Shown: piece after piece, positions 1-63,523 of the stretch | Layout: each line of letters begins with the position of its first letter | Position numbering within the stretch: the first letter of the stretch is position 1 | IMG/VR virus record: IMGVR_UViG_3300046167_000749 | Span: 1 to 63,523 of that record | Reading direction: 5' to 3' (one strand) | Source: a virus | DNA: 63,523 nt | Notes under the pieces: generated by a model | The model's input: the letters and a program-made list of their open reading frames with translations, nothing else | The model's database searches: none | Told to the model about the DNA's origin: nothing | Translations under genes and position numbers: made by a program

Positions 1-182
1 ATTGGGTCTATAAAAGGTTTTTCGAAGAACCATAGGCGTGATATTGATGGCGAGAAAGGTATGGAATGATGATTATTCGACATATCATGTTCCAATTAAG
101 GAAAATGAACATAACTTACCTCCTGGTTATTATGATCGAATAATGGAGGCAGTAAAAAACTGATCCAATTGAAGAAGCTAGA

Positions 183-524
183 ATGGTAAGAGGGGAGTGG
201 ATAGATCGCCCTGCGGGTGATGCTATATTTGGTCCATACTACAATAAGGCACTACACGAAGTTGGGGATTCAAAAACAGGAATCGTTCCAAATACAGAAT
301 TTCCAATTCTTGTTGGATGGGATCCTGGATCTGTAAATAATGCAGTAATATTTATGCAAGCCCTCCCCGGTAGTGATAGAACCATATGGACGGTGTTTGA
401 TGAGTTTGTAACAATAAACAAAAAACTTCCTTACACCACGATAATACCATTAGTAATGAGAAAAATGGCTTATTGGAATTCGCAAGTGCGAGCACGAGTT
501 TACATTTCAACATGTGTCAGATAA
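183..524 (+). CDS. terL: Terminase large subunit, nuclease-domain fragment 1 (frame-disrupted gene, 5' part off the window)
   Basis: This is part of the packaging motor's large subunit. The peptide has RGEWIDRPAGDAIFGPYY followed by LVGWDPGSVNNAVIFMQ; the GWDPG segment fits the first acidic motif of the RNase H-like terminase nuclease. The gene starts upstream of the window. In-frame terminase-like sequence (KVWNDDYSTYHVPIKENEH) runs through 59-160 and joins this fragment if one extra T at 161 is removed. The apparent ATG at 183 is therefore internal, not a start. At about 485 the frame is lost again. The ATPase half (Walker A and B) is not in the window. Confidence 0.75.
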   Translation: MVRGEWIDRPAGDAIFGPYYNKALHEVGDSKTGIVPNTEFPILVGWDPGSVNNAVIFMQALPGSDRTIWTVFDEFVTINKKLPYTTIIPLVMRKMAYWNSQVRARVYISTCVR

Positions 525-745
525 TTCTGCATTTAATCAATTTAGGGCTAAAACTGGGTCATATGATGTTAAGGACATCGAGGAAATATATAGATCTAAG
601 GGCAGAGACTTTTGATTTACCAACATTTAAAATGAGGGCGTGTCCAAAATTTCAAGGATCGGTTGAGTCTAGGGTGAGACTTACCATAGGAAAACTTCAA
701 AACGATCAGTTTATCGGTAAGCACTCAATGTACAGCAATAGTTAA
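473..745 (+). CDS. terL: Terminase large subunit, fragment 2 (frame-disrupted)
   Basis: This is a continuation of terminase. Frame +1 at 487-613 reads CEHEFTFQHVSDNSAFNQF...YRSKGRDF. After one extra T in the TTTT run at 610-613, the frame beginning at 614 continues DLPTFKMRACPKFQGSVESRV. Only the 3' part of the long ORF (from 614) is therefore real terminase, and the ATG at 473 is spurious. Another +1 shift near 715-720 moves the coding frame into the next fragment. Confidence 0.6.
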   Translation: MEFASASTSLHFNMCQIILHLINLGLKLGHMMLRTSRKYIDLRAETFDLPTFKMRACPKFQGSVESRVRLTIGKLQNDQFIGKHSMYSNS

Positions 746-746
746 G

Positions 747-986
747 ATGTTTAAAAATTTAGTTTCAGAAAAACAGGGAAAATCTTACGATCCAAATATT
801 TCATTCAAACCTAAGAGAAGTGTCTATGTACACCCATTTGATGCAATGTCGTATGTGTTCCTTTATTATGATGCATCATTTTCAACTCCCGCCACTCAAG
901 TGAAAACTGAAATCATGGACATTGGGTGCTTGATTTTTGTAACACGAAAACATAAGTTTCAGTTATGCATATGGAATCAGTTGTAA
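747..986 (+). CDS. terL: Terminase large subunit, fragment 3 / C-terminus (frame-disrupted)
   Basis: This is the C-terminal end of terminase. KPKRSVYVHPFDAMSYVFLYY contains the D-A-x-x-Y motif typical of the last catalytic acidic residue of the terminase nuclease. In-frame residues upstream of the ATG (STQCTAIVK) show that 747 is internal. A further shift near 920 would give a natural end at about 952, just before the next gene's ATG at 965. The 38-residue tail of the long ORF is then an artefact. Confidence 0.6.
   Translation: MFKNLVSEKQGKSYDPNISFKPKRSVYVHPFDAMSYVFLYYDASFSTPATQVKTEIMDIGCLIFVTRKHKFQLCIWNQL
939..960 (+). promoter_or_regulatory. Degenerate GTAAC-N12 bipartite element
   Basis: GTAACACGAA occurs at 939, and 17 nt later GTTTC at 956, five bases before the ATG at 965. 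It resembles the eight better copies elsewhere in the window, but its second box is poor and it overlaps the terminase end. Confidence 0.3.
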
Positions 987-1150
987 ATATGGACCTAGAA
1001 ATGTTTCCAGATATACTGGATATGTTGGAAGGTGTTAGTGTGGGTGATGTAGTTAAGATCAGCGGATCGTTCCAGGTTAAGGAACTTACGGATAAAAGAT
1101 TTACAGGATCTTTTGAGGACAAAAAGGGGAATTACCATTACCCCACATGA
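965..1150 (+). CDS. Small virion-region protein with acidic tail (frame-disrupted)
   Basis: I do not recognise the family. It starts MHMESVVNMDLEMFPDILDMLEG. Near 1125 the frame shifts. In the alternative frame the protein continues ITITPHEDKTDTDEDKTEESEVDDEEEETAG to about 1220, a strongly acidic tail that makes better sense than the NYHYPT end. The intact product would be about 90-100 residues. It lies between terminase and portal, where small packaging-related or connector proteins are often found. Confidence 0.45.
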   Translation: MHMESVVNMDLEMFPDILDMLEGVSVGDVVKISGSFQVKELTDKRFTGSFEDKKGNYHYPT

Positions 1151-1222
1151 AGATAAAACAGATACGGACGAAGACAAGACCGAAGAATCCGAAGTCGACG
1201 ACGAAGAGGAAGAAACTGCCGG

Positions 1223-1474
1223 GTGGAATCCTCCTATACAACGTCTGCTTCTATTGCGATTGATGCTCACTATGAGCAGTTAAACATTAAGAGAAGATGG
1301 AATAAAGATAGGGTAGATAGATTATGCGGGTTTTTAAACATAAACTACGGGGAACTTTCCTCCCCTCGTACACGAGAGGCATACCAACTTCCTCAAAAAA
1401 ATATATTCAACAAAATCGTTCGATGGTCCTCTTGCCCTCTTACTAACTATTTTGGAGCACAGGTATCTAAGTAA
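1223..1474 (+). CDS. Small protein before portal (frame-disrupted)
   Basis: The family is not recognised. The frame gives IAIDAHYEQLNIKRRWNKDRVDRLCGFLNINYGEL. After a shift near 1365 the coding potential continues in another frame (LVHERHTNFLKKIYS...YTKDTINNLFKF) to a stop at about 1511, eight bases before the portal ATG. The region 965-1511 could be one or two genes; the number of shifts prevents a firm reconstruction. Confidence 0.4.
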   Translation: MESSYTTSASIAIDAHYEQLNIKRRWNKDRVDRLCGFLNINYGELSSPRTREAYQLPQKNIFNKIVRWSSCPLTNYFGAQVSK

Positions 1475-1518
1475 CTACACTAAAGATACCATCAATAATC
1501 TATTTAAATTTTAATAAA

Positions 1519-1833
1519 ATGGTTAATAAGGACATACTAAAAAAATACGGATGCACACCTGAGCGACTACGTGACATTTTTACAGCAAAAGAGGGTGGAG
1601 AAAATTGGGACATAAGAGAAAAGTTTCAAGACCTTATACAGTCTAGGATACTTGAAGGCATTCGTTCGTGCGCGAGTCATGCAAAATTGTATATGTCTGT
1701 AGATATGGCATGGGATTCCATTCCAATTAATAAATCTACAATTCCGTTATTACAGTATGCACAAGGTAAGATTTCAATAGATCAGTGTCACGATAAACTT
1801 CAAGACCTCGAGGTTGCCGATAAATTTTTGTGA
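1519..1833 (+). CDS. Portal protein, N-terminal fragment (frame-disrupted)
   Basis: This is the portal, the dodecameric ring at the capsid vertex, called from its position between terminase and scaffold and from the reconstructed length of about 760 residues over 1519-3803. The fragment begins MVNKDILKKYGCTPERLRDIF and reads into WDSIPINKSTIPLLQYAQG. The frame shifts by +1 near 1815, in the overlap with the next fragment. The ATG at 1519 is the likely true start, with only A/T-rich DNA upstream and no Shine-Dalgarno sequence. Confidence 0.6.
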   Translation: MVNKDILKKYGCTPERLRDIFTAKEGGENWDIREKFQDLIQSRILEGIRSCASHAKLYMSVDMAWDSIPINKSTIPLLQYAQGKISIDQCHDKLQDLEVADKFL

Positions 1834-2341
1834 ATACGGAGATGAGGGTCAGCTTAAAAGCGTAAATGCACTTAGATTATATGAAGTTTCAATTAACTTA
1901 ATTAGATCTTATGTAACTAGAAGGGTTGCCGCACAAAGTCATAGGTTTAGTAACCTTTATCCGTATTTTAAATACGAACCAAGGAGTACACAACTTGCAG
2001 ACAAACTTCGTGCGGATGTATTATCCCAGAGAGTAGAAATGATGGTAGATCAGTTTGGCTACAGACATCAATTTGAGCAAATTATTCGACAGATGTTTAT
2101 GTACGGACATTCTGTTGCTTTTCCAGATGCATCATGGACTGAAGACATTCAATGGAAAATGTCCAAGGATGATATAACGGGCGAAGATAGGATGGAATCT
2201 CATGTTGAGAAAAGCGGAGTTAGATTTGTAACTCCCCACCCAACGCGAGTAATTAGAGACACATCTAAACCTTTGCATGATGTAAATAATAACCATGGTC
2301 CCGAATGGATAGGGTTTTGGGATATAGTAAGATATGGGTGA
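1814..2341 (+). CDS. Portal protein, fragment 2 (frame-disrupted)
   Basis: Continues the portal with FCEYGDEGQLKSVNALRLYE, INLIRSYVTRRVAAQ and the wing/clip-like FEQIIRQMFMYGHSVAFPDASW. It ends when the frame shifts again at about 2335 (DIVRYG | DIHNNPATW). The nominal start at 1814 is internal to the gene. Confidence 0.6.
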   Translation: MPINFCEYGDEGQLKSVNALRLYEVSINLIRSYVTRRVAAQSHRFSNLYPYFKYEPRSTQLADKLRADVLSQRVEMMVDQFGYRHQFEQIIRQMFMYGHSVAFPDASWTEDIQWKMSKDDITGEDRMESHVEKSGVRFVTPHPTRVIRDTSKPLHDVNNNHGPEWIGFWDIVRYG

Positions 2342-2798
2342 CATTCATAATAATCCAGCAACATGGAATACGGATGAGATTAGCGTAACAAACAGCTTAT
2401 CAAGCCTTTATAAAGAACACTCTGATTTCTTTGGTTACTATTTTGGAGATGATATAGTATTTCCGAAGATAGGGGATCAGTTTTCATTTCAGAACGAAAG
2501 AGTTGCCACGACAGGCTTATACGCATCTGAAGATGACGATAAAGGAATGTTCGTTACTCAAATGTGCATGAAGGTAAACCCAAAAAGAGACGGATTGGGC
2601 GACTACCCTCATGATGTTTGGTTAAAGTTTACAGTAGCTAGTGATCAGACTGTTGTTTACGCGGAATATCTACCTTCACTTCCAGCTATTTACGGTGGTA
2701 TCAATGAGAATGATCGATCGCATGGCGAATATATCAGTAGCTCACGAAATCATGCCGTATCAAGATCAGTTGACCCAACATACTTAGTTCATGCTTGA
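2334..2798 (+). CDS. Portal protein, fragment 3 (frame-disrupted)
   Basis: The middle of the portal, including SLYKEHSDFFGYYFGDDIVFP and VWLKFTVASDQTVVYAEYLPSLPAIYGG. After 2798 the coding sequence continues in short pieces in changing frames (MLEHMKMSMFKIFAIDQDALDDDV at about 2789-2890; SEDTFYSKPKALFYSGQKAAAPWY at about 2890-2960) up to the fragment beginning at 2985, so at least two more shifts lie in 2790-2985. Confidence 0.6.
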   Translation: MGDIHNNPATWNTDEISVTNSLSSLYKEHSDFFGYYFGDDIVFPKIGDQFSFQNERVATTGLYASEDDDKGMFVTQMCMKVNPKRDGLGDYPHDVWLKFTVASDQTVVYAEYLPSLPAIYGGINENDRSHGEYISSSRNHAVSRSVDPTYLVHA

Positions 2799-2984
2799 GC
2801 ACATGAAAATGAGTATGTTTAAGATATTCGCTATAGACCAAGACGCACTTGATGATGATGTTAAGGATTATATTAAAGACGCCACTATCTGAGGACACTT
2901 TCTATTCAAAACCAAAAGCATTATTTTACTCAGGGCAAAAAGCTGCAGCACCTTGGTATTAACTCACAAGACTTTATTAAAGTT

Positions 2985-3803
2985 GTGGATGTGCAAAAAG
3001 AACTTTCCGCTGGTGTTAACCAGTCTATTCAAGCGATCCTCCAGTTGCTTAATCTCGTCGAGCGTATGCTGATCCTGTCTCCTCAAGAGCTGGGTCAGCC
3101 CGCTCCAAGAGAAATTAGTGCTACGGAAGTTGCTGAGATAAGTAACACAACGAATGCTATCTACTCCTTTATATCAGAAGGGATTGACGACATGAGATCT
3201 GCGATGAAGAAAGTTCTATATGAACATTTAGTCACATGCTCAAATGATAAATTCATTGTACCAATCAAAGGTCGGTATTCAGAAAACATAATTAGAGAAG
3301 CTGGATTTGAGGTTGAAACTTCAGGTGATGAAAAGATGAGTAAAAGGAATGTTATCGGGAATCCACAAACATTGGTTTACGAATATTTATTTGGAGCGAG
3401 AGATGGTGCCGAACGAGCTAGAGATACTCAGTCCGCTCAAACATTAGGTCAAATATTAATGCAACTATTGCAAGTACCAGATATGGCTCAGGCATTAGGT
3501 CGTGAGCGTATATTTGAAATGTTTAATGAGATATTCAGAATGTCAGGTGCGCACGATCTTAAACTTGAAACAGACGAGATGGATCAAGAGCAAGAGTTGC
3601 AAAATGTAGGCAATGACCAATTTATAAGTAAACTTAAAGAGCAATGGCCAGATGTGTTAAAGGCAATACAAGCACTTATCTCTAAGGAAGCGAAAATGGA
3701 AGATTTACAAGAAGGAGAGGTTGCACCAGGAGTATCAGCTCAACCTCAACCCGAACCAAATCAACAAGCAATAACATCACCAGACCAACAAACTAATATA
3801 TGA
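2985..3803 (+). CDS. Portal protein, C-terminal fragment (frame-disrupted)
   Basis: The C-terminal part of the portal: long amphipathic helices (VNQSIQAILQLLNLVERM) and APREISATEVAEISNTTNAI, a motif also seen in C-terminal regions of podovirus-type portals. It has a glutamate/glutamine-rich tail and ends overlapping the scaffold start at 3800 (ATGA-type overlap). The first codon at 2985 is GTG within the gene rather than a genuine start. Confidence 0.65.
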   Translation: MDVQKELSAGVNQSIQAILQLLNLVERMLILSPQELGQPAPREISATEVAEISNTTNAIYSFISEGIDDMRSAMKKVLYEHLVTCSNDKFIVPIKGRYSENIIREAGFEVETSGDEKMSKRNVIGNPQTLVYEYLFGARDGAERARDTQSAQTLGQILMQLLQVPDMAQALGRERIFEMFNEIFRMSGAHDLKLETDEMDQEQELQNVGNDQFISKLKEQWPDVLKAIQALISKEAKMEDLQEGEVAPGVSAQPQPEPNQQAITSPDQQTNI

Positions 3804-4630
3804 GCGAAGAAGTTACAGAAGAGGTAGTCGAGGAGCAAGCTGAACCAAAGGCTTTAGACGCACCTCAGGATAATCCATTATTTAAGACCTTATTTGAAAT
3901 TGAAGAAGATCAACCTTCTGAGGTTTCAGAAGAAGAAAAGGAAAAAGAAGTCACGCCAATGACGCTTAATGAGGCAGTCGATGAACTCGACCAACCTACA
4001 GAACAGGCTGAAGAACCTGTTGAGCAAACGGAGCAAGCTGAAGAAGTTGCTGAAGTTAGCGAGCCAAGTAAGTCAGAGCCGAAAAAGAAAAAACTGCGTA
4101 AAGTTGTTGATCCTGACATACCTGAAGATATTAAACCTCAACTAAACTTATCTGAAGATGAGCCTAAAGAGGAAGAAGATGAATTTTTAAATGAGTTATT
4201 ACCTGAAGAACAAGAAGTGTATAGTCTAGCTAAGTACGCTTCAAAAAATATGGGAGACCAGTACAAGGGATATGATAATAAATTTAAGGATTTCTTTACA
4301 AAGTCTAAAGCATTTTTAGATAAAAAAATTAATGATGATCCTCATTACAGTCCTAGTGAGGATGACGACTACGCTACATTTATTGAGCGTAACCGACCCA
4401 AGTTAACTCAAGTAGATGCAAAGAAGATTGAGCGAAGCATGTGGATTAATGAAGCTAAGAAGGAGGTAAGGAAAGAGCTTGAGCCAGAGACTGAAAAACT
4501 TAGGCAAAAACTTGAGCGTGCAGAAAGAGCACCCGCGGCGAATCAAGCTAAAAGTGCATTTCGAAGTATGGCTCAAAAAGTTGTTATCCCGGAAGAATTT
4601 AGGGAGACATTTGAAAAAGGGTGGAAGTGA
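3800..4630 (+). CDS. Capsid scaffolding-type protein, N-terminal part (frame-disrupted)
   Basis: Very acidic, low-complexity N-terminus (EEVTEEVVEEQAEPK and long E/P/Q stretches), then a helical charged segment (ERSMWINEAKKEVRKELEPE, EKLRQKLERAERAP). Composition and position directly between portal and major capsid fit a scaffold. The reading frame is lost at 4615-4620 in GAAAAAGGG. Skipping one base there joins RETFEK to GGSEAIENFAKQNP in the next frame, giving a protein of about 457 residues. Confidence 0.65.
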   Translation: MSEEVTEEVVEEQAEPKALDAPQDNPLFKTLFEIEEDQPSEVSEEEKEKEVTPMTLNEAVDELDQPTEQAEEPVEQTEQAEEVAEVSEPSKSEPKKKKLRKVVDPDIPEDIKPQLNLSEDEPKEEEDEFLNELLPEEQEVYSLAKYASKNMGDQYKGYDNKFKDFFTKSKAFLDKKINDDPHYSPSEDDDYATFIERNRPKLTQVDAKKIERSMWINEAKKEVRKELEPETEKLRQKLERAERAPAANQAKSAFRSMAQKVVIPEEFRETFEKGWK

Positions 4631-5174
4631 AGCCATTGAGAATTTTGCAAAACAAAATCCATTGGAATATCAAATAATGGATAAAGCTTCAAAGAATTTA
4701 CTCTTATACGGAGATACACTCACTGATATATTTTTAAAGACAACGGATCTCAATGAGAGCGATCCTGTTCACAAAGAACTTATAGATTGGGTTAATAAGG
4801 AGCAGGGAGATTTTATTAAATCAGGGCAAACAGAACAGGATGGAAAAATGTTCATGCGAAGAGAAAGATTCTTCAGTCTTCCCGAAAACAGAAGAGCAGA
4901 GTATTATACTTGGTCTGATGACGATTTATTGAAAATACTAGCTCTTAGAACACAAGAGCAAGTTAAGTCTGCATTATCTCAACAGCGTGATATATTAAAA
5001 AATTCAGGTTACATAAAGCAAGAAACTACTCAAGCTTCTACACAAGAGCCACAAGTACAACAAGTTGCAGAAAAACCTCCTGTCGTTAATACTACTCCTA
5101 GACCAGGGAATAATCTAAACCCTAAGACAGCTCCATCAAAAAATAACGCTTTGTTGAATGTGTTGGGTTTTTGA
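4479..5174 (+). CDS. Capsid scaffolding-type protein, C-terminal part (frame-disrupted)
   Basis: Only the part after about 4620 is genuine; the upstream part of this ORF is a shadow of the first frame. The sequence continues GGSEAIENFAKQNPLEYQIMDKASKN, then a Q/T/P-rich linker, and ends NNALLNVLGF, a compact C-terminus of the kind that docks scaffolds to capsid protein. It was probably joined to 3800-4620 in the intact gene. Confidence 0.55.
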   Translation: MSQRLKNLGKNLSVQKEHPRRIKLKVHFEVWLKKLLSRKNLGRHLKKGGSEAIENFAKQNPLEYQIMDKASKNLLLYGDTLTDIFLKTTDLNESDPVHKELIDWVNKEQGDFIKSGQTEQDGKMFMRRERFFSLPENRRAEYYTWSDDDLLKILALRTQEQVKSALSQQRDILKNSGYIKQETTQASTQEPQVQQVAEKPPVVNTTPRPGNNLNPKTAPSKNNALLNVLGF

Positions 5175-5247
5175 TTCCTAAAACATATTTTAGGAAAACC
5201 CTAAAATAATGGGTTAAGTCTTATAAATAGATAATTTCAGGGAAAAT

Positions 5248-5279
5248 CTTCCGTTTTTTGCGGAGGGGTGGTTTTTTTT
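5248..5279 (+). terminator. Intrinsic terminator between scaffold and capsid genes
   Basis: CTTCCG (5248-5253) pairs with CGGAGG (5261-5266, one G-U pair) across a T-rich loop and is followed by GGTGG and eight T residues (5272-5279). It lies in the 155-base gap after the scaffold stop and before the bipartite element at 5291. The capsid gene therefore probably has its own transcription start. Confidence 0.5.
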
Positions 5280-5290
5280 GATAATATGGT

Positions 5291-5312
5291 GTTACACGAA
5301 TTTAAACGTAAC
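5291..5312 (+). promoter_or_regulatory. GTAAC-N12-GTAAC element upstream of the capsid gene
   Basis: GTTACACGAA at 5291 and GTAAC at 5308 are exactly 17 nt apart, start to start. A TATAAT hexamer at 5321-5326 follows and the capsid ATG is at 5330. It is one of eight such sites in the window and is a candidate phage promoter or operator. Confidence 0.5.
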
Positions 5313-5329
5313 TAACAACATATAATATC

Positions 5330-7207
5330 ATGGCAACAAACTCATCTCTTCCAACTCCTGGTGTATCAGGAGCAAATACAGGTCAAATTGGCGAACCTTT
5401 AGTTCGTAACCCAGGTATTGGGCGTATAATCAAAGTAGATGATTCTACTGGTTGCACGCTTACTAATGCTTCAATCAAGGGTCTTACACCTAATGAGTTT
5501 GAGGCTTTGAGTAATAAAGAGATAGATTTGGCTCGCGTGATAGCAAACTCCGCTGAAGCAAATATGCTTGGAGTTCAAGAGCGTGGACTTACCACACTTC
5601 TTAATAGTTCAATTACAAACATTAAACCCCTTATTAATAAGGTAAATGTTGCTGAACAATCCATGATTCTTCCATACATTCAGCGCCGTCAGCGTTCTGT
5701 AATGAATGCGAATTACTTTACTGTTAGTGCAAATACTGCCGCAGACGGAACTTCTGCATCTGATGCAGCATATAATGTAGATGCAGCTGATGACGGAGAT
5801 CGCGTTCTTCGCGTAGACCTTGGAGCATCAGATTGGGCTTCAGGTAGTGTTACTGGAATTGAAAGATATTTCTTACCAGGTGGATTCTTAGTTTTTAATG
5901 GCTGGGATAGCACAGGAGCGGCAGTTGAAGTACAATTTAAAATATTGGGATCAGCTGCAGTTAGTAATGCAATTTCAATGGCTGATGTTACTGTTCGCCC
6001 AATTGGAGCGGATATTAAACAAGCTACTATTTCGAGTGGTCAAGAGTCTAGTGGATTCACTGCATCAAATTGGTCTTCTTATGTTGGTAAGGGTGACTAC
6101 GAGCTTGCCGTAGGTGTTATTCAAACAATTGCTAACAATGTTAATGACTTTGAAGAATGGTGCCGTAACCAACCAACCGACTTGAGCGTCAAGCTGATTG
6201 TCAACTGGTTGCAAACCACTCGTGAGTCTCGTCAAGTAGATGAGTCTTACAAGGAAACACTCGCTAAGGTGATGTCCGGTAAGGTTAATCCTTATCTTAA
6301 ATCCATGGTTTATCAGCCTTTAGCTGAGCAAAACAAAATTGCCGCTAAAGCATCGAATGACCAATGGACAAGAGGTGTTTGGTACAACCAAGCTCTTTCT
6401 GATAAGCAGACCCCTGAGACTTACATGCAATTGCCTGCAGTAACTGACCCAGAGGACAATGCTTGCACATTAGAATATAAATCTAATGCCCTTGGTATTA
6501 AATCCCTACTCCGTGAATCAAACCGTATTAAGGACAACTTGGGTGCCGCTCTTACGATTGATTCACTTATGGCTGATCTTTATTACCTAAAGAGAAATCG
6601 CGAGCAAGATGGTTCATCAGTAAGTGTTATTGACTGCATGACCGATCGCTTTACTTACAATCTCTTTTATGAGAAAATGGCTACCTACTACAAGAACAAG
6701 TACGGCATCGATTCATTCACTCGTAACATGCAGTTGAATCAGCAGATCAAGCATGATGGACTTGTTTTATTTAACTACTCACTCTACGACCTTCCTGAAG
6801 TTGGTTGTCAGTTAGCAGTTTTCCATGATCCATACTTTGATGATCTTCTAAATGTAGGTGGAGCACTCTTTGGTTCAGCTGTTGATCCTAGTGGTGGTAA
6901 GCTCTGGAATGCCGATGGAACTCGTTCATCAACTGATGTAATGGGTGACTCTGCTGGCCAAACTGCATACCAAAAGTCTGCAAGGTGTTTATGGTTTATC
7001 GATTGGTCTGATATTAAGATTGGAATTGCTGGTACGAATGCGATCACACGCAAGCAACCACATCCTGATACAGATCGTCTTTACAAGTGTCGCATGGCTC
7101 ATAAGGAGACTGAGTACTCCCTTCGATCCACTACATGGACAACCATGATGGATGTGCCTGCTCGTCACTTGTTGATTGAGAATTTTGACTTAGATTTAAC
7201 ACTGTAA
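5330..7207 (+). CDS. Major capsid protein
   Basis: 625 residues, intact. Called from position immediately after scaffold, its own upstream regulatory element and terminator-isolated transcription, and overall character: a soluble alpha/beta protein with an N-terminal arm, SMILPYIQRRQRSVMNANYF, a Gly/Ser/Asp-rich inserted domain (about residues 130-230) and a long helical core (VKLIVNWLQTTRESRQVDESYKE region). No specific HK97 motif can be proven by eye. The ATG at 5330 follows A/T-rich sequence with no Shine-Dalgarno. A different structural role is possible but less likely. Confidence 0.75.
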   Translation: MATNSSLPTPGVSGANTGQIGEPLVRNPGIGRIIKVDDSTGCTLTNASIKGLTPNEFEALSNKEIDLARVIANSAEANMLGVQERGLTTLLNSSITNIKPLINKVNVAEQSMILPYIQRRQRSVMNANYFTVSANTAADGTSASDAAYNVDAADDGDRVLRVDLGASDWASGSVTGIERYFLPGGFLVFNGWDSTGAAVEVQFKILGSAAVSNAISMADVTVRPIGADIKQATISSGQESSGFTASNWSSYVGKGDYELAVGVIQTIANNVNDFEEWCRNQPTDLSVKLIVNWLQTTRESRQVDESYKETLAKVMSGKVNPYLKSMVYQPLAEQNKIAAKASNDQWTRGVWYNQALSDKQTPETYMQLPAVTDPEDNACTLEYKSNALGIKSLLRESNRIKDNLGAALTIDSLMADLYYLKRNREQDGSSVSVIDCMTDRFTYNLFYEKMATYYKNKYGIDSFTRNMQLNQQIKHDGLVLFNYSLYDLPEVGCQLAVFHDPYFDDLLNVGGALFGSAVDPSGGKLWNADGTRSSTDVMGDSAGQTAYQKSARCLWFIDWSDIKIGIAGTNAITRKQPHPDTDRLYKCRMAHKETEYSLRSTTWTTMMDVPARHLLIENFDLDLTL

Positions 7208-7227
7208 CTTGATGAGTAAAAACTTAT

Positions 7228-7605
7228 ATGAAGTATTTACTTTTTCAAAATCCTCTTAAGGATTACGGTGCTACCTTTGATACAGTATTAGTCGGCGCTC
7301 GCAAACGGGGATTTGGAGCGTATGAGGACAGGGATGCCAAACTTCTTATGAAGTTGGCTCCCGAGAATCATATTTCCGAATTAACTAAAGACCAGTACGA
7401 AGATTTAAAAAAAAAGCTAAGTCGACCGTCGGCATCATACAAGGTTCTGGGGACGGTGGTACAGGATCCCTCAAAAGATCCCAATGCAGTGTATGCAAAA
7501 AAGGAGGAACAGGAGGTCCCGTCTAAAAAGAAGGGTAAACCTGCTAAATCTTTAGTCTCGGTTGGTAAAGCAAAAGTTGAAGATCCGCTAGAAGGGAAAG
7601 AGTAA
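7228..7605 (+). CDS. Small structural-region protein of unknown function
   Basis: 125 residues; family not recognised. The N-terminus, MKYLLFQNPLKDYGATFDTV, is followed by a short globular part with the repeated pattern of a head-completion-like protein. The C-terminal third is basic and lysine-rich (EEQEVPSKKKGKPAKSLVS). It lies 20 bases after the capsid stop, and its stop overlaps the ATG of the next small membrane protein (TAATG at 7603-7607). Confidence 0.65.
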   Translation: MKYLLFQNPLKDYGATFDTVLVGARKRGFGAYEDRDAKLLMKLAPENHISELTKDQYEDLKKKLSRPSASYKVLGTVVQDPSKDPNAVYAKKEEQEVPSKKKGKPAKSLVSVGKAKVEDPLEGKE

Positions 7606-7763
7606 TGGATCGCGAGGTCGCCGTGAGCGTCTTGGGAACCATCGGTGCTGTTACCTTGGATAGCGTACATTTAATAGCTGCAAGTATTTGCGCCTTATTA
7701 ACTGCAATTCATGCAGGGTATAGTATATACTTAAAGTATAAAGGAAAGGGTAAGGACAAATGA
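7605..7763 (+). CDS. Small membrane protein, holin-like
   Basis: 52 residues. The N-terminus is short and charged (MDREVAV), followed by a hydrophobic stretch covering about residues 7-38 (VLGTIGAVTLDSVHLIAASI, CALLTAIHAG) and a basic tail, YLKYKGKGKDK. Such small hydrophobic proteins with a basic C-terminus in a virion operon are typical class II-like holins, but sequence alone does not prove this. The start overlaps the previous stop (TAATG) and the stop overlaps the next start (ATGA at 7760), strong support that it is translated. Confidence 0.6.
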   Translation: MDREVAVSVLGTIGAVTLDSVHLIAASICALLTAIHAGYSIYLKYKGKGKDK

Positions 7764-8659
7764 GTAACATAGATATTAATAATCCACTCCTTAAGTCTCA
7801 ATCTGATAGTGTGGGCGTTAAGAATAATAGGCTCGTAGTCGATACAAATCCCGAAAACTTTGGAACATTTGCAGTAACTACAAAACCTTGGACGGATAAT
7901 AACATGGCGTCCGATAGAGTTTATCAAACAATACCATATCAAAAAGCTACTAGCTTTAGGATTAATAATCATACTGGCAAAACTATTGGCATAAGGCGAA
8001 GGCATAAAATGGTGGTTGTTGATGACTTTGAGGATCAGGATACTAGTGATTGGAACGGGTCTGTGATTGCAACAAGTAATGACATAGATGGCTTTTATAG
8101 TGGCGTTATAAGCAGTATTGCCCATAAGCCTATAACCACCATTGCTATGCTTGATGATTCTGAGGTTGAGGTTAAGTTTAGAACTCCAAATTCCTATGGA
8201 TCGTTTACTGTTACAATAAAAATATGGGATGATCCGAGTAGAATAGGACTAGGTAGTCCTGCGTCTGTGTATACCGGAACGAACTCAACTTTATCACCAG
8301 GTCAATCATACAAAGTTGTATTTAGGTTGCGACCCACAGAAGCTAAGTCGGATGTCTTTCTTGAGTATGTCGACGGAGAGCGTGAAACAATATTAGATGA
8401 TGCATCTGGTGAGTTTGGTGCAGTCAACATGATAAACTCTGTGATATCTATTGAGAGTACAGATGACCTTACAGTTGACTCTATTATATACCAACAAAAA
8501 GTGGATTACTCCGTTGAGCATATACTTAGTCCAGCATCTGCTACATATCCATGCTATGATAATATTTCAGAGTATGAAGTTATTAATCTTGGTAGCGATC
8601 CAATGAATTATACGGACACAAATGTGCCCGTAACACTAAGTGGATTTTATGCAGTATGA
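7760..8659 (+). CDS. Virion protein, fibre/baseplate-like
   Basis: 299 residues, family not recognised. The sequence is rich in beta-strand pattern (EVEVKFRTPNSYGSFTVTIK, SYKVVFRLRP) and has an FEDQDTSDWNG segment resembling galactose-binding/jelly-roll domains. It is translationally coupled to both neighbours by ATGA overlaps. Its place among fibre genes suggests a surface protein. Confidence 0.65.
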   Translation: MSNIDINNPLLKSQSDSVGVKNNRLVVDTNPENFGTFAVTTKPWTDNNMASDRVYQTIPYQKATSFRINNHTGKTIGIRRRHKMVVVDDFEDQDTSDWNGSVIATSNDIDGFYSGVISSIAHKPITTIAMLDDSEVEVKFRTPNSYGSFTVTIKIWDDPSRIGLGSPASVYTGTNSTLSPGQSYKVVFRLRPTEAKSDVFLEYVDGERETILDDASGEFGAVNMINSVISIESTDDLTVDSIIYQQKVDYSVEHILSPASATYPCYDNISEYEVINLGSDPMNYTDTNVPVTLSGFYAV

Positions 8660-9405
8660 TTTCCAACTTAAGTCCAGTCCAATCAATCCCGAAGAGTCAA
8701 TGGATTAGTTTTGCTGAAGGTTCTGCATCTGTAGCACCCGTTGCATCGGACTTTCCATTGCAAGTCCTTGGTGCAGATCACAACTTAAATAATATAAGTG
8801 GTGGTGATCCGACTAATGGATTTGATCCATGGGTATCAGACATTCTGGTATATCCGACAAGTGACTATTGGGAAACTTTGCTTAACGGGGATAGGGTAAG
8901 ACCATATATTGATTTAAGTATATCTGAGTATAATACATTAAGGCTACCATCTGCTGTGCATAATTACGATTTATATGCCGACACGGGTAAATTTTATGAA
9001 GATGTTGTAATAGATGGCTCACTTACAATTGGAACTACAACAATTAATGGAAGCAATATAAGTATCTCTGGAGATTTAACTTGCGATAAAGTTATAGCAA
9101 ATACCCTAACAGGTAGTGCAAATACAAAAACCCCGTTGCTTGAAATAACATCTGATGCAACATTTAATAATGATCACACGGGATACATATATCAATGTAA
9201 GCCCTCGAGTAGCAATTTGAATATAACCCTTCCAGCAACTTCAGATATTGGGGTAGCGTTTACAGTCAACAACTGCGTAGCGGGCAAGACCGTGACCTTC
9301 CCCAATTTAATTAATGCAAGGGGAACAGTTTTAGGGGAGCAGTTTTCTGCAGCTACTATTTATTGGGATGGGAGTGCGTGGTATGGCATTGGAGACTTGG
9401 TATGA
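8656..9405 (+). CDS. Tail fibre-type protein
   Basis: 249 residues. The middle holds the DGSLTIGTTTINGSNISISGDL pattern seen in collar and fibre shafts of many phages, followed by a C-terminal domain common in fibres of aquatic phages (TGYIYQCKPSSSNLNITLPA...GKTVTFPN) that ends in a WDGSAWYGIGDL tip-like segment. Overlaps both neighbours by ATGA. Confidence 0.65.
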   Translation: MISNLSPVQSIPKSQWISFAEGSASVAPVASDFPLQVLGADHNLNNISGGDPTNGFDPWVSDILVYPTSDYWETLLNGDRVRPYIDLSISEYNTLRLPSAVHNYDLYADTGKFYEDVVIDGSLTIGTTTINGSNISISGDLTCDKVIANTLTGSANTKTPLLEITSDATFNNDHTGYIYQCKPSSSNLNITLPATSDIGVAFTVNNCVAGKTVTFPNLINARGTVLGEQFSAATIYWDGSAWYGIGDLV

Positions 9406-10187
9406 TTTTGGCGCATGGAGGAGTTCAGGGGGATGTCTCAACTGAGAGATTGCCCGCAGATGCAGTACCAGCAGTATTTGCATACTCTTTAAATAGAAAG
9501 CTTAGAAAGTTATATTCAGGAGAGTATTTCCGTTATAGGCAGGCAAGTGGTGGTGAGTTTGATTACCCAAGCAACACACCTAACCTAACTGAAGATGTTT
9601 TCATAACTACTATATATGATCAAGCGGTCGGCTATGGTGTACAACATGCTGTACAAGTCAACCAAAGCTTACAGCCAAAACTTGAATTAGTTGGTTCTAA
9701 CTATCGGGCTGTTTTTAATCAGCAAGAGTATTTGGATGTTCCTAGTTCTGGATCGGGTGTTTCTGAACTTGGTCAAGATTTTACAATAACCGCTATAGGG
9801 GATGGTGGAGACTTTCCGCGCCCAATGATTGGCATTTGGGGAACTACGGATCGCATAACGGTAGAGCCAAGCGACCAAGCTACACGATTTACTTTTAATA
9901 ATAACCTTGGGACAATTTTAGACCAAGACGGCAGGGTTACACAGTGCAGATCGGGTTACGACCCAAAGCAGAATAATCATAGAGTCTTAACTATAAAAAC
10001 AGGTAGTTCCCATGGGCATATAACTACAACCTCACAAACACCCACATTTTCAAACATTTCCATAGGGCGAGAGGATCAAAGGTTATACAAAGGTGCATTC
10101 ACTGAAGTCACAATGCACTTAGGTAACTTAACGGAATTAGGATCAGATCAATTATTTCAAACAACAAGGACATATTATGGCGATTGA
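9402..10187 (+). CDS. Carbohydrate-binding fibre protein, arabinofuranosidase B-like fold
   Basis: 261 residues from the ATG at 9402, chosen because it forms an ATGA overlap with the previous stop; the longer frame from 9363 begins inside the upstream gene. The N-terminal region, DAVPAVFAYSLNRKLRKLYSGEY, with ITTIYDQAVGYG resembles the 'AAYSLR..YSG..IRVRR ... WYDQSGNG' pattern of alpha-L-arabinofuranosidase B-like/LamG-type lectins in aquatic phages. It is most likely a sugar-binding domain. Catalysis is not demonstrated. Confidence 0.6.
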   Translation: MILAHGGVQGDVSTERLPADAVPAVFAYSLNRKLRKLYSGEYFRYRQASGGEFDYPSNTPNLTEDVFITTIYDQAVGYGVQHAVQVNQSLQPKLELVGSNYRAVFNQQEYLDVPSSGSGVSELGQDFTITAIGDGGDFPRPMIGIWGTTDRITVEPSDQATRFTFNNNLGTILDQDGRVTQCRSGYDPKQNNHRVLTIKTGSSHGHITTTSQTPTFSNISIGREDQRLYKGAFTEVTMHLGNLTELGSDQLFQTTRTYYGD

Positions 10188-10737
10188 AGAGGTACAATCT
10201 AACGGAGCAGATTATGCTAGCGGGCTACCAAGTTCTCAAAAGGTTATTAGCCTACGCAAGTACACTTCCGACGATCCATTAACTTGGAATCAAAATGATA
10301 ATAATTTTGAAATTCTTAGGGCTACCCTTAATGATGTTATAAGCACGGTCAATGCGATAGATACATCTTCTCTAGTTACGCAAGTTGCATCGCTTGATTC
10401 TAGGCTATCTTCCATCGAGTCCGATAATATAACTAACAAAGCAGACATAAGCAGTCTCAATCAACATATAGCGGAGATAAAGACCGAGCATGTTGCTAGA
10501 ACTTATGTTCGAAATCATGTTTTGATCAAATGGAAAACTACAACAACACAAAGCCAAAAGGACGAAGTGACTACTGCATTAGGCTTAGTATATGATTCGG
10601 ATGTACCATTGACTTCTTTTAAGAAATACTTGCTTCCGCTTGACGGCAGGAGTGATGCTGGAATTGTAGTTCCTATACTTTCTTTACATGAATATGTAGA
10701 TATTGCGGATTATAACGGAACCTCAGCAAGTTATTAA
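10177..10737 (+). CDS. Fibre-associated protein with coiled-coil middle
   Basis: 186 residues, family not recognised. Residues about 65-110 form a heptad-like trimerisation stretch (TQVASLDSRLSSIESDNITN, SLNQHIAEIKTEH), followed by a compact C-terminal domain. Starts 11 bases inside the previous gene. Confidence 0.6.
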   Translation: MAIEEVQSNGADYASGLPSSQKVISLRKYTSDDPLTWNQNDNNFEILRATLNDVISTVNAIDTSSLVTQVASLDSRLSSIESDNITNKADISSLNQHIAEIKTEHVARTYVRNHVLIKWKTTTTQSQKDEVTTALGLVYDSDVPLTSFKKYLLPLDGRSDAGIVVPILSLHEYVDIADYNGTSASY

Positions 10738-10750
10738 TTCGACTCCAAGT

Positions 10751-10772
10751 GTAACACTAATTATACTATAAC
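10751..10772 (+). promoter_or_regulatory. GTAAC-N12-ATAAC element
   Basis: GTAACAC at 10751 and ATAAC at 10768 are 17 nt apart, with a TATACT hexamer between them (10763-10768). The ATG is at 10774. It is the only gap in this gene block, which fits an internal transcription start. Confidence 0.45.
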
Positions 10773-10773
10773 A

Positions 10774-11238
10774 ATGTTTGAGCTACTGACATTATTTTTA
10801 ACCGGAGGAGGTTCAGCAGCTATGGGTAGTATACTAAAGGGTGTGTTTGGAGCCATTACAGACTCACGCCAACAGAAGTATGAAATGGAAATGGCAAGGG
10901 AATGCAGAGCAAATGAACAAGCACTTAAGTTTCAACAATCACTCAATAGTGGCCCTGGTGGTGCGTTCACTCGCGCTACTCGCCGTATGCTCGCTCTTAT
11001 CGGCATGTGTACCTTCTCGTTCGTCACCTGTATTACCACCGTCTACCCAAGCGTTCCACTCCTTACAACTACAAACATTACAGGAGAGGGAAAAAGAGAA
11101 TTTTTATTCGGACTCGTCAGTTTTCCGGCAGAGCAAGCCCCTATGGTCGTTACCACGGGTTCAATAAGTCTTTTTAGCTGTTCTGTGGTATTGCCCATGA
11201 TTATTGGATTTTATTTTACACCAGGAGGCAGAACATGA
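10774..11238 (+). CDS. Membrane protein with amphipathic N-terminus, possible holin
   Basis: 154 residues. The GGG/AMGSILKGVFGAITDSRQQK start and the following charged helix match a widespread phage membrane-protein layout, in which a glycine-rich amphipathic start precedes a soluble helix and then membrane helices. Two hydrophobic segments are visible, at about 72-90 and 125-148. Candidate roles are holin or an inner-membrane channel for DNA entry. Its coding end carries AGGAGG, a good Shine-Dalgarno sequence for the next gene at 11235. Confidence 0.65.
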   Translation: MFELLTLFLTGGGSAAMGSILKGVFGAITDSRQQKYEMEMARECRANEQALKFQQSLNSGPGGAFTRATRRMLALIGMCTFSFVTCITTVYPSVPLLTTTNITGEGKREFLFGLVSFPAEQAPMVVTTGSISLFSCSVVLPMIIGFYFTPGGRT

Positions 11239-12002
11239 ATTGGGAAGAATTTAATGATGTAACACGAACTTATCTTTTAGTGGATAGCGAAAGAAAAGGT
11301 AGGGGTGTGCAAAACTACATAGATCGCATGATTGTTGCATCTGTTATTGATATGCAAAGATACATTCCTGCGTTAAGAGCAAATCAGTATAAGTTTTACT
11401 CTCCTTCTAATCTTGTAGAGCCTTCTCCTAGTGACTTAAGTTCAGTGAACTCAGAAGACTTGAATGTGCATCAGGGATCATTTACCACAGGTAAAACTCG
11501 GATTAAGCAAGTAGTTATCAGGAGAATACCCACAGAAGATAATGGGCAAGAAACCTCAAAGTATTACTACCCATCAACCATTCCATGGGAGACAAGATTC
11601 GTATTAATTGATGGAGGTATTGCCGAAAGAACGACTGGGATACCCGGCAGAATTACATTCGGATCTGATAAATTCTGGACGGGGCCAAAGTTAACAAATG
11701 AGGAAGCCATGTATATTTATTATGAAGGTGAAAATCATTACACACCAATTTTCAAAGCCACCACATCCGAAAAAGCCACTCCCGTTGTATTTGACGACAT
11801 GGTGGCGAAAGCGTCCGCTGATTATACAAAAGCCCATTTAGCACGCGAAGTTGACAACGATTTAACACAATATCAATCCTACCTAGCTATGTATACAAAA
11901 GCGCGAGCCCAAGTATTTTTGAATGAAAAAGAATACCAAAGCTCATCAATTGAGCAGGTTATCAGTAGTGGTGTAGGAGCAGGAGGATTTATAATAGGAT
12001 GA
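11235..12002 (+). CDS. Head-tail adaptor / tail tube A-like protein (tentative)
   Basis: 255 residues. The N-terminal helix, WEEFNDVTRTYLLVDSERKG, with an early helical region and the C-terminal YTKAHLAREVDNDLTQYQSYL helix fit the helical-bundle adaptor proteins of podoviruses (gp11/gp4-like), which also precede the nozzle gene. The call rests on shape and order, not on a recognised signature. Its start is preceded by AGGAGG at a 6-base spacing, unusual here because most starts lack such a site. Confidence 0.5.
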   Translation: MNWEEFNDVTRTYLLVDSERKGRGVQNYIDRMIVASVIDMQRYIPALRANQYKFYSPSNLVEPSPSDLSSVNSEDLNVHQGSFTTGKTRIKQVVIRRIPTEDNGQETSKYYYPSTIPWETRFVLIDGGIAERTTGIPGRITFGSDKFWTGPKLTNEEAMYIYYEGENHYTPIFKATTSEKATPVVFDDMVAKASADYTKAHLAREVDNDLTQYQSYLAMYTKARAQVFLNEKEYQSSSIEQVISSGVGAGGFIIG

Positions 12003-12547
12003 GTGGAAGAACTACATTAAAAACTTATTTTTTAACTGGGTCATCCCCAACGGAAGCTAATTTCGCTGATCTTATTGATAGCGTATTAGTTCTATCGGAA
12101 GACATAACGGGCAGTCTTGCCTCAACATCCGATACGCTTGCTCTCTCAGCAAGTGCAGGTAAAACCTTAAATGACTCTATAACGGGAATAGATAGTCGGG
12201 TAACTGCATTAGAAGGCGCGGATAATAATTTTGCTTCTAATTACTACACTAAATCAGAGGTAGATACTAATATTTCTGCTGTAGGCAATCAATTTAACAC
12301 CCTTCCATATGCGGGACAAATATCCGCTATTGATACAAGAGTTTCTAGCTTAGAGTCTTCTTCCTCGAGCTACGCAAGTTCAGTCCACGCACATACTGTA
12401 AGCGATATAACAGGACTGCAAGATGCATTAGATTTAAAGGCAACGATTACATTTGTACGCGAGATTGAGTCTGCCTTAATTGCTACCATAAATAGCTTAG
12501 AGGTCGGGATGAATCAGCAGAGGTGGCATCCCTTCAGTCTCAGGTAA
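11999..12547 (+). CDS. Tail fibre, N-terminal part (split by a frame shift)
   Basis: 182 residues ending in an out-of-frame tail. MSGRTTLKTYFLTGSSPTEA is the anchor-type N-terminus of a fibre, followed by coiled-coil shaft sequence (GIDSRVTALEGADNN, VSSLESSSSS). Near 12508 the frame slips by -1 (TCGGGATG). With one more G, NSLEVG continues as DESAEVASLQSQV in the frame of the next ORF, so 11999-14307 is probably one gene of about 769 residues. Confidence 0.65.
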   Translation: MSGRTTLKTYFLTGSSPTEANFADLIDSVLVLSEDITGSLASTSDTLALSASAGKTLNDSITGIDSRVTALEGADNNFASNYYTKSEVDTNISAVGNQFNTLPYAGQISAIDTRVSSLESSSSSYASSVHAHTVSDITGLQDALDLKATITFVREIESALIATINSLEVGMNQQRWHPFSLR

Positions 12548-14307
12548 ATGTAATTAATACGACTATTTCCGGATTACCTACAACATCTGATCTTGATGGT
12601 AAAGCTAGCACATCTCATTCTCATACGGTAAGTGATATTTCAGATATTAGTTCTGCCTACTATAATAAAACACAGACCGACGTTTTATTATCTAATGTTC
12701 AACCTAGTGCGCACACACACACTGAATCCGAAATAACTGATTTAGATAAATACACTAAAGCACAGACAGACTTAAAGTTTACAGATCATAATAATCTTAC
12801 AAATAATCCACATAATGTAACAAAGGCACAAGTAAGTCTTGGAAATGTGGAAAACTTGTCAGTGGCAGATTTATTTGCAACTCCTCAGGCGCAAGCATTC
12901 GCTACCGATGTAGAGCTTCAAGCTGTAAGTCTTGCAAGTAGTACACATATATCTTCTACAAATAATCCACATAATGTAACAAAAGCACAAGTAAGTTTAG
13001 GGAATGTACCTAATATAAACTTTCAAAGCTTGCTCGATACACACTTAAATGCATCTAATCCGCATAATATAAATCTAACATATTTTGATGTGTATTCTCG
13101 TGCCGAAACAGATACAAGAGTCGTACATTATATAGATACTTTAAGGTATGCTTTCAAGCCCACCACACCTACAGATGGTGCTGGTGCAGTAGGTGACATT
13201 GCGTATGATAATACAGGGCTATACTTTAAGTTTGGGGCTACAGATTGGAGGCAAATATTAGCAAGTAAAACATTCAATGATGGTTCTGCTGGTAGTAAGT
13301 TTGAGATTGAAACACCAAAGTTTGAAATAACAACGGCAGGAGGAACAAATTTATTTGCGATAGATAGTACCACAAATACTACAAGTATAAATACTGCTAT
13401 TGTTTCTATAGGTGGTGCTACAAGTATTGATAATACTCTTAATGTAACAGGCGCAGTTTCTCTCGGTGGTGATACAAATATATCTGGCCAAGTTAGCATT
13501 AGTAGCGGTTTAACCACACAAGGCGCAGTATCAATTAATAACACTCTTAATGTATCTGCTCATTCAATTTTAAGTACATTGCGAGCCACCACCGCAACAG
13601 TTGATTCATTAGATTCCGGTAGTGGAGTAATTCAAACCACGGGTCAAATATTAGGTGGAGCTACTACCGTTACTTCCCTCAGTGCAGGTTCAGGAGCAAT
13701 TTCTACCACAGGTACATTATCCACAGGAGGCGCAACAGTTACTTCACTTAGTGCGGGGAGTGGTAGCATATCTACTACAGGCACACTTTCAACCGGCGGT
13801 GCGACCGTTACATCATTATCAGCAGGATCTGGTGAAGTCTCAACAACTGGGGCAATTAAAGGTGGCACGATCGAGCCAAACAATAAAGTTAAGGCACAAA
13901 CTGGGGACTTGATCCTAGAGGGTAAGGACGGGGATGACGTTCAGGTGAATGACATCTTAAAGGTAATAAATAATGCAGAAATTAGCGGAAGCACAACTAT
14001 TGGAACTTCTTCCGTTAACGCAAATTTAGTAGTTAATGGTAACACTACGATTAGTGGAGATCTTACAATCAATGGAACAACCACAACAATTGATACGACT
14101 AATCTATTAATTGAAGATAATATGGTTGTTCTTAATAAGAATCAGACGGGAACGCCTCCTACTACACTTGATTCTGGTATTGAGGTGGAGCGTGGAAATT
14201 CCACTAATGCGAAGCTCTATTGGGATGAGGCCGCTGATAAGTGGAAGGTTAATCTTGGTGGAACCGTAAAAACCTTGGCATTTACTGAAGATGCATATTC
14301 GCAGTAA
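12523..14307 (+). CDS. Tail fibre shaft and tip (C-terminal part of the split fibre)
   Basis: 594 residues from a GTG that is probably not a real start (see the preceding gene). It contains NNPHNVTKAQVSLGNV repeats, a common fibre motif, at 12805-13010, and then three copies of a 24-residue beta repeat (SLSAGSG-ISTTGTLSTGGATVT) at about 13630-13860. The C-terminal domain, GDLTINGTTTTIDTTNLLIEDN followed by KNQTGTPPTTLDSGIEVERG, is widespread in fibres of aquatic phages. Function: host attachment. It ends 1 base into the next ATG. Confidence 0.75.
   Translation: MASLQSQVNVINTTISGLPTTSDLDGKASTSHSHTVSDISDISSAYYNKTQTDVLLSNVQPSAHTHTESEITDLDKYTKAQTDLKFTDHNNLTNNPHNVTKAQVSLGNVENLSVADLFATPQAQAFATDVELQAVSLASSTHISSTNNPHNVTKAQVSLGNVPNINFQSLLDTHLNASNPHNINLTYFDVYSRAETDTRVVHYIDTLRYAFKPTTPTDGAGAVGDIAYDNTGLYFKFGATDWRQILASKTFNDGSAGSKFEIETPKFEITTAGGTNLFAIDSTTNTTSINTAIVSIGGATSIDNTLNVTGAVSLGGDTNISGQVSISSGLTTQGAVSINNTLNVSAHSILSTLRATTATVDSLDSGSGVIQTTGQILGGATTVTSLSAGSGAISTTGTLSTGGATVTSLSAGSGSISTTGTLSTGGATVTSLSAGSGEVSTTGAIKGGTIEPNNKVKAQTGDLILEGKDGDDVQVNDILKVINNAEISGSTTIGTSSVNANLVVNGNTTISGDLTINGTTTTIDTTNLLIEDNMVVLNKNQTGTPPTTLDSGIEVERGNSTNAKLYWDEAADKWKVNLGGTVKTLAFTEDAYSQ
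13630..13860 (+). repeat. Three tandem 72-base protein-coding repeats in the fibre
   Basis: Each unit encodes SLSAGSGxISTTGTLSTGGATVT with small changes. The copies are close at protein level but differ at many third codon positions (for example GGAGGCGCAACAGTT versus GGCGGTGCGACCGTT). The repeat is therefore held by selection on protein, not by recent DNA duplication. Confidence 0.7.
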
Positions 14308-16319
14308 TGGCAAAAGCAAAGAGATATAAGCATGTAACTATCCACCCATCGCAAGGTGGCGCATTAATTGGGTCTACCTCTGACGACATTCCATTAACAC
14401 AAGGATCTAACTATTTAGCATCTTCTGCAAATTACACTGAAAAGTTAAACTTCAGAAGAGAAGTTGATGGAGAAGTAAGAAGAGAAGGTTGGGAATTATT
14501 TGCACCAACAGGAAATGATGATGCTATATCTAGTCAATTTCCAATAAGGGGAATATATCAATTTACGGGCACGGACGGTACTCCGGTTTTAATCGCTATA
14601 GCTGGAAATAAAGTTCTTAAATTAGAATCTGGCGACAGAAGGTTTGCCATTAATTACGGGCAAGACTTATTGAACCCTGATCCCATAGATGAGTATGCAA
14701 CTATTGATGGGGTTGATGCACCCGAACCATCTATTTCTTCTGTTGATTACTTTAATAACGATGCTGATGATTTTACTTGGTCTACAATTTACACTTTTGA
14801 AAATCATATGGATGCAAAAGAATCCGATGGAACATACAAAGATCCATACGAAGGTGGAGCATATAGATGGGAATTTGTAGAAATAAGAAATCACTTAATA
14901 ATAAATAATGGAATAGATCTACCTATCGTTTATAAGAGTGAGTATAATTTGGCTTATCCGTTATACGGATTAAGGGAAAATGGAGTGATGTCGGTTGGTA
15001 CGATAGCAAATTTTCAAGACAGATTGTTTTGCGGAGATTTAACAGTTATATCATCTGGGTTTGATGAGTGGTTTGAAGACGCAACTGACCCATATGCAAC
15101 ATTTAACCAAACTGGAGAAAGATATGTAGGTACAGATCATCCACTGCTGGGTACCGTCCAGACCCAAAGATACCAATACAGAATAGTGTACTCAGCTGAA
15201 GGCGACCCTAAGCTATTTAACGCAGGAATAGAAGAGGGTAGTTCAATTATTTCAGAATCAGGTGGATTGCCAGGAACTTTAACAGTTAATTCCTCGGGGG
15301 AATATTTATTTAATTATACTTATGACTTTGCCATAGACACACCCGCTAGCCTATACCAAGAAAGAAACTTTGGTATTTTTGGAGGCGATGAGCATGTTGG
15401 TTTGTTCTTAGATAGTTTAGGTGCTATAAAATTTGATGATGAAAATTTCACTTCTCAAAATAGAGTGGAGGCACTCAAGAGATTAGATGCAAGATTTCCC
15501 GGTCGAAATGCTAGTCTAGGTTCAGCATTTCCAGATGACGCTGGCGATTTTTTAGAGTCTGAAATTTTAGTTGAGCAGATCTCAGCGATAGAAACAAGTG
15601 GTATATTTTTTGAGAAGTTGACAGGTAAAAACCTTAAGTTTGTTAATAAAAGTGGAGCGAATATCCAACTTTTAGATCCACAATCTGGTCTTTCTTTGGG
15701 TGCGGGAACATACTCAATGGTTTTGCGACCATACGCAGAGCAAACAAGAAGACCTGCACAATTCCAAGAGTTCTCGCAGGATGGCACTAGAATATTAAAG
15801 ATGAAGGAACTGGCAGACAAACTAGTGGTTTATCGCGATTCAGGTTTTTTCTTTTTGACTAATTCTAATAGTACGCTTCAACCGTTTGCCGTTGATCCTA
15901 GATACACTGGGGGAAGAAATGCTGATTTCAGAAACACTGTAATACAAGTCTCGGGGAACCATCACTTGTTCATGGGAAATTCAGGAGTATATAAAATTAA
16001 CAGATCCTCAACTGAGCCTCAACCCGTAAGGACATTTGAGCTCGGTCCGACATTCTGGCAGATGATACCACCCGAGCTTTCTGAATTTGTTTACACTGTA
16101 GATAACCCTGTAACTCGAGAAATATTCATTAATTGCCCTCTTGGGTATAAGAAAAACTCTACAGGAGAATTAGTGGATGACTTTGGTGATAAACTGACAG
16201 AAGGTTCTCAACCTATACTTGATTGGGGCGTGATAGCTTACGACTATATTAATGAAACATTATCCCAAATAGACGCTTCTTTCACTGCTTGTGCTGCAAT
16301 AAAAAAAACCAAAGTATAA
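14307..16319 (+). CDS. Tail nozzle / tail tube B-like protein, main part
   Basis: 670 residues. The N-terminus contains LNFRREVDGEVRREGWELF; the body shows beta-propeller-like strands, SVGTIANFQDRLFCGDL and EWFEDATDPYATF, a pattern seen in podovirus nozzle/stabilisation proteins. The ORF ends in a run of eight A residues (16301-16308). Removing one A reads AIKKPKYNRVGPEQSWFIMG straight into the next ORF, so 14307-17004 is probably one gene of about 899 residues, nearer the size of T7 gp12-type nozzles. Confidence 0.6.
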   Translation: MAKAKRYKHVTIHPSQGGALIGSTSDDIPLTQGSNYLASSANYTEKLNFRREVDGEVRREGWELFAPTGNDDAISSQFPIRGIYQFTGTDGTPVLIAIAGNKVLKLESGDRRFAINYGQDLLNPDPIDEYATIDGVDAPEPSISSVDYFNNDADDFTWSTIYTFENHMDAKESDGTYKDPYEGGAYRWEFVEIRNHLIINNGIDLPIVYKSEYNLAYPLYGLRENGVMSVGTIANFQDRLFCGDLTVISSGFDEWFEDATDPYATFNQTGERYVGTDHPLLGTVQTQRYQYRIVYSAEGDPKLFNAGIEEGSSIISESGGLPGTLTVNSSGEYLFNYTYDFAIDTPASLYQERNFGIFGGDEHVGLFLDSLGAIKFDDENFTSQNRVEALKRLDARFPGRNASLGSAFPDDAGDFLESEILVEQISAIETSGIFFEKLTGKNLKFVNKSGANIQLLDPQSGLSLGAGTYSMVLRPYAEQTRRPAQFQEFSQDGTRILKMKELADKLVVYRDSGFFFLTNSNSTLQPFAVDPRYTGGRNADFRNTVIQVSGNHHLFMGNSGVYKINRSSTEPQPVRTFELGPTFWQMIPPELSEFVYTVDNPVTREIFINCPLGYKKNSTGELVDDFGDKLTEGSQPILDWGVIAYDYINETLSQIDASFTACAAIKKTKV

Positions 16320-16350
16320 TCGTGTTGGACCTGAGCAATCATGGTTTATT

Positions 16351-17004
16351 ATGGGTGTGCATCAAGGAACTACTGCTAGTGAAATATATGTAGGTACACA
16401 ACATAGGGAAGATCCGCAAGCTGGAGGTGCTTTAGTTAGATATGGTTATGGTCCACCGATTTATGGCAATACCGAGCCATATAGAGTTTATAATCGTATA
16501 GGATATGGATACTTATCCAAGATACGTAGTGGCTTAATTGACTTCGGAGATTCATTTTCGGATAAGGAGGTAAGATCGTATGTTCTTGAATTATCAAGTA
16601 AGTATGATGTGGCTCCAATAAGGGTTAAAATTAGCACTACAACAGCACCGCAAGGAACCGAGCAGGTTGAGACTATGAGTGTAATAGATGGAGTCACATA
16701 TGATTATGTTACATTAAATCAACTTAAGGATGAAAACATGATACCCTTGTATTTAAGGGCGCCTTACATAAGGGATGAAATATCTGTATTACCTCAATAT
16801 GAAAGAAGCTCTTTAAATTATATAGAGTCTGGATATGTAAAAGAAAAAACATTAGTAAATCCTGATGGTATTCAGGTGGCGAGTTTTTACATTGTATCTA
16901 GTGAAGCCAAGGTAATTGACAATCCGGTAAAATTAGTCGGTAGAACTTTTGAGGCGTCAGGAGTCAATACTAGAGCTACAACGCAAGCAACAGGGCAGGG
17001 ATGA
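16351..17004 (+). CDS. Tail nozzle-like protein, C-terminal part (split by a homopolymer shift)
   Basis: 217 residues. In-frame coding begins upstream of the ATG, at the A8 run (RVGPEQSWFIMGVHQGTTAS), so the ATG at 16351 is internal. The segment, with LDFxxxFSDKEVRSYVLELS-like beta structure, completes the preceding protein. Stop and next start overlap (ATGA at 17001). Confidence 0.55.
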   Translation: MGVHQGTTASEIYVGTQHREDPQAGGALVRYGYGPPIYGNTEPYRVYNRIGYGYLSKIRSGLIDFGDSFSDKEVRSYVLELSSKYDVAPIRVKISTTTAPQGTEQVETMSVIDGVTYDYVTLNQLKDENMIPLYLRAPYIRDEISVLPQYERSSLNYIESGYVKEKTLVNPDGIQVASFYIVSSEAKVIDNPVKLVGRTFEASGVNTRATTQATGQG

Positions 17005-17339
17005 GTGCAATAATTAGACCATTTGAAAGAACAACGGAGGCATCATTTCCCGAAAACGAAATGCTTCCTAAGAAATCGGAAGATGAAACAAAGTTCGATA
17101 AAAGATTTTCTGAATGGTGGGATGATGTAAAGTTAAACTTGGCTAGGCTAGATGACCAAATGTCAAAATACATTAAATCTGACCTAACCGAAAAAGTTAA
17201 TGAGGCTAGAAATAAAGCTGAAATTGATTTAGCTCAAGTCGATGATGCATCAAAGGCAAAAACGGCTTTATTATCAAGTGATGTTATTTTGTTACAAAAT
17301 GAAATTAACGCAATTAAAGCAAATTTATACTCTCAGTGA
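17001..17339 (+). CDS. Small coiled-coil virion protein
   Basis: 112 residues. A predicted helical coiled coil occupies the second half (LTEKVNEARNKAEIDLAQVD ... LQNEINAIKANLYS). The N-terminus contains FDKRFSEWWDDVKLNLARLD. The family is not recognised. It closes the nozzle block before the regulatory element at 17370. Confidence 0.6.
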   Translation: MSAIIRPFERTTEASFPENEMLPKKSEDETKFDKRFSEWWDDVKLNLARLDDQMSKYIKSDLTEKVNEARNKAEIDLAQVDDASKAKTALLSSDVILLQNEINAIKANLYSQ

Positions 17340-17369
17340 TGAACACCCAAAATAATATTTGCCTAGATT

Positions 17370-17391
17370 GTAACAATAATATTATAGTTAC
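17370..17391 (+). promoter_or_regulatory. GTAAC-N12-GTTAC element upstream of the esterase spike
   Basis: GTAAC at 17370 and GTTAC at 17387 are 17 nt apart in the 63-base gap before the ATG at 17403. It marks the start of the receptor-binding module block. Confidence 0.5.
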
Positions 17392-17402
17392 ATAGTATAG
17401 AT

Positions 17403-19352
17403 ATGCCTACAACACGAACAGTAACAGCTAGATTATCTTTCAGGAAGGGAAGCACGGCAGATTGGGCGGCTAATGATCCTATACTTCAAGACTCTGAGCC
17501 TGCATGGGATAACACATTAAGAGCATTAAAAATAGGAGATGGCGTTCGTGGTTGGTCTGAAATGGACTATATTGCCAAGGGATCTCCAAATCCAAACATT
17601 ACAGTAGCTGATGACCCTGGTGCGGTTAACTTTGCAAACTATGCACAGAAGGGGAACATGATGTATGAATTGTCCTCAAGTGCATTATATATTGCTACAG
17701 TCTCAGCGACTTTGGTAAACGTTGCCCCAAGATCAAATTTCATATCAGATGATATTGGTAAGTCAGTTATAGGCCCAGCAGCACCAACTCAAGTTGTAGA
17801 TGTTTACATTCTAGCTGGTCAATCCAATGCACATGGCCATGCCAATGTTTCTGCGCTTAACTCAAGCTTGCAAACCCAAGATGGATTATTCTACACATCC
17901 TGGCATGATGACACCTCAAACGCATCAACAAGCCAATATTATTCTGATTGGGAAAGTTCATTAGTCGCTGGAAGTACAGTAGGAGTTAATAATAGTTCTA
18001 CCATTGGTGGTAGTGCAAAGTTCGGGCCTGAGATTGGATTTGCAGCTAGAGCTGAACAAATAAATTTGACCGGAAGTAATAAGCTAGCAATTTTAAAACA
18101 CGCAATTGGAGCAAGCACGTTAGTAGATGACGCGACAGACCCCACGGGTGGTCTTTCGGACTGGGACCTAACAGCAACTGGAGACAGAAGGGGGGACGCA
18201 TTGCGAGCGTTTAAACTTTCAATTGCGGACGGCTTAACGAAACTAACAAACATAGGCTATAGTTATAGGCTAGCTGGTTTTGTTTGGTGGCAAGGCGAAA
18301 GTGGAACAAGCGTGAGTGGGCTTAATGCATTAATTTCTCACATTCGTGATTGGTTGGATACTAATTACACACTTGATATGCCTAAGGCACAATTCCCGTT
18401 CGTAATAACCAAAATTGGATACGGTACCGATCTAACGCCAGTTTCTAGTGCGGATAGCAATATAGGCATTGTTGATGCTGGTGCATACGGACACTCTGGC
18501 TCAAATAACCACATAGGAACATCGACAAACCCTGACACCACAGGAACAGGTGTAAACGATATGTTTGAAATTGGTGAGGCGTTTGCGGACAAGATGCAAT
18601 TAGCCATAAGCGGAAGCGCCAATCCACCATGGGATCCATCATCTATTACTACTCGTTTGTGGTTAGATATGGACGATCAGACAACCTTTACTTCGTCTGG
18701 CGGTAATGTCACAGCTATCGCAGATAAGTCAGGTAATAACTACGACTTTAATGCAGCGGGAGGTAGTACGCTTACCGCTGTTAATACATCACAGAACGGC
18801 AAGAATATCTTGCGCTTCGACAACAACTCAGACGCAACTACGGCAAGGACTGTAGCCTTCCCGTCGGCAGTTCATAGATACTACTTTGTAGTAAAGGTCA
18901 CAGCGTCAGATAATCACGATGCTCTAGTTACTATCCATAAGTCAAACCCCACCCATCAGATGATTATGTTCAACTTTAGTGGTAACGGAGTATTCTCTGG
19001 CGATTGGTACATGAGTCCAGGGACGCACATAACAAGCAACTCATCAAACTTACTTAACCAATGGGTAATGCTATCTATTGAACTTGATGTACCTAATGCT
19101 AGGGCAACCACATCTTTAAACGGCACACCTTACAACACTAATTCCGCACAGTCTGGACTATCAAATTTTGGCCAAGTTTCGGTTAAATTAAATGATTATC
19201 AGAACAACGCAGACTCTGATTGGGGTGAGGTGATATTCGTAGAAGATGCAACGCAGTCTAACTCAGACAAAATTGAAGGTTACCTCGCACATAAGTGGGG
19301 ACTGACGGCAGACCTACCTTCGAATCATCCGTATAAAACAACAGCACCATGA
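17403..19352 (+). CDS. Tail spike with SASA-type carbohydrate esterase and LamG-like C-terminus
   Basis: 649 residues. Residues 1-60 form the small N-terminal anchor (ARLSFRKGSTADWAAN, PAWDNTLRALKIGDG) seen on many phage fibres. Residues about 130-400 are a SASA/GDSL-like esterase: VYILAGQSNAHGH has the nucleophile Ser141 in GQSN, and FVWWQGES at about 296-301 is the second conserved block. The catalytic His is probably in the NNHIGT/YGHSG region. The C-terminus is LamG-like and ends GYLAHKWGLTADLPSNHPYK, a motif common in lectin-like proteins of aquatic bacteria and phages. Likely role: removing acetyl groups from surface polysaccharide during adsorption. Confidence 0.75.
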   Translation: MPTTRTVTARLSFRKGSTADWAANDPILQDSEPAWDNTLRALKIGDGVRGWSEMDYIAKGSPNPNITVADDPGAVNFANYAQKGNMMYELSSSALYIATVSATLVNVAPRSNFISDDIGKSVIGPAAPTQVVDVYILAGQSNAHGHANVSALNSSLQTQDGLFYTSWHDDTSNASTSQYYSDWESSLVAGSTVGVNNSSTIGGSAKFGPEIGFAARAEQINLTGSNKLAILKHAIGASTLVDDATDPTGGLSDWDLTATGDRRGDALRAFKLSIADGLTKLTNIGYSYRLAGFVWWQGESGTSVSGLNALISHIRDWLDTNYTLDMPKAQFPFVITKIGYGTDLTPVSSADSNIGIVDAGAYGHSGSNNHIGTSTNPDTTGTGVNDMFEIGEAFADKMQLAISGSANPPWDPSSITTRLWLDMDDQTTFTSSGGNVTAIADKSGNNYDFNAAGGSTLTAVNTSQNGKNILRFDNNSDATTARTVAFPSAVHRYYFVVKVTASDNHDALVTIHKSNPTHQMIMFNFSGNGVFSGDWYMSPGTHITSNSSNLLNQWVMLSIELDVPNARATTSLNGTPYNTNSAQSGLSNFGQVSVKLNDYQNNADSDWGEVIFVEDATQSNSDKIEGYLAHKWGLTADLPSNHPYKTTAP

Positions 19353-19585
19353 ACGTACTTTATACAATAACGCAAGTTAATGGTAGTACCGCCTTGGTAT
19401 CAGATGGTGTAAAAACAATAACCATAGATATGGCAAATCGTGGCACATCTTGGGAATTTTCAAATACACCAGCAACTGTAGTTACTGTTACAGGTGGTGC
19501 ATCGGGACCCGATGGTGTTATGCAAACTGAACTTGAAGACTTTTTAACAACTGAATCAGGAGACTTCTTAGAATTTGAAGAATAA
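19349..19585 (+). CDS. Small fibre-accessory protein
   Basis: 78 residues; overlaps the spike stop by ATGA. The first 50 residues form a compact beta domain (TQVNGSTALVSDGVKTITID), and the acidic tail reads ELEDFLTTESGDFLEFEE. The family is not recognised. Its place directly behind the spike suggests a chaperone or small tip protein. Confidence 0.6.
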   Translation: MNVLYTITQVNGSTALVSDGVKTITIDMANRGTSWEFSNTPATVVTVTGGASGPDGVMQTELEDFLTTESGDFLEFEE

Positions 19586-19588
19586 ATT

Positions 19589-21085
19589 ATGGCTAATAAA
19601 AAATTGACCGAACTTCCAGAGCTACAATCTGCAGATGTAGATGGCGCCGATATTATACCCGTAGTGGATGACATTGGTGGTACACCAATCACCAAGAAGG
19701 TGACCATTACAAATTTGATGGGACAAGCACCCGTTCAGCAAGCTGACATTGCTGACTTTGCCACTCAGGTATCTTTAGGTAATGTACAAGTATCCCTAGG
19801 TAACCTTCAGTCATCTTTAGGAACTGCAGCCACAACTGCATCTTCTGATTACGCAACTTCAGCTCAGGGAGCTAAGGCTGATTCGGCACAGCAACCACCA
19901 TCTGAAGGTGCATTCGCAGATGGGGATAAGACTAAGTTAGATGGAATTGAGGCTAGTGCAGATGTGACAGACACGACAAATGTTACATCTGCGGGTGCAT
20001 TAATGGATTCAGAAGTTACGAATCTAGCAGATGTAAAGGCGTTTAGCACAACTGATTACGCAACCTCCGCACAGGGAGCTAAGGCAGATTCAGCTTTGCA
20101 AAATGCCGGAGTAGATCTTTCGGTCTCAGGTAATATCCTTAAACTAATTGATCCAAACGGAACTCAAATAGGCAGTAATATAGATCTTTCTTTATACTTA
20201 GATGATACAAACCTTGCACGTATTACATCTGGTACACTTGCTTCAAGTGGCATAGCCACATTTACTCGTGATGATTCTACTACCTTCACAATAGATTTAT
20301 CAAACTTAACACCGTCAGATGCCGAAATCAAAACGGGCTACGAGAATAACGCTGATACCAATGCATTCACAGATGCTGAGAAAACAAAGTTATCAAATGC
20401 AATAGTATCAGGAGCGGTAAATCCTGTATATTTCGCTGATCAAGCTGCATTTCCTAGTGCATCTTCTAACCATGGAGCGGTTGCACATTCACACGCTGAC
20501 GGAGCAATGTATTTCGCACATGGTGGATCTTGGGTTAAATTAGCAAATGATTCAGATATTGCACTAGCATCACTTAGTGATCTTACACTATCTGCTTCAC
20601 CCGTTAGTGAGGATGTGGTAAAATACAATGGTAGTGCATGGGTAAGTGGTCAGGTATCTGTTGATGTAGATACTCCGCTAAGTGATGCACTCCGTGGAAC
20701 GGATGATGTTCATATAGGAGCACACCCACAGCAATCAACTAAGGTGATGGACAGTGTACCTGAAGGAAATGCTTTTATGGCTGCTGATGCAAGTGGACTT
20801 AAGTTCTTAGTTAAGGAAGCATCTGCTAGTGTGTTTGTTGTAAAAGGACCAAGTGCATCACCTGTCAGATTGGCAGAAGCATCTGAGCTACCGAGCTTTA
20901 GTTTAACAAAAGATTCAGGAGAGCCTGATGTTGAGATCACGGATTCAGATGGTGAAGTTTACTCTGTCATATCAGGAGATTCTGACTCATTAGGATCAAA
21001 TGGATTACCCATTAGACAGGGCTACCAGTTCCCAAGTATAGGCTCAAATCCATCACCATTATTAATATCAGGCGGAACAATTTAA
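19589..21085 (+). CDS. Long tail fibre protein
   Basis: 498 residues. The N-terminal anchor, KLTELPELQSADVDGADIIP, with VVDDIGGTPITKKVTI is a frequent fibre start. The shaft has repeated YATSAQGAKADSA (two copies, about 90 and 155) and GDKTKLDGIEASADVTDTTN, a sequence type widely spread in fibre genes by recombination. The C-terminal part includes AHSHADGAMYFAHGGSWVKL. Role: receptor binding. Confidence 0.75.
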   Translation: MANKKLTELPELQSADVDGADIIPVVDDIGGTPITKKVTITNLMGQAPVQQADIADFATQVSLGNVQVSLGNLQSSLGTAATTASSDYATSAQGAKADSAQQPPSEGAFADGDKTKLDGIEASADVTDTTNVTSAGALMDSEVTNLADVKAFSTTDYATSAQGAKADSALQNAGVDLSVSGNILKLIDPNGTQIGSNIDLSLYLDDTNLARITSGTLASSGIATFTRDDSTTFTIDLSNLTPSDAEIKTGYENNADTNAFTDAEKTKLSNAIVSGAVNPVYFADQAAFPSASSNHGAVAHSHADGAMYFAHGGSWVKLANDSDIALASLSDLTLSASPVSEDVVKYNGSAWVSGQVSVDVDTPLSDALRGTDDVHIGAHPQQSTKVMDSVPEGNAFMAADASGLKFLVKEASASVFVVKGPSASPVRLAEASELPSFSLTKDSGEPDVEITDSDGEVYSVISGDSDSLGSNGLPIRQGYQFPSIGSNPSPLLISGGTI

Positions 21086-21089
21086 AGTC

Positions 21090-22853
21090 ATGTCAATTCA
21101 AAGCGTACAATCAAAATACCCAAACGCTGTTTGGTTTGACTCTAATCACGGATCTACGGGTACGGGAACTTTAAGCGACCCTTACAACAGCATTACCACA
21201 GCAATGACTAACGCCGGAGCTAATGGGGTGGTTGCTATAAAAAACGGCACACACCAAACAAACAGGATTACCGTCAGTCACGATAATATCACATTTGTAG
21301 GTGAGTCTACCGAGGCAGTACTCTCAAGCTCAACATCTAGTGCTTACGGTTGTAGTGTTAGTGCAGATAATCAAAATCGTTCTTTCACACTAGAAACACT
21401 TAAGGTCTACCATAACTCTTCTAGTAACGCCGTGGATACAAGAACTATTATTTCAGGAGGTAATACTGCTGGAAATTTTGTTAAAATATACGGTTGTATT
21501 TTAGAAATGGGACCCAATACCTACGGAACCACTTCATATAATAGAGGTATGTTTGGTGGGAGAAATAATCAAGTGGACTGGACTATCCACGATACACAGA
21601 TAACCTCTGCTGCTACTACGGGAGGGATTTTACTTGGAGGCAGTAACGGAGAAAGACCGTCAAAAAGCATGGACATGCAAAGGTGTACAATATATGTGGC
21701 TGGTGGAACCGCCACACTTCTTGATGGAAGTTTTGCCTCACTCGCTGGAGGATTCACATACAAAAATAATATACTATATGGATCAAATGGTAGCGAAGTT
21801 TGGAATAGTTTGCCTGTCACTTCTAGTAATAATTGTTATTACAATACTAGCTACTCTAGTTCTTCAACAGGATTAGGTACAGGCAACATCTTCGCAGACC
21901 CACTATTTGTAGATGTCGGAAACAAAGACTTCCGCCTTCGCCCCGGATCACCATGCATTGATGACAGCGAACCATCGTTGCAGGATTTATATCCAAATGC
22001 TATTTGGGTTAGTGGGGGATACTCAGGTACACAGGCGGGAACATACAGTCAACCCTATGATGATCTTAGAACTGCTGTAGATTCAACCGCATCTTCAGAT
22101 ATAGTGATATGTGTAAAAGCAGGGACTACTAGCCTTGTAGGAGGAAACTACGTACCCCAACAACACACATCGGTTACTATAATTGGCGAGAATGGTACAA
22201 CCATTGACTCAGGGGGCGCAACTGCTTTCGGAGCATTTTTTGGCGCCACAGGAACATATACATTTAAGAATATTGATTTTTTAAATAACGCAACAACTGC
22301 GAATGGGCATATCAGGGGTTTCATAGGTGATAAATTTGATCATTTAGTATTAGAAGAATGCACATACAAATCAGCAGATACTACTGCACAGCGTGGTCCG
22401 TTTAAGGCAAAGAAAATAACTGCAAAAAATTGCTTCTTTGAGTCATATGTTTTGTTTGTTTCTGTGGATGTACATGTACTAAATCATACTCAAAATGGTT
22501 TAACTGCTGAGAATTGTACATTCTACAATAAGAAAAATAATTTTGCAGGCAGTATTAGTGGATCAGCTGATCAAACAAAAGTATTGCAAGTTAGTAGCAT
22601 TTCCAACACTGCCACTTACACAAATTGTATTTTTTACGCACAGGGCATGTCAAATACAACGACCGGATTAACAGGTAATAATTTTACAGGAAAAACATTT
22701 ACCGATTGCTGTGTATATTCACCCGATAGCTTCCTAGACGATTTCACGGCAAGTCAGGATTCGGGAACTCCTGTATTATCTGATCCACTATTTGTAGACC
22801 GAACAAGCGGTGACTTTCGCCTTCGTCCCGGATCACCCTGCATAACAATTTAA
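21090..22853 (+). CDS. Double beta-helix spike (two pectate-lyase-like modules)
   Basis: 587 residues with two homologous modules. Each opens with YPNA-W...GT-SDPY--I and closes with DPLFVD----DFRLRPGSPC. The first covers about residues 8-290, the second about 300-587. The strand pattern (N-C-x-F/I repeats, NCTFYNKKNN, NCIFYAQG) fits a right-handed parallel beta-helix, as in polysaccharide-binding or -cleaving spikes. Catalytic residues cannot be assigned by eye. A third copy of the module is the next gene. Confidence 0.7.
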   Translation: MSIQSVQSKYPNAVWFDSNHGSTGTGTLSDPYNSITTAMTNAGANGVVAIKNGTHQTNRITVSHDNITFVGESTEAVLSSSTSSAYGCSVSADNQNRSFTLETLKVYHNSSSNAVDTRTIISGGNTAGNFVKIYGCILEMGPNTYGTTSYNRGMFGGRNNQVDWTIHDTQITSAATTGGILLGGSNGERPSKSMDMQRCTIYVAGGTATLLDGSFASLAGGFTYKNNILYGSNGSEVWNSLPVTSSNNCYYNTSYSSSSTGLGTGNIFADPLFVDVGNKDFRLRPGSPCIDDSEPSLQDLYPNAIWVSGGYSGTQAGTYSQPYDDLRTAVDSTASSDIVICVKAGTTSLVGGNYVPQQHTSVTIIGENGTTIDSGGATAFGAFFGATGTYTFKNIDFLNNATTANGHIRGFIGDKFDHLVLEECTYKSADTTAQRGPFKAKKITAKNCFFESYVLFVSVDVHVLNHTQNGLTAENCTFYNKKNNFAGSISGSADQTKVLQVSSISNTATYTNCIFYAQGMSNTTTGLTGNNFTGKTFTDCCVYSPDSFLDDFTASQDSGTPVLSDPLFVDRTSGDFRLRPGSPCITI

Positions 22854-22857
22854 AGCC

Positions 22858-23697
22858 ATGAATATACGGACAATACAATCAACTTATCCAAATGCAATTT
22901 GGTTTGACTCTGCTCATACAGGAACCGAGTCAGGTACATTTGATGAGCCTTACAATACTTTTACCGAAGCATTTACTGCCGTTTCGAGTGGTGGAGTTAT
23001 AGCAGTTAAATCAGGTACTCACCAAGATAACCTCCGTCCCATAGATAAAAGTATTACAATTGTTGGAACAGGGCATGATGCTATTTTAGAAAAAACAAGC
23101 GCAGGTATAAATATATCTGTTGATGTTACTTTTTTGGACTTAGGGTTAAAAACAACTATAGGGGGAACCGGCTCTTATTTTATGAAGTTAGCTATTTCTT
23201 CTCCATCTTTTTTATGTACCATTAAGGGGTGTAAGTGTTTTAATACAAATTCAGCTCTTGATGGTTTTATATCGGGCGATAACAATGCTACAAATTCATT
23301 AGCTGTGTCTAACTCATTTTTCGAACTTCAATGTACAGACGGCAGTGGACGAGGGGCGATTTTGAGATCATGGAACTACGGTTTTTTCGCAGACACTTCG
23401 TTTATTGGTTGCACAATAACATTGATAGGGGGAGATGCTACAAGTTTTTTAGGTCATGGTAAATTTTCCACCTCAACACGGACAGCTAAAAACTGCATAT
23501 TTGTGGGATTCACAGGAAATGAAACTCTTTACTCCAACAGCACAGGGAATATCGTGGACGCAAATAACTGCTACCACAACACAGCACACTCAGGAGGCAC
23601 AAACAATAAATTCGGCGACCCACTATTCGTAGACTCTGCAAATGGAGATTATCGCCTAAGACCGGGATCACCATGTATAGGAGCGGGAACATCTTAA
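22858..23697 (+). CDS. Single beta-helix spike (third module copy)
   Basis: 279 residues, homologous to each half of the preceding gene: opens TYPNAIWFDSAHTGTESGTF and closes FGDPLFVDSANGDYRLRPGS. It begins four bases after the previous stop, after a short AAAGCC spacer that also precedes it at the DNA level. Likely polysaccharide-binding or depolymerising. Confidence 0.7.
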   Translation: MNIRTIQSTYPNAIWFDSAHTGTESGTFDEPYNTFTEAFTAVSSGGVIAVKSGTHQDNLRPIDKSITIVGTGHDAILEKTSAGINISVDVTFLDLGLKTTIGGTGSYFMKLAISSPSFLCTIKGCKCFNTNSALDGFISGDNNATNSLAVSNSFFELQCTDGSGRGAILRSWNYGFFADTSFIGCTITLIGGDATSFLGHGKFSTSTRTAKNCIFVGFTGNETLYSNSTGNIVDANNCYHNTAHSGGTNNKFGDPLFVDSANGDYRLRPGSPCIGAGTS

Positions 23698-23892
23698 ATG
23701 CAAAAGCTACACAATAAAGATTTCAAAATCGCATTCAAGACGGGCTCGGACGCAAACAAGTCCAAGTTTGCAAAAGAGTGTGTTAAAGGGGAATTATATG
23801 TATCTGATAACTCTTTATATATTGCCGAGAGTAGTGCTGGTGCAAATGATTCTGCACTAAGTAAATACCAAGGAACGATTGTAACACCATGA
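23698..23892 (+). CDS. Stand-alone fibre anchor domain
   Basis: 64 residues: MQKLHNKDFKIAFKTGSDAN, then a KFAKE-GELY motif and SSAGANDSALSKY. This is the same domain that forms residues 1-60 of the next two genes, but here it ends without a C-terminal lectin. It could be a bona fide small protein, or the remnant of a fibre whose tip was lost. Coupled to the next gene by ATGA at 23889. Confidence 0.65.
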   Translation: MQKLHNKDFKIAFKTGSDANKSKFAKECVKGELYVSDNSLYIAESSAGANDSALSKYQGTIVTP

Positions 23893-24863
23893 AAAAGTTA
23901 CATAATAAGGATTTTAGCATAGCCGTTAAGACGGGGACGGATGCTAATAAGACGAAGTTCGCCAAAGAAGCATTTAAAGGTGAGGCATACTACGCAACCG
24001 ATTCTGAGAATTTATATTTTGCGCAATCTACCGCGGGAGCAAGTGATGCAACATTAATGAAGATTGAGCCTAGCGCATTATCTTTTCAAAATAACTATAG
24101 TGTATCGCTAGACGGAACAGACGATCTTATAGAAACAAACTACAGACCAGCAAGTCTGTCCCTATCTACAATTAGTTGGTGTTTTTGGATAAAAAATGCA
24201 AACGGCATAGGACATCCAAATTCTACGGGAGCATTGGGATACGTATATGGAACTACATCGGGTGCTTACATATATGGTCCAACTTGTCTTACAACAGGAA
24301 ATAATGGAAATAGTATTCTTGTAGCTTGGGGCGGATACAACTCAGGCTGGAACTCAACTGAATTTGGGGGAGTAGGTGGTGCATTAGACATTCTTGATGG
24401 TGAATGGCATCATTTTGCAATTACTATTAATGGAACAAGTATAAAAATTTACAAAGATGGTGGAGACGCTGCTATTAATAGTAGTAACCCTACAAATAAT
24501 CAAGGCACACCATTTGGAACCAAAACAGCAACTTCTGCTTTAGGTACTGGTGCAAGTTATAGCACATCTCATTATTTCACAATAGGTGGTTATAATGACG
24601 CGTCTAATGACTCGCTTGCATATAGATTTTCCGGTGGCATTGATGAATTTGCATCATGGGAACGCGAACTAAGTGGTAGTGAAATATCTAAAATTTATAA
24701 TAACGGTGTTCCCGGTAAATATATAAATTCAATAAATCCACACCTTTACTATAGAATGGGTGACAATAATGGTGGAGTGGGCACTACAATCACAGATCAA
24801 GGAAGCGGTGGTAACAATGGAACTCTCGTTAACGGACCAACCTTTTCTACAGATACACCATGA
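23889..24863 (+). CDS. Fibre: anchor domain plus LamG-like lectin
   Basis: 324 residues. The anchor at 1-60 (KLHNKDFSIAVKTGTDANKT, YYATDSENLYFAQST) is followed by a concanavalin/LamG-type beta-sandwich (SLDGTDDLIETNYRPASLSL, DGEWHHFAITING, GGIDEFASWERELSGSEISK). LamG proteins bind glycans, and this arrangement is typical of receptor-binding tips. Overlaps both neighbours by ATGA. Confidence 0.75.
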   Translation: MKKLHNKDFSIAVKTGTDANKTKFAKEAFKGEAYYATDSENLYFAQSTAGASDATLMKIEPSALSFQNNYSVSLDGTDDLIETNYRPASLSLSTISWCFWIKNANGIGHPNSTGALGYVYGTTSGAYIYGPTCLTTGNNGNSILVAWGGYNSGWNSTEFGGVGGALDILDGEWHHFAITINGTSIKIYKDGGDAAINSSNPTNNQGTPFGTKTATSALGTGASYSTSHYFTIGGYNDASNDSLAYRFSGGIDEFASWERELSGSEISKIYNNGVPGKYINSINPHLYYRMGDNNGGVGTTITDQGSGGNNGTLVNGPTFSTDTP

Positions 24864-25678
24864 ATAAGCTACATAGAAAAGATTTTAGTATCGCTGTTAA
24901 GAAAGGCACGGACGCAAACAAGTCAAAGTTTGCTAAGGAAGCCGTGTTGGGTGAAATGTATTACGCTACAGACACGGGCTCTTTATATGTGGCAAATAAT
25001 AATGCTGGATCAAGTGATGCATTGTTAACAAAATATGAAGCGATAAATTATGCCATAGATTTTGACGGAACAGATGATCGTGTCGAGTTCGCAGATATGT
25101 CATTTTTAAATTCAGCTACTGCTTTTTCAATATCGCTGTGGGTTAAGTCTTCATCAACAGGTACAACAATGATGATGTTTCAATCAGGCTCTGACACTTT
25201 TGGAAATTCAATAGGTTTCTACAGAGGTAGTGCAGGTATTGTTGATTTTCTAATAGGAATAGGTGGTACAAGTGCATCATATATTCGCTATAGTTCCGAA
25301 ATTTTTGATGGAACATGGAAACACTTAGTCGCTACATATGATGGTAGTGCGCAAATTCTTTACATAGATGGATCACCCGTTTCAACTACTAAGATTGGCT
25401 CAAACGTTCCAACCTCAACGGTGTCAACAGCAGGTACCTCTCCCCATATTGCATCAAATATTAGTAATAGTTTGAATGTGCACGGTAAAATAGATGACTT
25501 TGCAATTTTTAATTCAGCACTAACCGCGGGAGAAGTGGCTAGTATTTATAGTAATAGCATATATGACCAATCAAAATTAGTTCACTTTTATAAATTTGAA
25601 AATAACTATAATGATTCCAAGGGTAGCTTGAATGGTACTCCGCAAGGTAACCCAACCTTTACAACAGATACACCATAA
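24860..25678 (+). CDS. Fibre: anchor domain plus second LamG-like lectin
   Basis: 272 residues. It repeats the architecture of the preceding gene (KLHRKDFSIAVKKGTDANKS; DFDGTDDRVEFADMSFLN; DGTWKHLVATYDGSAQILY; KIDDFAIFNSALTAGEVASI). The anchors are more similar than the lectins, consistent with tip exchange or divergence. Ends FTTDTP, like its paralogue. Confidence 0.75.
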   Translation: MNKLHRKDFSIAVKKGTDANKSKFAKEAVLGEMYYATDTGSLYVANNNAGSSDALLTKYEAINYAIDFDGTDDRVEFADMSFLNSATAFSISLWVKSSSTGTTMMMFQSGSDTFGNSIGFYRGSAGIVDFLIGIGGTSASYIRYSSEIFDGTWKHLVATYDGSAQILYIDGSPVSTTKIGSNVPTSTVSTAGTSPHIASNISNSLNVHGKIDDFAIFNSALTAGEVASIYSNSIYDQSKLVHFYKFENNYNDSKGSLNGTPQGNPTFTTDTP

Positions 25679-25680
25679 TT

Positions 25681-25908
25681 ATGAGCAGAAAATACGTAAT
25701 AATAGACAAGTCCGAAGTTTCTTCGGTAAATTTCAATGAAGTCATGGAAACCTCAGCTGATACTTTGAGGTACTCGGTAGACGAATCCAAAACTTTTGTT
25801 AAGTACGAGGGTGAGCAACCATCTTTTCTATCTGGTAAAACAGAGAACTCACATTCTGAGATCCTGGAGATACTAGGCACAGAAGAGTGGTCTCCACCTA
25901 TAGAGTAA
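25681..25908 (+). CDS. Small acidic protein after the lectin fibres
   Basis: 75 residues: MSRKYVIIDKSEVSSVNFNE, then VDESKTFVKYEG and a C-terminal EILGTEEWSPPIE. Not recognised. Compact, single-domain, two bases behind the lectin fibre; may be a fibre assembly partner. Confidence 0.55.
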   Translation: MSRKYVIIDKSEVSSVNFNEVMETSADTLRYSVDESKTFVKYEGEQPSFLSGKTENSHSEILEILGTEEWSPPIE

Positions 25909-25920
25909 TTGACACTTAAT

Positions 25921-25942
25921 GTAACACGAACTAAATTGTAAC
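25921..25942 (+). promoter_or_regulatory. GTAAC-N12-GTAAC element with sigma70-like boxes
   Basis: GTAACACGAA at 25921 and GTAAC at 25938, exactly 17 nt apart; the ATG is at 25944. It overlaps a plausible sigma70 promoter, TTGACA (25909-25914), a 17-base spacer, then TAAATT (25932-25937). If that promoter is used, the transcript would be almost leaderless. Confidence 0.55.
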
Positions 25943-25943
25943 A

Positions 25944-25997
25944 ATGGCACAGGGAAATGTAACACAAGCTAGCGGGACACTCGTATACAACAAGTAA
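25944..25997 (+). pseudogene. True N-terminus of the next fibre, cut off by a one-base shift
   Basis: The ATG at 25944 follows the regulatory element, but the frame stops after 17 codons (MAQGNVTQASGTLVYNK). Removing one G from GGG at about 25983-25985 gives MAQGNVTQASGHSYTTSNTG and then an open frame into 26221-27813. The real fibre gene is therefore 25944-27813. Confidence 0.6.
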
Positions 25998-26220
25998 TAC
26001 GGGTTTAAAATATCGTACCACCAATTCGGGCAATCCATTAGCGCATAATGATGTTGATGCTAATTTTGAGTTACTAAGGGCAGCTGTTAATGGAATTGTA
26101 AGTGACATAGATGGAGTAGTTGATAAAAATGTACTAACAAATGTTCCAGCAGGAGCGGTATTTACAGACACGGTTTACGCACTACCGGCGGCAACCGCAT
26201 CAACACTCGGTGGAATTAAA

Positions 26221-27813
26221 GTGGGGGCAAACTTATCTGTTGACTCAGCAGGCACACTTCAAGGAGCGCCTACATACACTCATCCTAACCACACGGGGGA
26301 TGTTACTTCTTCGGGCGATGGCGCAACTGTAATTACTGACGGAGCAGTAACGGCTGCTAAGATTGCAACTGGGGCAATTACGGGTGCCAAGATCGCAACT
26401 GGGGCAATAACTTCAACTCAATTATCATCAAGTGTATCTACTCAACTAAAGGTAGCAAAAACAGTATTTGTGCATGTAGGTAATTACTACAAAAATAGCA
26501 CAAAATATTGGGCTAGTGATTTATTTAACTACAACACTACAACAGGAAGATACGATGCACGGGAGACTATAGTTCTTCCATATAACCATTCGGAAGTGCC
26601 TATGGCGTGGGGAGGTTACCACACTGACTCTGATGCAGCTATTATAACAGAACCATTTGCGACAGTTACTGCCGCGGCAAGATATGTAATACATAATCAT
26701 GGAAGTGGCTGTGCGATTGCTATTATCGTGCATGGTCATGTGTCATGGTATGGGAGTTATGATACAACGGGAAACGAGATAATTGATTTACATCAATGGG
26801 AAGCCGTGGAAAAATTAGCTATTTGCGGCGGCAGATCCGATGACACATCGGGCTCACATTATTCAACATTTTTATCAAATGGATTTTCTTCTGCCAGAAT
26901 AGATGTATCTCATTTCTCCACTTCACATATTTATGCCCCAGGCTGTTGGCTGAGGGGTGCTAGATTCCTCGTAGAGGGTATTTGTTTTACGCATAAGCAT
27001 GCAACTGACGCTCGCAGGCATTTAAGGGGATTCAAGGTTGGTGGAGAGGGGAGAATGTTTCATGCAGCTACAAGTGTTAGAATGAATGCTCTTAACCAAA
27101 ACTCTTCACTTAATGATTACTTTTACCCTTGGGAGTTTGGGGAGGGCGGTGGTGTCTACTTCTCGTCAGGAAATAATAATCCGCATGAATTTTGGACACA
27201 GGGCAATATGACGATATTTCAAGCCAATGGTGCGTATATATTGTATTCTAATAATGCCGACAGTAATCAAGTTTACCTACACAATGTAAGCTCTGGTGCT
27301 AGTATTCGTATGTTTGAATGCGCGGGTAAAGCTGATATTCACTACAAACATTCATCTGTACAATTAAAAACAGGAACAAATGTACCCGCTACAAATATAA
27401 ATACTGCTGGCTTTTTTCATGCCTTTAATAATTTAAATTTAACAAGATGGGGAAGTACCCCGTTATATTTACCAGGTAATTTACAAACTGCAGTTACCCA
27501 ATTGGGTAATTCATCGAATGGTACATCTACACAAATAAACACCGCAAATACAGGTGGTAATTTTAACTACTCTGAGGTTGCATTAGGAAGTGCTCGCACA
27601 AATTATTTAGCCACCACCACGCCAAGTTATTATGGAACATCATATCCGAATAACACTTTATTCGGAAAATTTACCACCCAAGCGAATAATAGTTCATTAA
27701 GTAAAAGTACATTGGTGGGGGATGGCTCAACGCAAAATTTTAAAAGCGCTCCAACAACAAGAACTGGGACAGGGGGAACGAGTAGTGCTAGTGCTCCATA
27801 CTCAGATCAATGA
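26221..27813 (+). CDS. Tail fibre (body; real start 25944)
   Basis: 530 residues from an internal GTG; about 90 more coding residues lie upstream (NSGNPLAHNDVDANFELLRA, VDKNVLTNVPAGAVFTDTVY). The shaft includes GAITGAKIATGAITSTQLSS repeats and HPNHTGDVTSSGDGATV. The C-terminal two thirds is a large beta-rich domain, beta-helix-like (VHGHVSWYGSYDTTGNEIID, GCWLRGARFLVEGICFTHKH). The last gene of the receptor-binding block. Confidence 0.7.
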   Translation: MGANLSVDSAGTLQGAPTYTHPNHTGDVTSSGDGATVITDGAVTAAKIATGAITGAKIATGAITSTQLSSSVSTQLKVAKTVFVHVGNYYKNSTKYWASDLFNYNTTTGRYDARETIVLPYNHSEVPMAWGGYHTDSDAAIITEPFATVTAAARYVIHNHGSGCAIAIIVHGHVSWYGSYDTTGNEIIDLHQWEAVEKLAICGGRSDDTSGSHYSTFLSNGFSSARIDVSHFSTSHIYAPGCWLRGARFLVEGICFTHKHATDARRHLRGFKVGGEGRMFHAATSVRMNALNQNSSLNDYFYPWEFGEGGGVYFSSGNNNPHEFWTQGNMTIFQANGAYILYSNNADSNQVYLHNVSSGASIRMFECAGKADIHYKHSSVQLKTGTNVPATNINTAGFFHAFNNLNLTRWGSTPLYLPGNLQTAVTQLGNSSNGTSTQINTANTGGNFNYSEVALGSARTNYLATTTPSYYGTSYPNNTLFGKFTTQANNSSLSKSTLVGDGSTQNFKSAPTTRTGTGGTSSASAPYSDQ

Positions 27814-27819
27814 TCCTCA

Positions 27820-29640
27820 ATGAATGAACTCCAAAAAGCAGCAAAGCTCCTTAATTCAAATGCTCCCGTAGATGGTGTATTTGGGCAAGAGCGCATAGCT
27901 TATTTAAATCCTCTCGAAGAGGAGGTTTTAAAATCTATTGGAGGGTCAGGTGCTACAATTATTCCGGGTGTTAAAGAACAGCAAGACCCTAATGTACCGT
28001 CTTATGGACTATTTAAATGGTTCAAAAAGAAGGTTATGGATGATGTTCTTGGCATTGATGACAACAAGACATTCGGGATAAAGCATAAGACCTTTCTGGG
28101 TAAGGGGCTCGGTAAAGTAAGGGACGATATCCTCGGAATAGACTCAACTAAGACTTTCGGGATAAGTGATGCAACATGGGATGATTTGGCAAAGTATGGT
28201 GCTCGGGCAGTTGGGGGACCTTTAGGGCAACTTGCATGGACTGTGGGCGATAAAATTGTAGAAAATAATTCAGGAGATACAAGTGGTAGGCAGTCGCAAA
28301 GAGAGGCTATGGCACGAAATGCAGAAGCCGCAGTAACAGCAAGACGAGGAGTAGAAAATATGACAGAAGCAGATATTGCAAATAATAGAGCCTTAGCAGG
28401 CACATTAACATCACGTGGTAAAGCTGGAATTATAGATCCATCTGACACTGCCAAGATTACAAATCTTTTAGCCTCACCGGGTGATGCTGAATACATCGAT
28501 GGTTTTTCAGTTGGCGGTCAAGACCTTGACCCATTTCCAGATTGGCTTCGGGGTACGGGTGATACAATTAATGAAGGAATTGAAGGCGTAGGCACTAACT
28601 TTGGTGATATGGTAGGTAGCTCTGAAGAGCTAATGCAGGACTACAAAGACAATGTTTATGGCAAACTTAAGGATATGTCTCAAGGTGCACTTGATACTGC
28701 AGGGTCAATTTATGATCCAAATGGTGTAGAATCTGAGTATCGAGGATTTCAAGATCAATTTAGGGGCTTAGCTGATCGGCAAAAAGAATTAAACACGAGG
28801 ACAGCTCTATCTAACCAAGGCTTTGTAGATGATGTATTGGGTGAAGGCGATAGATACGCTGACGCACTTAGAAACTCAATTAACAGTCAGGTAGACTATA
28901 CCAATAGAAGTTTTGATGCCTTGCAAGATGGTCGTGTTACAGGTGGAATGGCTCAAGCCGCCGCCGAGCGAGCAGCGGCAACACAAGAAGCATCTAATAA
29001 TCGAAGGCTTTTAAATAGAATGGGCGGTGGTGGAACTGGTCAGGATATGGCAAGCAGAATGATTTCAGCACAACGAGGTGCAGATCAAGCAGGATCTCTT
29101 GCATCAATGCTTCGGGAAGGTAGTGAGATAGAAGCTGCGCGTAACGAAAGATTGGCAGAGGTGAACCCTGCACTTGCAGAAGTTTATGGCTCGCAAGCAA
29201 ACTTACAGAACAGGCTTAGGGCTTTAGATTATGGTGATCAAACTCTTATGGGAGAGGGTAGCAACTTGGGTATTGATCAAGCAGTACTTGATGATGACCG
29301 AAATTTAACAGACTCGCTTATAAACATGAGATTGAGTAACACGGGGCTTATTGATTCGCTAGGTGGTCAAGCAGCTGCACTACCAGGTAAAATTGCAGAC
29401 GCGGGTCTTGATCCATTAGGAGGGTTAATACGAACAGCATCTCCATATACATCAACCGGATTACTTCCTACGCCCGTCACACAATATAATCCTGCTCCTA
29501 CAAGTGGAGGAGGTGGATTTAGCTGGCAAAATACTCTGAGCAATCTTCCGCAAATTGTAAGTGGAGCTAGATCAATATTCGGAGGAGGTAATAATGATAA
29601 TGATAATAGACCATTTACTGACCCAACTCGACCAGCATGA
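27820..29640 (+). CDS. Internal virion protein, first
   Basis: 606 residues. Residues about 60-150 contain the tandem pattern KKVMDDVLGIDDNKTFGIKH / GKVRDDILGIDSTKTFGISD, a repeat found in internal or ejected phage proteins. A long helical region (RQSQREAMARNAEAAVTARR, AQAAAERAAATQEASNNRRL) and a Gly/Asn/Pro-rich tail follow. Position after the fibres and before the giant polyvalent protein fits a podovirus ejection protein. Ends overlapping the next start (ATGA). Confidence 0.6.
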   Translation: MNELQKAAKLLNSNAPVDGVFGQERIAYLNPLEEEVLKSIGGSGATIIPGVKEQQDPNVPSYGLFKWFKKKVMDDVLGIDDNKTFGIKHKTFLGKGLGKVRDDILGIDSTKTFGISDATWDDLAKYGARAVGGPLGQLAWTVGDKIVENNSGDTSGRQSQREAMARNAEAAVTARRGVENMTEADIANNRALAGTLTSRGKAGIIDPSDTAKITNLLASPGDAEYIDGFSVGGQDLDPFPDWLRGTGDTINEGIEGVGTNFGDMVGSSEELMQDYKDNVYGKLKDMSQGALDTAGSIYDPNGVESEYRGFQDQFRGLADRQKELNTRTALSNQGFVDDVLGEGDRYADALRNSINSQVDYTNRSFDALQDGRVTGGMAQAAAERAAATQEASNNRRLLNRMGGGGTGQDMASRMISAQRGADQAGSLASMLREGSEIEAARNERLAEVNPALAEVYGSQANLQNRLRALDYGDQTLMGEGSNLGIDQAVLDDDRNLTDSLINMRLSNTGLIDSLGGQAAALPGKIADAGLDPLGGLIRTASPYTSTGLLPTPVTQYNPAPTSGGGGFSWQNTLSNLPQIVSGARSIFGGGNNDNDNRPFTDPTRPA

Positions 29641-31268
29641 TAAATCCACTACAAGCAATGCAAGCCGCACGGGCTTCAAACCAAAATAGAGCGTCTGCAA
29701 TACAACCAACGGGTGCGGTAAATCAGTCTCAAAACTTACAAAGACAACAGTTAAACACGGGTCAAATTGGGACACGTATGGATGGTCCAACGCCACAAAT
29801 GCTTGCCGTTGATCCAAATATGTATGCAGATCGCAAGCAACAAAGAGACTTTACTGCACTTAATCAAGAGCGACAAAGACAACAAGCTGTTGATCTTAAT
29901 GCTTTGCAGAATCAGCAAGCAATTGCTAGGGAAGAAACTAGGTACAAGAATGCATTAGACACTGCAAAACAAACAAATCAACTTAACAGGCAAACCCTAC
30001 TTGATGCAGAAAATCGTGCACTAATAGCAAAAGATCGAGAAAACAAAGATAAACTTGAACAGGCTAAAGCTTTGCAGATTTTAAAAGATGATCAATTTGC
30101 TGATTTAAGAGAACCTGCAGGTAGAATTTTTCAGCGAAAGAATGCATGGGATCAGGGAAAAGGGCTAGAGTATCAACAGGAAACATACTCTGAGTTGCTT
30201 AATCAACAAGCATATGCACTAGGTGATCCTGCTATTAGACAAGCATGGGTAGATGAGCAAAATAAAAAGCTCGGACCAAATCAAACAAGTAGATTTTCAG
30301 GGAAAGAACTAAAGGTAGGTTCACCCGAATATACAAGCACTGCGATGAGGTTACTCAGGAGTAATCCAAATTTTGCTACAATCGAAGCAAAAGCTCAAAA
30401 GGATGCATCAGCGGCAACATATGCACAGGGTAAACAAATAAACGATTCCTTCAATGCAACTTTAGCAAGTATAACCAAATTGGGATACTCGCCTAGTTTA
30501 AATAATGCAGTTCAGCCACAGTTCCCTGTCAATGTAGATAGAGACTCAGGACTTCTTGTTCCACCGATAAACCCTATAATAGACAAGACTGACCCTAACA
30601 ACACTAACTTAATCTTAAATAATCCAGACGGTACGCCAGGAGCTATCCCTGGAGCAATAAGTGAATTTATAGATAATACAACCTCAACAGATGTGGCAAA
30701 AGTTGGTGGTGGGGTTTTAGCTACTAAATTAATAACAGACGAAATTTCCAAAACAAGTGCTGATAAAATTGGGAAAAATATTTCTGCAGACATTAAAGAA
30801 AAGTATCCAAATGCTAAAAACATGAGGTCGCTTAAAATAGAAGTCTTTAAAGATGCTCAATCGCGATACGCTCCAGACTTAAAGATGTCTGATGATGATA
30901 TTGCTAAAATGAATGTAGATGACATGCGGAAGAAACTTGCTGCTAATCAAAAAGGATGGGCAAGTAGAATGGTAAAAAAAGGGTTCAGTTCATTTAAGGA
31001 CTCAAAGGGAAATGCTAGAATGCCCGACGGATTAAAAAAGTCTCTAAAGATTGGTGCATACGGAACAGCTTTTATAGCTGGTTTGGAGTGGTTGGATTCA
31101 AGGGAGTATACCCCGGCTCAAGTAGAAGAAGGTAAAAAGGAAGCTGCGGAATTTAATGCTACTCAATCAGCGATAGTTCAAATTATTAATGATGAGGTTC
31201 TTGCGGATCAAGAAATTAACGCAACACTTAATTCCGAAGGGGGTGCTAACCCACTAACACCCCGTTGA
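29637..31268 (+). CDS. Internal virion protein, second, glutamine-rich helical
   Basis: 543 residues. The N-terminal 180 residues are a Q/N/A-rich helix (ALNQERQRQQAVDLNALQNQ, AKDRENKDKLEQAKALQILK), and the C-terminus has a charged helical domain with one hydrophobic stretch (GAYGTAFIAGLEWLD). No enzyme motif seen. Likely ejected with DNA or lines the channel. Confidence 0.6.
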   Translation: MINPLQAMQAARASNQNRASAIQPTGAVNQSQNLQRQQLNTGQIGTRMDGPTPQMLAVDPNMYADRKQQRDFTALNQERQRQQAVDLNALQNQQAIAREETRYKNALDTAKQTNQLNRQTLLDAENRALIAKDRENKDKLEQAKALQILKDDQFADLREPAGRIFQRKNAWDQGKGLEYQQETYSELLNQQAYALGDPAIRQAWVDEQNKKLGPNQTSRFSGKELKVGSPEYTSTAMRLLRSNPNFATIEAKAQKDASAATYAQGKQINDSFNATLASITKLGYSPSLNNAVQPQFPVNVDRDSGLLVPPINPIIDKTDPNNTNLILNNPDGTPGAIPGAISEFIDNTTSTDVAKVGGGVLATKLITDEISKTSADKIGKNISADIKEKYPNAKNMRSLKIEVFKDAQSRYAPDLKMSDDDIAKMNVDDMRKKLAANQKGWASRMVKKGFSSFKDSKGNARMPDGLKKSLKIGAYGTAFIAGLEWLDSREYTPAQVEEGKKEAAEFNATQSAIVQIINDEVLADQEINATLNSEGGANPLTPR

Positions 31269-31807
31269 TGACAAGGGAGGAAAAGCTTCGGAGACTTGAG
31301 GAAATTAAGTCTATGCCCGCTGGCAAAAAAAAAGATTTGGCTATAAAAGATCTAAGAAAACATTTATACCTTAAGTTAGAGTCTTTCGATCCTGTTCAAT
31401 ATCAGATTCCGACAGATGACCGAACAAGCATTGAAACAAGCATGGTTCAGGAGGGGATTAACTCAACTCCTGGCGCATTAGCTCTTGGTACTGCAATGGC
31501 ACCATTGGGAGTGCCCGGAATGGTTGCTGGATCAATTGTCGGTGGTATGGCTTCTTCTCAAGCACTTAGCCCAATAACATCGAGGTATGTAAATAGAGAT
31601 ACAGTTGAGGGATTTAAAGAAGGTGGAGTGGATGGTTTTCATGATGCACTAAATGGTAGAGTTTTTAATCCTGAGACAGGGCAAATGGAAGTGCCCCCGA
31701 ATCGAATATCCCGTGGATGGGGAAAGGCTGAATCAATTTCAAAGCCAGTTAAAAAAGGCACACCAATAAATGCCACGCAAGCGATGCTTGAGGCAGGAAT
31801 AAAATGA
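31265..31807 (+). CDS. Internal virion protein, small, with a hydrophobic hairpin
   Basis: 180 residues. The basic N-terminal helix (REEKLRRLEEIKSMPAGKKK) is followed by a hydrophobic glycine-rich segment, GALALGTAMAPLGVPGMVAG plus SIVGGMASSQAL (about 75-110), that could insert in a membrane. ATGA overlaps on both sides. Not recognised beyond this. Confidence 0.6.
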   Translation: MMTREEKLRRLEEIKSMPAGKKKDLAIKDLRKHLYLKLESFDPVQYQIPTDDRTSIETSMVQEGINSTPGALALGTAMAPLGVPGMVAGSIVGGMASSQALSPITSRYVNRDTVEGFKEGGVDGFHDALNGRVFNPETGQMEVPPNRISRGWGKAESISKPVKKGTPINATQAMLEAGIK

Positions 31808-34188
31808 ATAACGATCCTAGTAATTCTCATGTTGATTGGTACCGCAGATGGTCAAAGTCGCAAGGTAAGAATGTTGACAATTACACTAATGAAGAGTTAA
31901 CAAACTTTCTTGGTCAGCAGTATGAAAGGAATGGATTTTCCAATGATGAAATCTCTTCTAGCTATGGTAGTGACTTTTCTAATGCATATTTAGATATTAA
32001 AAATAGACCCGATCCAAATCAGGGTTACTTAGATGAATTTTCCTCGGGCATCAAAAGTGCTAGTTATGGATTAGCTAGTACGGGGGTAGGTGCGCTTGGA
32101 TTAGGAGCAGGGGCATTAGGTTTAGACGGGGTTGAAGAATCCCTTATGGGTAAAGCGGCAGACCTATCTGAAAAAGCGGGTCAGGATAAGCCGACCATAG
32201 AGCGTGCAAGTGATGTGCGATGGAGTAATCCGGCAGAGGTTGCAAGGTTTCTTGCTGGGGGCATGGGTGAAGCTACACCATCTGTAGTTGAGTCCGCGGG
32301 AGCATACTTAGCAGGTGGAGGAATAGGATACGGAATAGCAAAGCAACAAGCTAAAAAAGCTATAAGTAAAACTATAGGAGAAAGGTTAGAAGGAAGTGCA
32401 GGAGATGCAGTAGAAGCCTTAATGAGAGAGAGTGTTAAAGCAAATGCCCGAAAAGGTTTTGCCACAGGTTCATTAACAGCAACTGCAGTATCCTCTATTG
32501 GATTAGGGCAGGGTGAGATTTACACATCATTATACGAAAACACTAAACTTGATCCTGATGATAAAGACTACATTGATCCAACAAGGGCAAAGAGTATTGC
32601 CGTTACCTTTGGAGCAGCTTCAGGTGGATTAGATTTTATTGGTGCAGCCACACTACTTGGAAAACTAACAGGAGCACCTAAGGAAGTTGCTAAAAAGTAC
32701 TACAAAAGATTGCTACTTGGATTACCCGAAGGTGTATTTCTTGAGGGTGGTACAGAGGCAACGCAGGAGTTTATAAACATTGCGGCTGAAAAGTTTGGAA
32801 GAGGGCAGGAGCTAGAATTTGACGGACAAGAGTTAAGTAGATTATTTGACGCAGGCGTGCTTGGTGCTGTAGGTGGTGCTCAATTTACAACTATTGGAGC
32901 TATCCGTGGGCCAAAAGATACAGCCGATAATAATGTTGATACAGACGCACCTGTATCTGAAGATCCGACTACATTTAAGCAAAAGAATTTACTTGAGGAC
33001 ATTCAGGAAAAGCGTGGTGAAGATGCACGGTTCCAGCCTGGAGATACTGTGCAAATTGCATTGGGTGGTAAAGGTGTTGTTGATCGAGTAGTTGGTGATA
33101 GTGCAGTCGTAAAAATGGAAGACGGAACACTCAAAACAAATGTTCCTATAGCTTCCTTGTCTTCTCCTATTGAGCAAGATGATCAAGTTGCATCAACTCC
33201 CGAGGCTCCCGAGGATTCAGATGACGAAGAGAGTAACACGAATACTTATGTCACTCCAAGTGGCAAGACGGTACCTAAGCCCACTGCTAGTGTTCCAGTA
33301 ATTGATATTACCATAAATGGTAAAAAGGTAGAAAAGGTTAACGAGAAAGCGGGCAGGGATGCAGAGTTGTTATTCAAGAAAATGGAAGCTCTTGCCAAAA
33401 TTGATGGGGTTGATGGCATGTCCCAAAATACTGCACGAGCAAATAAGACAGGTGGATTTGCAAGTAACTCTAGGGAGCAAATTAAATTAGCTCTTGGTGA
33501 GGATGCTGGATTATATCGAGCTGAAACAAAAGCCATTCTTCGTAAGGCAGGGGTTCTTAATAGTAGTCATGAGTGGATATTGGGCACGAAGTTAGATAAT
33601 GATTTTGATTTAAAGGAAGCTGAAAGGGTCAAGAAGGAGAGGCTTGAGCAATCAAATAAGACGGATTGGATCGAGGTTAATAATAATGTAGAGATCAAAA
33701 GATCAGGCGGGAAAGTAGGTGTGATAAAAGAAATCACATCTGAGGGCATGATTGCTGTGCAAGATGCATCCGGGCAAATAACTGAGTACGAGCCTAATCA
33801 ACTTAAGCCCAAAGCCACACCAAAGGTTAAGCCAAAAGTAAATAAAGAGTTAAGCGATTTATGGAATGAGCGTCAGTCAGATGACTTTTGGGGAGCTAGT
33901 AGTGTTACACAAGAATCAGAAGAAGTACTAACAGAGCCTGAGTTTTTATTTACTAAAGAGAAAGATGAGGAAACAGGGCAGGTTACTTTCGTAGCTAAAG
34001 ACAATTTTGAGTTTAATAAAGATACCAAGGTAAAATTGCTTTGGACGACGGGTAAAAATAAAAAGCAAAGCAAAGAGGTTTCAGCAACTAGCGTAGATGA
34101 ATTATCTAACTCTGTTCGGGATTTCATGAAAGCAAAGCTTAAGACCCAACATGGGGAAAAGTTTGCTAGTACCTTTTTACGGAGTTGA
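31804..34188 (+). CDS. Polyvalent internal virion protein, N-terminal part
   Basis: 794 residues. A glycine/alanine-rich hydrophobic region (about 85-360) includes GVGALGLGAGALGLDGVEES and LPEGVFLEGGTEATQEFINI; the 'EGxTExxQE' pattern is typical of large polyvalent/ejected phage proteins. A charged domain with a KOW-like stretch follows (FQPGDTVQIALGGKGVVDRV). The ORF ends 37 bases inside the next gene. With one T fewer in ACCTTTTTACG (about 34171-34175), EKFASTF reads on as YGVEINGKTYNASIEKG, so the two ORFs are probably one protein of about 3880 residues. Confidence 0.65.
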   Translation: MNNDPSNSHVDWYRRWSKSQGKNVDNYTNEELTNFLGQQYERNGFSNDEISSSYGSDFSNAYLDIKNRPDPNQGYLDEFSSGIKSASYGLASTGVGALGLGAGALGLDGVEESLMGKAADLSEKAGQDKPTIERASDVRWSNPAEVARFLAGGMGEATPSVVESAGAYLAGGGIGYGIAKQQAKKAISKTIGERLEGSAGDAVEALMRESVKANARKGFATGSLTATAVSSIGLGQGEIYTSLYENTKLDPDDKDYIDPTRAKSIAVTFGAASGGLDFIGAATLLGKLTGAPKEVAKKYYKRLLLGLPEGVFLEGGTEATQEFINIAAEKFGRGQELEFDGQELSRLFDAGVLGAVGGAQFTTIGAIRGPKDTADNNVDTDAPVSEDPTTFKQKNLLEDIQEKRGEDARFQPGDTVQIALGGKGVVDRVVGDSAVVKMEDGTLKTNVPIASLSSPIEQDDQVASTPEAPEDSDDEESNTNTYVTPSGKTVPKPTASVPVIDITINGKKVEKVNEKAGRDAELLFKKMEALAKIDGVDGMSQNTARANKTGGFASNSREQIKLALGEDAGLYRAETKAILRKAGVLNSSHEWILGTKLDNDFDLKEAERVKKERLEQSNKTDWIEVNNNVEIKRSGGKVGVIKEITSEGMIAVQDASGQITEYEPNQLKPKATPKVKPKVNKELSDLWNERQSDDFWGASSVTQESEEVLTEPEFLFTKEKDEETGQVTFVAKDNFEFNKDTKVKLLWTTGKNKKQSKEVSATSVDELSNSVRDFMKAKLKTQHGEKFASTFLRS

Positions 34189-37100
34189 GATAAATGGAAA
34201 AACATACAACGCAAGTATCGAAAAAGGGTTTTACGACATTGCGGGATTAGAGATTGATAGCTCTCAAAGACAGGAACTTGATGCGCAAAAAGGAGATATA
34301 CCATTTCCTATATCGACTATAGAAATCGATGAGGAATCAGGAGATCTCGGAAAAGGAATAGATTCAGAATCAAGAGCACAGGGGAATGCTTTAAAAGAGA
34401 ATATGACTAGGGATGCTAGCACTCTAGTGACCTTGGTTCTTAGGCAACGAAATAACAATGACAACAAGTACCCGCATGACAGTATTCGAGTGGTTACAGC
34501 ACGACTAGGTAGATCGGGTAACCTGACTGTTATAAAAGCCTATAACTCTGATTCGGGAAAGTACATAAGGATAAATGGCACACCTGGTAAAAATACTACA
34601 GCTGACACATTTAATAATGGCAGGGGTTCTTATTATGAAATCATTGGTAAGATAACATCTACAAGTAAGGTTGGTGATGTAGATTTATTCTTTGAAAACA
34701 TAGAAGATTTTTTAGGAAACGAAACGATTTCCAAGGCACTAGAAAATGAAGAGGTAAAAGAAGAAACGGCTAAAGGCACTAAGTTGTCCAAGGAAGCCAA
34801 AGCTGCGCAAGAAGAGTTAGAAAAACTAGAAGCTGAGCGCGATGAGCTTGACTCAGAAATAGAGGAAAAAAGCAGGCCAGATGACTTTGATCTCCAATTT
34901 GCAAAAGACCGCGTTGAACAGGATAACGATGATGGGTTCATCGAGGGTGACTGGGGAGATGGAGATGAAACCAAGAACACAAGTAGGGCGAAAGATTATT
35001 TATTTTTTGTAGATTTCTCATCAACGGAGAAGGTACTTGAGACCATACCTCCTATGACCGCTCCTGAGGGTGAGTCGGAAGCAATGCGACTTAGGTCTTT
35101 GATCTCAGCATTCGGTCTTGAGTGGACGGGAGGCAGTACAGTTAAGGAAAAGGGTAGTGCTGACCCAAAGAAAATTGCAAGTGCAATGCGTACGATATTT
35201 TCTGAGATAATCAGAGGCGAGGTATCAACGCTCAGAAAGGGAAATAATGCAATTAGACCAGAGCATATTCAGTCGTTTGCTGCTGTGTATATGGAAAACT
35301 TTGAAGCGGGCAAGGATAAGGTACCAACTGCTGCTGTCCCAAGGAAAGCCCATAAGTTTTTAAAGCAGATAGCAGAGATGCAGTCTCCTGATAAGCAAAT
35401 ACAGGAAGTAGCTCAGGATCTTGCCAATGACAGAGTCAGGGAACTAAATGATAAGCGTAGGGAATTATCTCAAAAAATTACAAAACAAAAAGAGGTAGTT
35501 AAGTCATACACTGAAGCAACTATTTCAGAAAAAGATCTTAAAGAATTAGTTGAGTTTAGGAATCGACTTGCCGAACAAGTTGATAAAGGAGAGAAAACGG
35601 CAGACGAAGCAGATAAAATTTATAATGATAAGTATACAAGGGTTATGCCTTTATCCGCTCAACAGCAACCAGGGCAGAAAAATACTCTTGGTGGTAATGC
35701 CCTTGAGATGATCAATAATGATCAGAGAGATGAAAAGGAAGACTTTGTAGATCAAACATTAGAAGATGCGATAGAGGGCGGTGATAGTTCTGAAGTTCAA
35801 GTTAAGGCTGGGAAAGATTCTGTTGCCACTGGTACTACAATAGAGACAGACGAACTTGGTAATAAAGTTGAAGTTCAAGCTGAAGACAAGGGTGATCTAT
35901 CCGATCTTGAGAGCGAAGGTGCGATTAGATTTCAAGACATGTCGCTAGAGGACATGGTCAGCCTAGTTCTTTCCATTAAAAATAAAGCTAGATTTCTGAA
36001 GGTTTTAGAGTCACACATTACTGAAAAAAGAGAGCGAGCTATGGATGGTCGACATGCTGATGTGGTCGATAACTTTATAGCATATCTGTACGAAAGTAAT
36101 GTAGGTAATGCATTCAAAGCTGAGAGGGTAGGTAGTAGTGATTTTATTACTGATTTTTCACAAATAGCGGATGAGAAGAAACTGCCAATGAGGCAGAAAA
36201 TGCAAGAGGTTCTTGAGTTTGCTTCAGATAAAGAACTGATTAGCAAAAAGGGTACAGAGGTAATACGCAAAAGATCTATATATCTTGCGCAGGAAGCGTT
36301 AGCCGGAAATGCAGAGCCATTTCAAATATTCGAGCATGTACTTAATGCAATCGGGCATCATGCAAAATCCGAAGGATACAAAAGATTCTTTAGATTAATG
36401 AATGACTTTGCTGTTACTCCCGTAACTAATGCTAAAAGTTTAGGAATTAAAGATATACTTCCATTGCTCGATCCCGATGGACTATACGATCAAGAGGAGC
36501 TACTTGACGCGTTAAATGAAGTTTATGAGTCGGACTTGAAATTTGAAGAATCGAGTGGAGAACTTCTACTTAGAGATCATTTAAGAAAGCTCGTTAACTC
36601 AAGCTACATTGTAACACAAGAGTCAGCCTCGGCGCTCACTCAATTTCAGGCAAGTAGATTTGATAATGACGGATTAGAGGGTGGGAAGCTAAACTCAGGG
36701 CAACAGCGAATAGATGACTTAGTTGATCCAACAACGGGTGAAGTGACAAAAGACCAAGTGGTAGTAGTAAGTGAGGCTACAAATACAGAGTCTATACAGA
36801 ATGCCAGATCAGCCAAGCAGTCGTATATGTCGGGACCAGATAACCCATTACTCGCTCATCCTGAATTAGTCGAGGAGGGCAGGTCAGCCATGAATGAGTT
36901 TGCCCCCTATGGTATGGATGTGTCATTCGCATTAACAACTGCACTAAATCAGATAAAAAACTCCAAGCTAGGAACAATAGCAAATGTAGCACGATTGTTA
37001 GACAATTCTGTACTGCAAGACTTTACCATTGAGTTCATGTCATGGGACAATTTCCGAAAATATGCCTCCCCTGAAAAAGGAATATTAAACAAGGCGGTTA

Positions 37101-40100
37101 TTCTTCATGAGGAAAAAAGAATTATTATATCTGAGGCATTTAATAATTCATACAAGCATTCAGCAAAAGATATGCTTGCGGCCGATATATTACACGAAGC
37201 AGTTCATGCTGTAACACGACCAGCATTAGACCTTGGATTTGCATACTCATCAGGCAGACAGGATTTAATTAATGACATGATCGAGCAACATGGATTGCCC
37301 GAAAAGTACAACATGAATGCTGAGGCATTAGGCAAGGTATGGAATGACATTAGTAATACACTCCTCCCCTACCTTCGAGAGAAAGGAAAGAGCTTAGATA
37401 ATTTTTATGGCTTATCCTCAATTGATGAGTTTTTCTCCGAGCTAGCAAGTGACTCTAAGTTTCAACAGTTCTTGGCAAATACAGAACTGCCCAAGTCAAT
37501 GCGTCCACCAAAATCTAAACTTCGCACAGTATTAGATTATATATTTAATTTGTTAGCTAGGTTAGGTTTTAATACTGCACGCACACCAGATGCATTAACA
37601 TATGCACGAGGAGAGCTTGCGAAATTAACTGAAATAGCAAACCAATCTACCGAATTATCTGAAGAAATAGCTGCGGCTAACTTACGAAACATATCGACAT
37701 TAGCGGCAACATTTAAGAAAACTGACATCAACCTAGATTATTATGATTTACTTGAACGAATTTCACAGGAAACAGCACGAGACGGCACAGGAGGTACTCT
37801 CGAAGATGCCGCGAGTCACCTTAGAGGAAGCACGTCAGCAAGAGAAGATGATACGGGGAGCAAAATCATCTCGTCGGAAAGGAAAAGGGAGCAAGACGCA
37901 GAAGTCCTCAAGTACGCAGAAGAAAACGGACTCTTAATAAATAACAAAGAGTTTCAGGAAAAACATAAAAAGTATTACGAAAAACAATATGGAATCGGTC
38001 AGTTCCCCGACAGAGATGGTCTCGCAGGTGGATCTGAAAGTGATATATATGTAGACGAAGAGTCCCAAAGGGTGTTCAAGAGAAACACTCTTTCGATCCA
38101 TGGCGGGGATACGGTCGCGTACCTCAATAGGTTAATCATACATAATCTCCTGTTCCCCACGACTGCGTATAAGTTAGAAGGTTTTGTATCTAGGGATACA
38201 GCAAACGCTGACTTAACCGAGGTTTATCAAAGTGTTAATGTAGTTGTATCTCAGCCATACATAAAAGGTGTTAAGGTAACTGAAGATGAAATTGCAAATC
38301 ACATTGCCAGCCTTGGAATAATTCCACGCTTCGACTCCACGCTTGGTAATGACATCAATTTGTCAGACTTAAGGCCAGACAATGCAATAAAGGATGCGGA
38401 TGGCAACATCCACATCATTGATCCGATTATTGAGCAAGAAAGTAGCATGGTAAAGATCCTTGAGGCCAAGCTCGATAAACTAGATGACCCTGGCGACATA
38501 TTGGATACAATCTTTGATTTGTACAATATTCCTGGTTATGTACCCGGTGCTGACATAAAGTTATTAAAGCGTTCGGCTGAAGATGAACTGGGAATAACAG
38601 GGGAAGAGTTAGGCATGAATGCACCCATGAACGCAGTAATGGGTGGTGGCACAGTCCAAGGGAATCAGTTCAAAAACCCAACATCGAACGACTCACCTAG
38701 ACCAGCAAATGCTAGACCTGACGATAATGCATTGGTCATGGCAGAGGCAAATGCGGCGGGATTTAATGAGTTAATAAAAGAACTAGTCAAGGTTCATCGA
38801 GTCTATGGTGAAGAGCTAGGCATGGAACTAGATGAGTTCTTGGAGACATACGGAAAACCGGGAACTACTAGAATAGCAGACATCAAACAACTGCTTGATA
38901 AAGAACTTGCACAGCACGACAAGTCAACTGATGGCATAACCTTAGATAATGCTGGATTAAATAAGATTGCTCGCAGTTGGGGTGTGCGTAAGGCAATAAT
39001 GAACCTTGAGAAGGTTCGTGAAAGAGCACGTAAGGAAGGTAGCCGATCAACAATTCTAGTAGAGGGCATTGAGCAAGATGTTGTTGATAGCAGAAATATA
39101 TATGCCGACCTCTTGCAAGGTAAGTTCCCAACAAGAGATAAGTTATCAGCAAGGGTTAAGAGCAGGTTATCCAATACCAAACTTGAAATACTTGAGGAGT
39201 ATGTAAAGGCGTTACCCAACTCAGGCTTCTCACAAGAGAATTTAAATAACATAAGGAACATGGGTGAAGAGCAACTCATGGGTGTGTTAGATGCAGTAGT
39301 TGATGCAGTAGATCAGAGGGGTAATGGTGAGATCGAGCTTAACTCAAAAGAAGAATTTAATAAACTTTTAGAAACTCTGACCGATGATAGGCTTAAGGTA
39401 ATACAAGGGGATAACCTTAATAAGAAAGCATTAAGGTATGCCGTGTTACGTACAATCAGAGAAAGTAAAGATGTCATGGCTATCCTTCGGTTAAGCAAAG
39501 GGAAGATAGGCACTACTGAAGAAAAATTTAAAGATGCAGCAACTGCAATAGCTAGGGCAAAGTCCAAGGAAGAGATTGATAGAGTAGATATAAAATTCCC
39601 AGGTACTTTATCAACTCCACTCAAACATTTCGCTACTCTTAAAGAGAGAGAGCTTGAGAGTATGGCTAAGTTGCAAAGAGAAAAAGCACGCCAAGAGGTC
39701 AATGGTAAGATCAATAGTATGCTTGAGAATAGAAGCATCAGATTGCGCATGGCGTTAGGTGAATTACAGCCAGTGAATATTTATGATGGTGTAACACTAA
39801 TAACCATGAAGAAGGTTAATGGTGAGTGGGAGCGATCAAACTATAAGGTAGAGATCAAGAACGGTAAGTTCATGGATCGAGATGGATTTGCTAAAGCAAA
39901 TAAAGATACCCTTATGTTTGTCCGAGATCCCGACATGATTAAAAAACATGGACACGAACCTTGGTTCGAGATCATGAGGGAGCAGGCACTAATGGCACTT
40001 ACTGAGCCAATCATGGAAGAGCAGTTCCACATTCAGCGTGCCGCATGGTATGCTGGACTGCAAGGTCTCACCGAAAGGTTTGCAAAGTTAGGTTACGAAG

Positions 40101-43100
40101 GAAAGAAGCTATCTCAAATGTCAACTGCTACAGTGGCAACCTACCGGAACTACGCAAGTCAATCGCAAGCATACGCTAAACAATTCAATGCATCCCTTCA
40201 TAGGGTGATGAGTAAACTTAAACTAGGTGGCAATGAAATCTACACGGGTTTATACCAAGACATTTTTTGGTGGTTTGATAATCACCCTGAGTATGCAGGC
40301 AAGGAAGAGGAAGGGTTTAAGCAATTGTGGAAGCACCTAAAGTCTAACGCAAATATACCCGATAGATCATTATTAGACGATGATGCCCGTAGGCTAATTA
40401 TCGATATGGTCAATAAAGCACTTACTGCTAGAGATTGGGAGGCAGAGGTAAATAAAAGGTTAAATAATAGAATACGCGACGAAGATGTTCAAGTTGAGTC
40501 ATTCGTCAATGGCGAGATGGTGGATCTGTATAGACTGCCAATGGATATGGGGTATGCGACATTGCCCAGAAGCCTTAATAATGGATATATTCGTGATACA
40601 TATGCCTTAATGAAAAAGGCTAATTGGCACGGGGATGAAGTAAAAGGTCTATTGGATGAGGCTAGGCAATTAAAGACGCCCGAAGGAATGGAAGATATCT
40701 ATAAGGCGTTATTTAATGATCAAATAGTTGAGCGTTTTGTGAAGCCCTACACCAACTCAGATGTAAGGCAGAGTATATTTCGTGGTCCTAAAGATTCAGA
40801 GGGAGATATGTTGCCAATGGGTAACTCTTTTGTTGCTACTGCGTTTGAAAGAAGTGGTGGAGATATGTACGCTATGGCTGAATATATTTTCAATCAGCTT
40901 TCAGAAAACACATCGGAGTCAGCACGGGTTCAATGGCAGTATGCCTTCCTGAATCAATTCTTCAAAAGGTTTAGAGAATTAGAAGGTACTGCTAAGAAAA
41001 TATCCAACCAAGTGGATGGTATGCAATCGGGTGATAGCATGAGAAATACACCACAGAGTCTGGATGCACGGGGTGTCGATAATAGACTACCAAAAGAGTT
41101 CTTTTCGTATAATATGTACGATGAAGTTTCATCCAATATTAGGTTGGCACTTATGTCTGCAACCTCTCATTTCGGGAGGAATGGAGATACTGCAAATGCT
41201 GCATTTAGAGATGGCAAACAAACACTAGGCGAAGCGGCTGAGACATTTAATGCAATAATGGCAGAGGCTACTAATAGTGACCACAACAAACCGCAGCACC
41301 ACTACTCTCGATCCGTTAAGCGCAAAGCATATGACATTATGCGAAGGAGAGGCTCAACCAATGCTGAAAAAGAATGGAATGAGCTGTATAGCAAGTCAAT
41401 TGCTAGGGGCGAAATGGATGTAGCTTTTGATCATCTTGGTAAATATTACGGAAAGGGGAATGTGGCGGGACCATATCAAGATGCAAACCTGCTCATGGAT
41501 ATTCTTGGTGTGCAGTCAATGTCTGTATTGAATAACCCTAAGTCATCATTTTTCCAGGCATTATCATTATTCGAGTATCCCAATGCGTTCAGGGGTTTAA
41601 ATAAAATAGCGGGTAAAGCAACAGTAAGTGCTCTTGGTAATTTTGTTGACCAAACATTTGGTGGCATGCTTGAGGCAATGGGTGTTGAGTTAGGCAAAAC
41701 AAGTCGATATGCACAGTACTTAAATGAGACTCACTTTAATCTCAAGGAGATGCAACTTCCCTTCAGTGAGTACAACTCAATGATTGGATCGGGAGGAGAC
41801 CTAGCTGAATCAATTAAGAATCATCCGCAACTAGGGATGAAAAAGTACATTAGGTATATTAAAAATCTCTCAACCCACCACAAGCAGTATAGAAAAGATG
41901 GGACTAGGGCACCTATTGACCCCTTGTCATTGATAACTGGAATCTTTCCGTATGTAAATAATGTGGTGAACCACTCAGTTGGAGTTGGGGCAATACACAC
42001 CTATAGTGACCTAGTGTTACAAGCATCAAAAGTAATACAAGAAAGAGGACTTACTGAGTACACTGAGCTTTCAGCTAAAGATTTAGGCATGGGCAACAAG
42101 ATGGGGGAGTGGATCATTGGTGAAGAAGATGGTTACATAAGAGCGAATGAAATGCTAATTAACTCAGGAGCACCATCAGTATCTCGTTTAGCTTTTGATT
42201 ATTTAGATCGCAAGAAAACAGACAAGCAGGCGCTACCTATTGATGAGAGAATGGGCTTACTGATCAATCAGGCGGCAATGAATAATGTATCGGGTGAGGG
42301 TTTTAACTCTAAGCCATCTGCACTATACACAAATGATTTCCTAAAATACTTCAGCACCTTTTTAGGTTGGCCTCTAGGTAAAATGTCAAGAGACCTAGAC
42401 CAAATCTTTCGTGATCCAAGTGATCGGATCGGAACGATGCGTGCGCTAATGAAGTACATAGGTATGATGTCAGCAGTATATGTTCCGACCGGTCTTTCAT
42501 TTGCAATGCTAATAGATTGGTACGATGAGGAGATGTTAGAAAAGCCTAATAATTTACCTCCTATTTCTCCTTGGGCAGCTCTTCCAGTAATTGGTCCATT
42601 CATCGCGGCTGATGACCCCAACTTCACAGTGTATGCAATCACATCAAGGATGGCTAAAGCAGGTGTACCATTTGGCATGGGTATGGATCTCGCCAATGGG
42701 CTTTTTGCAAAAGGAGACCCCTTCGGTGCGGCTAGAGAGATATCCCTCGATAGTAGGATTTTTGCGTGGTCAATGTTTAAAAATATTTACGATGCCATGG
42801 GAACTTGGGCAACTGCAGGCGAGTTCGATTGGCAAATGGTAGGGAGACCTATCGCCTACGGGGTAGGGGGTAACTCTGTTATACAGATGATGGATCTCAC
42901 GAGTGCTTTATTTGATATAGACTCAGAAGAAAGAAGGGTAGCCAACTACATTGGAATGCGTAATCATATCAAGAAAACTGCATTCTTAATGGGACTTCCA
43001 TTGAGACCCCCCCGTAAAGGTGGGGGAGTGCAGACAGGGGTGTCTATTAATACTAGGCAGATGGCACGCGCCGCGTTTGCTGGAGATAGTGAGTCATTCT

Positions 43101-43429
43101 TAGCAAACTACCAAGAAGCATTGGACGCAGCGAAGATATACCTTGATGAAAGAGGTCGCGATGATGACCCTGCGAAGTATGTAGCTGATGCATTTAAAGA
43201 TAGAGCTATTCAAGGCAACATCACTCAAGGAACAATGAAGGATGCTGACTGGCAGAACCTTTTAAATATTCTCGATCCTGAAGTTAAGGGTCAAATTCAA
43301 CAAGCTATTGCTTCTCACGAACACTACTTGAGATTAATTGGTGGCACTCCAAAAGTGTCTCGAGAGAAATCAAATCGTGCAAGGCTAGAAGAGGCACGGC
43401 GATCAAGCGCCCTAATGTATATCCAATAA
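34151..43429 (+). CDS. Giant polyvalent internal virion protein (metallopeptidase and kinase-like domains)
   Basis: 3092 residues. Visible parts: a helical charged region to about 900. A zincin-like domain has HEAVH at residues 1015-1019 inside ADILHEAVHAVTRPAL (HExxH), with FFSELASD about 80 residues later. A polyvalent-protein kinase-like domain lies at about 1280-1430: GGSESDIYVDEES (loop), VFKRN, and LSDLRPDNAIKD with Asp1410 and IIDP as catalytic-loop and metal-site equivalents. Long helical middle sections follow. A C-terminal domain has hydrophobic helices at about 2780-2860 (SPWAALPVIGPFIAADDPNF, FGMGMDLANGLF). Such proteins are packaged and injected with the genome; the domains probably act on host proteins early in infection. 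Kinase activity is inferred from the family only. The likely true start is that of the preceding ORF. Confidence 0.8.
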   Translation: MGKSLLVPFYGVEINGKTYNASIEKGFYDIAGLEIDSSQRQELDAQKGDIPFPISTIEIDEESGDLGKGIDSESRAQGNALKENMTRDASTLVTLVLRQRNNNDNKYPHDSIRVVTARLGRSGNLTVIKAYNSDSGKYIRINGTPGKNTTADTFNNGRGSYYEIIGKITSTSKVGDVDLFFENIEDFLGNETISKALENEEVKEETAKGTKLSKEAKAAQEELEKLEAERDELDSEIEEKSRPDDFDLQFAKDRVEQDNDDGFIEGDWGDGDETKNTSRAKDYLFFVDFSSTEKVLETIPPMTAPEGESEAMRLRSLISAFGLEWTGGSTVKEKGSADPKKIASAMRTIFSEIIRGEVSTLRKGNNAIRPEHIQSFAAVYMENFEAGKDKVPTAAVPRKAHKFLKQIAEMQSPDKQIQEVAQDLANDRVRELNDKRRELSQKITKQKEVVKSYTEATISEKDLKELVEFRNRLAEQVDKGEKTADEADKIYNDKYTRVMPLSAQQQPGQKNTLGGNALEMINNDQRDEKEDFVDQTLEDAIEGGDSSEVQVKAGKDSVATGTTIETDELGNKVEVQAEDKGDLSDLESEGAIRFQDMSLEDMVSLVLSIKNKARFLKVLESHITEKRERAMDGRHADVVDNFIAYLYESNVGNAFKAERVGSSDFITDFSQIADEKKLPMRQKMQEVLEFASDKELISKKGTEVIRKRSIYLAQEALAGNAEPFQIFEHVLNAIGHHAKSEGYKRFFRLMNDFAVTPVTNAKSLGIKDILPLLDPDGLYDQEELLDALNEVYESDLKFEESSGELLLRDHLRKLVNSSYIVTQESASALTQFQASRFDNDGLEGGKLNSGQQRIDDLVDPTTGEVTKDQVVVVSEATNTESIQNARSAKQSYMSGPDNPLLAHPELVEEGRSAMNEFAPYGMDVSFALTTALNQIKNSKLGTIANVARLLDNSVLQDFTIEFMSWDNFRKYASPEKGILNKAVILHEEKRIIISEAFNNSYKHSAKDMLAADILHEAVHAVTRPALDLGFAYSSGRQDLINDMIEQHGLPEKYNMNAEALGKVWNDISNTLLPYLREKGKSLDNFYGLSSIDEFFSELASDSKFQQFLANTELPKSMRPPKSKLRTVLDYIFNLLARLGFNTARTPDALTYARGELAKLTEIANQSTELSEEIAAANLRNISTLAATFKKTDINLDYYDLLERISQETARDGTGGTLEDAASHLRGSTSAREDDTGSKIISSERKREQDAEVLKYAEENGLLINNKEFQEKHKKYYEKQYGIGQFPDRDGLAGGSESDIYVDEESQRVFKRNTLSIHGGDTVAYLNRLIIHNLLFPTTAYKLEGFVSRDTANADLTEVYQSVNVVVSQPYIKGVKVTEDEIANHIASLGIIPRFDSTLGNDINLSDLRPDNAIKDADGNIHIIDPIIEQESSMVKILEAKLDKLDDPGDILDTIFDLYNIPGYVPGADIKLLKRSAEDELGITGEELGMNAPMNAVMGGGTVQGNQFKNPTSNDSPRPANARPDDNALVMAEANAAGFNELIKELVKVHRVYGEELGMELDEFLETYGKPGTTRIADIKQLLDKELAQHDKSTDGITLDNAGLNKIARSWGVRKAIMNLEKVRERARKEGSRSTILVEGIEQDVVDSRNIYADLLQGKFPTRDKLSARVKSRLSNTKLEILEEYVKALPNSGFSQENLNNIRNMGEEQLMGVLDAVVDAVDQRGNGEIELNSKEEFNKLLETLTDDRLKVIQGDNLNKKALRYAVLRTIRESKDVMAILRLSKGKIGTTEEKFKDAATAIARAKSKEEIDRVDIKFPGTLSTPLKHFATLKERELESMAKLQREKARQEVNGKINSMLENRSIRLRMALGELQPVNIYDGVTLITMKKVNGEWERSNYKVEIKNGKFMDRDGFAKANKDTLMFVRDPDMIKKHGHEPWFEIMREQALMALTEPIMEEQFHIQRAAWYAGLQGLTERFAKLGYEGKKLSQMSTATVATYRNYASQSQAYAKQFNASLHRVMSKLKLGGNEIYTGLYQDIFWWFDNHPEYAGKEEEGFKQLWKHLKSNANIPDRSLLDDDARRLIIDMVNKALTARDWEAEVNKRLNNRIRDEDVQVESFVNGEMVDLYRLPMDMGYATLPRSLNNGYIRDTYALMKKANWHGDEVKGLLDEARQLKTPEGMEDIYKALFNDQIVERFVKPYTNSDVRQSIFRGPKDSEGDMLPMGNSFVATAFERSGGDMYAMAEYIFNQLSENTSESARVQWQYAFLNQFFKRFRELEGTAKKISNQVDGMQSGDSMRNTPQSLDARGVDNRLPKEFFSYNMYDEVSSNIRLALMSATSHFGRNGDTANAAFRDGKQTLGEAAETFNAIMAEATNSDHNKPQHHYSRSVKRKAYDIMRRRGSTNAEKEWNELYSKSIARGEMDVAFDHLGKYYGKGNVAGPYQDANLLMDILGVQSMSVLNNPKSSFFQALSLFEYPNAFRGLNKIAGKATVSALGNFVDQTFGGMLEAMGVELGKTSRYAQYLNETHFNLKEMQLPFSEYNSMIGSGGDLAESIKNHPQLGMKKYIRYIKNLSTHHKQYRKDGTRAPIDPLSLITGIFPYVNNVVNHSVGVGAIHTYSDLVLQASKVIQERGLTEYTELSAKDLGMGNKMGEWIIGEEDGYIRANEMLINSGAPSVSRLAFDYLDRKKTDKQALPIDERMGLLINQAAMNNVSGEGFNSKPSALYTNDFLKYFSTFLGWPLGKMSRDLDQIFRDPSDRIGTMRALMKYIGMMSAVYVPTGLSFAMLIDWYDEEMLEKPNNLPPISPWAALPVIGPFIAADDPNFTVYAITSRMAKAGVPFGMGMDLANGLFAKGDPFGAAREISLDSRIFAWSMFKNIYDAMGTWATAGEFDWQMVGRPIAYGVGGNSVIQMMDLTSALFDIDSEERRVANYIGMRNHIKKTAFLMGLPLRPPRKGGGVQTGVSINTRQMARAAFAGDSESFLANYQEALDAAKIYLDERGRDDDPAKYVADAFKDRAIQGNITQGTMKDADWQNLLNILDPEVKGQIQQAIASHEHYLRLIGGTPKVSREKSNRARLEEARRSSALMYIQ

Positions 43430-43430
43430 T

Positions 43431-44339
43431 ATGCCAGTAAAAAAAATACCTCCCGGAACTACTCAAGTAATCGAGAAGAGTAGAAATGTTCACTTCGTAA
43501 AGCACGCCCTTAAATCCACAAAGGAAAAAGATTCCTTTTGGGTTTTATTGAGCTTTGATAGACACCATGATAATCCAAAGTCTAATAATGTAATGGAGAA
43601 AAGACACCTCGAGCAAGCTCGCGAAAGAAATGCTATTATAATAGACGGCGGAGATTTGTTTTGTGCTATGCAGGGGAAGTACGATCCAAGATCATACAAG
43701 GGAGACTTGAAGCCTGAGCATAAGAAAGGTGATTACCTAGATGCGCTAGTGACAACTGCTGCTGATTTTTACGCACCATATGCAGATCTATTTGCAGTCA
43801 TGGCACCAGGAAATCATGAGACAAACATATCCAAAAGACATGAGACAAACTTAACTGAGAGACTTGTTACTATGCTTAACGATAGAACAGGCTCGAAAAT
43901 TAAAGTTGGTGGATTTAGTGGTTGGGTTAAGTTTCAACTCTTAGTTTTTGGACAGTGTATGACAATAAATTTATGGTATCATCATGGTTATGGTGGTGAT
44001 GCTCCCGTGACAAAAGGGGTAATTCAGACTAATAGGCAAGCTGTTTATCTTCCCGACGCTCACATAGTGGCAACTGGTCATACACATAATGAATGGCAGT
44101 TTCCCATACCGAGATTAAGGCTCAGTAACCATGGGAAGGTTTACCATGATGAGCAGTTGCACCTTAAGGTACCCACATATAAGGAGGAGTACAGAGATGG
44201 CTATGGTGGATGGCATATTGAGAGGGGAGGGCCACCGAAGCCAACGGGTGCTATCTGGCTTAGATTTAGTGCAAATAAAACAACCAAGGACGGTGTGAGT
44301 ATTTGCGATCCAATAATTGACGCAATCAGAGCAAAATAG
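43431..44339 (+). CDS. Calcineurin-like metallophosphoesterase
   Basis: 302 residues with the full metal-site set in order: D43-x-H45 (SFDRHHD), GGD at 73-75, GNHE at 127-130, HHG at 184-186 and GHTH at 216-219. The family hydrolyses phosphomono- or diesters with two metal ions; the substrate is unknown (nucleic acid, nucleotide or signal molecule). It begins one base after the giant protein's stop, so it is co-transcribed with virion genes rather than early genes. Confidence 0.85.
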   Translation: MPVKKIPPGTTQVIEKSRNVHFVKHALKSTKEKDSFWVLLSFDRHHDNPKSNNVMEKRHLEQARERNAIIIDGGDLFCAMQGKYDPRSYKGDLKPEHKKGDYLDALVTTAADFYAPYADLFAVMAPGNHETNISKRHETNLTERLVTMLNDRTGSKIKVGGFSGWVKFQLLVFGQCMTINLWYHHGYGGDAPVTKGVIQTNRQAVYLPDAHIVATGHTHNEWQFPIPRLRLSNHGKVYHDEQLHLKVPTYKEEYRDGYGGWHIERGGPPKPTGAIWLRFSANKTTKDGVSICDPIIDAIRAK

Positions 44340-44350
44340 TTTGCATTAAT

Positions 44351-44372
44351 GTAACACGAACATGTAAGTTAT
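44351..44372 (+). promoter_or_regulatory. GTAAC-N12-GTTAT element
   Basis: GTAACACGAA at 44351 and GTTAT at 44368, 17 nt apart. The second box overlaps a consensus TATAAT (44370-44375). ATG of the next small ORF is at 44378. Confidence 0.5.
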
Positions 44373-44377
44373 AATCA

Positions 44378-44503
44378 ATGCACACCCATATTATTATAAA
44401 TCACGATGAGGGTTTACATTTAACCCTATACACAGAAGTGGAAGATCCTGATTTATCTGAGATTATTGAAGAAATAATAATAGAGAATTTAAATTATGCC
44501 TAA
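44378..44503 (+). CDS. 41-residue acidic small protein
   Basis: MHTHIIINHDEGLHLTLYTE, then an acidic isoleucine-rich helix, SEIIEEIIIENLNYA. It sits immediately after a bipartite regulatory element and overlaps the next start by 8 bases. The similar ending style to the gene at 44738 (EIVDAIEEAIEEYFEL) suggests related small acidic proteins. Function unknown. Confidence 0.5.
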   Translation: MHTHIIINHDEGLHLTLYTEVEDPDLSEIIEEIIIENLNYA

Positions 44504-44741
44504 AAAAGGATATAGAAGCTCAACGGCTAGTACTCGCAGTAAGTACCAAAGAAAGTACAATACAAAGCCTGAGCAGGTCAAAAGAAGATCTAACCGAAAC
44601 AAAGCGCGTAGAAAGTTAAAATGTCCTGCTGGAAAAGATGTACACCACAAAGATGGGAACCCGCTAAATAATAAAAGATCTAACCTTGCATGCTCTTCAG
44701 TTAAAAGCAATCGAAGCAAGAATAGGAAAAAGAAAAAATGA
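44496..44741 (+). CDS. Small HNH-like DNA-binding protein
   Basis: 81 residues. The sequence is very basic, with CPAGKDVHHKDGNPLNNKRS followed by NLACSSVKSNRSKN, the His-His...Asn...Asn core of minimal HNH domains. It lacks the CxxC pairs of full-length HNH nucleases, so it may be a DNA-binding or homing-type nuclease fragment. It ends four bases into the next gene (ATGA). Confidence 0.6.
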   Translation: MPKKGYRSSTASTRSKYQRKYNTKPEQVKRRSNRNKARRKLKCPAGKDVHHKDGNPLNNKRSNLACSSVKSNRSKNRKKKK

Positions 44742-44950
44742 CCGACGACGAGACTCCACAAAGAAAGTGTACGGTCGAGTTTAAAGTCCACATACATCGA
44801 TGGCAGAAAGAAAGCGACCTTGAGCCTCAAGAAATAGTAGACGCTATTGAAGAAGCTATTGAGGAGTATTTTGAATTAGGTGATGAGGAAACAGAAAATG
44901 AAGTTAATTTTGATTCGAAAATTGATCTTGAAGATGAGCTGGATGGGTGA
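44738..44950 (+). CDS. Small acidic protein
   Basis: 70 residues, MTDDETPQRKCTVEFKVHIH ... EIVDAIEEAIEEYFELGDEE, ending in an acidic tail. Not recognised. ATGA overlap with the HNH-like gene; its end overlaps the next small gene. Confidence 0.6.
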   Translation: MTDDETPQRKCTVEFKVHIHRWQKESDLEPQEIVDAIEEAIEEYFELGDEETENEVNFDSKIDLEDELDG

Positions 44951-45155
44951 TTGGACTTGGGAGCAACTCAAGGAGGAGGTTGACCGTGGTCATAAGGAAT
45001 TTTTTGAAAGAAGAGGAATAAACCCAAATCAATTTGATAACGATTTTCTATTTGGAAAGTCTAGTGAAGATAAGTCTCGGTTGTCTTCGTCTGAGAATGA
45101 CCAACCCATTCAGCAATCTTATCGAGAGAAGAATCAAAATCAAGCTTGGTTCTAG
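44934..45155 (+). CDS. Small protein converging on the integrase
   Basis: About 73 residues from the ATG at 44934 (MSWMGDWTWEQLKEEVDRGH); a second ATG at 44943 is equally possible. The earlier start at 44880 lies in the upstream gene. The last 95 bases overlap the integrase 3' end on the opposite strand, so the C-terminal sequence (SSSENDQPIQQSYREKN) may be constrained by the integrase. The + strand block ends here. Confidence 0.5.
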   Translation: MSWMGDWTWEQLKEEVDRGHKEFFERRGINPNQFDNDFLFGKSSEDKSRLSSSENDQPIQQSYREKNQNQAWF

Positions 45156-46098
45156 TTACAAAGCTATGCCTAAAGCTATGAAAACTCTTATCTTGTATTT
45201 CCATTCGGTCTAAAAATCGTTTAAAATAAACACTAAATCTTGATCGTCTCTTTGGGTCATCTGCGAGTTCCGCCCAATCAGGGAAGCAATATTTTTTATC
45301 TTCAAAATTAATTGTTTTAAACATATCCCTAAGTTTACCTCCGCCAATTATGGGATTGTCTAATGGCAACTTGACTCTCTTATCTTGCTTTTCAGTGTGC
45401 ACGATTAAGTGATCTTCAGTCCAGCTTGCCCACTCTAATTTTGATATATCAATTATTCTTAAACCTGTCCACCAACCGAGATTGATTGCATACTTCATGA
45501 ATCCTTCTGCATGTTTATCTATTTTCACAAAGTCTGCTTTTGTAAATGGCACTCGTGTCTTGGTTTCCTTTTGCTTGTGGGATAACTTGGAACCATCGAC
45601 TGCTACCCCAGCGGTTGGGTCTTTCATGATGTAGCTACTTGCTACAGCGTAAGAGAATAAAGTCCGAAGGGCAGCAAGTCGTTGCTTCCTTGCATTAAGT
45701 GATACGGAGTCGTCAGGTTCATTAATCCATTTTGACACAATCTTTGGAGTTACACTAGATATATGCTTGATCCTCATTTTGTCAGCAAATGCACAATGTA
45801 ACCCACTTTGTGTATATATTGTATTATGGGATCTTGATCTAACTTTACTATAACCAACCCATTCATTGACACAATTTTGGAAAAGAATATTTTTGTCAGC
45901 CACAATGGACACTATAGCATCCTTAGTTAAGGCGTTTATTTTGGCAGCCATTTCAAGCTCTTCAATCTTTGCCTCTTTGACAATCATGATTGCTTCTTTC
46001 TTACTGCCTGTAGCTAGGTTGCGGGTAATTGTTTTACCCGATTGTGTTTTAAATCTAACTGAATAGATTCCTGTCTTTTCACTTTGTATCAATTTCAT
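45061..46098 (-). CDS. int: Tyrosine recombinase / phage integrase
   Basis: 345 residues. The N-terminal arm- and core-binding parts include SIVADKNILFQNCVNEWVGY and VSKWINEPDDSVSLNARKQR. Catalytic set: Arg in WWTGLRIIDISKLEW (about 213), Lys in VHTEKQDKRVKLPL, HSFRH with His307 and Arg310, GH at 333-334 and the nucleophile Tyr343 in TTETYLH, only two residues from the end. The very short tail after the Tyr is unusual. It inserts the phage genome by site-specific recombination. Its own bipartite element lies upstream (46101-46122). An attachment site is expected close to 45.0-46.1 kb but no candidate core is obvious. Confidence 0.85.
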   Translation of the reverse strand: MKLIQSEKTGIYSVRFKTQSGKTITRNLATGSKKEAIMIVKEAKIEELEMAAKINALTKDAIVSIVADKNILFQNCVNEWVGYSKVRSRSHNTIYTQSGLHCAFADKMRIKHISSVTPKIVSKWINEPDDSVSLNARKQRLAALRTLFSYAVASSYIMKDPTAGVAVDGSKLSHKQKETKTRVPFTKADFVKIDKHAEGFMKYAINLGWWTGLRIIDISKLEWASWTEDHLIVHTEKQDKRVKLPLDNPIIGGGKLRDMFKTINFEDKKYCFPDWAELADDPKRRSRFSVYFKRFLDRMEIQDKSFHSFRHSFVTRTKLDFDSSLDKIAEWVGHSQTKTTETYLH

Positions 46099-46100
46099 AG

Positions 46101-46122
46101 GTTACATATTATTTTGTGTTAC
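46101..46122 (-). promoter_or_regulatory. GTAAC-N12-GTAAC element upstream of the integrase
   Basis: On the minus strand GTAACAC starts at 46122 and GTAAC at 46105, 17 nt apart, seven bases before the integrase ATG at 46098. A candidate dedicated integrase promoter or operator. Confidence 0.5.
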
Positions 46123-46145
46123 TTTGTATCACTAGTTATCGTGTG

Positions 46146-46331
46146 TCAATCTTCTTTGTCTAAGTTTTCTTGATTAGTATCTTTCTCCACACTTATACAC
46201 TCGGCACCCCATCCGGATGCTTCATCTATGCCTATGCGCTTGAGCTTACGAAGATCAGTCTCCTCGCTTATAAATGTGAAGAAGAAACGCTCACCTGCCT
46301 CTATGCAGTGCGCTATATATCTTACTTTCAT
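46146..46331 (-). CDS. Small protein of unknown function
   Basis: 61 residues: MKVRYIAHCIEAGERFFFTF, then SEETDLRKLKRIGIDE and an acidic tail. Not recognised. ATGA overlap with the upstream gene (46328) supports translation. Confidence 0.6.
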   Translation of the reverse strand: MKVRYIAHCIEAGERFFFTFISEETDLRKLKRIGIDEASGWGAECISVEKDTNQENLDKED

Positions 46332-46621
46332 GCCGCCTTCCTTTCCAGAGCCATTTCGACAAGTTTATCGAGGTAACGATTGTAGTTAGGCATGGATGGC
46401 TTGTATCCCTTGAGTAACGGAAGCCCACCTTTGTCTCTAGCTGTTGAGATATTCATCATGAATGCCTCATAGCTCCCGCGGGTGCGACCCTCATGCTTTG
46501 CGAGGTGTTCGTTTCTATATTTAGTTTTAGAATATTTCTGTCCGTTTTCCTGCAACTGAAGCATTACTTCATAGGCAGTCCATAGTTCTAGTATTTCTGT
46601 TTTTTCGTATTTCTTTTTCAT
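46328..46621 (-). CDS. Small basic protein
   Basis: 97 residues with MKKKYEKTEILELWTAYEVM and ARDKGGLPLLKGYKPSMPNY, a largely helical, basic sequence with the feel of a DNA-binding or replication-accessory protein. Not recognised. The upstream leader is A/T-rich and contains a single TAACAC. Confidence 0.6.
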   Translation of the reverse strand: MKKKYEKTEILELWTAYEVMLQLQENGQKYSKTKYRNEHLAKHEGRTRGSYEAFMMNISTARDKGGLPLLKGYKPSMPNYNRYLDKLVEMALERKAA

Positions 46622-46625
46622 AATT

Positions 46626-46823
46626 TTATTTAAGTTTAGTGTTAGTTTTTCCCCAACAATGAGGCTGAACGCAGTGCGTTACTTCAATCCAAATGGATTG
46701 CTTTCGGGTTACTATATCTCCATTTTTTCGAGTCGGATAATCTTTGCCACACCTTGGGCAATGCACGAATTTTGGGATAACTCGTTCGTCATTTCTTGGG
46801 TGGCATATTACACATTTACTCAT
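46626..46823 (-). CDS. Zinc-ribbon protein
   Basis: 65 residues with CVIC near the N-terminus and CPRC at about 22-25, plus a third Cys pair near the C-terminus (THCVQPHCWG). Two CxxC knuckles indicate a zinc ribbon. A role in transcription or nucleic-acid binding is plausible but not shown. Overlaps the upstream stop by eight bases. Confidence 0.65.
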   Translation of the reverse strand: MSKCVICHPRNDERVIPKFVHCPRCGKDYPTRKNGDIVTRKQSIWIEVTHCVQPHCWGKTNTKLK

Positions 46824-47289
46824 CTTCGTCCTCTTCCAAGTCTATGCCTAATGTGTCTGCCATATCCTGCAGTTGGTATTGTAATTCTTGGCAATTATGG
46901 AAGTATTTCTTTGCATAATTAATCAGCTTCCTTTGATGTGACTCGCTATACTCATCCCGAAGTTTGTCGTAGATTTCAAAGGAGTTGTAGTTACCATTCC
47001 AATGTTCGACCTCTCTTCTGATCGCAATGTCATCTGGATCCATAGACTCAGGTTCTTCAACCGAGTGTGAGCTATTATCTTCCTTAACTATGACATCTTT
47101 AACTCCAAGCTTTACACCAAGTCTTGTCTCTGCAATGCGTGCAGGAAAAGTCTTAGGGGTTTTCATGATTTTCTGAAAACTTAGGTGGTCATCCAGTTGA
47201 TCCATAACTTTGTCTGCTGTCAGTTTGTTTGGTGCGTTGAAGTGGACATCATATGTCCGTGTTACTTTTGTTTTTATATTATATTTCAT
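46816..47289 (-). CDS. Protein of unknown function, acidic C-terminus
   Basis: 157 residues: MKYNIKTKVTRTYDVHFNAP, a middle acidic hinge (EEPESMDPDDIA), then a helical C-terminus with LINYAKKYFHNCQELQYQLQ and an acidic end. No motif recognised. Own bipartite element directly upstream (47290-47311). Confidence 0.65.
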   Translation of the reverse strand: MKYNIKTKVTRTYDVHFNAPNKLTADKVMDQLDDHLSFQKIMKTPKTFPARIAETRLGVKLGVKDVIVKEDNSSHSVEEPESMDPDDIAIRREVEHWNGNYNSFEIYDKLRDEYSESHQRKLINYAKKYFHNCQELQYQLQDMADTLGIDLEEDEDE

Positions 47290-47311
47290 GTTACTATTAT
47301 TTATGTGTTAC
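47290..47311 (-). promoter_or_regulatory. GTAAC-N12-GTAAC element
   Basis: On the minus strand GTAACAC starts at 47311 and GTAAC at 47294, 17 nt apart; the ATG of the 157-residue protein is at 47289. The element fills the whole gap between that gene and the stop of the upstream gene. Confidence 0.5.
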
Positions 47312-48192
47312 TAAGCTGCTTTGGGTTTCTTAACCTTGTATATTATTTTGGGATACCTGCCTTGACTGTCCGCTATGGGTGGAATGAAGACATCCTCTCC
47401 TTGCTTATTTACGAAGTAGTCGCTACGCAGTGTGCGAAGGTGACCCACTCTTCCATTCTTTAATGGACCGGTTTTCTTGTGACCCTTCTTCTCTTGGTAT
47501 TCTCTAATCTTTTTAGGCAGATATACAACCCTGTATAAAGACTTACTTGTCTTGATTTTGTATTTCTTTTTTGCACTCTTTAGTGCTTTTTTGTCCCATA
47601 CATTAATTTTTGTTGGAGCGAAGTATGGAATCGCTGAATAATTTATAACCTTCAATGCCATTAGTAGTGCATCCATGAATTGATTAGTCATGATATCTTG
47701 CTGTCGACTAGTTTTGTAATCATTAAGTTGCGAGTCCACGAAGGTAGTCATACCTTCTCGGATTTGATCTTCACCGCACTCACTAGGTATGTTGCCAAAG
47801 CATAAGCCAAGAGGTGTCTCCATGGTATACATAATTACATCACTCATCCATTGCGGTATTCCATTTTCGTCGGGCCCCCATTCAACGGCAAGTGTAGCTA
47901 GGTACTCTTTAGCAAGGTCATCTTGCATAGCATGAGCGTAGTTCCATGCAGTTTGAACTATATCAGCACAGTTACCTCTACTTATCGTTAGGTTGTAGTA
48001 ATACTTGCACTCAAATCGTATATTCAAACTTTTGCTTGGCCATTTAGTTTGATCGAAATTATTCGATACATGGCATGCGCTTAAAGCTTCGGTTACACTT
48101 TTATCAACAAGCATTGTTTGTCCGTATATTTCATGCCAGCTTTTGTTTGCTATACCGATAGCAGATGAACATTTCCTTACTATATCACTCAT
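47311..48192 (-). CDS. Protein of unknown function
   Basis: 293 residues. The N-terminal two thirds is helical (ILRK-like start MSDIVRKCSSAIGIANKSWH, DIVQTAWNYAHAMQDDLAKE); the C-terminal third is basic and ends GRVGHLRTLRSDYFVNKQGE, then IPPIADSQGRYPKIIYKVKK, a beta-rich segment seen at the C-terminus of some uncharacterised phage proteins. Directly follows the helicase, so a replication-linked role is possible. Confidence 0.65.
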   Translation of the reverse strand: MSDIVRKCSSAIGIANKSWHEIYGQTMLVDKSVTEALSACHVSNNFDQTKWPSKSLNIRFECKYYYNLTISRGNCADIVQTAWNYAHAMQDDLAKEYLATLAVEWGPDENGIPQWMSDVIMYTMETPLGLCFGNIPSECGEDQIREGMTTFVDSQLNDYKTSRQQDIMTNQFMDALLMALKVINYSAIPYFAPTKINVWDKKALKSAKKKYKIKTSKSLYRVVYLPKKIREYQEKKGHKKTGPLKNGRVGHLRTLRSDYFVNKQGEDVFIPPIADSQGRYPKIIYKVKKPKAA

Positions 48193-48204
48193 ATTATTCC
48201 CTAT

Positions 48205-50865
48205 CTATATTGTTAAGTCTTCCATTTCTGACAGTAATTCACTTACTGCATCTTGATCGTGCTTTGTAATTCCAAGCTCCTCGGTGCGCGTGATAGTTAA
48301 GAACCTCTCCTTGAGCGGTGCCCACTGTGCGAGAACCTCAGCTTCATGCGACTCGATGCCCTTCTCTAGCTTATCCCATCCGGTGACATGCTCGGCAAGA
48401 ACCTCCATCGCATCAGTTGATCTTACCTCACGAGGTACTCGCTTACCATGAAGGCAGATAGTGGCAGCATCTTCCTTGGTTCCAACCTTATCGAACATCA
48501 ACTCTTCGATGCTGTTCTTGTGAAGAACGACATATACATTGACATCCTCTGGTGAATTGAGTCGGAATACACGACCCAGTGCTTGGTTGAACTTGCCGTA
48601 AGACCATTCGAGTGAGCCTACGATAAGGTTCTTGCATTGCTCAAATGAATAGGCTTGAGCACAATTGATACTGAATAGCATAACTTGTGTCTTACCGTCC
48701 TTGAACTTAGATGCCTCAAGAGCGTGATCGGACATAGTGCCATCAATCCTACTGTATTTAACGCCCCCCTCGGCAAGTCTTTCCTGTAACTCATTGGTCA
48801 TACCTTGACGAGCAGACACATGGATTACTTGTTCACCCTTAGCTAAGTGCTTGTACATGATCTCAAGTATTGCAACAGTCTTAGGGTTGAAGTTAGTCTT
48901 GCTGTGCAGATTGTACTCAGCATCGAATGGATTAGCTGCGATACCACGAAGGTATGATAACTGAATACCATAACGAAACTTAGGATCTTTGCATGGTACA
49001 TTGCCAGGGTTCATGTAGTGGGTGTAGTTCTCGCGTTGCTGGTATGTCATCGGCACACGAATGTCCATGATGTTGGACTTCACGAGATCAGGGTTGCATT
49101 GAGCCTTACTGATGAAGGCAACGGTAGGACGAAGCAACTTGAGTAGCTTTGCTGGCTGACTGATCACAGGTGAATGCTTGAGTGATGTGGGACCACGACC
49201 ACCATTCTTTCTCTTGATCATCTCTAGGGTGAGGTCACGCTCATTGGTAACAAACTCACGCTTGAAGTCAGCAATCTCATCACGCTTGTACGGCCAACGA
49301 GGGTTGCAACGATCACCGAAGTACCAATTAGGCACAGATAACCAACCCATAAGGGAGAAGATATTCCATACCATATTTGGTATCGGTGTAGCACTAAGAG
49401 CAAACTTGTACTTAGGTTGCATCTTGATGATCGAGTTGGTGATCTGAGAGTCAAGATTACAGATAAGATGAGCCTCATCGAGGATTACCATATCCCAAAA
49501 CTTGTGACCAATCTCGGTAGCCAAGCATGGCTCAGATATACATGTGATTGCGTGCTTCTCACCTGTTGGTGCACCTTTGTCTCTGATGTCAATGACTTGA
49601 GTGTGACCAATATTCATGTGGTAGCATTCGTTATCTCTCGTATGCTTGAGGGTATTGCCATTAGCATCAAGCAACTCATTGCCCTCGGCATCGAGTTGCT
49701 TGGTGTATAAGTCAGGCACAGGAATCTTGATCTGCTTGAGATGCTTGCGATACAATGCTTCAGGGTCTTTCTTCTTGCCTGCCCATGTATTGGGTAGACG
49801 CTCAAAGCCGTTGCGAAACATGACATGATCATAGGTAAGGAATACACCGAATGGTAACTCACCATTGTTCTCCTTGAGTAACTTCTCGTGATCCTTCCTG
49901 CCGAATATCTTGTGAACAGGAATAGTAGGTGCAAACTTCTTGAACTCCTTGACCCATTGGGATGGGCTAGTTGCTTCGCCTGCCTTGGTCTTACCATCCT
50001 TGACTGTACCCTTGGGAGCACAGATCAGAACACGACTGCACTGCTTAAGTAGCACCAAGCATATGGCGATAAGAGTTTTGCCCACACCCGTCTCGGCTGC
50101 GATCTGAGCAGACTCAGCACATGCAGCTTGTGCGATATACTCATTCTGACCGGGATAGAACTTGAACTTGCCTTGCACCTCCATGAACTTAAGTACCTTG
50201 AGTGCTCGCTCGAACTGATCTTTTGTCTCATCAGCTAGTGTAGGGATATCGGGTTCAGCGAAGTACTCCCATAGTAATGACTCGTCAAGGTCAGTCTGAA
50301 GGGTAGGGTGATCCCTGAAGTTGAGAGTCCAACCCCTGTCATCTTGGAATGTTAACGCCAAGTCAGAACCTTCGAGTGACATCTGATGCACCTTGGATGA
50401 CACGGATCGCGAATCCTCATCGTAGTGCATTTTAGTACGAGTGAATGGCTCGCGGTACTGCATCCTGCGAGAGCGGAAAGCATATCGCTCACCAGATGTA
50501 AGCTGAAGGTGAACAGGATCTCCATTCTTGGTGTGACTAACTACATCATCTACATTTTTAATGCAGATCAATTCCTTACGCTCATCTACATAAGCTACTT
50601 TCTCGTAGGATGTAGGTGGACGCAATGGACGTGCAATTTTCTTGGATGAAACAAGAGCAGTATCAATTAATTCCTTGGCATCGGGTGAGATGAGGCACTT
50701 CTTGTGTGATACTAATTTCTGAAGTCTTTGGCGGTCGCTAAGAGAGATGACCAAGCTCATGGGTGTGCGAGCATCAACCAACTCAAGATCGAGCTTAATG
50801 TCGGAAGGTGCGTATTCAGGAAAGGTGCGGAGTTTACCGTCCCTCTCGGATATGTCGTACATCAT
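48205..50865 (-). CDS. SNF2-type superfamily 2 helicase/translocase
   Basis: 886 residues. After a 240-residue N-terminal extension, the Walker A motif AETGVGKT lies at about 258-265, the DEAH box in VILDEAHLICNL at about 460, FALSATPIPN (motif III) just after, and the C-terminal lobe with VIHVSARQGMTNELQERLAE and FNQALGRVFRLNSPEDV (motif VI, about 755-770). This is an ATP-driven double-strand DNA translocase/helicase of the SNF2/DEAD-like group. Start ATG overlaps the stop of a 52-residue ORF (TAATG). Its placement behind the ThiF cassette links it to the same transcript. Confidence 0.8.
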   Translation of the reverse strand: MMYDISERDGKLRTFPEYAPSDIKLDLELVDARTPMSLVISLSDRQRLQKLVSHKKCLISPDAKELIDTALVSSKKIARPLRPPTSYEKVAYVDERKELICIKNVDDVVSHTKNGDPVHLQLTSGERYAFRSRRMQYREPFTRTKMHYDEDSRSVSSKVHQMSLEGSDLALTFQDDRGWTLNFRDHPTLQTDLDESLLWEYFAEPDIPTLADETKDQFERALKVLKFMEVQGKFKFYPGQNEYIAQAACAESAQIAAETGVGKTLIAICLVLLKQCSRVLICAPKGTVKDGKTKAGEATSPSQWVKEFKKFAPTIPVHKIFGRKDHEKLLKENNGELPFGVFLTYDHVMFRNGFERLPNTWAGKKKDPEALYRKHLKQIKIPVPDLYTKQLDAEGNELLDANGNTLKHTRDNECYHMNIGHTQVIDIRDKGAPTGEKHAITCISEPCLATEIGHKFWDMVILDEAHLICNLDSQITNSIIKMQPKYKFALSATPIPNMVWNIFSLMGWLSVPNWYFGDRCNPRWPYKRDEIADFKREFVTNERDLTLEMIKRKNGGRGPTSLKHSPVISQPAKLLKLLRPTVAFISKAQCNPDLVKSNIMDIRVPMTYQQRENYTHYMNPGNVPCKDPKFRYGIQLSYLRGIAANPFDAEYNLHSKTNFNPKTVAILEIMYKHLAKGEQVIHVSARQGMTNELQERLAEGGVKYSRIDGTMSDHALEASKFKDGKTQVMLFSINCAQAYSFEQCKNLIVGSLEWSYGKFNQALGRVFRLNSPEDVNVYVVLHKNSIEELMFDKVGTKEDAATICLHGKRVPREVRSTDAMEVLAEHVTGWDKLEKGIESHEAEVLAQWAPLKERFLTITRTEELGITKHDQDAVSELLSEMEDLTI

Positions 50866-51023
50866 TATTTATATTGTATTTTAATTATTATTGCTTCTAT
50901 TCCTTTTGTTATTAAATGAGCTACTGCTTTGGTAGCGTCATTGTGTGTGTATAGTAATGTCTCTTGTGTAGAGGTATCGCATAAGCAATATCCCATACTA
51001 GAGACAAGGTATCGTGTGGTCAT
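50865..51023 (-). CDS. 52-residue small protein between the UVR-motif gene and the helicase
   Basis: MTTRYLVSSMGYCLCDTSTQ, then DATKAVAHLITKGIEAIIIK. The start overlaps the upstream stop as ATGA (51020-51023) and the stop overlaps the helicase start as TAATG. Both couplings strongly support a real gene. Function unknown. Confidence 0.6.
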   Translation of the reverse strand: MTTRYLVSSMGYCLCDTSTQETLLYTHNDATKAVAHLITKGIEAIIIKIQYK

Positions 51024-51352
51024 AAATATCTAAAAAAGTCTTTGATGTGCTTACTAATGTGGCGCCCACTCCAAGGGCTCTTACCTTGCTTTAGGTGCTT
51101 AATGAAATCTCGAATAAGTGCAGCTTGCTCGTAATCTTCATACTTAATTGCTTTCTGCATACCTTTCTCGTAGCGGTTGACTTCAGCGGCTTGGGACTTA
51201 CGTTTCCACTCATCCATATACTCCTTTAGTGTCATGCCTTTGAGTGAAGCTAAGTATGTGAAGTGTTTATTGTTTGCTTCTACGAGTCTCTTGCGTGACT
51301 TAATTGGATCGTATCCTTGACTTGGCATAATTATATTTTTACCGGGTTGCAT
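51020..51352 (-). CDS. UVR-motif protein
   Basis: 110 residues. The basic N-terminus is followed by a C-terminal helical hairpin, KGMQKAIKYEDYEQAALIRD, then FIKHL, a good match to the UVR motif (E-x-YE-x-AA-x-x-RD-x-I) used by UvrB, UvrC and related proteins for protein-protein contact. The start overlaps the ThiF gene end by 22 bases, so it is coupled to the cassette. Confidence 0.65.
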   Translation of the reverse strand: MQPGKNIIMPSQGYDPIKSRKRLVEANNKHFTYLASLKGMTLKEYMDEWKRKSQAAEVNRYEKGMQKAIKYEDYEQAALIRDFIKHLKQGKSPWSGRHISKHIKDFFRYL

Positions 51353-52005
51353 ATTCCTTCATCTGTATCAAAGAATACGCCCCGAACCTTTAGGCTCTCC
51401 CACCTCAGCAGGCGCCAAATAAGGTTCAGGGCGTTTATAGCAACCACACTATTAACAAATAGATCTTGCACGAAGTATTCATCTACGCATCCAACCTCAC
51501 CTACCGGTTCCTCTCCGTAGATCAAGTCGTTGTGCTCGTCATATACATTAGGTAAGTCTCCGTCGAATTGACCGATCAAGACTTGTCCTGATGTGCGTGA
51601 ATTGCCACAATCAATCATGTAGGCTCCCTTAGTAAGCCATGACTTAGCTATATCTTCACGAGACTTAATAGTATCTACGCACGAAACAATCATATCATCT
51701 TTTGATGATGAAGGTGCTTTTACTGTGCGATACTTCCAGTTTAGTTGGTAGTACGCATTTACTCTATCGATCAGAATCTTGGCTTTATTGTGGCCAACAT
51801 CTGATGGGAAGAATGCCTGCCTGCCAATATTAGCAGGAGATACCGTGTCAAAGTCATAAGCTGTGACATATATCTCAGGCTTCCTTCTTTGTTTTTGAGC
51901 ATGATTAATACGGGCAAGTCCATTAATCATCTGACTGCCTGTACCACCACACCCATATACGGATATGTTTCTTATATTTTTCTTTAATCTATGCATTGTA
52001 TCCAT
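51331..52005 (-). CDS. PRTRC-type ThiF: E1-like adenylating enzyme
   Basis: 224 residues. The Rossmann nucleotide loop is GCGGTGS at 18-24; YDFDTVSPANIGRQ carries Asp51/Asp53, Asn59 and Arg62, the E1/ThiF ATP-binding residues; SCVDT lies at 108-112; and Cys173 in VGCVDEYFVQDLFVN sits where PRTRC ThiF proteins have a conserved Cys followed by QDLFIN. NIGRQ-F-P-DVG-NKA and the GVFFDT end are diagnostic for the PRTRC ThiF group. Expected reaction: ATP-dependent adenylation of a ubiquitin-like C-terminus (protein C upstream). Overlaps protein B by 22 bases. Confidence 0.85.
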   Translation of the reverse strand: MDTMHRLKKNIRNISVYGCGGTGSQMINGLARINHAQKQRRKPEIYVTAYDFDTVSPANIGRQAFFPSDVGHNKAKILIDRVNAYYQLNWKYRTVKAPSSSKDDMIVSCVDTIKSREDIAKSWLTKGAYMIDCGNSRTSGQVLIGQFDGDLPNVYDEHNDLIYGEEPVGEVGCVDEYFVQDLFVNSVVAINALNLIWRLLRWESLKVRGVFFDTDEGICNPVKI

Positions 52006-52607
52006 TCTGTAAGTGTTTTGTTAATTTCCTTAAGGTGGTTGCGCCTCTTGGGTTGGTAGTTAAATCCGCTATTGAAGAATGTTCTCTCCCACTCCTCCCA
52101 ACAATGCCAGGGAAGTGAGTATGCGAACTCAGGATTGTTTAGTGTTACATTGCATGATCCCATTGCAGATGAACCTCCATGCACATCAATACTTCGATAG
52201 GGCAACTCTAGTAGCTTTGTTGAATCTGCGGAGTATGAATCAGTATTCGACCGATCAAAGTCAATCGGCAGGACAGCAACACTAAGCGTGTCATGCCCGT
52301 GACTTCTTGTTACTTTGAATACTAGATGTGGATGACTGTAAACCCCTACCTTATTCTTAACTTTAATTGGTCGTCGAGCGGGTTTGCATGTCCATATCAT
52401 GCACAAGTTTTCTTCATACCATAGCATCTGTGGTGGCAAGACTATCGGTTCTGATGCTTGCCCTTCTACTAGATCCTTCATATCTTCAGATGATAATGGT
52501 CGTGGGTTTACCCATTCCTCATCTTTCTTATCGAATAGTACGCACATCGATCTACTTCTATCTCGGTAAACCATTATGCTTTGCTTCGCTTCAATTAAGT
52601 CTGTCAT
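51984..52607 (-). CDS. PRTRC protein B-like (proposed E2-like partner)
   Basis: 207 residues. The family-typical blocks are LPPQMLWYEENLCMIWTCKP, ARRPIKVKN...SHPHLVFKV, LSVAVLPID and WERTFFNSGFNY near the C-terminus. Protein B has been proposed to have an E2-like fold. In the usual G-x-V-C-x-G segment the corresponding GGSSAMG appears to have Ala148 in place of the Cys, with Cys152 four residues later. That alignment is by eye. Overlaps protein F by 17 bases and ThiF by 22. Confidence 0.75.
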   Translation of the reverse strand: MTDLIEAKQSIMVYRDRSRSMCVLFDKKDEEWVNPRPLSSEDMKDLVEGQASEPIVLPPQMLWYEENLCMIWTCKPARRPIKVKNKVGVYSHPHLVFKVTRSHGHDTLSVAVLPIDFDRSNTDSYSADSTKLLELPYRSIDVHGGSSAMGSCNVTLNNPEFAYSLPWHCWEEWERTFFNSGFNYQPKRRNHLKEINKTLTEWIQCID

Positions 52608-53541
52608 GTGATAAGTATTTTAATAGTCTCGCGAACGGTCCAACTGAGTACAGAGTGTCCTCAATTTCCGTCGCGTTGTGACATGGAGGTATACAGGTTG
52701 AGTATAAGTGTTCCTGTTGGTAGATAATCATGTCATCCAGCACCATCCATGTTGGATCTGATGCTTGACCCATGTCGGGATTACCCTCAAGTACCTCGAG
52801 CCTGTGTTGCGCATCGTATTGCTGTTGGCACACGAACATCTCCATTGTCTTGTTGAGCATAGGCTCAAACCCATACCAAGAGCATGTTGCGATTGGCCAA
52901 TACCCAACCTCTTCACCTTCAGATGTAGCAGCAAGAAAGCTTTGAGATAAAGCTCGCGGTAGGCAGTCCTCGATTAGTTTAGATAGGTTGTAGGGTAAAC
53001 CTTTTGGAACCTCGCTGAACACTTTATGTTTATGTGCAAAGCTAGGAAGTAGACCAGTGCGTCGTTTCTTTTTATCTTTATCACCAACCCTGCCTAGGTG
53101 TTCATACATATCGACTAGATACTCATCGATATATTCAGGTGTCATTATCCATGCCGGACTACGTGACAATAGATCGATTAGCTCGGAGCCTATGCCGTGG
53201 TACTTTTCGAGTAGCTCTAGTCGAGGACCAATTGCAAACTGACTTCCATCATTAAACGTATTGGCTACAGGTATAATACTGCCATCATATAATTGAGCAT
53301 CTTCAATTAGCACACTGAATATTCCATCAGTATAAGATTTAAACAGATCGGTTAGTCTCTGATCTTTTACGCAATTATTTGTGTTCTCATATCGTAGGCC
53401 AGTGTCGCGTACAACTTTGATAGACTGAGGTAATGCCCATGGTGTTTCTAAAACAGGGGTGGGCAGGCACGGGGAGTAAACCTCCCCGTACCTTTTGTTT
53501 GTTTCAGCCTTAACCCTATTTGGGATGAGAATTTCAAGCAT
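52591..53541 (-). CDS. PRTRC protein F-like
   Basis: 316 residues. FAIGPRLELLEKYHGIGSEL followed by MTPEYIDEYLVDMYEHLG and later YWPIATCSWYGFEP match the general pattern of PRTRC protein F (PRL-LE, GLG, TP, WYG blocks). Function unknown in any host. It starts six bases after protein C's stop and is part of the same overlapping series. Confidence 0.65.
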   Translation of the reverse strand: MLEILIPNRVKAETNKRYGEVYSPCLPTPVLETPWALPQSIKVVRDTGLRYENTNNCVKDQRLTDLFKSYTDGIFSVLIEDAQLYDGSIIPVANTFNDGSQFAIGPRLELLEKYHGIGSELIDLLSRSPAWIMTPEYIDEYLVDMYEHLGRVGDKDKKKRRTGLLPSFAHKHKVFSEVPKGLPYNLSKLIEDCLPRALSQSFLAATSEGEEVGYWPIATCSWYGFEPMLNKTMEMFVCQQQYDAQHRLEVLEGNPDMGQASDPTWMVLDDMIIYQQEHLYSTCIPPCHNATEIEDTLYSVGPFARLLKYLSHDRLN

Positions 53542-53547
53542 CTTCCC

Positions 53548-53760
53548 TTAACCTTTAGTACCGTATGATCCTTCGATTTTATAGACTTCTTCACCTTTGG
53601 ATATTGTCGGGCTAGAGATTTCTCCCTTGGTTAGTGATGGATACTGTCGTGAGTAATGCCTTACCACCTCTTCAGGTGTCATGTTCCTCCCTGGATCTTC
53701 AAGTGTTCGTTCGCCGAATTTGAATATTCTAGGTAATGGTTTCATTCCTTCATCTGTCAT
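53548..53760 (-). CDS. PRTRC protein C: small ubiquitin-like protein
   Basis: 70 residues. RIFKFGERTLEDPGRNMTPE, VVRHYSRQYPSL and a C-terminus GSYGTKG match the PRTRC C pattern (R-F-G-L-DP-P-EEV--YA-QYP-L ... GTKG). The family is proposed to have a ubiquitin-like fold whose exposed C-terminus could be the target of ThiF adenylation. The final residue is Gly with no trailing extension, so no processing peptidase would be needed. Start overlaps the upstream stop (TAATG). Confidence 0.8.
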   Translation of the reverse strand: MTDEGMKPLPRIFKFGERTLEDPGRNMTPEEVVRHYSRQYPSLTKGEISSPTISKGEEVYKIEGSYGTKG

Positions 53761-54056
53761 TAATTAAACTCCTTTTCTACTGATTGTTGTAATGCTTCTT
53801 GTTCGTGTGACTCTAATTTATCCCACCAATGGGGAACTTTATCCGTATTGGATGGATTGAGTCTTTGCTCAGGATACTCAACCGTGCCATTTGTGCCGTC
53901 TCCACCCACTGGTGTGGGACTGGTGGATTCATTTACAAAAGCCCATAGCTTTGAGTATAGTGATCGATGTTGTGTATCCGTAAGGAATTGCTTGTAAGGT
54001 AAGCATTCAGCTACCTCATCAGCCGTCCAACGTGATATTCTTTCTGGATAACTCAT
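53760..54056 (-). CDS. Unknown protein within the PRTRC cassette (first insert)
   Basis: 98 residues: RISRWTADEVAECLPYKQFL, LYSKLWAFVNEST, and WDKLESHEQEALQQSVEKE. Not a PRTRC family I recognise. Two such genes lie between E and C, where standard cassettes have C directly after E. Confidence 0.6.
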   Translation of the reverse strand: MSYPERISRWTADEVAECLPYKQFLTDTQHRSLYSKLWAFVNESTSPTPVGGDGTNGTVEYPEQRLNPSNTDKVPHWWDKLESHEQEALQQSVEKEFN

Positions 54057-54285
54057 GTTTTCTCCTTTGTTTCTTTTGTCGATTGCGCATTAATTTAAGC
54101 ACGATGAGTGATTCCTCATTGGTCATACGATTGCGTAGGTGCGTTGGTATGTCCGTGATAGTTAGAACTCCTCGTAGGCTAGTCGGGCATTGATCTAATA
54201 GATCAACGACCTCGTAACCCAAAGAGATTATGTCTCCAATCTTCATTGGCTCACCGCCAGTGAATCCCGTCGTTGTGTTACTCAC
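54019..54285 (-). CDS. Unknown protein within the PRTRC cassette (second insert)
   Basis: 88 residues, MSNTTTGFTGGEPMKIGDII, then ITDIPTHLRNRMTNEESL, ending very basic (NRQKKQRRKHELSRKN). It overlaps protein E by four bases (ATGA) and the next gene by 38 bases. Not recognised. Confidence 0.6.
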   Translation of the reverse strand: MSNTTTGFTGGEPMKIGDIISLGYEVVDLLDQCPTSLRGVLTITDIPTHLRNRMTNEESLIVLKLMRNRQKKQRRKHELSRKNITLDG

Positions 54286-54866
54286 AGATCAATGCTACCT
54301 AGTCCTAACCCTAGTGGATCATCGCCGTCAGGTTTATCTTCTGCTGATTTCTCATTCAGCCTGTCGACAATCTTAGGTTGCTTGGTGACATTTGATACAT
54401 CAGGGGTGATTTCAGTATCAAGTCGATTAGCTTCCTCTGCGGGTGGCTTCTCATCCTTGCGTTCCTCGGCTTGCTTGGCACGAGCAGCTTCACGCTTCTC
54501 GGCTTCAAGTTGTGCTTTAGTCTTACGCTTCGGAGCAGGCTTCTTGCCTGTAGCTTTCGCCTTGAGTTCCTTGGTCAAAGCATCAGACTCGAGCTTCATC
54601 TGTTTGGCAATATTCACCATACTCGTTGTACCCTCAGACATGACATGTACATACAAGAGTATATCCTTAACAACTTTCTCGTTAGTAAGGTTATCCTTAT
54701 TGTATCTTTGCATGTATCGCTGTTCGAGCACACCCTTGGTTTTATCAGACACCTTGGTATCCGCATTGTACTCAGGGAATACATAAACCCATATGTCATC
54801 ACCATCTAGCTCTAGGTCTAGCTTGAGTTTGTGTGTAGCAAGTAGTGGAATCAGTTGTTCAATCAT
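54282..54866 (-). CDS. PRTRC protein E-like
   Basis: 194 residues. The N-terminal MIEQLIPLLATHKLKLDLEL, then WVYVFPEYNAD fit the start of PRTRC protein E (LA-LL...V-L-L...V-V-PK). A low-complexity charged middle (KATGKKPAPKRKTKAQLEAE) and C-terminus GDDPLGLGLGSIDL follow. Call is by N-terminal pattern and position at the head of the cassette. Function unknown. Confidence 0.6.
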   Translation of the reverse strand: MIEQLIPLLATHKLKLDLELDGDDIWVYVFPEYNADTKVSDKTKGVLEQRYMQRYNKDNLTNEKVVKDILLYVHVMSEGTTSMVNIAKQMKLESDALTKELKAKATGKKPAPKRKTKAQLEAEKREAARAKQAEERKDEKPPAEEANRLDTEITPDVSNVTKQPKIVDRLNEKSAEDKPDGDDPLGLGLGSIDL

Positions 54867-55578
54867 TTTTAATTTCTTTTAGTTTCTTATCAATAGTGTC
54901 GTTGACTGCCTTACCCATATTACTGAGTGCAGTGTGCATACCCTTGAGTGCCATAGTTAGCTTCTCGATCTTAGCCTCAGCATTGCTTTTGAACTCGATA
55001 AGCTCGTCGATCTTTTCCTGCAGATCGTTATCGGTAGCAGGACCGACAACGGATCGGGCAATATCCTCGATCGCCTCACGCATCTTAACTATTGGATGAA
55101 CTTCATCCGTGGCAGGCTTAGGCTTAGTGAGAGGCTTGCGAGGCTTGCTCTCTTTCTTGACGATTGCAACACCTTCGGGGTCAGGCTTAGGGGTAGGGGC
55201 AGGTGGTATATTTGGCGTTGGGTCTTGCTCTATGCGAGAAGGCTCAGATGGAGCTGACTCGGCAGGAACTTGATCGAACTCACCATCTTGCAATCGCTTT
55301 ATCCATGCCTCGTATTGCGAGCTTTTGAGATCAAGAAAGAACTTCTTGCGCTCGTCGGGGTCACGAGGTGGATCACCTTTCCATAGTGGATTGGAAGAAC
55401 CATCTGCAAGTGTAGACTTGTTGTATTGTTCGCCTGTCTCATCGCCAACATAGAATGCAATATGAAGGAGCGAAGGGCTCAGTGCTTTGAGTGCTTGATC
55501 TGTGAATCGTGCTTGTACTCCTTGTCCGAACTTAGTGTTACGATCGGTGAGTACTTCCTGTAGTTTTATTTCGTTCAT
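54859..55578 (-). CDS. Protein with Pro-rich linker and C-terminal coiled coil
   Basis: 239 residues. The N-terminal globular part (MNEIKLQEVLTDRNTKFGQG, SPSLLHIAFYVGDETG) is followed by a proline-rich linker (TPNIPPAPTPKPDPEG) and a coiled coil (LQEKIDELIEFKSNAEAKIE, KLTMALKGMHTALSNMGKAV). Overlaps protein E by eight bases. It may belong functionally to the cassette; not recognised. Confidence 0.6.
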   Translation of the reverse strand: MNEIKLQEVLTDRNTKFGQGVQARFTDQALKALSPSLLHIAFYVGDETGEQYNKSTLADGSSNPLWKGDPPRDPDERKKFFLDLKSSQYEAWIKRLQDGEFDQVPAESAPSEPSRIEQDPTPNIPPAPTPKPDPEGVAIVKKESKPRKPLTKPKPATDEVHPIVKMREAIEDIARSVVGPATDNDLQEKIDELIEFKSNAEAKIEKLTMALKGMHTALSNMGKAVNDTIDKKLKEIKND

Positions 55579-55823
55579 TATTTAGTATAGAATTTTATTA
55601 ATGGTTTAAGTTTTCCTTTGTGTACTTTGTATGCTTGCACCAATCTTTTCCTTTCGACTATTGCCTCCGCGCCAGGTCCTGGATTATCGTGTTCAATGCG
55701 TTGCCTTACATATTCGTCATGGTTTAATTCATCGTTTGATTTTGGTTGGATTGGTATGTTATCTTTTGATCCTCTCATAGAGTCCTTTATCATGTGCTCG
55801 AAGTAAGTGTAATCATCGCTCAT
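55578..55823 (-). CDS. Small charged protein
   Basis: 81 residues from the ATG at 55823 (MSDDYTYFEHMIKDSMRGSK); earlier Met codons up to 55871 lie inside the upstream gene. Helical and basic. Coupled to the next gene at 55578. Not recognised. Confidence 0.55.
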   Translation of the reverse strand: MSDDYTYFEHMIKDSMRGSKDNIPIQPKSNDELNHDEYVRQRIEHDNPGPGAEAIVERKRLVQAYKVHKGKLKPLIKFYTK

Positions 55824-56049
55824 CCTCAATAAACTCCTTGAGCTCGGATTTTTTAAATTTAGTAAGTACATCCTTCATGTATTCCCTATACTCTTCGATT
55901 GAGCCTCGATCGTGGTTAGAGTAACCAAACGATGGGCCACCATCAGTCATACAATCCACGGCTCCATTTTCCTCCCATAAGTTGTAATTAGATAGAGTCC
56001 AATCCTTACGGATTTCTATTAGCTTTTTGATTAATTTACTTTTCTTCAT
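55813..56049 (-). CDS. Small protein of unknown function
   Basis: 78 residues: LIKKLIEIRKDWTLSNYNLW, DGGPSFGYSNHDRGSIEEYR, ending KKSELKEFIEDER. Overlaps both neighbours by about 10 bases. Not recognised. Confidence 0.55.
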   Translation of the reverse strand: MKKSKLIKKLIEIRKDWTLSNYNLWEENGAVDCMTDGGPSFGYSNHDRGSIEEYREYMKDVLTKFKKSELKEFIEDER

Positions 56050-56179
56050 GACACTCCTCTTTTTCCTCTAGTTCGTCTAACATTTCTTGTTCTCGCTTAG
56101 CTTTCGCTAAGGTCATTGAGCATTGCTCCTCTTCCTCAATGATGTCCGGTTCTTGAAACCAATATTTATTGTCTAACAT
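56036..56179 (-). CDS. 47-residue acidic small protein
   Basis: MLDNKYWFQEPDIIEEEEQC, then helical AKAKREQEMLDELEEKEECH. It fills the gap between the ligase-like gene (start 56870, end 56181) and the 78-residue gene, overlapping the latter by 14 bases. Short but well placed. Confidence 0.5.
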   Translation of the reverse strand: MLDNKYWFQEPDIIEEEEQCSMTLAKAKREQEMLDELEEKEECHEEK

Positions 56180-56180
56180 A

Positions 56181-56870
56181 TTAATTAAATCTATATTTGG
56201 TTTGTATGTGCATGTTCATTGATTGCTTGGTGGTTAGTTCGTACTCAACTGATGTATCCTGAATAACTAAGCCCTCCCACAGGTAGTCGTAGGTTCGATC
56301 CTCAAGGAGATACTGCTCGTACCTTCTCTTCATCTGCCCGTAGTTAATCTTAGCCACCATGGTATTTGCATAGAATGGGAACTTGAATACTTTCCTTGGT
56401 GATTGAGGGGCAGGGCAGTATGTGCTCTCAAAGCTTTCTCTCCATTCGGAGCATATATTTTCAGTCCACTTATGTGATGCGCGAGGAAGATGCTCTATGA
56501 TATTTCGGCGCTCGTGATAGTTTCTTCGACCTCCAGTAATTACATCAATAACAACAGCACAGCCCTTGTTCTTGCCGTGGGATATATATTCAAGATCCCA
56601 CCATTGTACTTGGCTTGCTCTTGCATATGCAGTGCGATCGCTAGGGAAGTTTAGTGTTTGGTGTAAGTTAAGTGCATCTTCGGCCTCAATCTTGGTATAC
56701 TTTTGCATCTTCCTATTATAACACACACCTTCGTGTGACATAAGTACCCTGTCTCCATTGAGCTTGGGTGTGGCTACCTCGTTGGGTAGAAGTTTGAATG
56801 AGTCAGGCAACTCACCACCACCAGTTGGTCGTGACGGGAAACCTATTGGCATTGTTGTAGTAGTAATCAT
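56181..56870 (-). CDS. ATP-dependent ligase/nucleotidyltransferase-like protein
   Basis: 229 residues. TPKLNGDRV with Lys36 matches motif I (KxDG, here K-L-N-G-D-R), YNRKMQKYTK matches motif Ia, WWDLEYI (Asp92, Glu94) motif III, LWEGLVIQ (Glu199) motif IV and TKYR (225-227) motif V. It is a minimal nucleotidyltransferase domain without an OB-fold, as in some phage DNA or RNA ligases. Asn replacing the usual Asp in motif I could weaken activity. Starts two bases after the HTH gene stop. Confidence 0.65.
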   Translation of the reverse strand: MITTTTMPIGFPSRPTGGGELPDSFKLLPNEVATPKLNGDRVLMSHEGVCYNRKMQKYTKIEAEDALNLHQTLNFPSDRTAYARASQVQWWDLEYISHGKNKGCAVVIDVITGGRRNYHERRNIIEHLPRASHKWTENICSEWRESFESTYCPAPQSPRKVFKFPFYANTMVAKINYGQMKRRYEQYLLEDRTYDYLWEGLVIQDTSVEYELTTKQSMNMHIQTKYRFN

Positions 56871-56871
56871 A

Positions 56872-57186
56872 TTAATCCTCCATTTCTTTTAGTTGTCTTA
56901 TTAGTGTTAGTGCTTCTCGCAATTGGTGTGGGTTTGGCAGTATGTCCCACGATAAGTTAGCTAAAGCTAATTCAAGTATTAACTCAGTTCTGCTTATCTG
57001 CCACCCACGCTTAGAGTCGATGAGCTTGCATGTGTTTCTTATTTTATCTGCACATACTTTAAGGATAGGGTGCGTATCATTCTCAGCCCTCCTCCATGTG
57101 GCTATACTTACGGATGCTTTTTCCGATGCATTGATCTGTGAAAGGTCATGCCTCTCGCGAAATGCTTTTAGGTCTACCCCTCGCAT
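56872..57186 (-). CDS. HTH (XRE-like) DNA-binding regulator
   Basis: 104 residues. FRERHDLSQINASEKASVSI, then ATWRRAENDTHPI has the helix-turn-helix pattern of Cro/CI-like regulators (S-Q...A---VS--TWRR-E). A C-terminal helical region may dimerise. A natural candidate to bind the repeated GTAAC elements, but no evidence links them. Overlaps the upstream stop at 57186. Confidence 0.7.
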   Translation of the reverse strand: MRGVDLKAFRERHDLSQINASEKASVSIATWRRAENDTHPILKVCADKIRNTCKLIDSKRGWQISRTELILELALANLSWDILPNPHQLREALTLIRQLKEMED

Positions 57187-57797
57187 TATCTACCAAATGA
57201 ACAGGTTACTGGAACTAGTTTATTGAGGGCAATATCTTGATCCTCGGTTAGTGTGGTGCGTCCTTCATGGAAACTAGATTGTACTCTATTCTTTACGTCT
57301 ACCTCCACTACATCTACACCAAGCATGGTGTTGACTGCGAGTATATGCTCCGCGATTGCATCTTGCTTGTCCGTGGGAACAAGAGAGAAATCAACCTTAG
57401 CAGATATATTGCGTGTAATATGGGCATCAACAAACTGATCGCCTGTAATTGCTTTTACCTTATCAAGGGTAGAGTCATCAAAGGTAGAATACCCATGCTC
57501 TCTTACATTTACAGTAGTAGTATGCTCAGTCCCTCCTACATTAGCAGTAAACTTGAACTGCTTTGGTCTGTCTGATGCACGATTACTCAGTAGTTTTGCA
57601 ACTACCTGCTGATATAATCTGCGTGCTTTGCCGAACATTGCTTCACCCTCTTTCTTCAGTGCTTTACCTTGGAAGTGGGATGCAACAAGTGCGTGGTTTG
57701 GGTCGGTGTCAGCAACTTCAATGATCTCAATCCGATCCCCGGATGAAGTTTCTGGTGCTTTGGTTTGTGCTTTCTTTGTTAGTGCGTCTAGGCTCAT
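57186..57797 (-). CDS. Protein of unknown function, early operon
   Basis: 203 residues. MSLDALTKKAQTKAPETSSG, then a helix with KARRLYQQVVAKLLSN and a beta-rich second half (FTANVGGTEHTTTVNVRE, ISAKVDFSLVPTDKQ). No motif recognised. Confidence 0.65.
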   Translation of the reverse strand: MSLDALTKKAQTKAPETSSGDRIEIIEVADTDPNHALVASHFQGKALKKEGEAMFGKARRLYQQVVAKLLSNRASDRPKQFKFTANVGGTEHTTTVNVREHGYSTFDDSTLDKVKAITGDQFVDAHITRNISAKVDFSLVPTDKQDAIAEHILAVNTMLGVDVVEVDVKNRVQSSFHEGRTTLTEDQDIALNKLVPVTCSFGR

Positions 57798-57799
57798 AA

Positions 57800-58240
57800 T
57801 TAATTAAATAAGTATTGTTGTTTTGGGTGGTCGAGGTAGAGGTGTGGAACTGTGATCTTGAAAAGCTCACCATTGTCGATTGATTTACTCATCGAAGTGA
57901 CTTTATTTCTGTCAGCCCCAAATTTCTCAAGGACATCGAGTGCATTCTCTAAGTCATCCCCTGATGCTTGTATAAATATACAATTAGTTACAGACTCGCC
58001 TAGCTCCCACCCTCGTGAGATTACTCTGTGACCCTGTGCATCGAGATGTATTCCTTTGATCGGTTCCATACATGCCGTGATAGCTGGAAGTGCTCGCTTG
58101 GCATCCTCATCTGCTTCAAATAGGAGAGTAATATCTGCACAATATTCTCCCCAGAAGTGGTGTTTTAATATACCATCAGCTTTGTAAGTCTTTTTACTTA
58201 CGCCATGGCAGTTAATTGGTAGTACGATATGTTCGGTCAT
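57800..58240 (-). CDS. Protein of unknown function, early operon
   Basis: 146 residues: MTEHIVLPINCHGVSKKTYK, ADITLLFEADEDAKRALPAI, FIQASGDDLENALDVLEKFG. Alpha/beta; not recognised. Starts two bases before the gene at 58241. Confidence 0.6.
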   Translation of the reverse strand: MTEHIVLPINCHGVSKKTYKADGILKHHFWGEYCADITLLFEADEDAKRALPAITACMEPIKGIHLDAQGHRVISRGWELGESVTNCIFIQASGDDLENALDVLEKFGADRNKVTSMSKSIDNGELFKITVPHLYLDHPKQQYLFN

Positions 58241-58459
58241 TTATATTTTTCTTCCTCCATTTGGTGCCTGCATTCGCAGAATTGATGAATTACCCTTGCG
58301 AGCTACCGATGCCTTTGCGTTAGCAAAAGCCTTTGGATCCGCAAAAATAGCCAATTCACCGCCATTCTTTTGGTTGTATACATTAAGTGCTTTGTACTTA
58401 GGTATATCGTTTTCATTTGTTATCTTGGGCGGGTTGGGTTCGTAGTCTTTAATATTCAT
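58241..58459 (-). CDS. Small protein of unknown function
   Basis: 72 residues: MNIKDYEPNPPKITNENDIP, GGELAIFADPKAFANAKASV, ending in a basic GGRKI. Start overlaps the previous stop at 58459. Not recognised. Confidence 0.55.
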   Translation of the reverse strand: MNIKDYEPNPPKITNENDIPKYKALNVYNQKNGGELAIFADPKAFANAKASVARKGNSSILRMQAPNGGRKI

Positions 58460-58911
58460 TAATTAGTTATTGGGTCTCCTGGTTCGTAATGTTGATCCAT
58501 TTGCAGGTTTGGGTATATGGTGAATAGTTCAGGTAGGTTTATATATCCTAGCCACCTGCCATCTTCCATGTATCCATCAGCATCGGGCATTGATCCGAAG
58601 CATTGAATTTGCTCATCTGAGCAGTCTCGATTGAATATGTACCACCTTTGGTTCGATGGTAGATCGAAGTACTTTATATATGCTTTAGGTTTACCCTCGT
58701 GCTCATGGCTTTCCTCTCTTGCTATGGGCATAGACATTACTCGCTTCTCTACATCTTCAAGCCATTGCCTGTAGTGATCGCCTTCTTCTTTATCCCTAGT
58801 TAGTTCATAGACTAACCTCAATTGCATTGGGGGGAAGAAGTTAGCGTGTGAATAGGTGAATTTATTCTTTATATCTTCACCTTCAGTTTTACTTAATCCG
58901 TGTGTATACAT
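58459..58911 (-). CDS. Protein of unknown function
   Basis: 150 residues: FFPPMQLRLVYELTRDKEEG, RWYIFNRDCSDEQIQCFGSM, INLPELFTIYPNLQMDQHYE. Not recognised. Followed closely by the 72-residue gene. Confidence 0.6.
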   Translation of the reverse strand: MYTHGLSKTEGEDIKNKFTYSHANFFPPMQLRLVYELTRDKEEGDHYRQWLEDVEKRVMSMPIAREESHEHEGKPKAYIKYFDLPSNQRWYIFNRDCSDEQIQCFGSMPDADGYMEDGRWLGYINLPELFTIYPNLQMDQHYEPGDPITN

Positions 58912-58912
58912 G

Positions 58913-59140
58913 TTAAACTACCTCTGCTATATGCTCACGAATCTGTCTATCCGACAGTCCATCAACATACTCTTTTGCTTCATCAATAGCAGATACAGGA
59001 CATTCAGCCTTTATATTGAGCTGCTTGAGTTTATCACCCAAGTTGAAACTTACCACATGCATGACAAGTTTTTGTGTGTCTGATTCTGGCGTGTTGGTGT
59101 TGAGGGTTTTAGCCCTCCAATTAGTTGGTTGAATTTTCAT
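58913..59140 (-). CDS. Small protein of unknown function
   Basis: 75 residues: MKIQPTNWRAKTLNTNTPES, HVVSFNLGDKLKQLNIKAEC, ending LSDRQIREHIAEVV. Not recognised; start lies 20 bases inside the upstream gene. Confidence 0.55.
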   Translation of the reverse strand: MKIQPTNWRAKTLNTNTPESDTQKLVMHVVSFNLGDKLKQLNIKAECPVSAIDEAKEYVDGLSDRQIREHIAEVV

Positions 59141-59555
59141 TATTCTTGTTTGGGTTTAATGTTGGTACCTCTTTTCCTTCCCACTTGGCATAGAACTTAT
59201 CATGTGCCTTGCGAAATTCTTTATCAGCGTGGTCATTATTATATGACCAATCAGCCACTAGCTCATCCGCACCATTTCCGAGGATGATATATGCACCGAT
59301 CCGTAGGAGACGATGCGATGTCTCGTTTACTAGGTGTATGCTTGGCTCACCTGTATCGACAAGTTTGCTAAGGATTACCGTGCAGTCGTCAACAGCCATG
59401 ATATTATCTAAGGCTTTATCCACAGCAGTGATTTGGTTTTTAATAACAATAACCGGCTCACCCTCAATAGTAACGGAGCCAATTTTCCACCCGTGATCCT
59501 GCATAATTGACAGGAAGTCTTTGACTATAGGTTTATAATTTTTCATACTTATCAT
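59121..59555 (-). CDS. Protein of unknown function
   Basis: 144 residues with GWKIGSVTIEGEPVIVIKNQ, VNETSHRLLRIGAYIILGNG, EFRKAHDKFYAKWEGKEV. Single alpha/beta domain; not recognised. Confidence 0.6.
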   Translation of the reverse strand: MISMKNYKPIVKDFLSIMQDHGWKIGSVTIEGEPVIVIKNQITAVDKALDNIMAVDDCTVILSKLVDTGEPSIHLVNETSHRLLRIGAYIILGNGADELVADWSYNNDHADKEFRKAHDKFYAKWEGKEVPTLNPNKNNENSTN

Positions 59556-59559
59556 TCCT

Positions 59560-59796
59560 TTATTTGTTGAACAAGCGACGAGCTAACTCGTCGACAGGTT
59601 CAGTGGTTATATATCGTGTCTTAGTTGTGTGTATTTCGGTGAACTCATCCACATCAGTACCCCTGAACTTCTCGTTTTCGTTTGTGACCTCTATTGACAC
59701 TATATGGTCAGGGTTTAACCAAACTGTTTTTGTCGACCATAATGGAGGTTCCGAAGACTTTGCCCAATTGCAAACACTTGTTTCTATACTAATCAT
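59560..59796 (-). CDS. Small protein of unknown function
   Basis: 78 residues from the ATG at 59796 (MISIETSVCNWAKSSEPPLW), chosen because it forms an ATGA overlap with the upstream stop; an earlier Met at 59832 is inside that gene. Ends PVDELARRLFNK. Not recognised. Confidence 0.55.
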   Translation of the reverse strand: MISIETSVCNWAKSSEPPLWSTKTVWLNPDHIVSIEVTNENEKFRGTDVDEFTEIHTTKTRYITTEPVDELARRLFNK

Positions 59797-60047
59797 GCGT
59801 CGTATACTCCCAATACTCCAGGATTTATCCATTCAGCAAAGAGCTTGTTTTCCTTGAGAATATTAGTGATTTCGGCACAGACTCCGAATAAGCCGATTGC
59901 TTGGTCGTGATAGTCAGCCCATGTTTTATCTCCAGTGTTATCTTCAGCAGAGATACGGAATGTATCCTCACCATGATCGCCACCTTCAATGACGGGTGCA
60001 CCGATTTTCTTCAGTGCATTGAATGCTTTTCTGTAATGTTTTTTCAT
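59793..60047 (-). CDS. Small protein of unknown function
   Basis: 84 residues from the ATG at 60047 (MKKHYRKAFNALKKIGAPVI), which overlaps the upstream stop as ATGA. DHGEDTFRISAEDNTGDKTW, then EITNILKENKLFAEWINPG. Not recognised. Confidence 0.55.
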   Translation of the reverse strand: MKKHYRKAFNALKKIGAPVIEGGDHGEDTFRISAEDNTGDKTWADYHDQAIGLFGVCAEITNILKENKLFAEWINPGVLGVYDA

Positions 60048-60283
60048 AGATCTTCTTCTAGCTCCTCTATTCTTAGGTTTATATCTTTTGGGTGAATGTA
60101 TTCGCATGAACTCGTTTTATAGAATCCATCGGGAAACTCCTCATTGGCGCTTCCCTTGAATGATGCACGGAATCTTTCGATCCATGCCTCAGCAGATTTC
60201 CTGCTCTTGAATATGTCAGGACTCGCGGGGAATCCATCCGTGTCATTATGAACAATGAACTCTCCACTAAGCTTTACTTTCAT
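60044..60283 (-). CDS. Small protein of unknown function
   Basis: 79 residues: MKVKLSGEFIVHNDTDGFPA, ARKSAEAWIERFRASF-like helix, ending acidic IEELEEDL. Not recognised. Confidence 0.55.
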   Translation of the reverse strand: MKVKLSGEFIVHNDTDGFPASPDIFKSRKSAEAWIERFRASFKGSANEEFPDGFYKTSSCEYIHPKDINLRIEELEEDL

Positions 60284-60286
60284 ACT

Positions 60287-60466
60287 TTACCTTTGTGTTT
60301 GAGTTTCCGTGGAAGAATCTTGTTCTTCCGTTTGTGTGGACGGGCTTTTGAAAAGCATATTTTGAGTCTTATATATTTCATATAGGTCGAGGATCATTGC
60401 GATTGCGACAACCGCCACCATTGAGGCGACGGTTGTCATAAGAAGTATGATTATTAATTCAATCAT
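60287..60466 (-). CDS. Small membrane protein
   Basis: 59 residues from the ATG at 60466 (MIELIIILLMTTVASMVAVV); a GTG at 60478 gives four more residues. One strong transmembrane helix (about 2-27) is followed by a short cytoplasmic or periplasmic tail rich in S/T/Q/E. Could be a holin, spanin-like or inner-membrane anchor; nothing specific seen. A bipartite element lies upstream. Confidence 0.55.
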   Translation of the reverse strand: MIELIIILLMTTVASMVAVVAIAMILDLYEIYKTQNMLFKSPSTQTEEQDSSTETQTQR

Positions 60467-60473
60467 GTTACTT

Positions 60474-60495
60474 GTCACGTATATTTATGTGTTAC
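60474..60495 (-). promoter_or_regulatory. GTAAC-N12-GTGAC element
   Basis: On the minus strand GTAACAC starts at 60495 and GTGAC at 60478, 17 nt apart, with a further GTAAC at 60471, just before the ATG at 60466. Confidence 0.45.
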
Positions 60496-60561
60496 AGAGA
60501 TGCGCGAAAGCCACCGAGAACCAGAGCTTTGTCTAGTTCCACACCCACAGAGTTAAAGTTG

Positions 60562-60822
60562 CTACGCTTGGGGACATGGGACTGTTTCCATTGGCGAGTT
60601 TGCTTCTCTCGCTTTCTGTACCAATTTACGCAGACATTCTTGAATGCCCGTGATTTGGAGTTCAGATGACCTGCTTGCAGGAACAAACTTGCGTACTTGT
60701 CGGTCTAGCCATGTGGAAATCTCAATATCTCCGTTTGGTTTAAAGCTGAATGCTTTTTCCAATTCAAGTGCTTGTGGTGCATCCGTTGGGAATGCTTGAT
60801 TCTGTCCATTATATTCTTTCAT
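60562..60822 (-). CDS. Small protein of unknown function (probably split by a frame shift)
   Basis: 86 residues from the ATG at 60822 (MKEYNGQNQAFPTDAPQALE); the longer GTG start at 60858 lies in structured leader DNA. ISTWLDRQVRKFVPASRSSE, then ITGIQECLRKLVQKAREA. The end, METVPCPQA, looks artificial. Removing one C from CCC near 60588 gives METVHVPKRSNFNSVGVELD, then KALVLGGFRASL to a stop at 60492. Intact gene would be 60492-60822. Confidence 0.55.
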   Translation of the reverse strand: MKEYNGQNQAFPTDAPQALELEKAFSFKPNGDIEISTWLDRQVRKFVPASRSSELQITGIQECLRKLVQKAREANSPMETVPCPQA

Positions 60823-61014
60823 ATATTTATGTGGTTGTATGGTTATAGTATCCTCCACGAGATACCCATAGGTATCCCACAGAGGAGAGTAAAGTCTCCT
60901 GCCTTTTTTGTCATGAGGGCAGGGGGAAACTCATGGCTTTGCTAACTACATAGTGTTCATGATGACATGAATCCTTTCTATATTGCCCTTAAGGCTCCAG
61001 CTTGCGCGGGTTGG
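60823..61014 (-). promoter_or_regulatory. Structured leader region
   Basis: 192 bases without a gene. TCCTC (60851-60855) and GAGGA (60882-60886) enclose GATACC-CATA-GGTATC (60861-60876) with symmetric five-base internal loops. AGGAGA-GTAAAG-TCTCCT (60883-60900) is an alternative stem followed by TTTTTT on the + strand. CATGAG and CTCATG form a further inverted repeat near 60915-60935. Upstream of the ATG at 60822 the sequence ACTATAACC...ACCACATAAA resembles that before the gene at 62614. Candidate 5' untranslated regulator. Confidence 0.4.
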
Positions 61015-61263
61015 TTAGTAAGTGAGTAGTCCGGGGCGCGTGATAGCAGGAGTTATAGCATCCTCGAACAGGTGTTGCTCATCCACGATTGAGAGACGGT
61101 CTTCGTCGATGAACGATCCGCGGGAGCAATCCTTATCTACCCACATATTAGTCTCTTCACACCATACAGTAGGCTTAGAGAACTCCTCTACTATATCAGC
61201 CTGTTCTTCTTCAGTTAATTTAGAGCCATCTAAGTGCTCTAAGTCTTTTACATATATTTTCAT
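61015..61263 (-). CDS. Small acidic protein
   Basis: 82 residues: MKIYVKDLEHLDGSKLTEEE, WCEETNMWVDKDCSRGSFID, ending ITPAITRPGLLTY. Two or three Cys residues but no zinc motif. Not recognised. Confidence 0.6.
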   Translation of the reverse strand: MKIYVKDLEHLDGSKLTEEEQADIVEEFSKPTVWCEETNMWVDKDCSRGSFIDEDRLSIVDEQHLFEDAITPAITRPGLLTY

Positions 61264-61661
61264 AGTATTATTGTGTTAATGTAGTTAATAGAAAGTGTAC
61301 CACCCAGGCGTCCCTGTTTTTCATAGAACATAGCGGCTCGCATCCCTAAAACCGGGCTAAAGCACACAAGTGGAGCGCCAAGAGCTACTTGGTCGTAAAG
61401 GCTCCACTTGCATACCCTCTACAAACGGATAATCTACAGGTGGTGAAAAAGTGTTGATGACCATTGCCTCATCAAGCATGGATTTAGATGTTGTGCCATT
61501 TAGGTCCCGTGAGGGAGTCATCTAGTGATTCCTTCTATATATCGCATATAGGATTCAGCTAGACTAGGTTATGAGGTGCTAGTCGCCACCTTTTCCTCGT
61601 TGTTATGATTTAGTGGAGGATATGTATTTATGCTTTTGTTCGTGGGGGTCGTGATAGCAGA
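61264..61661 (-). ncRNA. Hairpin-rich gene-free region, candidate structured RNA
   Basis: 398 bases without an ORF. Clear stems: CAAGTGGAGC (61367-61376) with GCTCCACTTG (61401-61410), perfect over 10 bp and enclosing CCAAG-AGCTA-CTTGG (61378-61392). Also TTGATG (61454-61459) with CATCAA (61470-61475), and GACTAG (61562-61567) with CTAGTC (61579-61584). Direction and boundaries are unknown; it lies in a minus-strand operon between two genes. Could be a structured RNA or a long 5' leader. Confidence 0.35.
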
Positions 61662-62069
61662 TTACTTGGTGCGTGCGATGAACACGCGACCTTCTGCTGA
61701 TAATGTACCACCATGTATATCCATAAGGATATTAGCTGCTTGCTCGAAGTCGCGCTTCATGTCGCCCTTCTGGTCGTTCCAGAATCGTAGCTTAGCACTA
61801 CGCCTTGCATCCATATCTTTACTAAATGCATAGGCATCTAATGCCATAGCTAACTTAGGGGCCACTGCCCCAATTCTATTAATATCTTCATTCCATAGCA
61901 TAAGGGTCAATCCCTTAAAGCTAACCTCACGACCTGTGCGATATGTGCGACCAAGTCGCTTACGCTTAGGGTGAAACTTCGCACGATGTGTACGACCAAG
62001 TGCTTTTTGTTTTTGTCGATCGCTTGCTTGTGATTTTCCGTCACGAATAGATTGAGTAATAAAGTGCAT
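61662..62069 (-). CDS. Basic protein of unknown function
   Basis: 135 residues. The very basic N-terminal half (DRQKQKALGRTHRAKFHPKR, KRLGRTYRTGREVSFK) suggests nucleic-acid binding. The C-terminal helical half ends GGTLSAEGRVFIARTK. Not recognised. Confidence 0.6.
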   Translation of the reverse strand: MHFITQSIRDGKSQASDRQKQKALGRTHRAKFHPKRKRLGRTYRTGREVSFKGLTLMLWNEDINRIGAVAPKLAMALDAYAFSKDMDARRSAKLRFWNDQKGDMKRDFEQAANILMDIHGGTLSAEGRVFIARTK

Positions 62070-62092
62070 GATATAATAAAGTTATGGTGAAT

Positions 62093-62126
62093 AAAAAAGG
62101 GTGTGAGGAATTAACCCCACACCCTT
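62093..62126 (-). terminator. Intrinsic terminator after the first early gene
   Basis: On the minus strand AAGGGTGTGGGG pairs with CCTCACACCCTT (12 bp, one G-U) around a TTAATT loop, followed by TTTTTT. It lies 21 bases after the stop at 62147. The gene at 62147-62614 is therefore probably transcribed alone at high level. Confidence 0.85.
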
Positions 62127-62146
62127 TGGAGTGAATAACGAATTGA

Positions 62147-62614
62147 CTACCAAGAAACAGAGCGAGTAACTTCGCCTGTCTTTTTACTAGGTAATGATTG
62201 CTTGAAGCTCTTCAGCTCAGCCTCATCGATTTGAGCCGTGAGGTTAGCCTTGAACTCATCTGAGTTAATCTCAGTAACATGAGCGAGCTGAGCGATTTTC
62301 TTTAGCTCCTTTTGATCATCCGATAGACGAAAGCCACCTGCCTTATTGAGATTGCTTGACTCCTCACATTGTACACCTGTGATCACGCTATTCTGTATAG
62401 CTGTGAAGGTATCTTGATCCTTGAGGATCGGTAGAGAAGCAACTGCTAATTTCTGTAAGCGATTAGCTTCAGTACGATTAGCATCAGCCTCAGCGAAATA
62501 ATCCCTCGCTACAGGAGCAGGAGCAGGAGCTACAGCAGGAGCTGTAAACGTAGCTAAAGCTTTAGCGATTTCTTGTGCGATGATTGCTTGGATGTTGTTA
62601 TTTTCAATTGTCAT
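62147..62614 (-). CDS. First early gene, abundant-protein candidate, function unknown
   Basis: 155 residues. The helical N-terminus (NNIQAIIAQEIAKALATF) is followed by an alanine/proline linker (TAPAVAPAPAPVARDYF) and a helical C-terminal half (TEANRLQKLAVASLPILKDQ, DEAELKSFKQSLPSKKTGEV). No enzyme motif. It has its own strong terminator and a long non-coding region upstream, the layout of a highly expressed early phage gene. Start ATG follows A/T-rich DNA. Confidence 0.65.
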   Translation of the reverse strand: MTIENNNIQAIIAQEIAKALATFTAPAVAPAPAPVARDYFAEADANRTEANRLQKLAVASLPILKDQDTFTAIQNSVITGVQCEESSNLNKAGGFRLSDDQKELKKIAQLAHVTEINSDEFKANLTAQIDEAELKSFKQSLPSKKTGEVTRSVSW

Positions 62615-62639
62615 AATATATTTATTTTATGTGGTTATA

Positions 62640-63450
62640 GTTCTCTCACTTTTTACACGGGCTTGAGACCGACACAGAATTGTGGCAAGTTTAAACTATT
62701 GGTATAGACACTGAGCACCGATCCCCTTTTCTTAATGTGATTTTTATAATGTGGTTGCTCTATATCAGATGATACTGACTATGTGGCATAAGAGTATTAC
62801 ACGAAATAATGGTAAGACGAATGAAGATCATAAGATCTCCCAAGTGATTTGACGATCAAGTCAATGCTCACACTTGTTACGCTCGCTAACTAACCTTAGC
62901 GATATTCGGAACGGATTGTTTTATTGAAGTAAAAAAAGACTATTTAAAGTAAACAGATATTCTTCAGCCGTCATTCTTAGCAACCGCAACCTTGTCATGG
63001 TCTTTAGGTAGGATCAAATTGAAACCTTATGGTAAACGATCAATTCAAGTCGCCTCGAATTGAATAAGCCAATTGTATCTGTTTTCTTTTACTTACAAGT
63101 CTCAGAGGAATCGCAGACCGAATACTCGGACATCTTTTACTGCGTTATCCCATTTATCCTAGTGTCCCTTTAGACTTACCCTAGTTATGCTTTCCCTTTT
63201 CGGGCTTAGCTGAGACGATCTTTTTGGTCATTACCCTTCATGGGTTAGGCGATCAACCTTGCCGAACTTAGTTATCGGTCTTGGAACTTGCCTCGATTAA
63301 GTCGGGGACTTTGTCGGATTTACTCATCTTTCCTTGATGCTTAGATTACGAACTCTATTTAGATCGCCTTGCCGTCTGAATCACGCTGATCAACTGACGC
63401 CGTCAAGCTGACACATACCGATCCCACGGGAAATCAACGACTTAGGACAT
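62640..63450. ncRNA. About 0.8 kb gene-free structured region, candidate large ncRNA or origin
   Basis: No ORF of 60 codons or more on either strand. Stems include CAAGTG/CACTTG (62841-62876) enclosing TTGAC/GTCAA, CGCTAA-CTAACC-TTAGCG (62884-62901), and a long-range AAACAGATA (62951-62959) with TATCTGTTT (63076-63084) extended by AAGTA/TACTT. That domain encloses TCAATTC/GAATTGA (63040-63063). Further stems are AAGTCT/AGACTT (63097-63177) and CCTCGA-TTAAG-TCGGGG (63291-63307), whose T-G pair favours + strand RNA. It matches no family I can name by eye; a phage replication origin is the main alternative. Confidence 0.4.
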
Positions 63451-63454
63451 CTCT

Positions 63455-63478
63455 GTAACACTACTAGTATTGTGTTAC
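63455..63478. promoter_or_regulatory. GTAACAC/GTGTTAC inverted repeat
   Basis: GTAACAC (63455-63461) and GTGTTAC (63472-63478) form a perfect 7-base inverted repeat with a 10-base spacer centred on ACTAGT. The half-sites are again 17 nt apart start to start. It contains the same core as the GTAAC elements but in palindromic arrangement, as for a dimeric regulator's operator. Confidence 0.45.
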
Positions 63479-63479
63479 A

Positions 63480-63496
63480 CCCCCCCCCTTGGGGGG
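63480..63496. other. C9-TT-G6 hairpin at the right end
   Basis: Nine C residues, TT, then six G residues form a GC-only hairpin directly after the palindrome, followed by TTTGGG. It could be a terminator-like structure for + transcripts, or a replication or packaging landmark. Homopolymer lengths here are error-prone. Confidence 0.35.
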
Positions 63497-63523
63497 TTTG
63501 GGCAGATGCCGGAGAGCATATAT

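Follow-up and report, generated by a model that had tools for sequence, protein, structure and literature searches.

PRTRC-type cassettes, covered by the profiles TIGR03734–TIGR03742, were predicted in 2006 and correspond to operon type 6d of Iyer et al. (PMC1779556). In these operons, the E2-like protein B carries a motif, N-x(~7)-C-x-G, which resembles the HPN...C of classical E2s and is accompanied by a conserved His after the Cys (PMC1779556). The literature that we searched contained no demonstrated PRTRC chemistry or function and no paper on PRTRC in phages; the PRTRC matches were plasmid and genome papers, as judged mostly by title.

Here, we describe such a locus in the 63,523-nt IMG/VR virus record IMGVR_UViG_3300046167_000749, analyzed over its full length and referred to as the window. 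The locus is a real PRTRC-type cassette, minimal and divergent, that belongs to a clade of temperate phages; it is not a complete PRTRC system. We consider it fairly probable that the five genes E-C-F-B-ThiF form a minimal (type 6d) cassette for conjugation of a ubiquitin-like protein (Ubl), which temperate phages bear as an accessory unit of their replication/early region.

Gene content and phage setting

From position 54866 down to 51331, the minus strand encodes E, two small ORFs, C, F, B and ThiF (Table 1). Reading frames overlap in the pairs E/ORF, ORF/ORF, ORF/C, F/B and B/ThiF, C and F are separated by 6 nt, and no terminator-like site was found on the minus strand within 51331–54866. 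The gene order, strand and overlaps or few-base gaps reported in an earlier note on this DNA were all recovered among the ORFs of the interval. The note's placement in a phage early operon was borne out to the extent that the tight run adjoins DNA-metabolism genes (a SNF2 helicase and, in relatives, a clamp loader). Its description of a complete set holds in part: E1-like, Ubl and E2-like genes do lie in one tight run, but a full PRTRC set would also have JAB (A), D and ParB, none of which is present.

Table 1. Cassette genes and neighboring features in the window
Feature	Position (nt)	Strand	Basis
PRTRC E-like, 194 aa	54282..54866	-	TIGR03741 E 0.076; relatives' profiles
ORF of 88 aa between E and C	54019..54285	-	no counterpart in relatives
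ORF of 98 aa between E and C	53760..54056	-	no counterpart in relatives
C, ubiquitin-like, 70 aa, GTKG at stop	53548..53760	-	PF14454 59.0 bits
F-position protein, 316 aa	52591..53541	-	position, clade alignment
B, E2-like, 207 aa	51984..52607	-	PF14460 33.7 bits
ThiF, E1-like adenylyltransferase, 224 aa	51331..52005	-	TIGR03736 177.5 bits
UVR-motif protein, 110 aa; overlaps ThiF by 22 nt	51020..51352	-	PF02151 26.4 bits > 21.5
SNF2-type DNA helicase, 886 aa	48205..50865	-	PF00176 62.8 bits; phrog_62 DNA helicase
'U', 239 aa, conserved upstream neighbor	54859..55578	-	in relatives between clamp-loader gene and E
'X', 203 aa, cassette-associated	57186..57797	-	recurs at cassettes of relatives

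Elsewhere, the window encodes an integrase and a virion structural protein (phrog_3287). The product of positions 5330–7207, probably the capsid protein to judge from its position, shares 61–71% identity with proteins of related IMG/VR phages and had no match among 50,697 GenBank phages.

Relatives of the cassette were found by pattern scans of viral contigs with a tight ThiF alignment; single-protein ThiF scans of viral and genome contigs returned no relative, and a 13-sequence ThiF alignment was too diverse for scanning. The resulting clade comprises L016 (80.8-kb record), L017, L018 (80.6 kb), L100, L136 and the pair L133/L140, which have the same scores and coordinates throughout and were counted as one. 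The order E-C-F-B-ThiF is repeated in five contigs besides the window (L016, L018, L100, L133/L140 and L136, with F of L136 assigned by position only); L017 begins inside F and therefore shows F-B-ThiF only. Most cassette relatives share the capsid-type protein (64–71% identity) and carry a recognizable TerL. Every clade cassette lies upstream of a SNF2-type helicase gene, and in L016, L018, L100 and L133 a clamp-loader-like gene and U are located just upstream of the cassette. X directly follows ThiF in L017 and L018 and sits between E and C in L100 and L133, and the UVR-motif gene has no counterpart at the same place in L016. Between E and C, relatives have either no gene or one different gene, and the two window ORFs found there lie outside the conserved core.

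Neither the window nor any of six related records encodes a JAB protein A (TIGR03735), and ParB (TIGR03734) and D (TIGR03739) are missing from the window and four related records, the sole ParB match being a negligible one of 10 bits in record G006; the related records lacking A, D and ParB extend to 81 kb. Nor did a JAMM-motif search reveal a substitute protease in the window; in the relatives it retrieved only a RadC-like protein, in L016 and, by HMM, in L136. Absence of ParB, D and A is what a decaying, functionless plasmid remnant picked up by a phage might display. However, the five ORFs are intact, their place is conserved, and in all five cassette genes third codon positions differ most when relatives are compared, as under purifying selection. 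Plasmids, too, often have cassettes without A (L006, L010, L011, L013), and we disfavor decay as hardly credible. In a sister phage, L138 (record G012), whose capsid-type protein is 61% identical, no ThiF was present in 62 kb and other small ORFs occupy the space between the clamp-loader homologue and the helicase. This marks the cassette as accessory, though the L138 record may be a fragment.

Components of the putative conjugation pathway

ThiF scored 177.5 bits against TIGR03736 (cut-off 144.75; E 2.8e-52), confirming its earlier designation as the PRTRC E1-like protein. Alignment with 12 plasmid and phage homologues revealed an intact GxGGTGS loop and conservation of D51, N59, R62, Q63, K74, D111 and C173, the last being the family's invariant Cys and the candidate catalytic Cys of ThiF; adenylation residues and invariant Cys are also kept throughout the ThiF proteins of the phage clade. 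Competence of ThiF and the C terminus of C for adenylation is thus predicted, with strong support from sequence.

The best PDB matches of the ThiF profile were UBA6, UBA1 and NEDD8 E1, i.e. ubiquitin and NEDD8 E1s rather than ThiF/MoeB. These matches weigh against a sulfur carrier, in which a thiocarboxylate on C would donate sulfur to a nucleotide, a cofactor or DNA and no protein would be tagged. An E1 of ThiF/MoeB type and PAPS-reductase-family genes near four PRTRC loci (L010, L013, L032, L106) would suit such a role, but wherever C and ThiF occur here, an E2-like gene goes with them, and no rhodanese or other sulfur gene is among the listed phage-clade neighbors. We therefore rate sulfur transfer as very unlikely.

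The ubiquitin-like nature of C, adopted in the earlier note, gained support from Prok_Ub (PF14454; 59.0 bits, cut-off 25), while the PRTRC profile TIGR03738 was missed by 0.15 bit (45.8 vs. 45.95). Its orthologues mostly pass that threshold: those of L016, L133 and L136 do (the three scores being 52.9, 61.9 and 49.9 bits), with L018 failing at 38.4 bits. The protein ends in ...GSYGTKG directly at the stop, without a pro-tail. An AlphaFold2 model of C adopts a beta-beta-alpha-beta-beta arrangement with a disordered tail (mean pLDDT 77.5), and Foldseek returned only weak matches, several of the top ones being UBL, PB1, SUMO or GB1 beta-grasp folds. The proposed ubiquitin fold is accordingly only consistent with the model, the structure matches being weak; sequence searches of C and B against solved structures yielded nothing useful.

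B matched Prok-E2_D (PF14460; 33.7 bits, cut-off 25) and fell below the cut-off of PRTRC_B (TIGR03737; 25.7 bits vs. 131.45), and the clade and family profiles for B aligned with an hhalign probability of 99.4. The family active site, GxICxG with a downstream His, is not found in the window B. Most clade members have lost the Asn, another residue stands in the column of the family Cys, and FTH has given way to FNY, FNK or FNQ. Instead, the window protein contains D141-V-H143...M149-G-S-C152 (D[VT]H...MGxC in the clade), and six clade B sequences share D-[VT]-H-x(6-8)-C without exception, with the Cys kept in all seven, L136 included. In classical E2s, the His lies at about –10 relative to the Cys, and clade B, where His precedes Cys by 7–9 residues, comes near this spacing. 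The AlphaFold2 model of B reached a pLDDT of 83.8, with low confidence in the motif region (residues ~141–160). Foldseek of this model against the PDB gave no confident E2 match (Atg10, an E2, ranked 35th at E 1.9), and a search of BFVD retrieved only uncharacterized phage proteins. The E2-like label put forward earlier thus stands on the Prok-E2_D match and the profile alignment, but not on a canonical active site or the TIGR03737 cut-off, and the structure search did not confirm an E2 fold.

Having lost the three residues of the predicted family active site (Asn, Cys and the His after it), B could be a pseudo-E2 or adaptor. In this rival explanation, B would be a catalytically dead, RWD-like E2, and either ThiF itself would transfer C or C would only be adenylated and held. 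Inactive E2-like domains are indeed known from operon type 6e (PMC1779556), and within the clade B is the faster-diverging protein, at ~40% identity against ~60% for ThiF and C. Yet one Cys at the same motif in seven of seven sequences, with the upstream His in six, is not expected of a dead enzyme, and we hold this alternative to be unlikely. The simpler view that B is dead for want of the family Cys was demoted to this rival, as six relatives keep the clade-specific Cys and five the upstream His. The new motif would fit an active site that has been rearranged, but equally a B that has lost its E2 function and is constrained in some other way; E2 activity of B may be called plausible, and an E2 step in the pathway would be moderately supported.

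E was recognized through its relatives. While the window protein scored below the TIGR03741 cut-off (13.0 vs. 37.95 bits; E 0.076), its L133 orthologue passed it (49.3 bits), the clade profile aligned with a family profile from which the window had been left out (hhalign probability 96.6, E 5.8e-10), and the window E matched a purpose-built E profile, likewise made without the window, at E 1.1e-5. Around 75 N-terminal residues are conserved, followed by a Lys/Ala-rich tail. The F-like identity suggested before has position in its favor, yet homology to F is not recognizable by sequence: the protein had no HMM match, TIGR03742 included, and alignment of the clade with the family was marginal (hhalign P 0.0014, probability 17%), with position and length being right. 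It is nonetheless conserved in the phage clade (W222, H288, C193 and PF..L.KY.S). Taken over the PRTRC profiles named in the earlier note, only ThiF of the window exceeded its cut-off, C falling just short, B and E remaining below and F unmatched.

Tag maturation, proposed mechanism and possible role

JAB processing of the Ubl was predicted in 2006 (PMC1779556), and this prediction implies that a C-terminal tail on C should go together with A. We surveyed 93 loci in which C, B and ThiF occur together; some of these loci are overlapping pieces of one contig. A tail with A occurred in 63 loci, a tail without A in none, no tail with A in 12, and no tail without A in 18 (Fisher 1e-11). Collapsing at <60% identity, which is clustering rather than phylogenetic correction, left 7, 0, 7 and 13 loci in the same classes (p 0.006). 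In each of the 18 loci that lack JAB, the tag is thus mature as encoded, without residues past the terminal Gly. Confinement of tails to loci with JAB is what one would expect of a C that works through its free C-terminal Gly, and this rule provides independent, quantitative support for the prediction that C is a Ubl modifier, activated at its C-terminal Gly after maturation by A. It also explains why this phage needs no JAB: its C is encoded mature, ending at GTKG and the stop. Lacking a JAB, the cassette itself could not remove conjugates.

The conserved residues suggest a pathway in which ThiF would use bound ATP to adenylate C at Gly70, its exposed C-terminal residue, whereupon C would pass as a thioester to Cys173 of ThiF and then, in what is the weakest step, to Cys152 of the modified E2-like B. 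More speculatively, C might finally be attached to amino groups of target proteins, and F and E could act as accessory or targeting factors. For the cassette to work as a PRTRC system, either the altered E2 or ThiF by itself must be able to transfer C.

With the cassette situated beside helicase and clamp-loader genes, phage replication proteins or early host targets are the first candidates for modification. Neighboring genes, which on some plasmids include genes for DNA repair and replication, point to DNA replication as a process worth examining, although the statistics are thin. A sliding-clamp neighborhood is only modestly supported: PF02768 (sliding clamp) was present in three of 11 plasmid records, and dnaN lies close to the cassette in L007, L012, L015 and L113. 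Location between clamp loader and SNF2 helicase also underlies a bolder proposal, in which replication-fork proteins would be modified in functional analogy to SUMO or ubiquitin on the sliding clamp. That the phage runs such an irreversible, JAB-independent pathway, in which the tag is mature from the start and the E2 has shifted from the PRTRC layout (His after Cys) to one like that of classical E2s (His before Cys), we regard as quite unlikely in this full form.

Alternatively, the cassette might serve defense or counter-defense, tagging host or rival-phage proteins for superinfection exclusion or interfering with CBASS- or Bil-type conjugation of the host. Related chemistry serves anti-phage defense in Bil (E1/E2/JAB/Ubl) and in type II CBASS (PMC11354881, PMC10449767), and an accessory cassette missing from a sister phage would suit this purpose. 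In contrast, none of the PADLOC defense models matched C or B, ThiF gave only weak, generic E1-E2 matches, and the location is a replication block and no obvious defense island. We see this role as possible, if on balance improbable; concerning purpose rather than chemistry, it can hold together with the conjugation pathway favored above. A five-gene, JAB-less phage version whose tag requires no processing makes it simple to test whether PRTRC really tags proteins, and the altered E2 motif offers an immediate mutational test.

Comparison with known systems

Like PRTRC systems at large, the window has ThiF, the Ubl C, the E2-like B and an E-like protein, in the relative order E-C-F-B-ThiF. Unlike them, it lacks A, D and ParB, its F is unrecognizable and its B motif is altered, and the cassette resides in a phage replication block rather than on a plasmid or island. 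The system occurs frequently on plasmids, with matches to the window ThiF in 348 PLSDB records.

The earlier note called a complete E1/Ubl/E2-like set co-transcribed with phage replication genes unusual. PRTRC cassettes are not unique to this phage: the full E-C-F-B-A-ThiF is present in Burkholderia phage BgVeeders33 (OK665841) and in dozens of (pro)phage contigs of ~40 kb from IMG/VR. In BgVeeders33, the complete set E-C-x-F-B-A-ThiF is not annotated as PRTRC, and IMG/VR contains many ~40-kb contigs of this kind (L019–L031, L058–L096). In the survey of co-occurrence proposed in the earlier note, both C and ThiF were matched only in BgVeeders33 and the putative fragment MT839883 among 50,697 GenBank phage records. 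The BgVeeders33 group resembles the window in its phage-borne E-C-(x)-F-B-(A)-ThiF, but differs in having JAB (A), a mostly tailed pro-C and a canonical B active site, and represents an unrelated phage lineage with other neighboring genes and a ThiF only ~35% identical.

BilABCD and type II CBASS (Cap2/Cap3) share with the window E1/E2/Ubl-type chemistry, predicted in the case of the window, encoded on small operons. They employ other E1, E2 and Ubl families, contain a JAB, which in BilABCD processes the pro-Ubl, and have a demonstrated defense function.

JAB-less cassettes of plasmids (Pelobacter pPRO1, Alteromonas UM7, Tunicatimonas and Pseudomonas P105) have the same E-C-F-B-ThiF content without A as the window. 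They differ in their canonical B Cys motif and in the PRTRC ParB adjoining the cassette in three of the four; as in the window, their C ends at a mature Gly/Ala.

Genes flanking the cassette and an empty site in a sister phage

A gene whose product carries a UVR motif and weakly matches McsA overlaps the 3′ end of the ThiF gene, and the cassette-associated gene X lies upstream of the cassette (Table). Among related phage contigs of the same clade, gene X is likewise placed ~3 kb upstream of the cassette in L016, and within or adjoining it in L017, L018, L100 and L133. In two clade members (L016, L136), a RadC-like JAMM-fold protein is encoded beside the cassette and helicase, which could be a stand-in for JAB, or unrelated. 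The sister phage L138 (record G012) lacks the cassette between the clamp-loader homologue and the helicase; this interval is a natural empty-site counterpart for comparison.

Table: Coordinates of the features discussed
Feature	Location	Position
UVR-motif protein gene	window 51020-51352	overlaps ThiF 3′ end
Gene X	window 57186-57797	~3 kb upstream of cassette
RadC-like JAMM-fold protein	L016:13653-14102	adjoins cassette/helicase
RadC-like JAMM-fold protein	L136:5467-5961	adjoins cassette/helicase
Interval without cassette	L138:7477-12400	clamp-loader homologue to helicase
Broken terminase/portal-like frames	window 1-3800	near contig end

Near the contig end, terminase- and portal-like reading frames are split across several frames, which may reflect either an assembly error or a real interruption; stop codons also fall inside the terminase matches of four relatives.

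A second phage-borne gene set

In large phages (L003 and L036-L049), B-like (E2-like), A-like (JAB) and long ThiF genes stand side by side, with no recognisable C accompanying this triple, which is a second class of E1/E2/JAB borne by phages. In L003, Salmonella phage Arash (OQ632216), two of the three genes are annotated as 'structural protein'.

Neighbours of other PRTRC loci

Elsewhere, PAPS-reductase-family genes occur near four PRTRC loci (L010, L013, L032, L106), and dnaN (sliding clamp) is found close to cassettes on plasmids or islands (L007, L012, L015, L113). Part of the cassettes in unrelated ~40-kb (pro)phage contigs (L019, L020, L023, L029, L031, L062, L064, L072-L075) carry a short ParB-like gene immediately after ThiF, unlike the full-length ParB of PRTRC systems.
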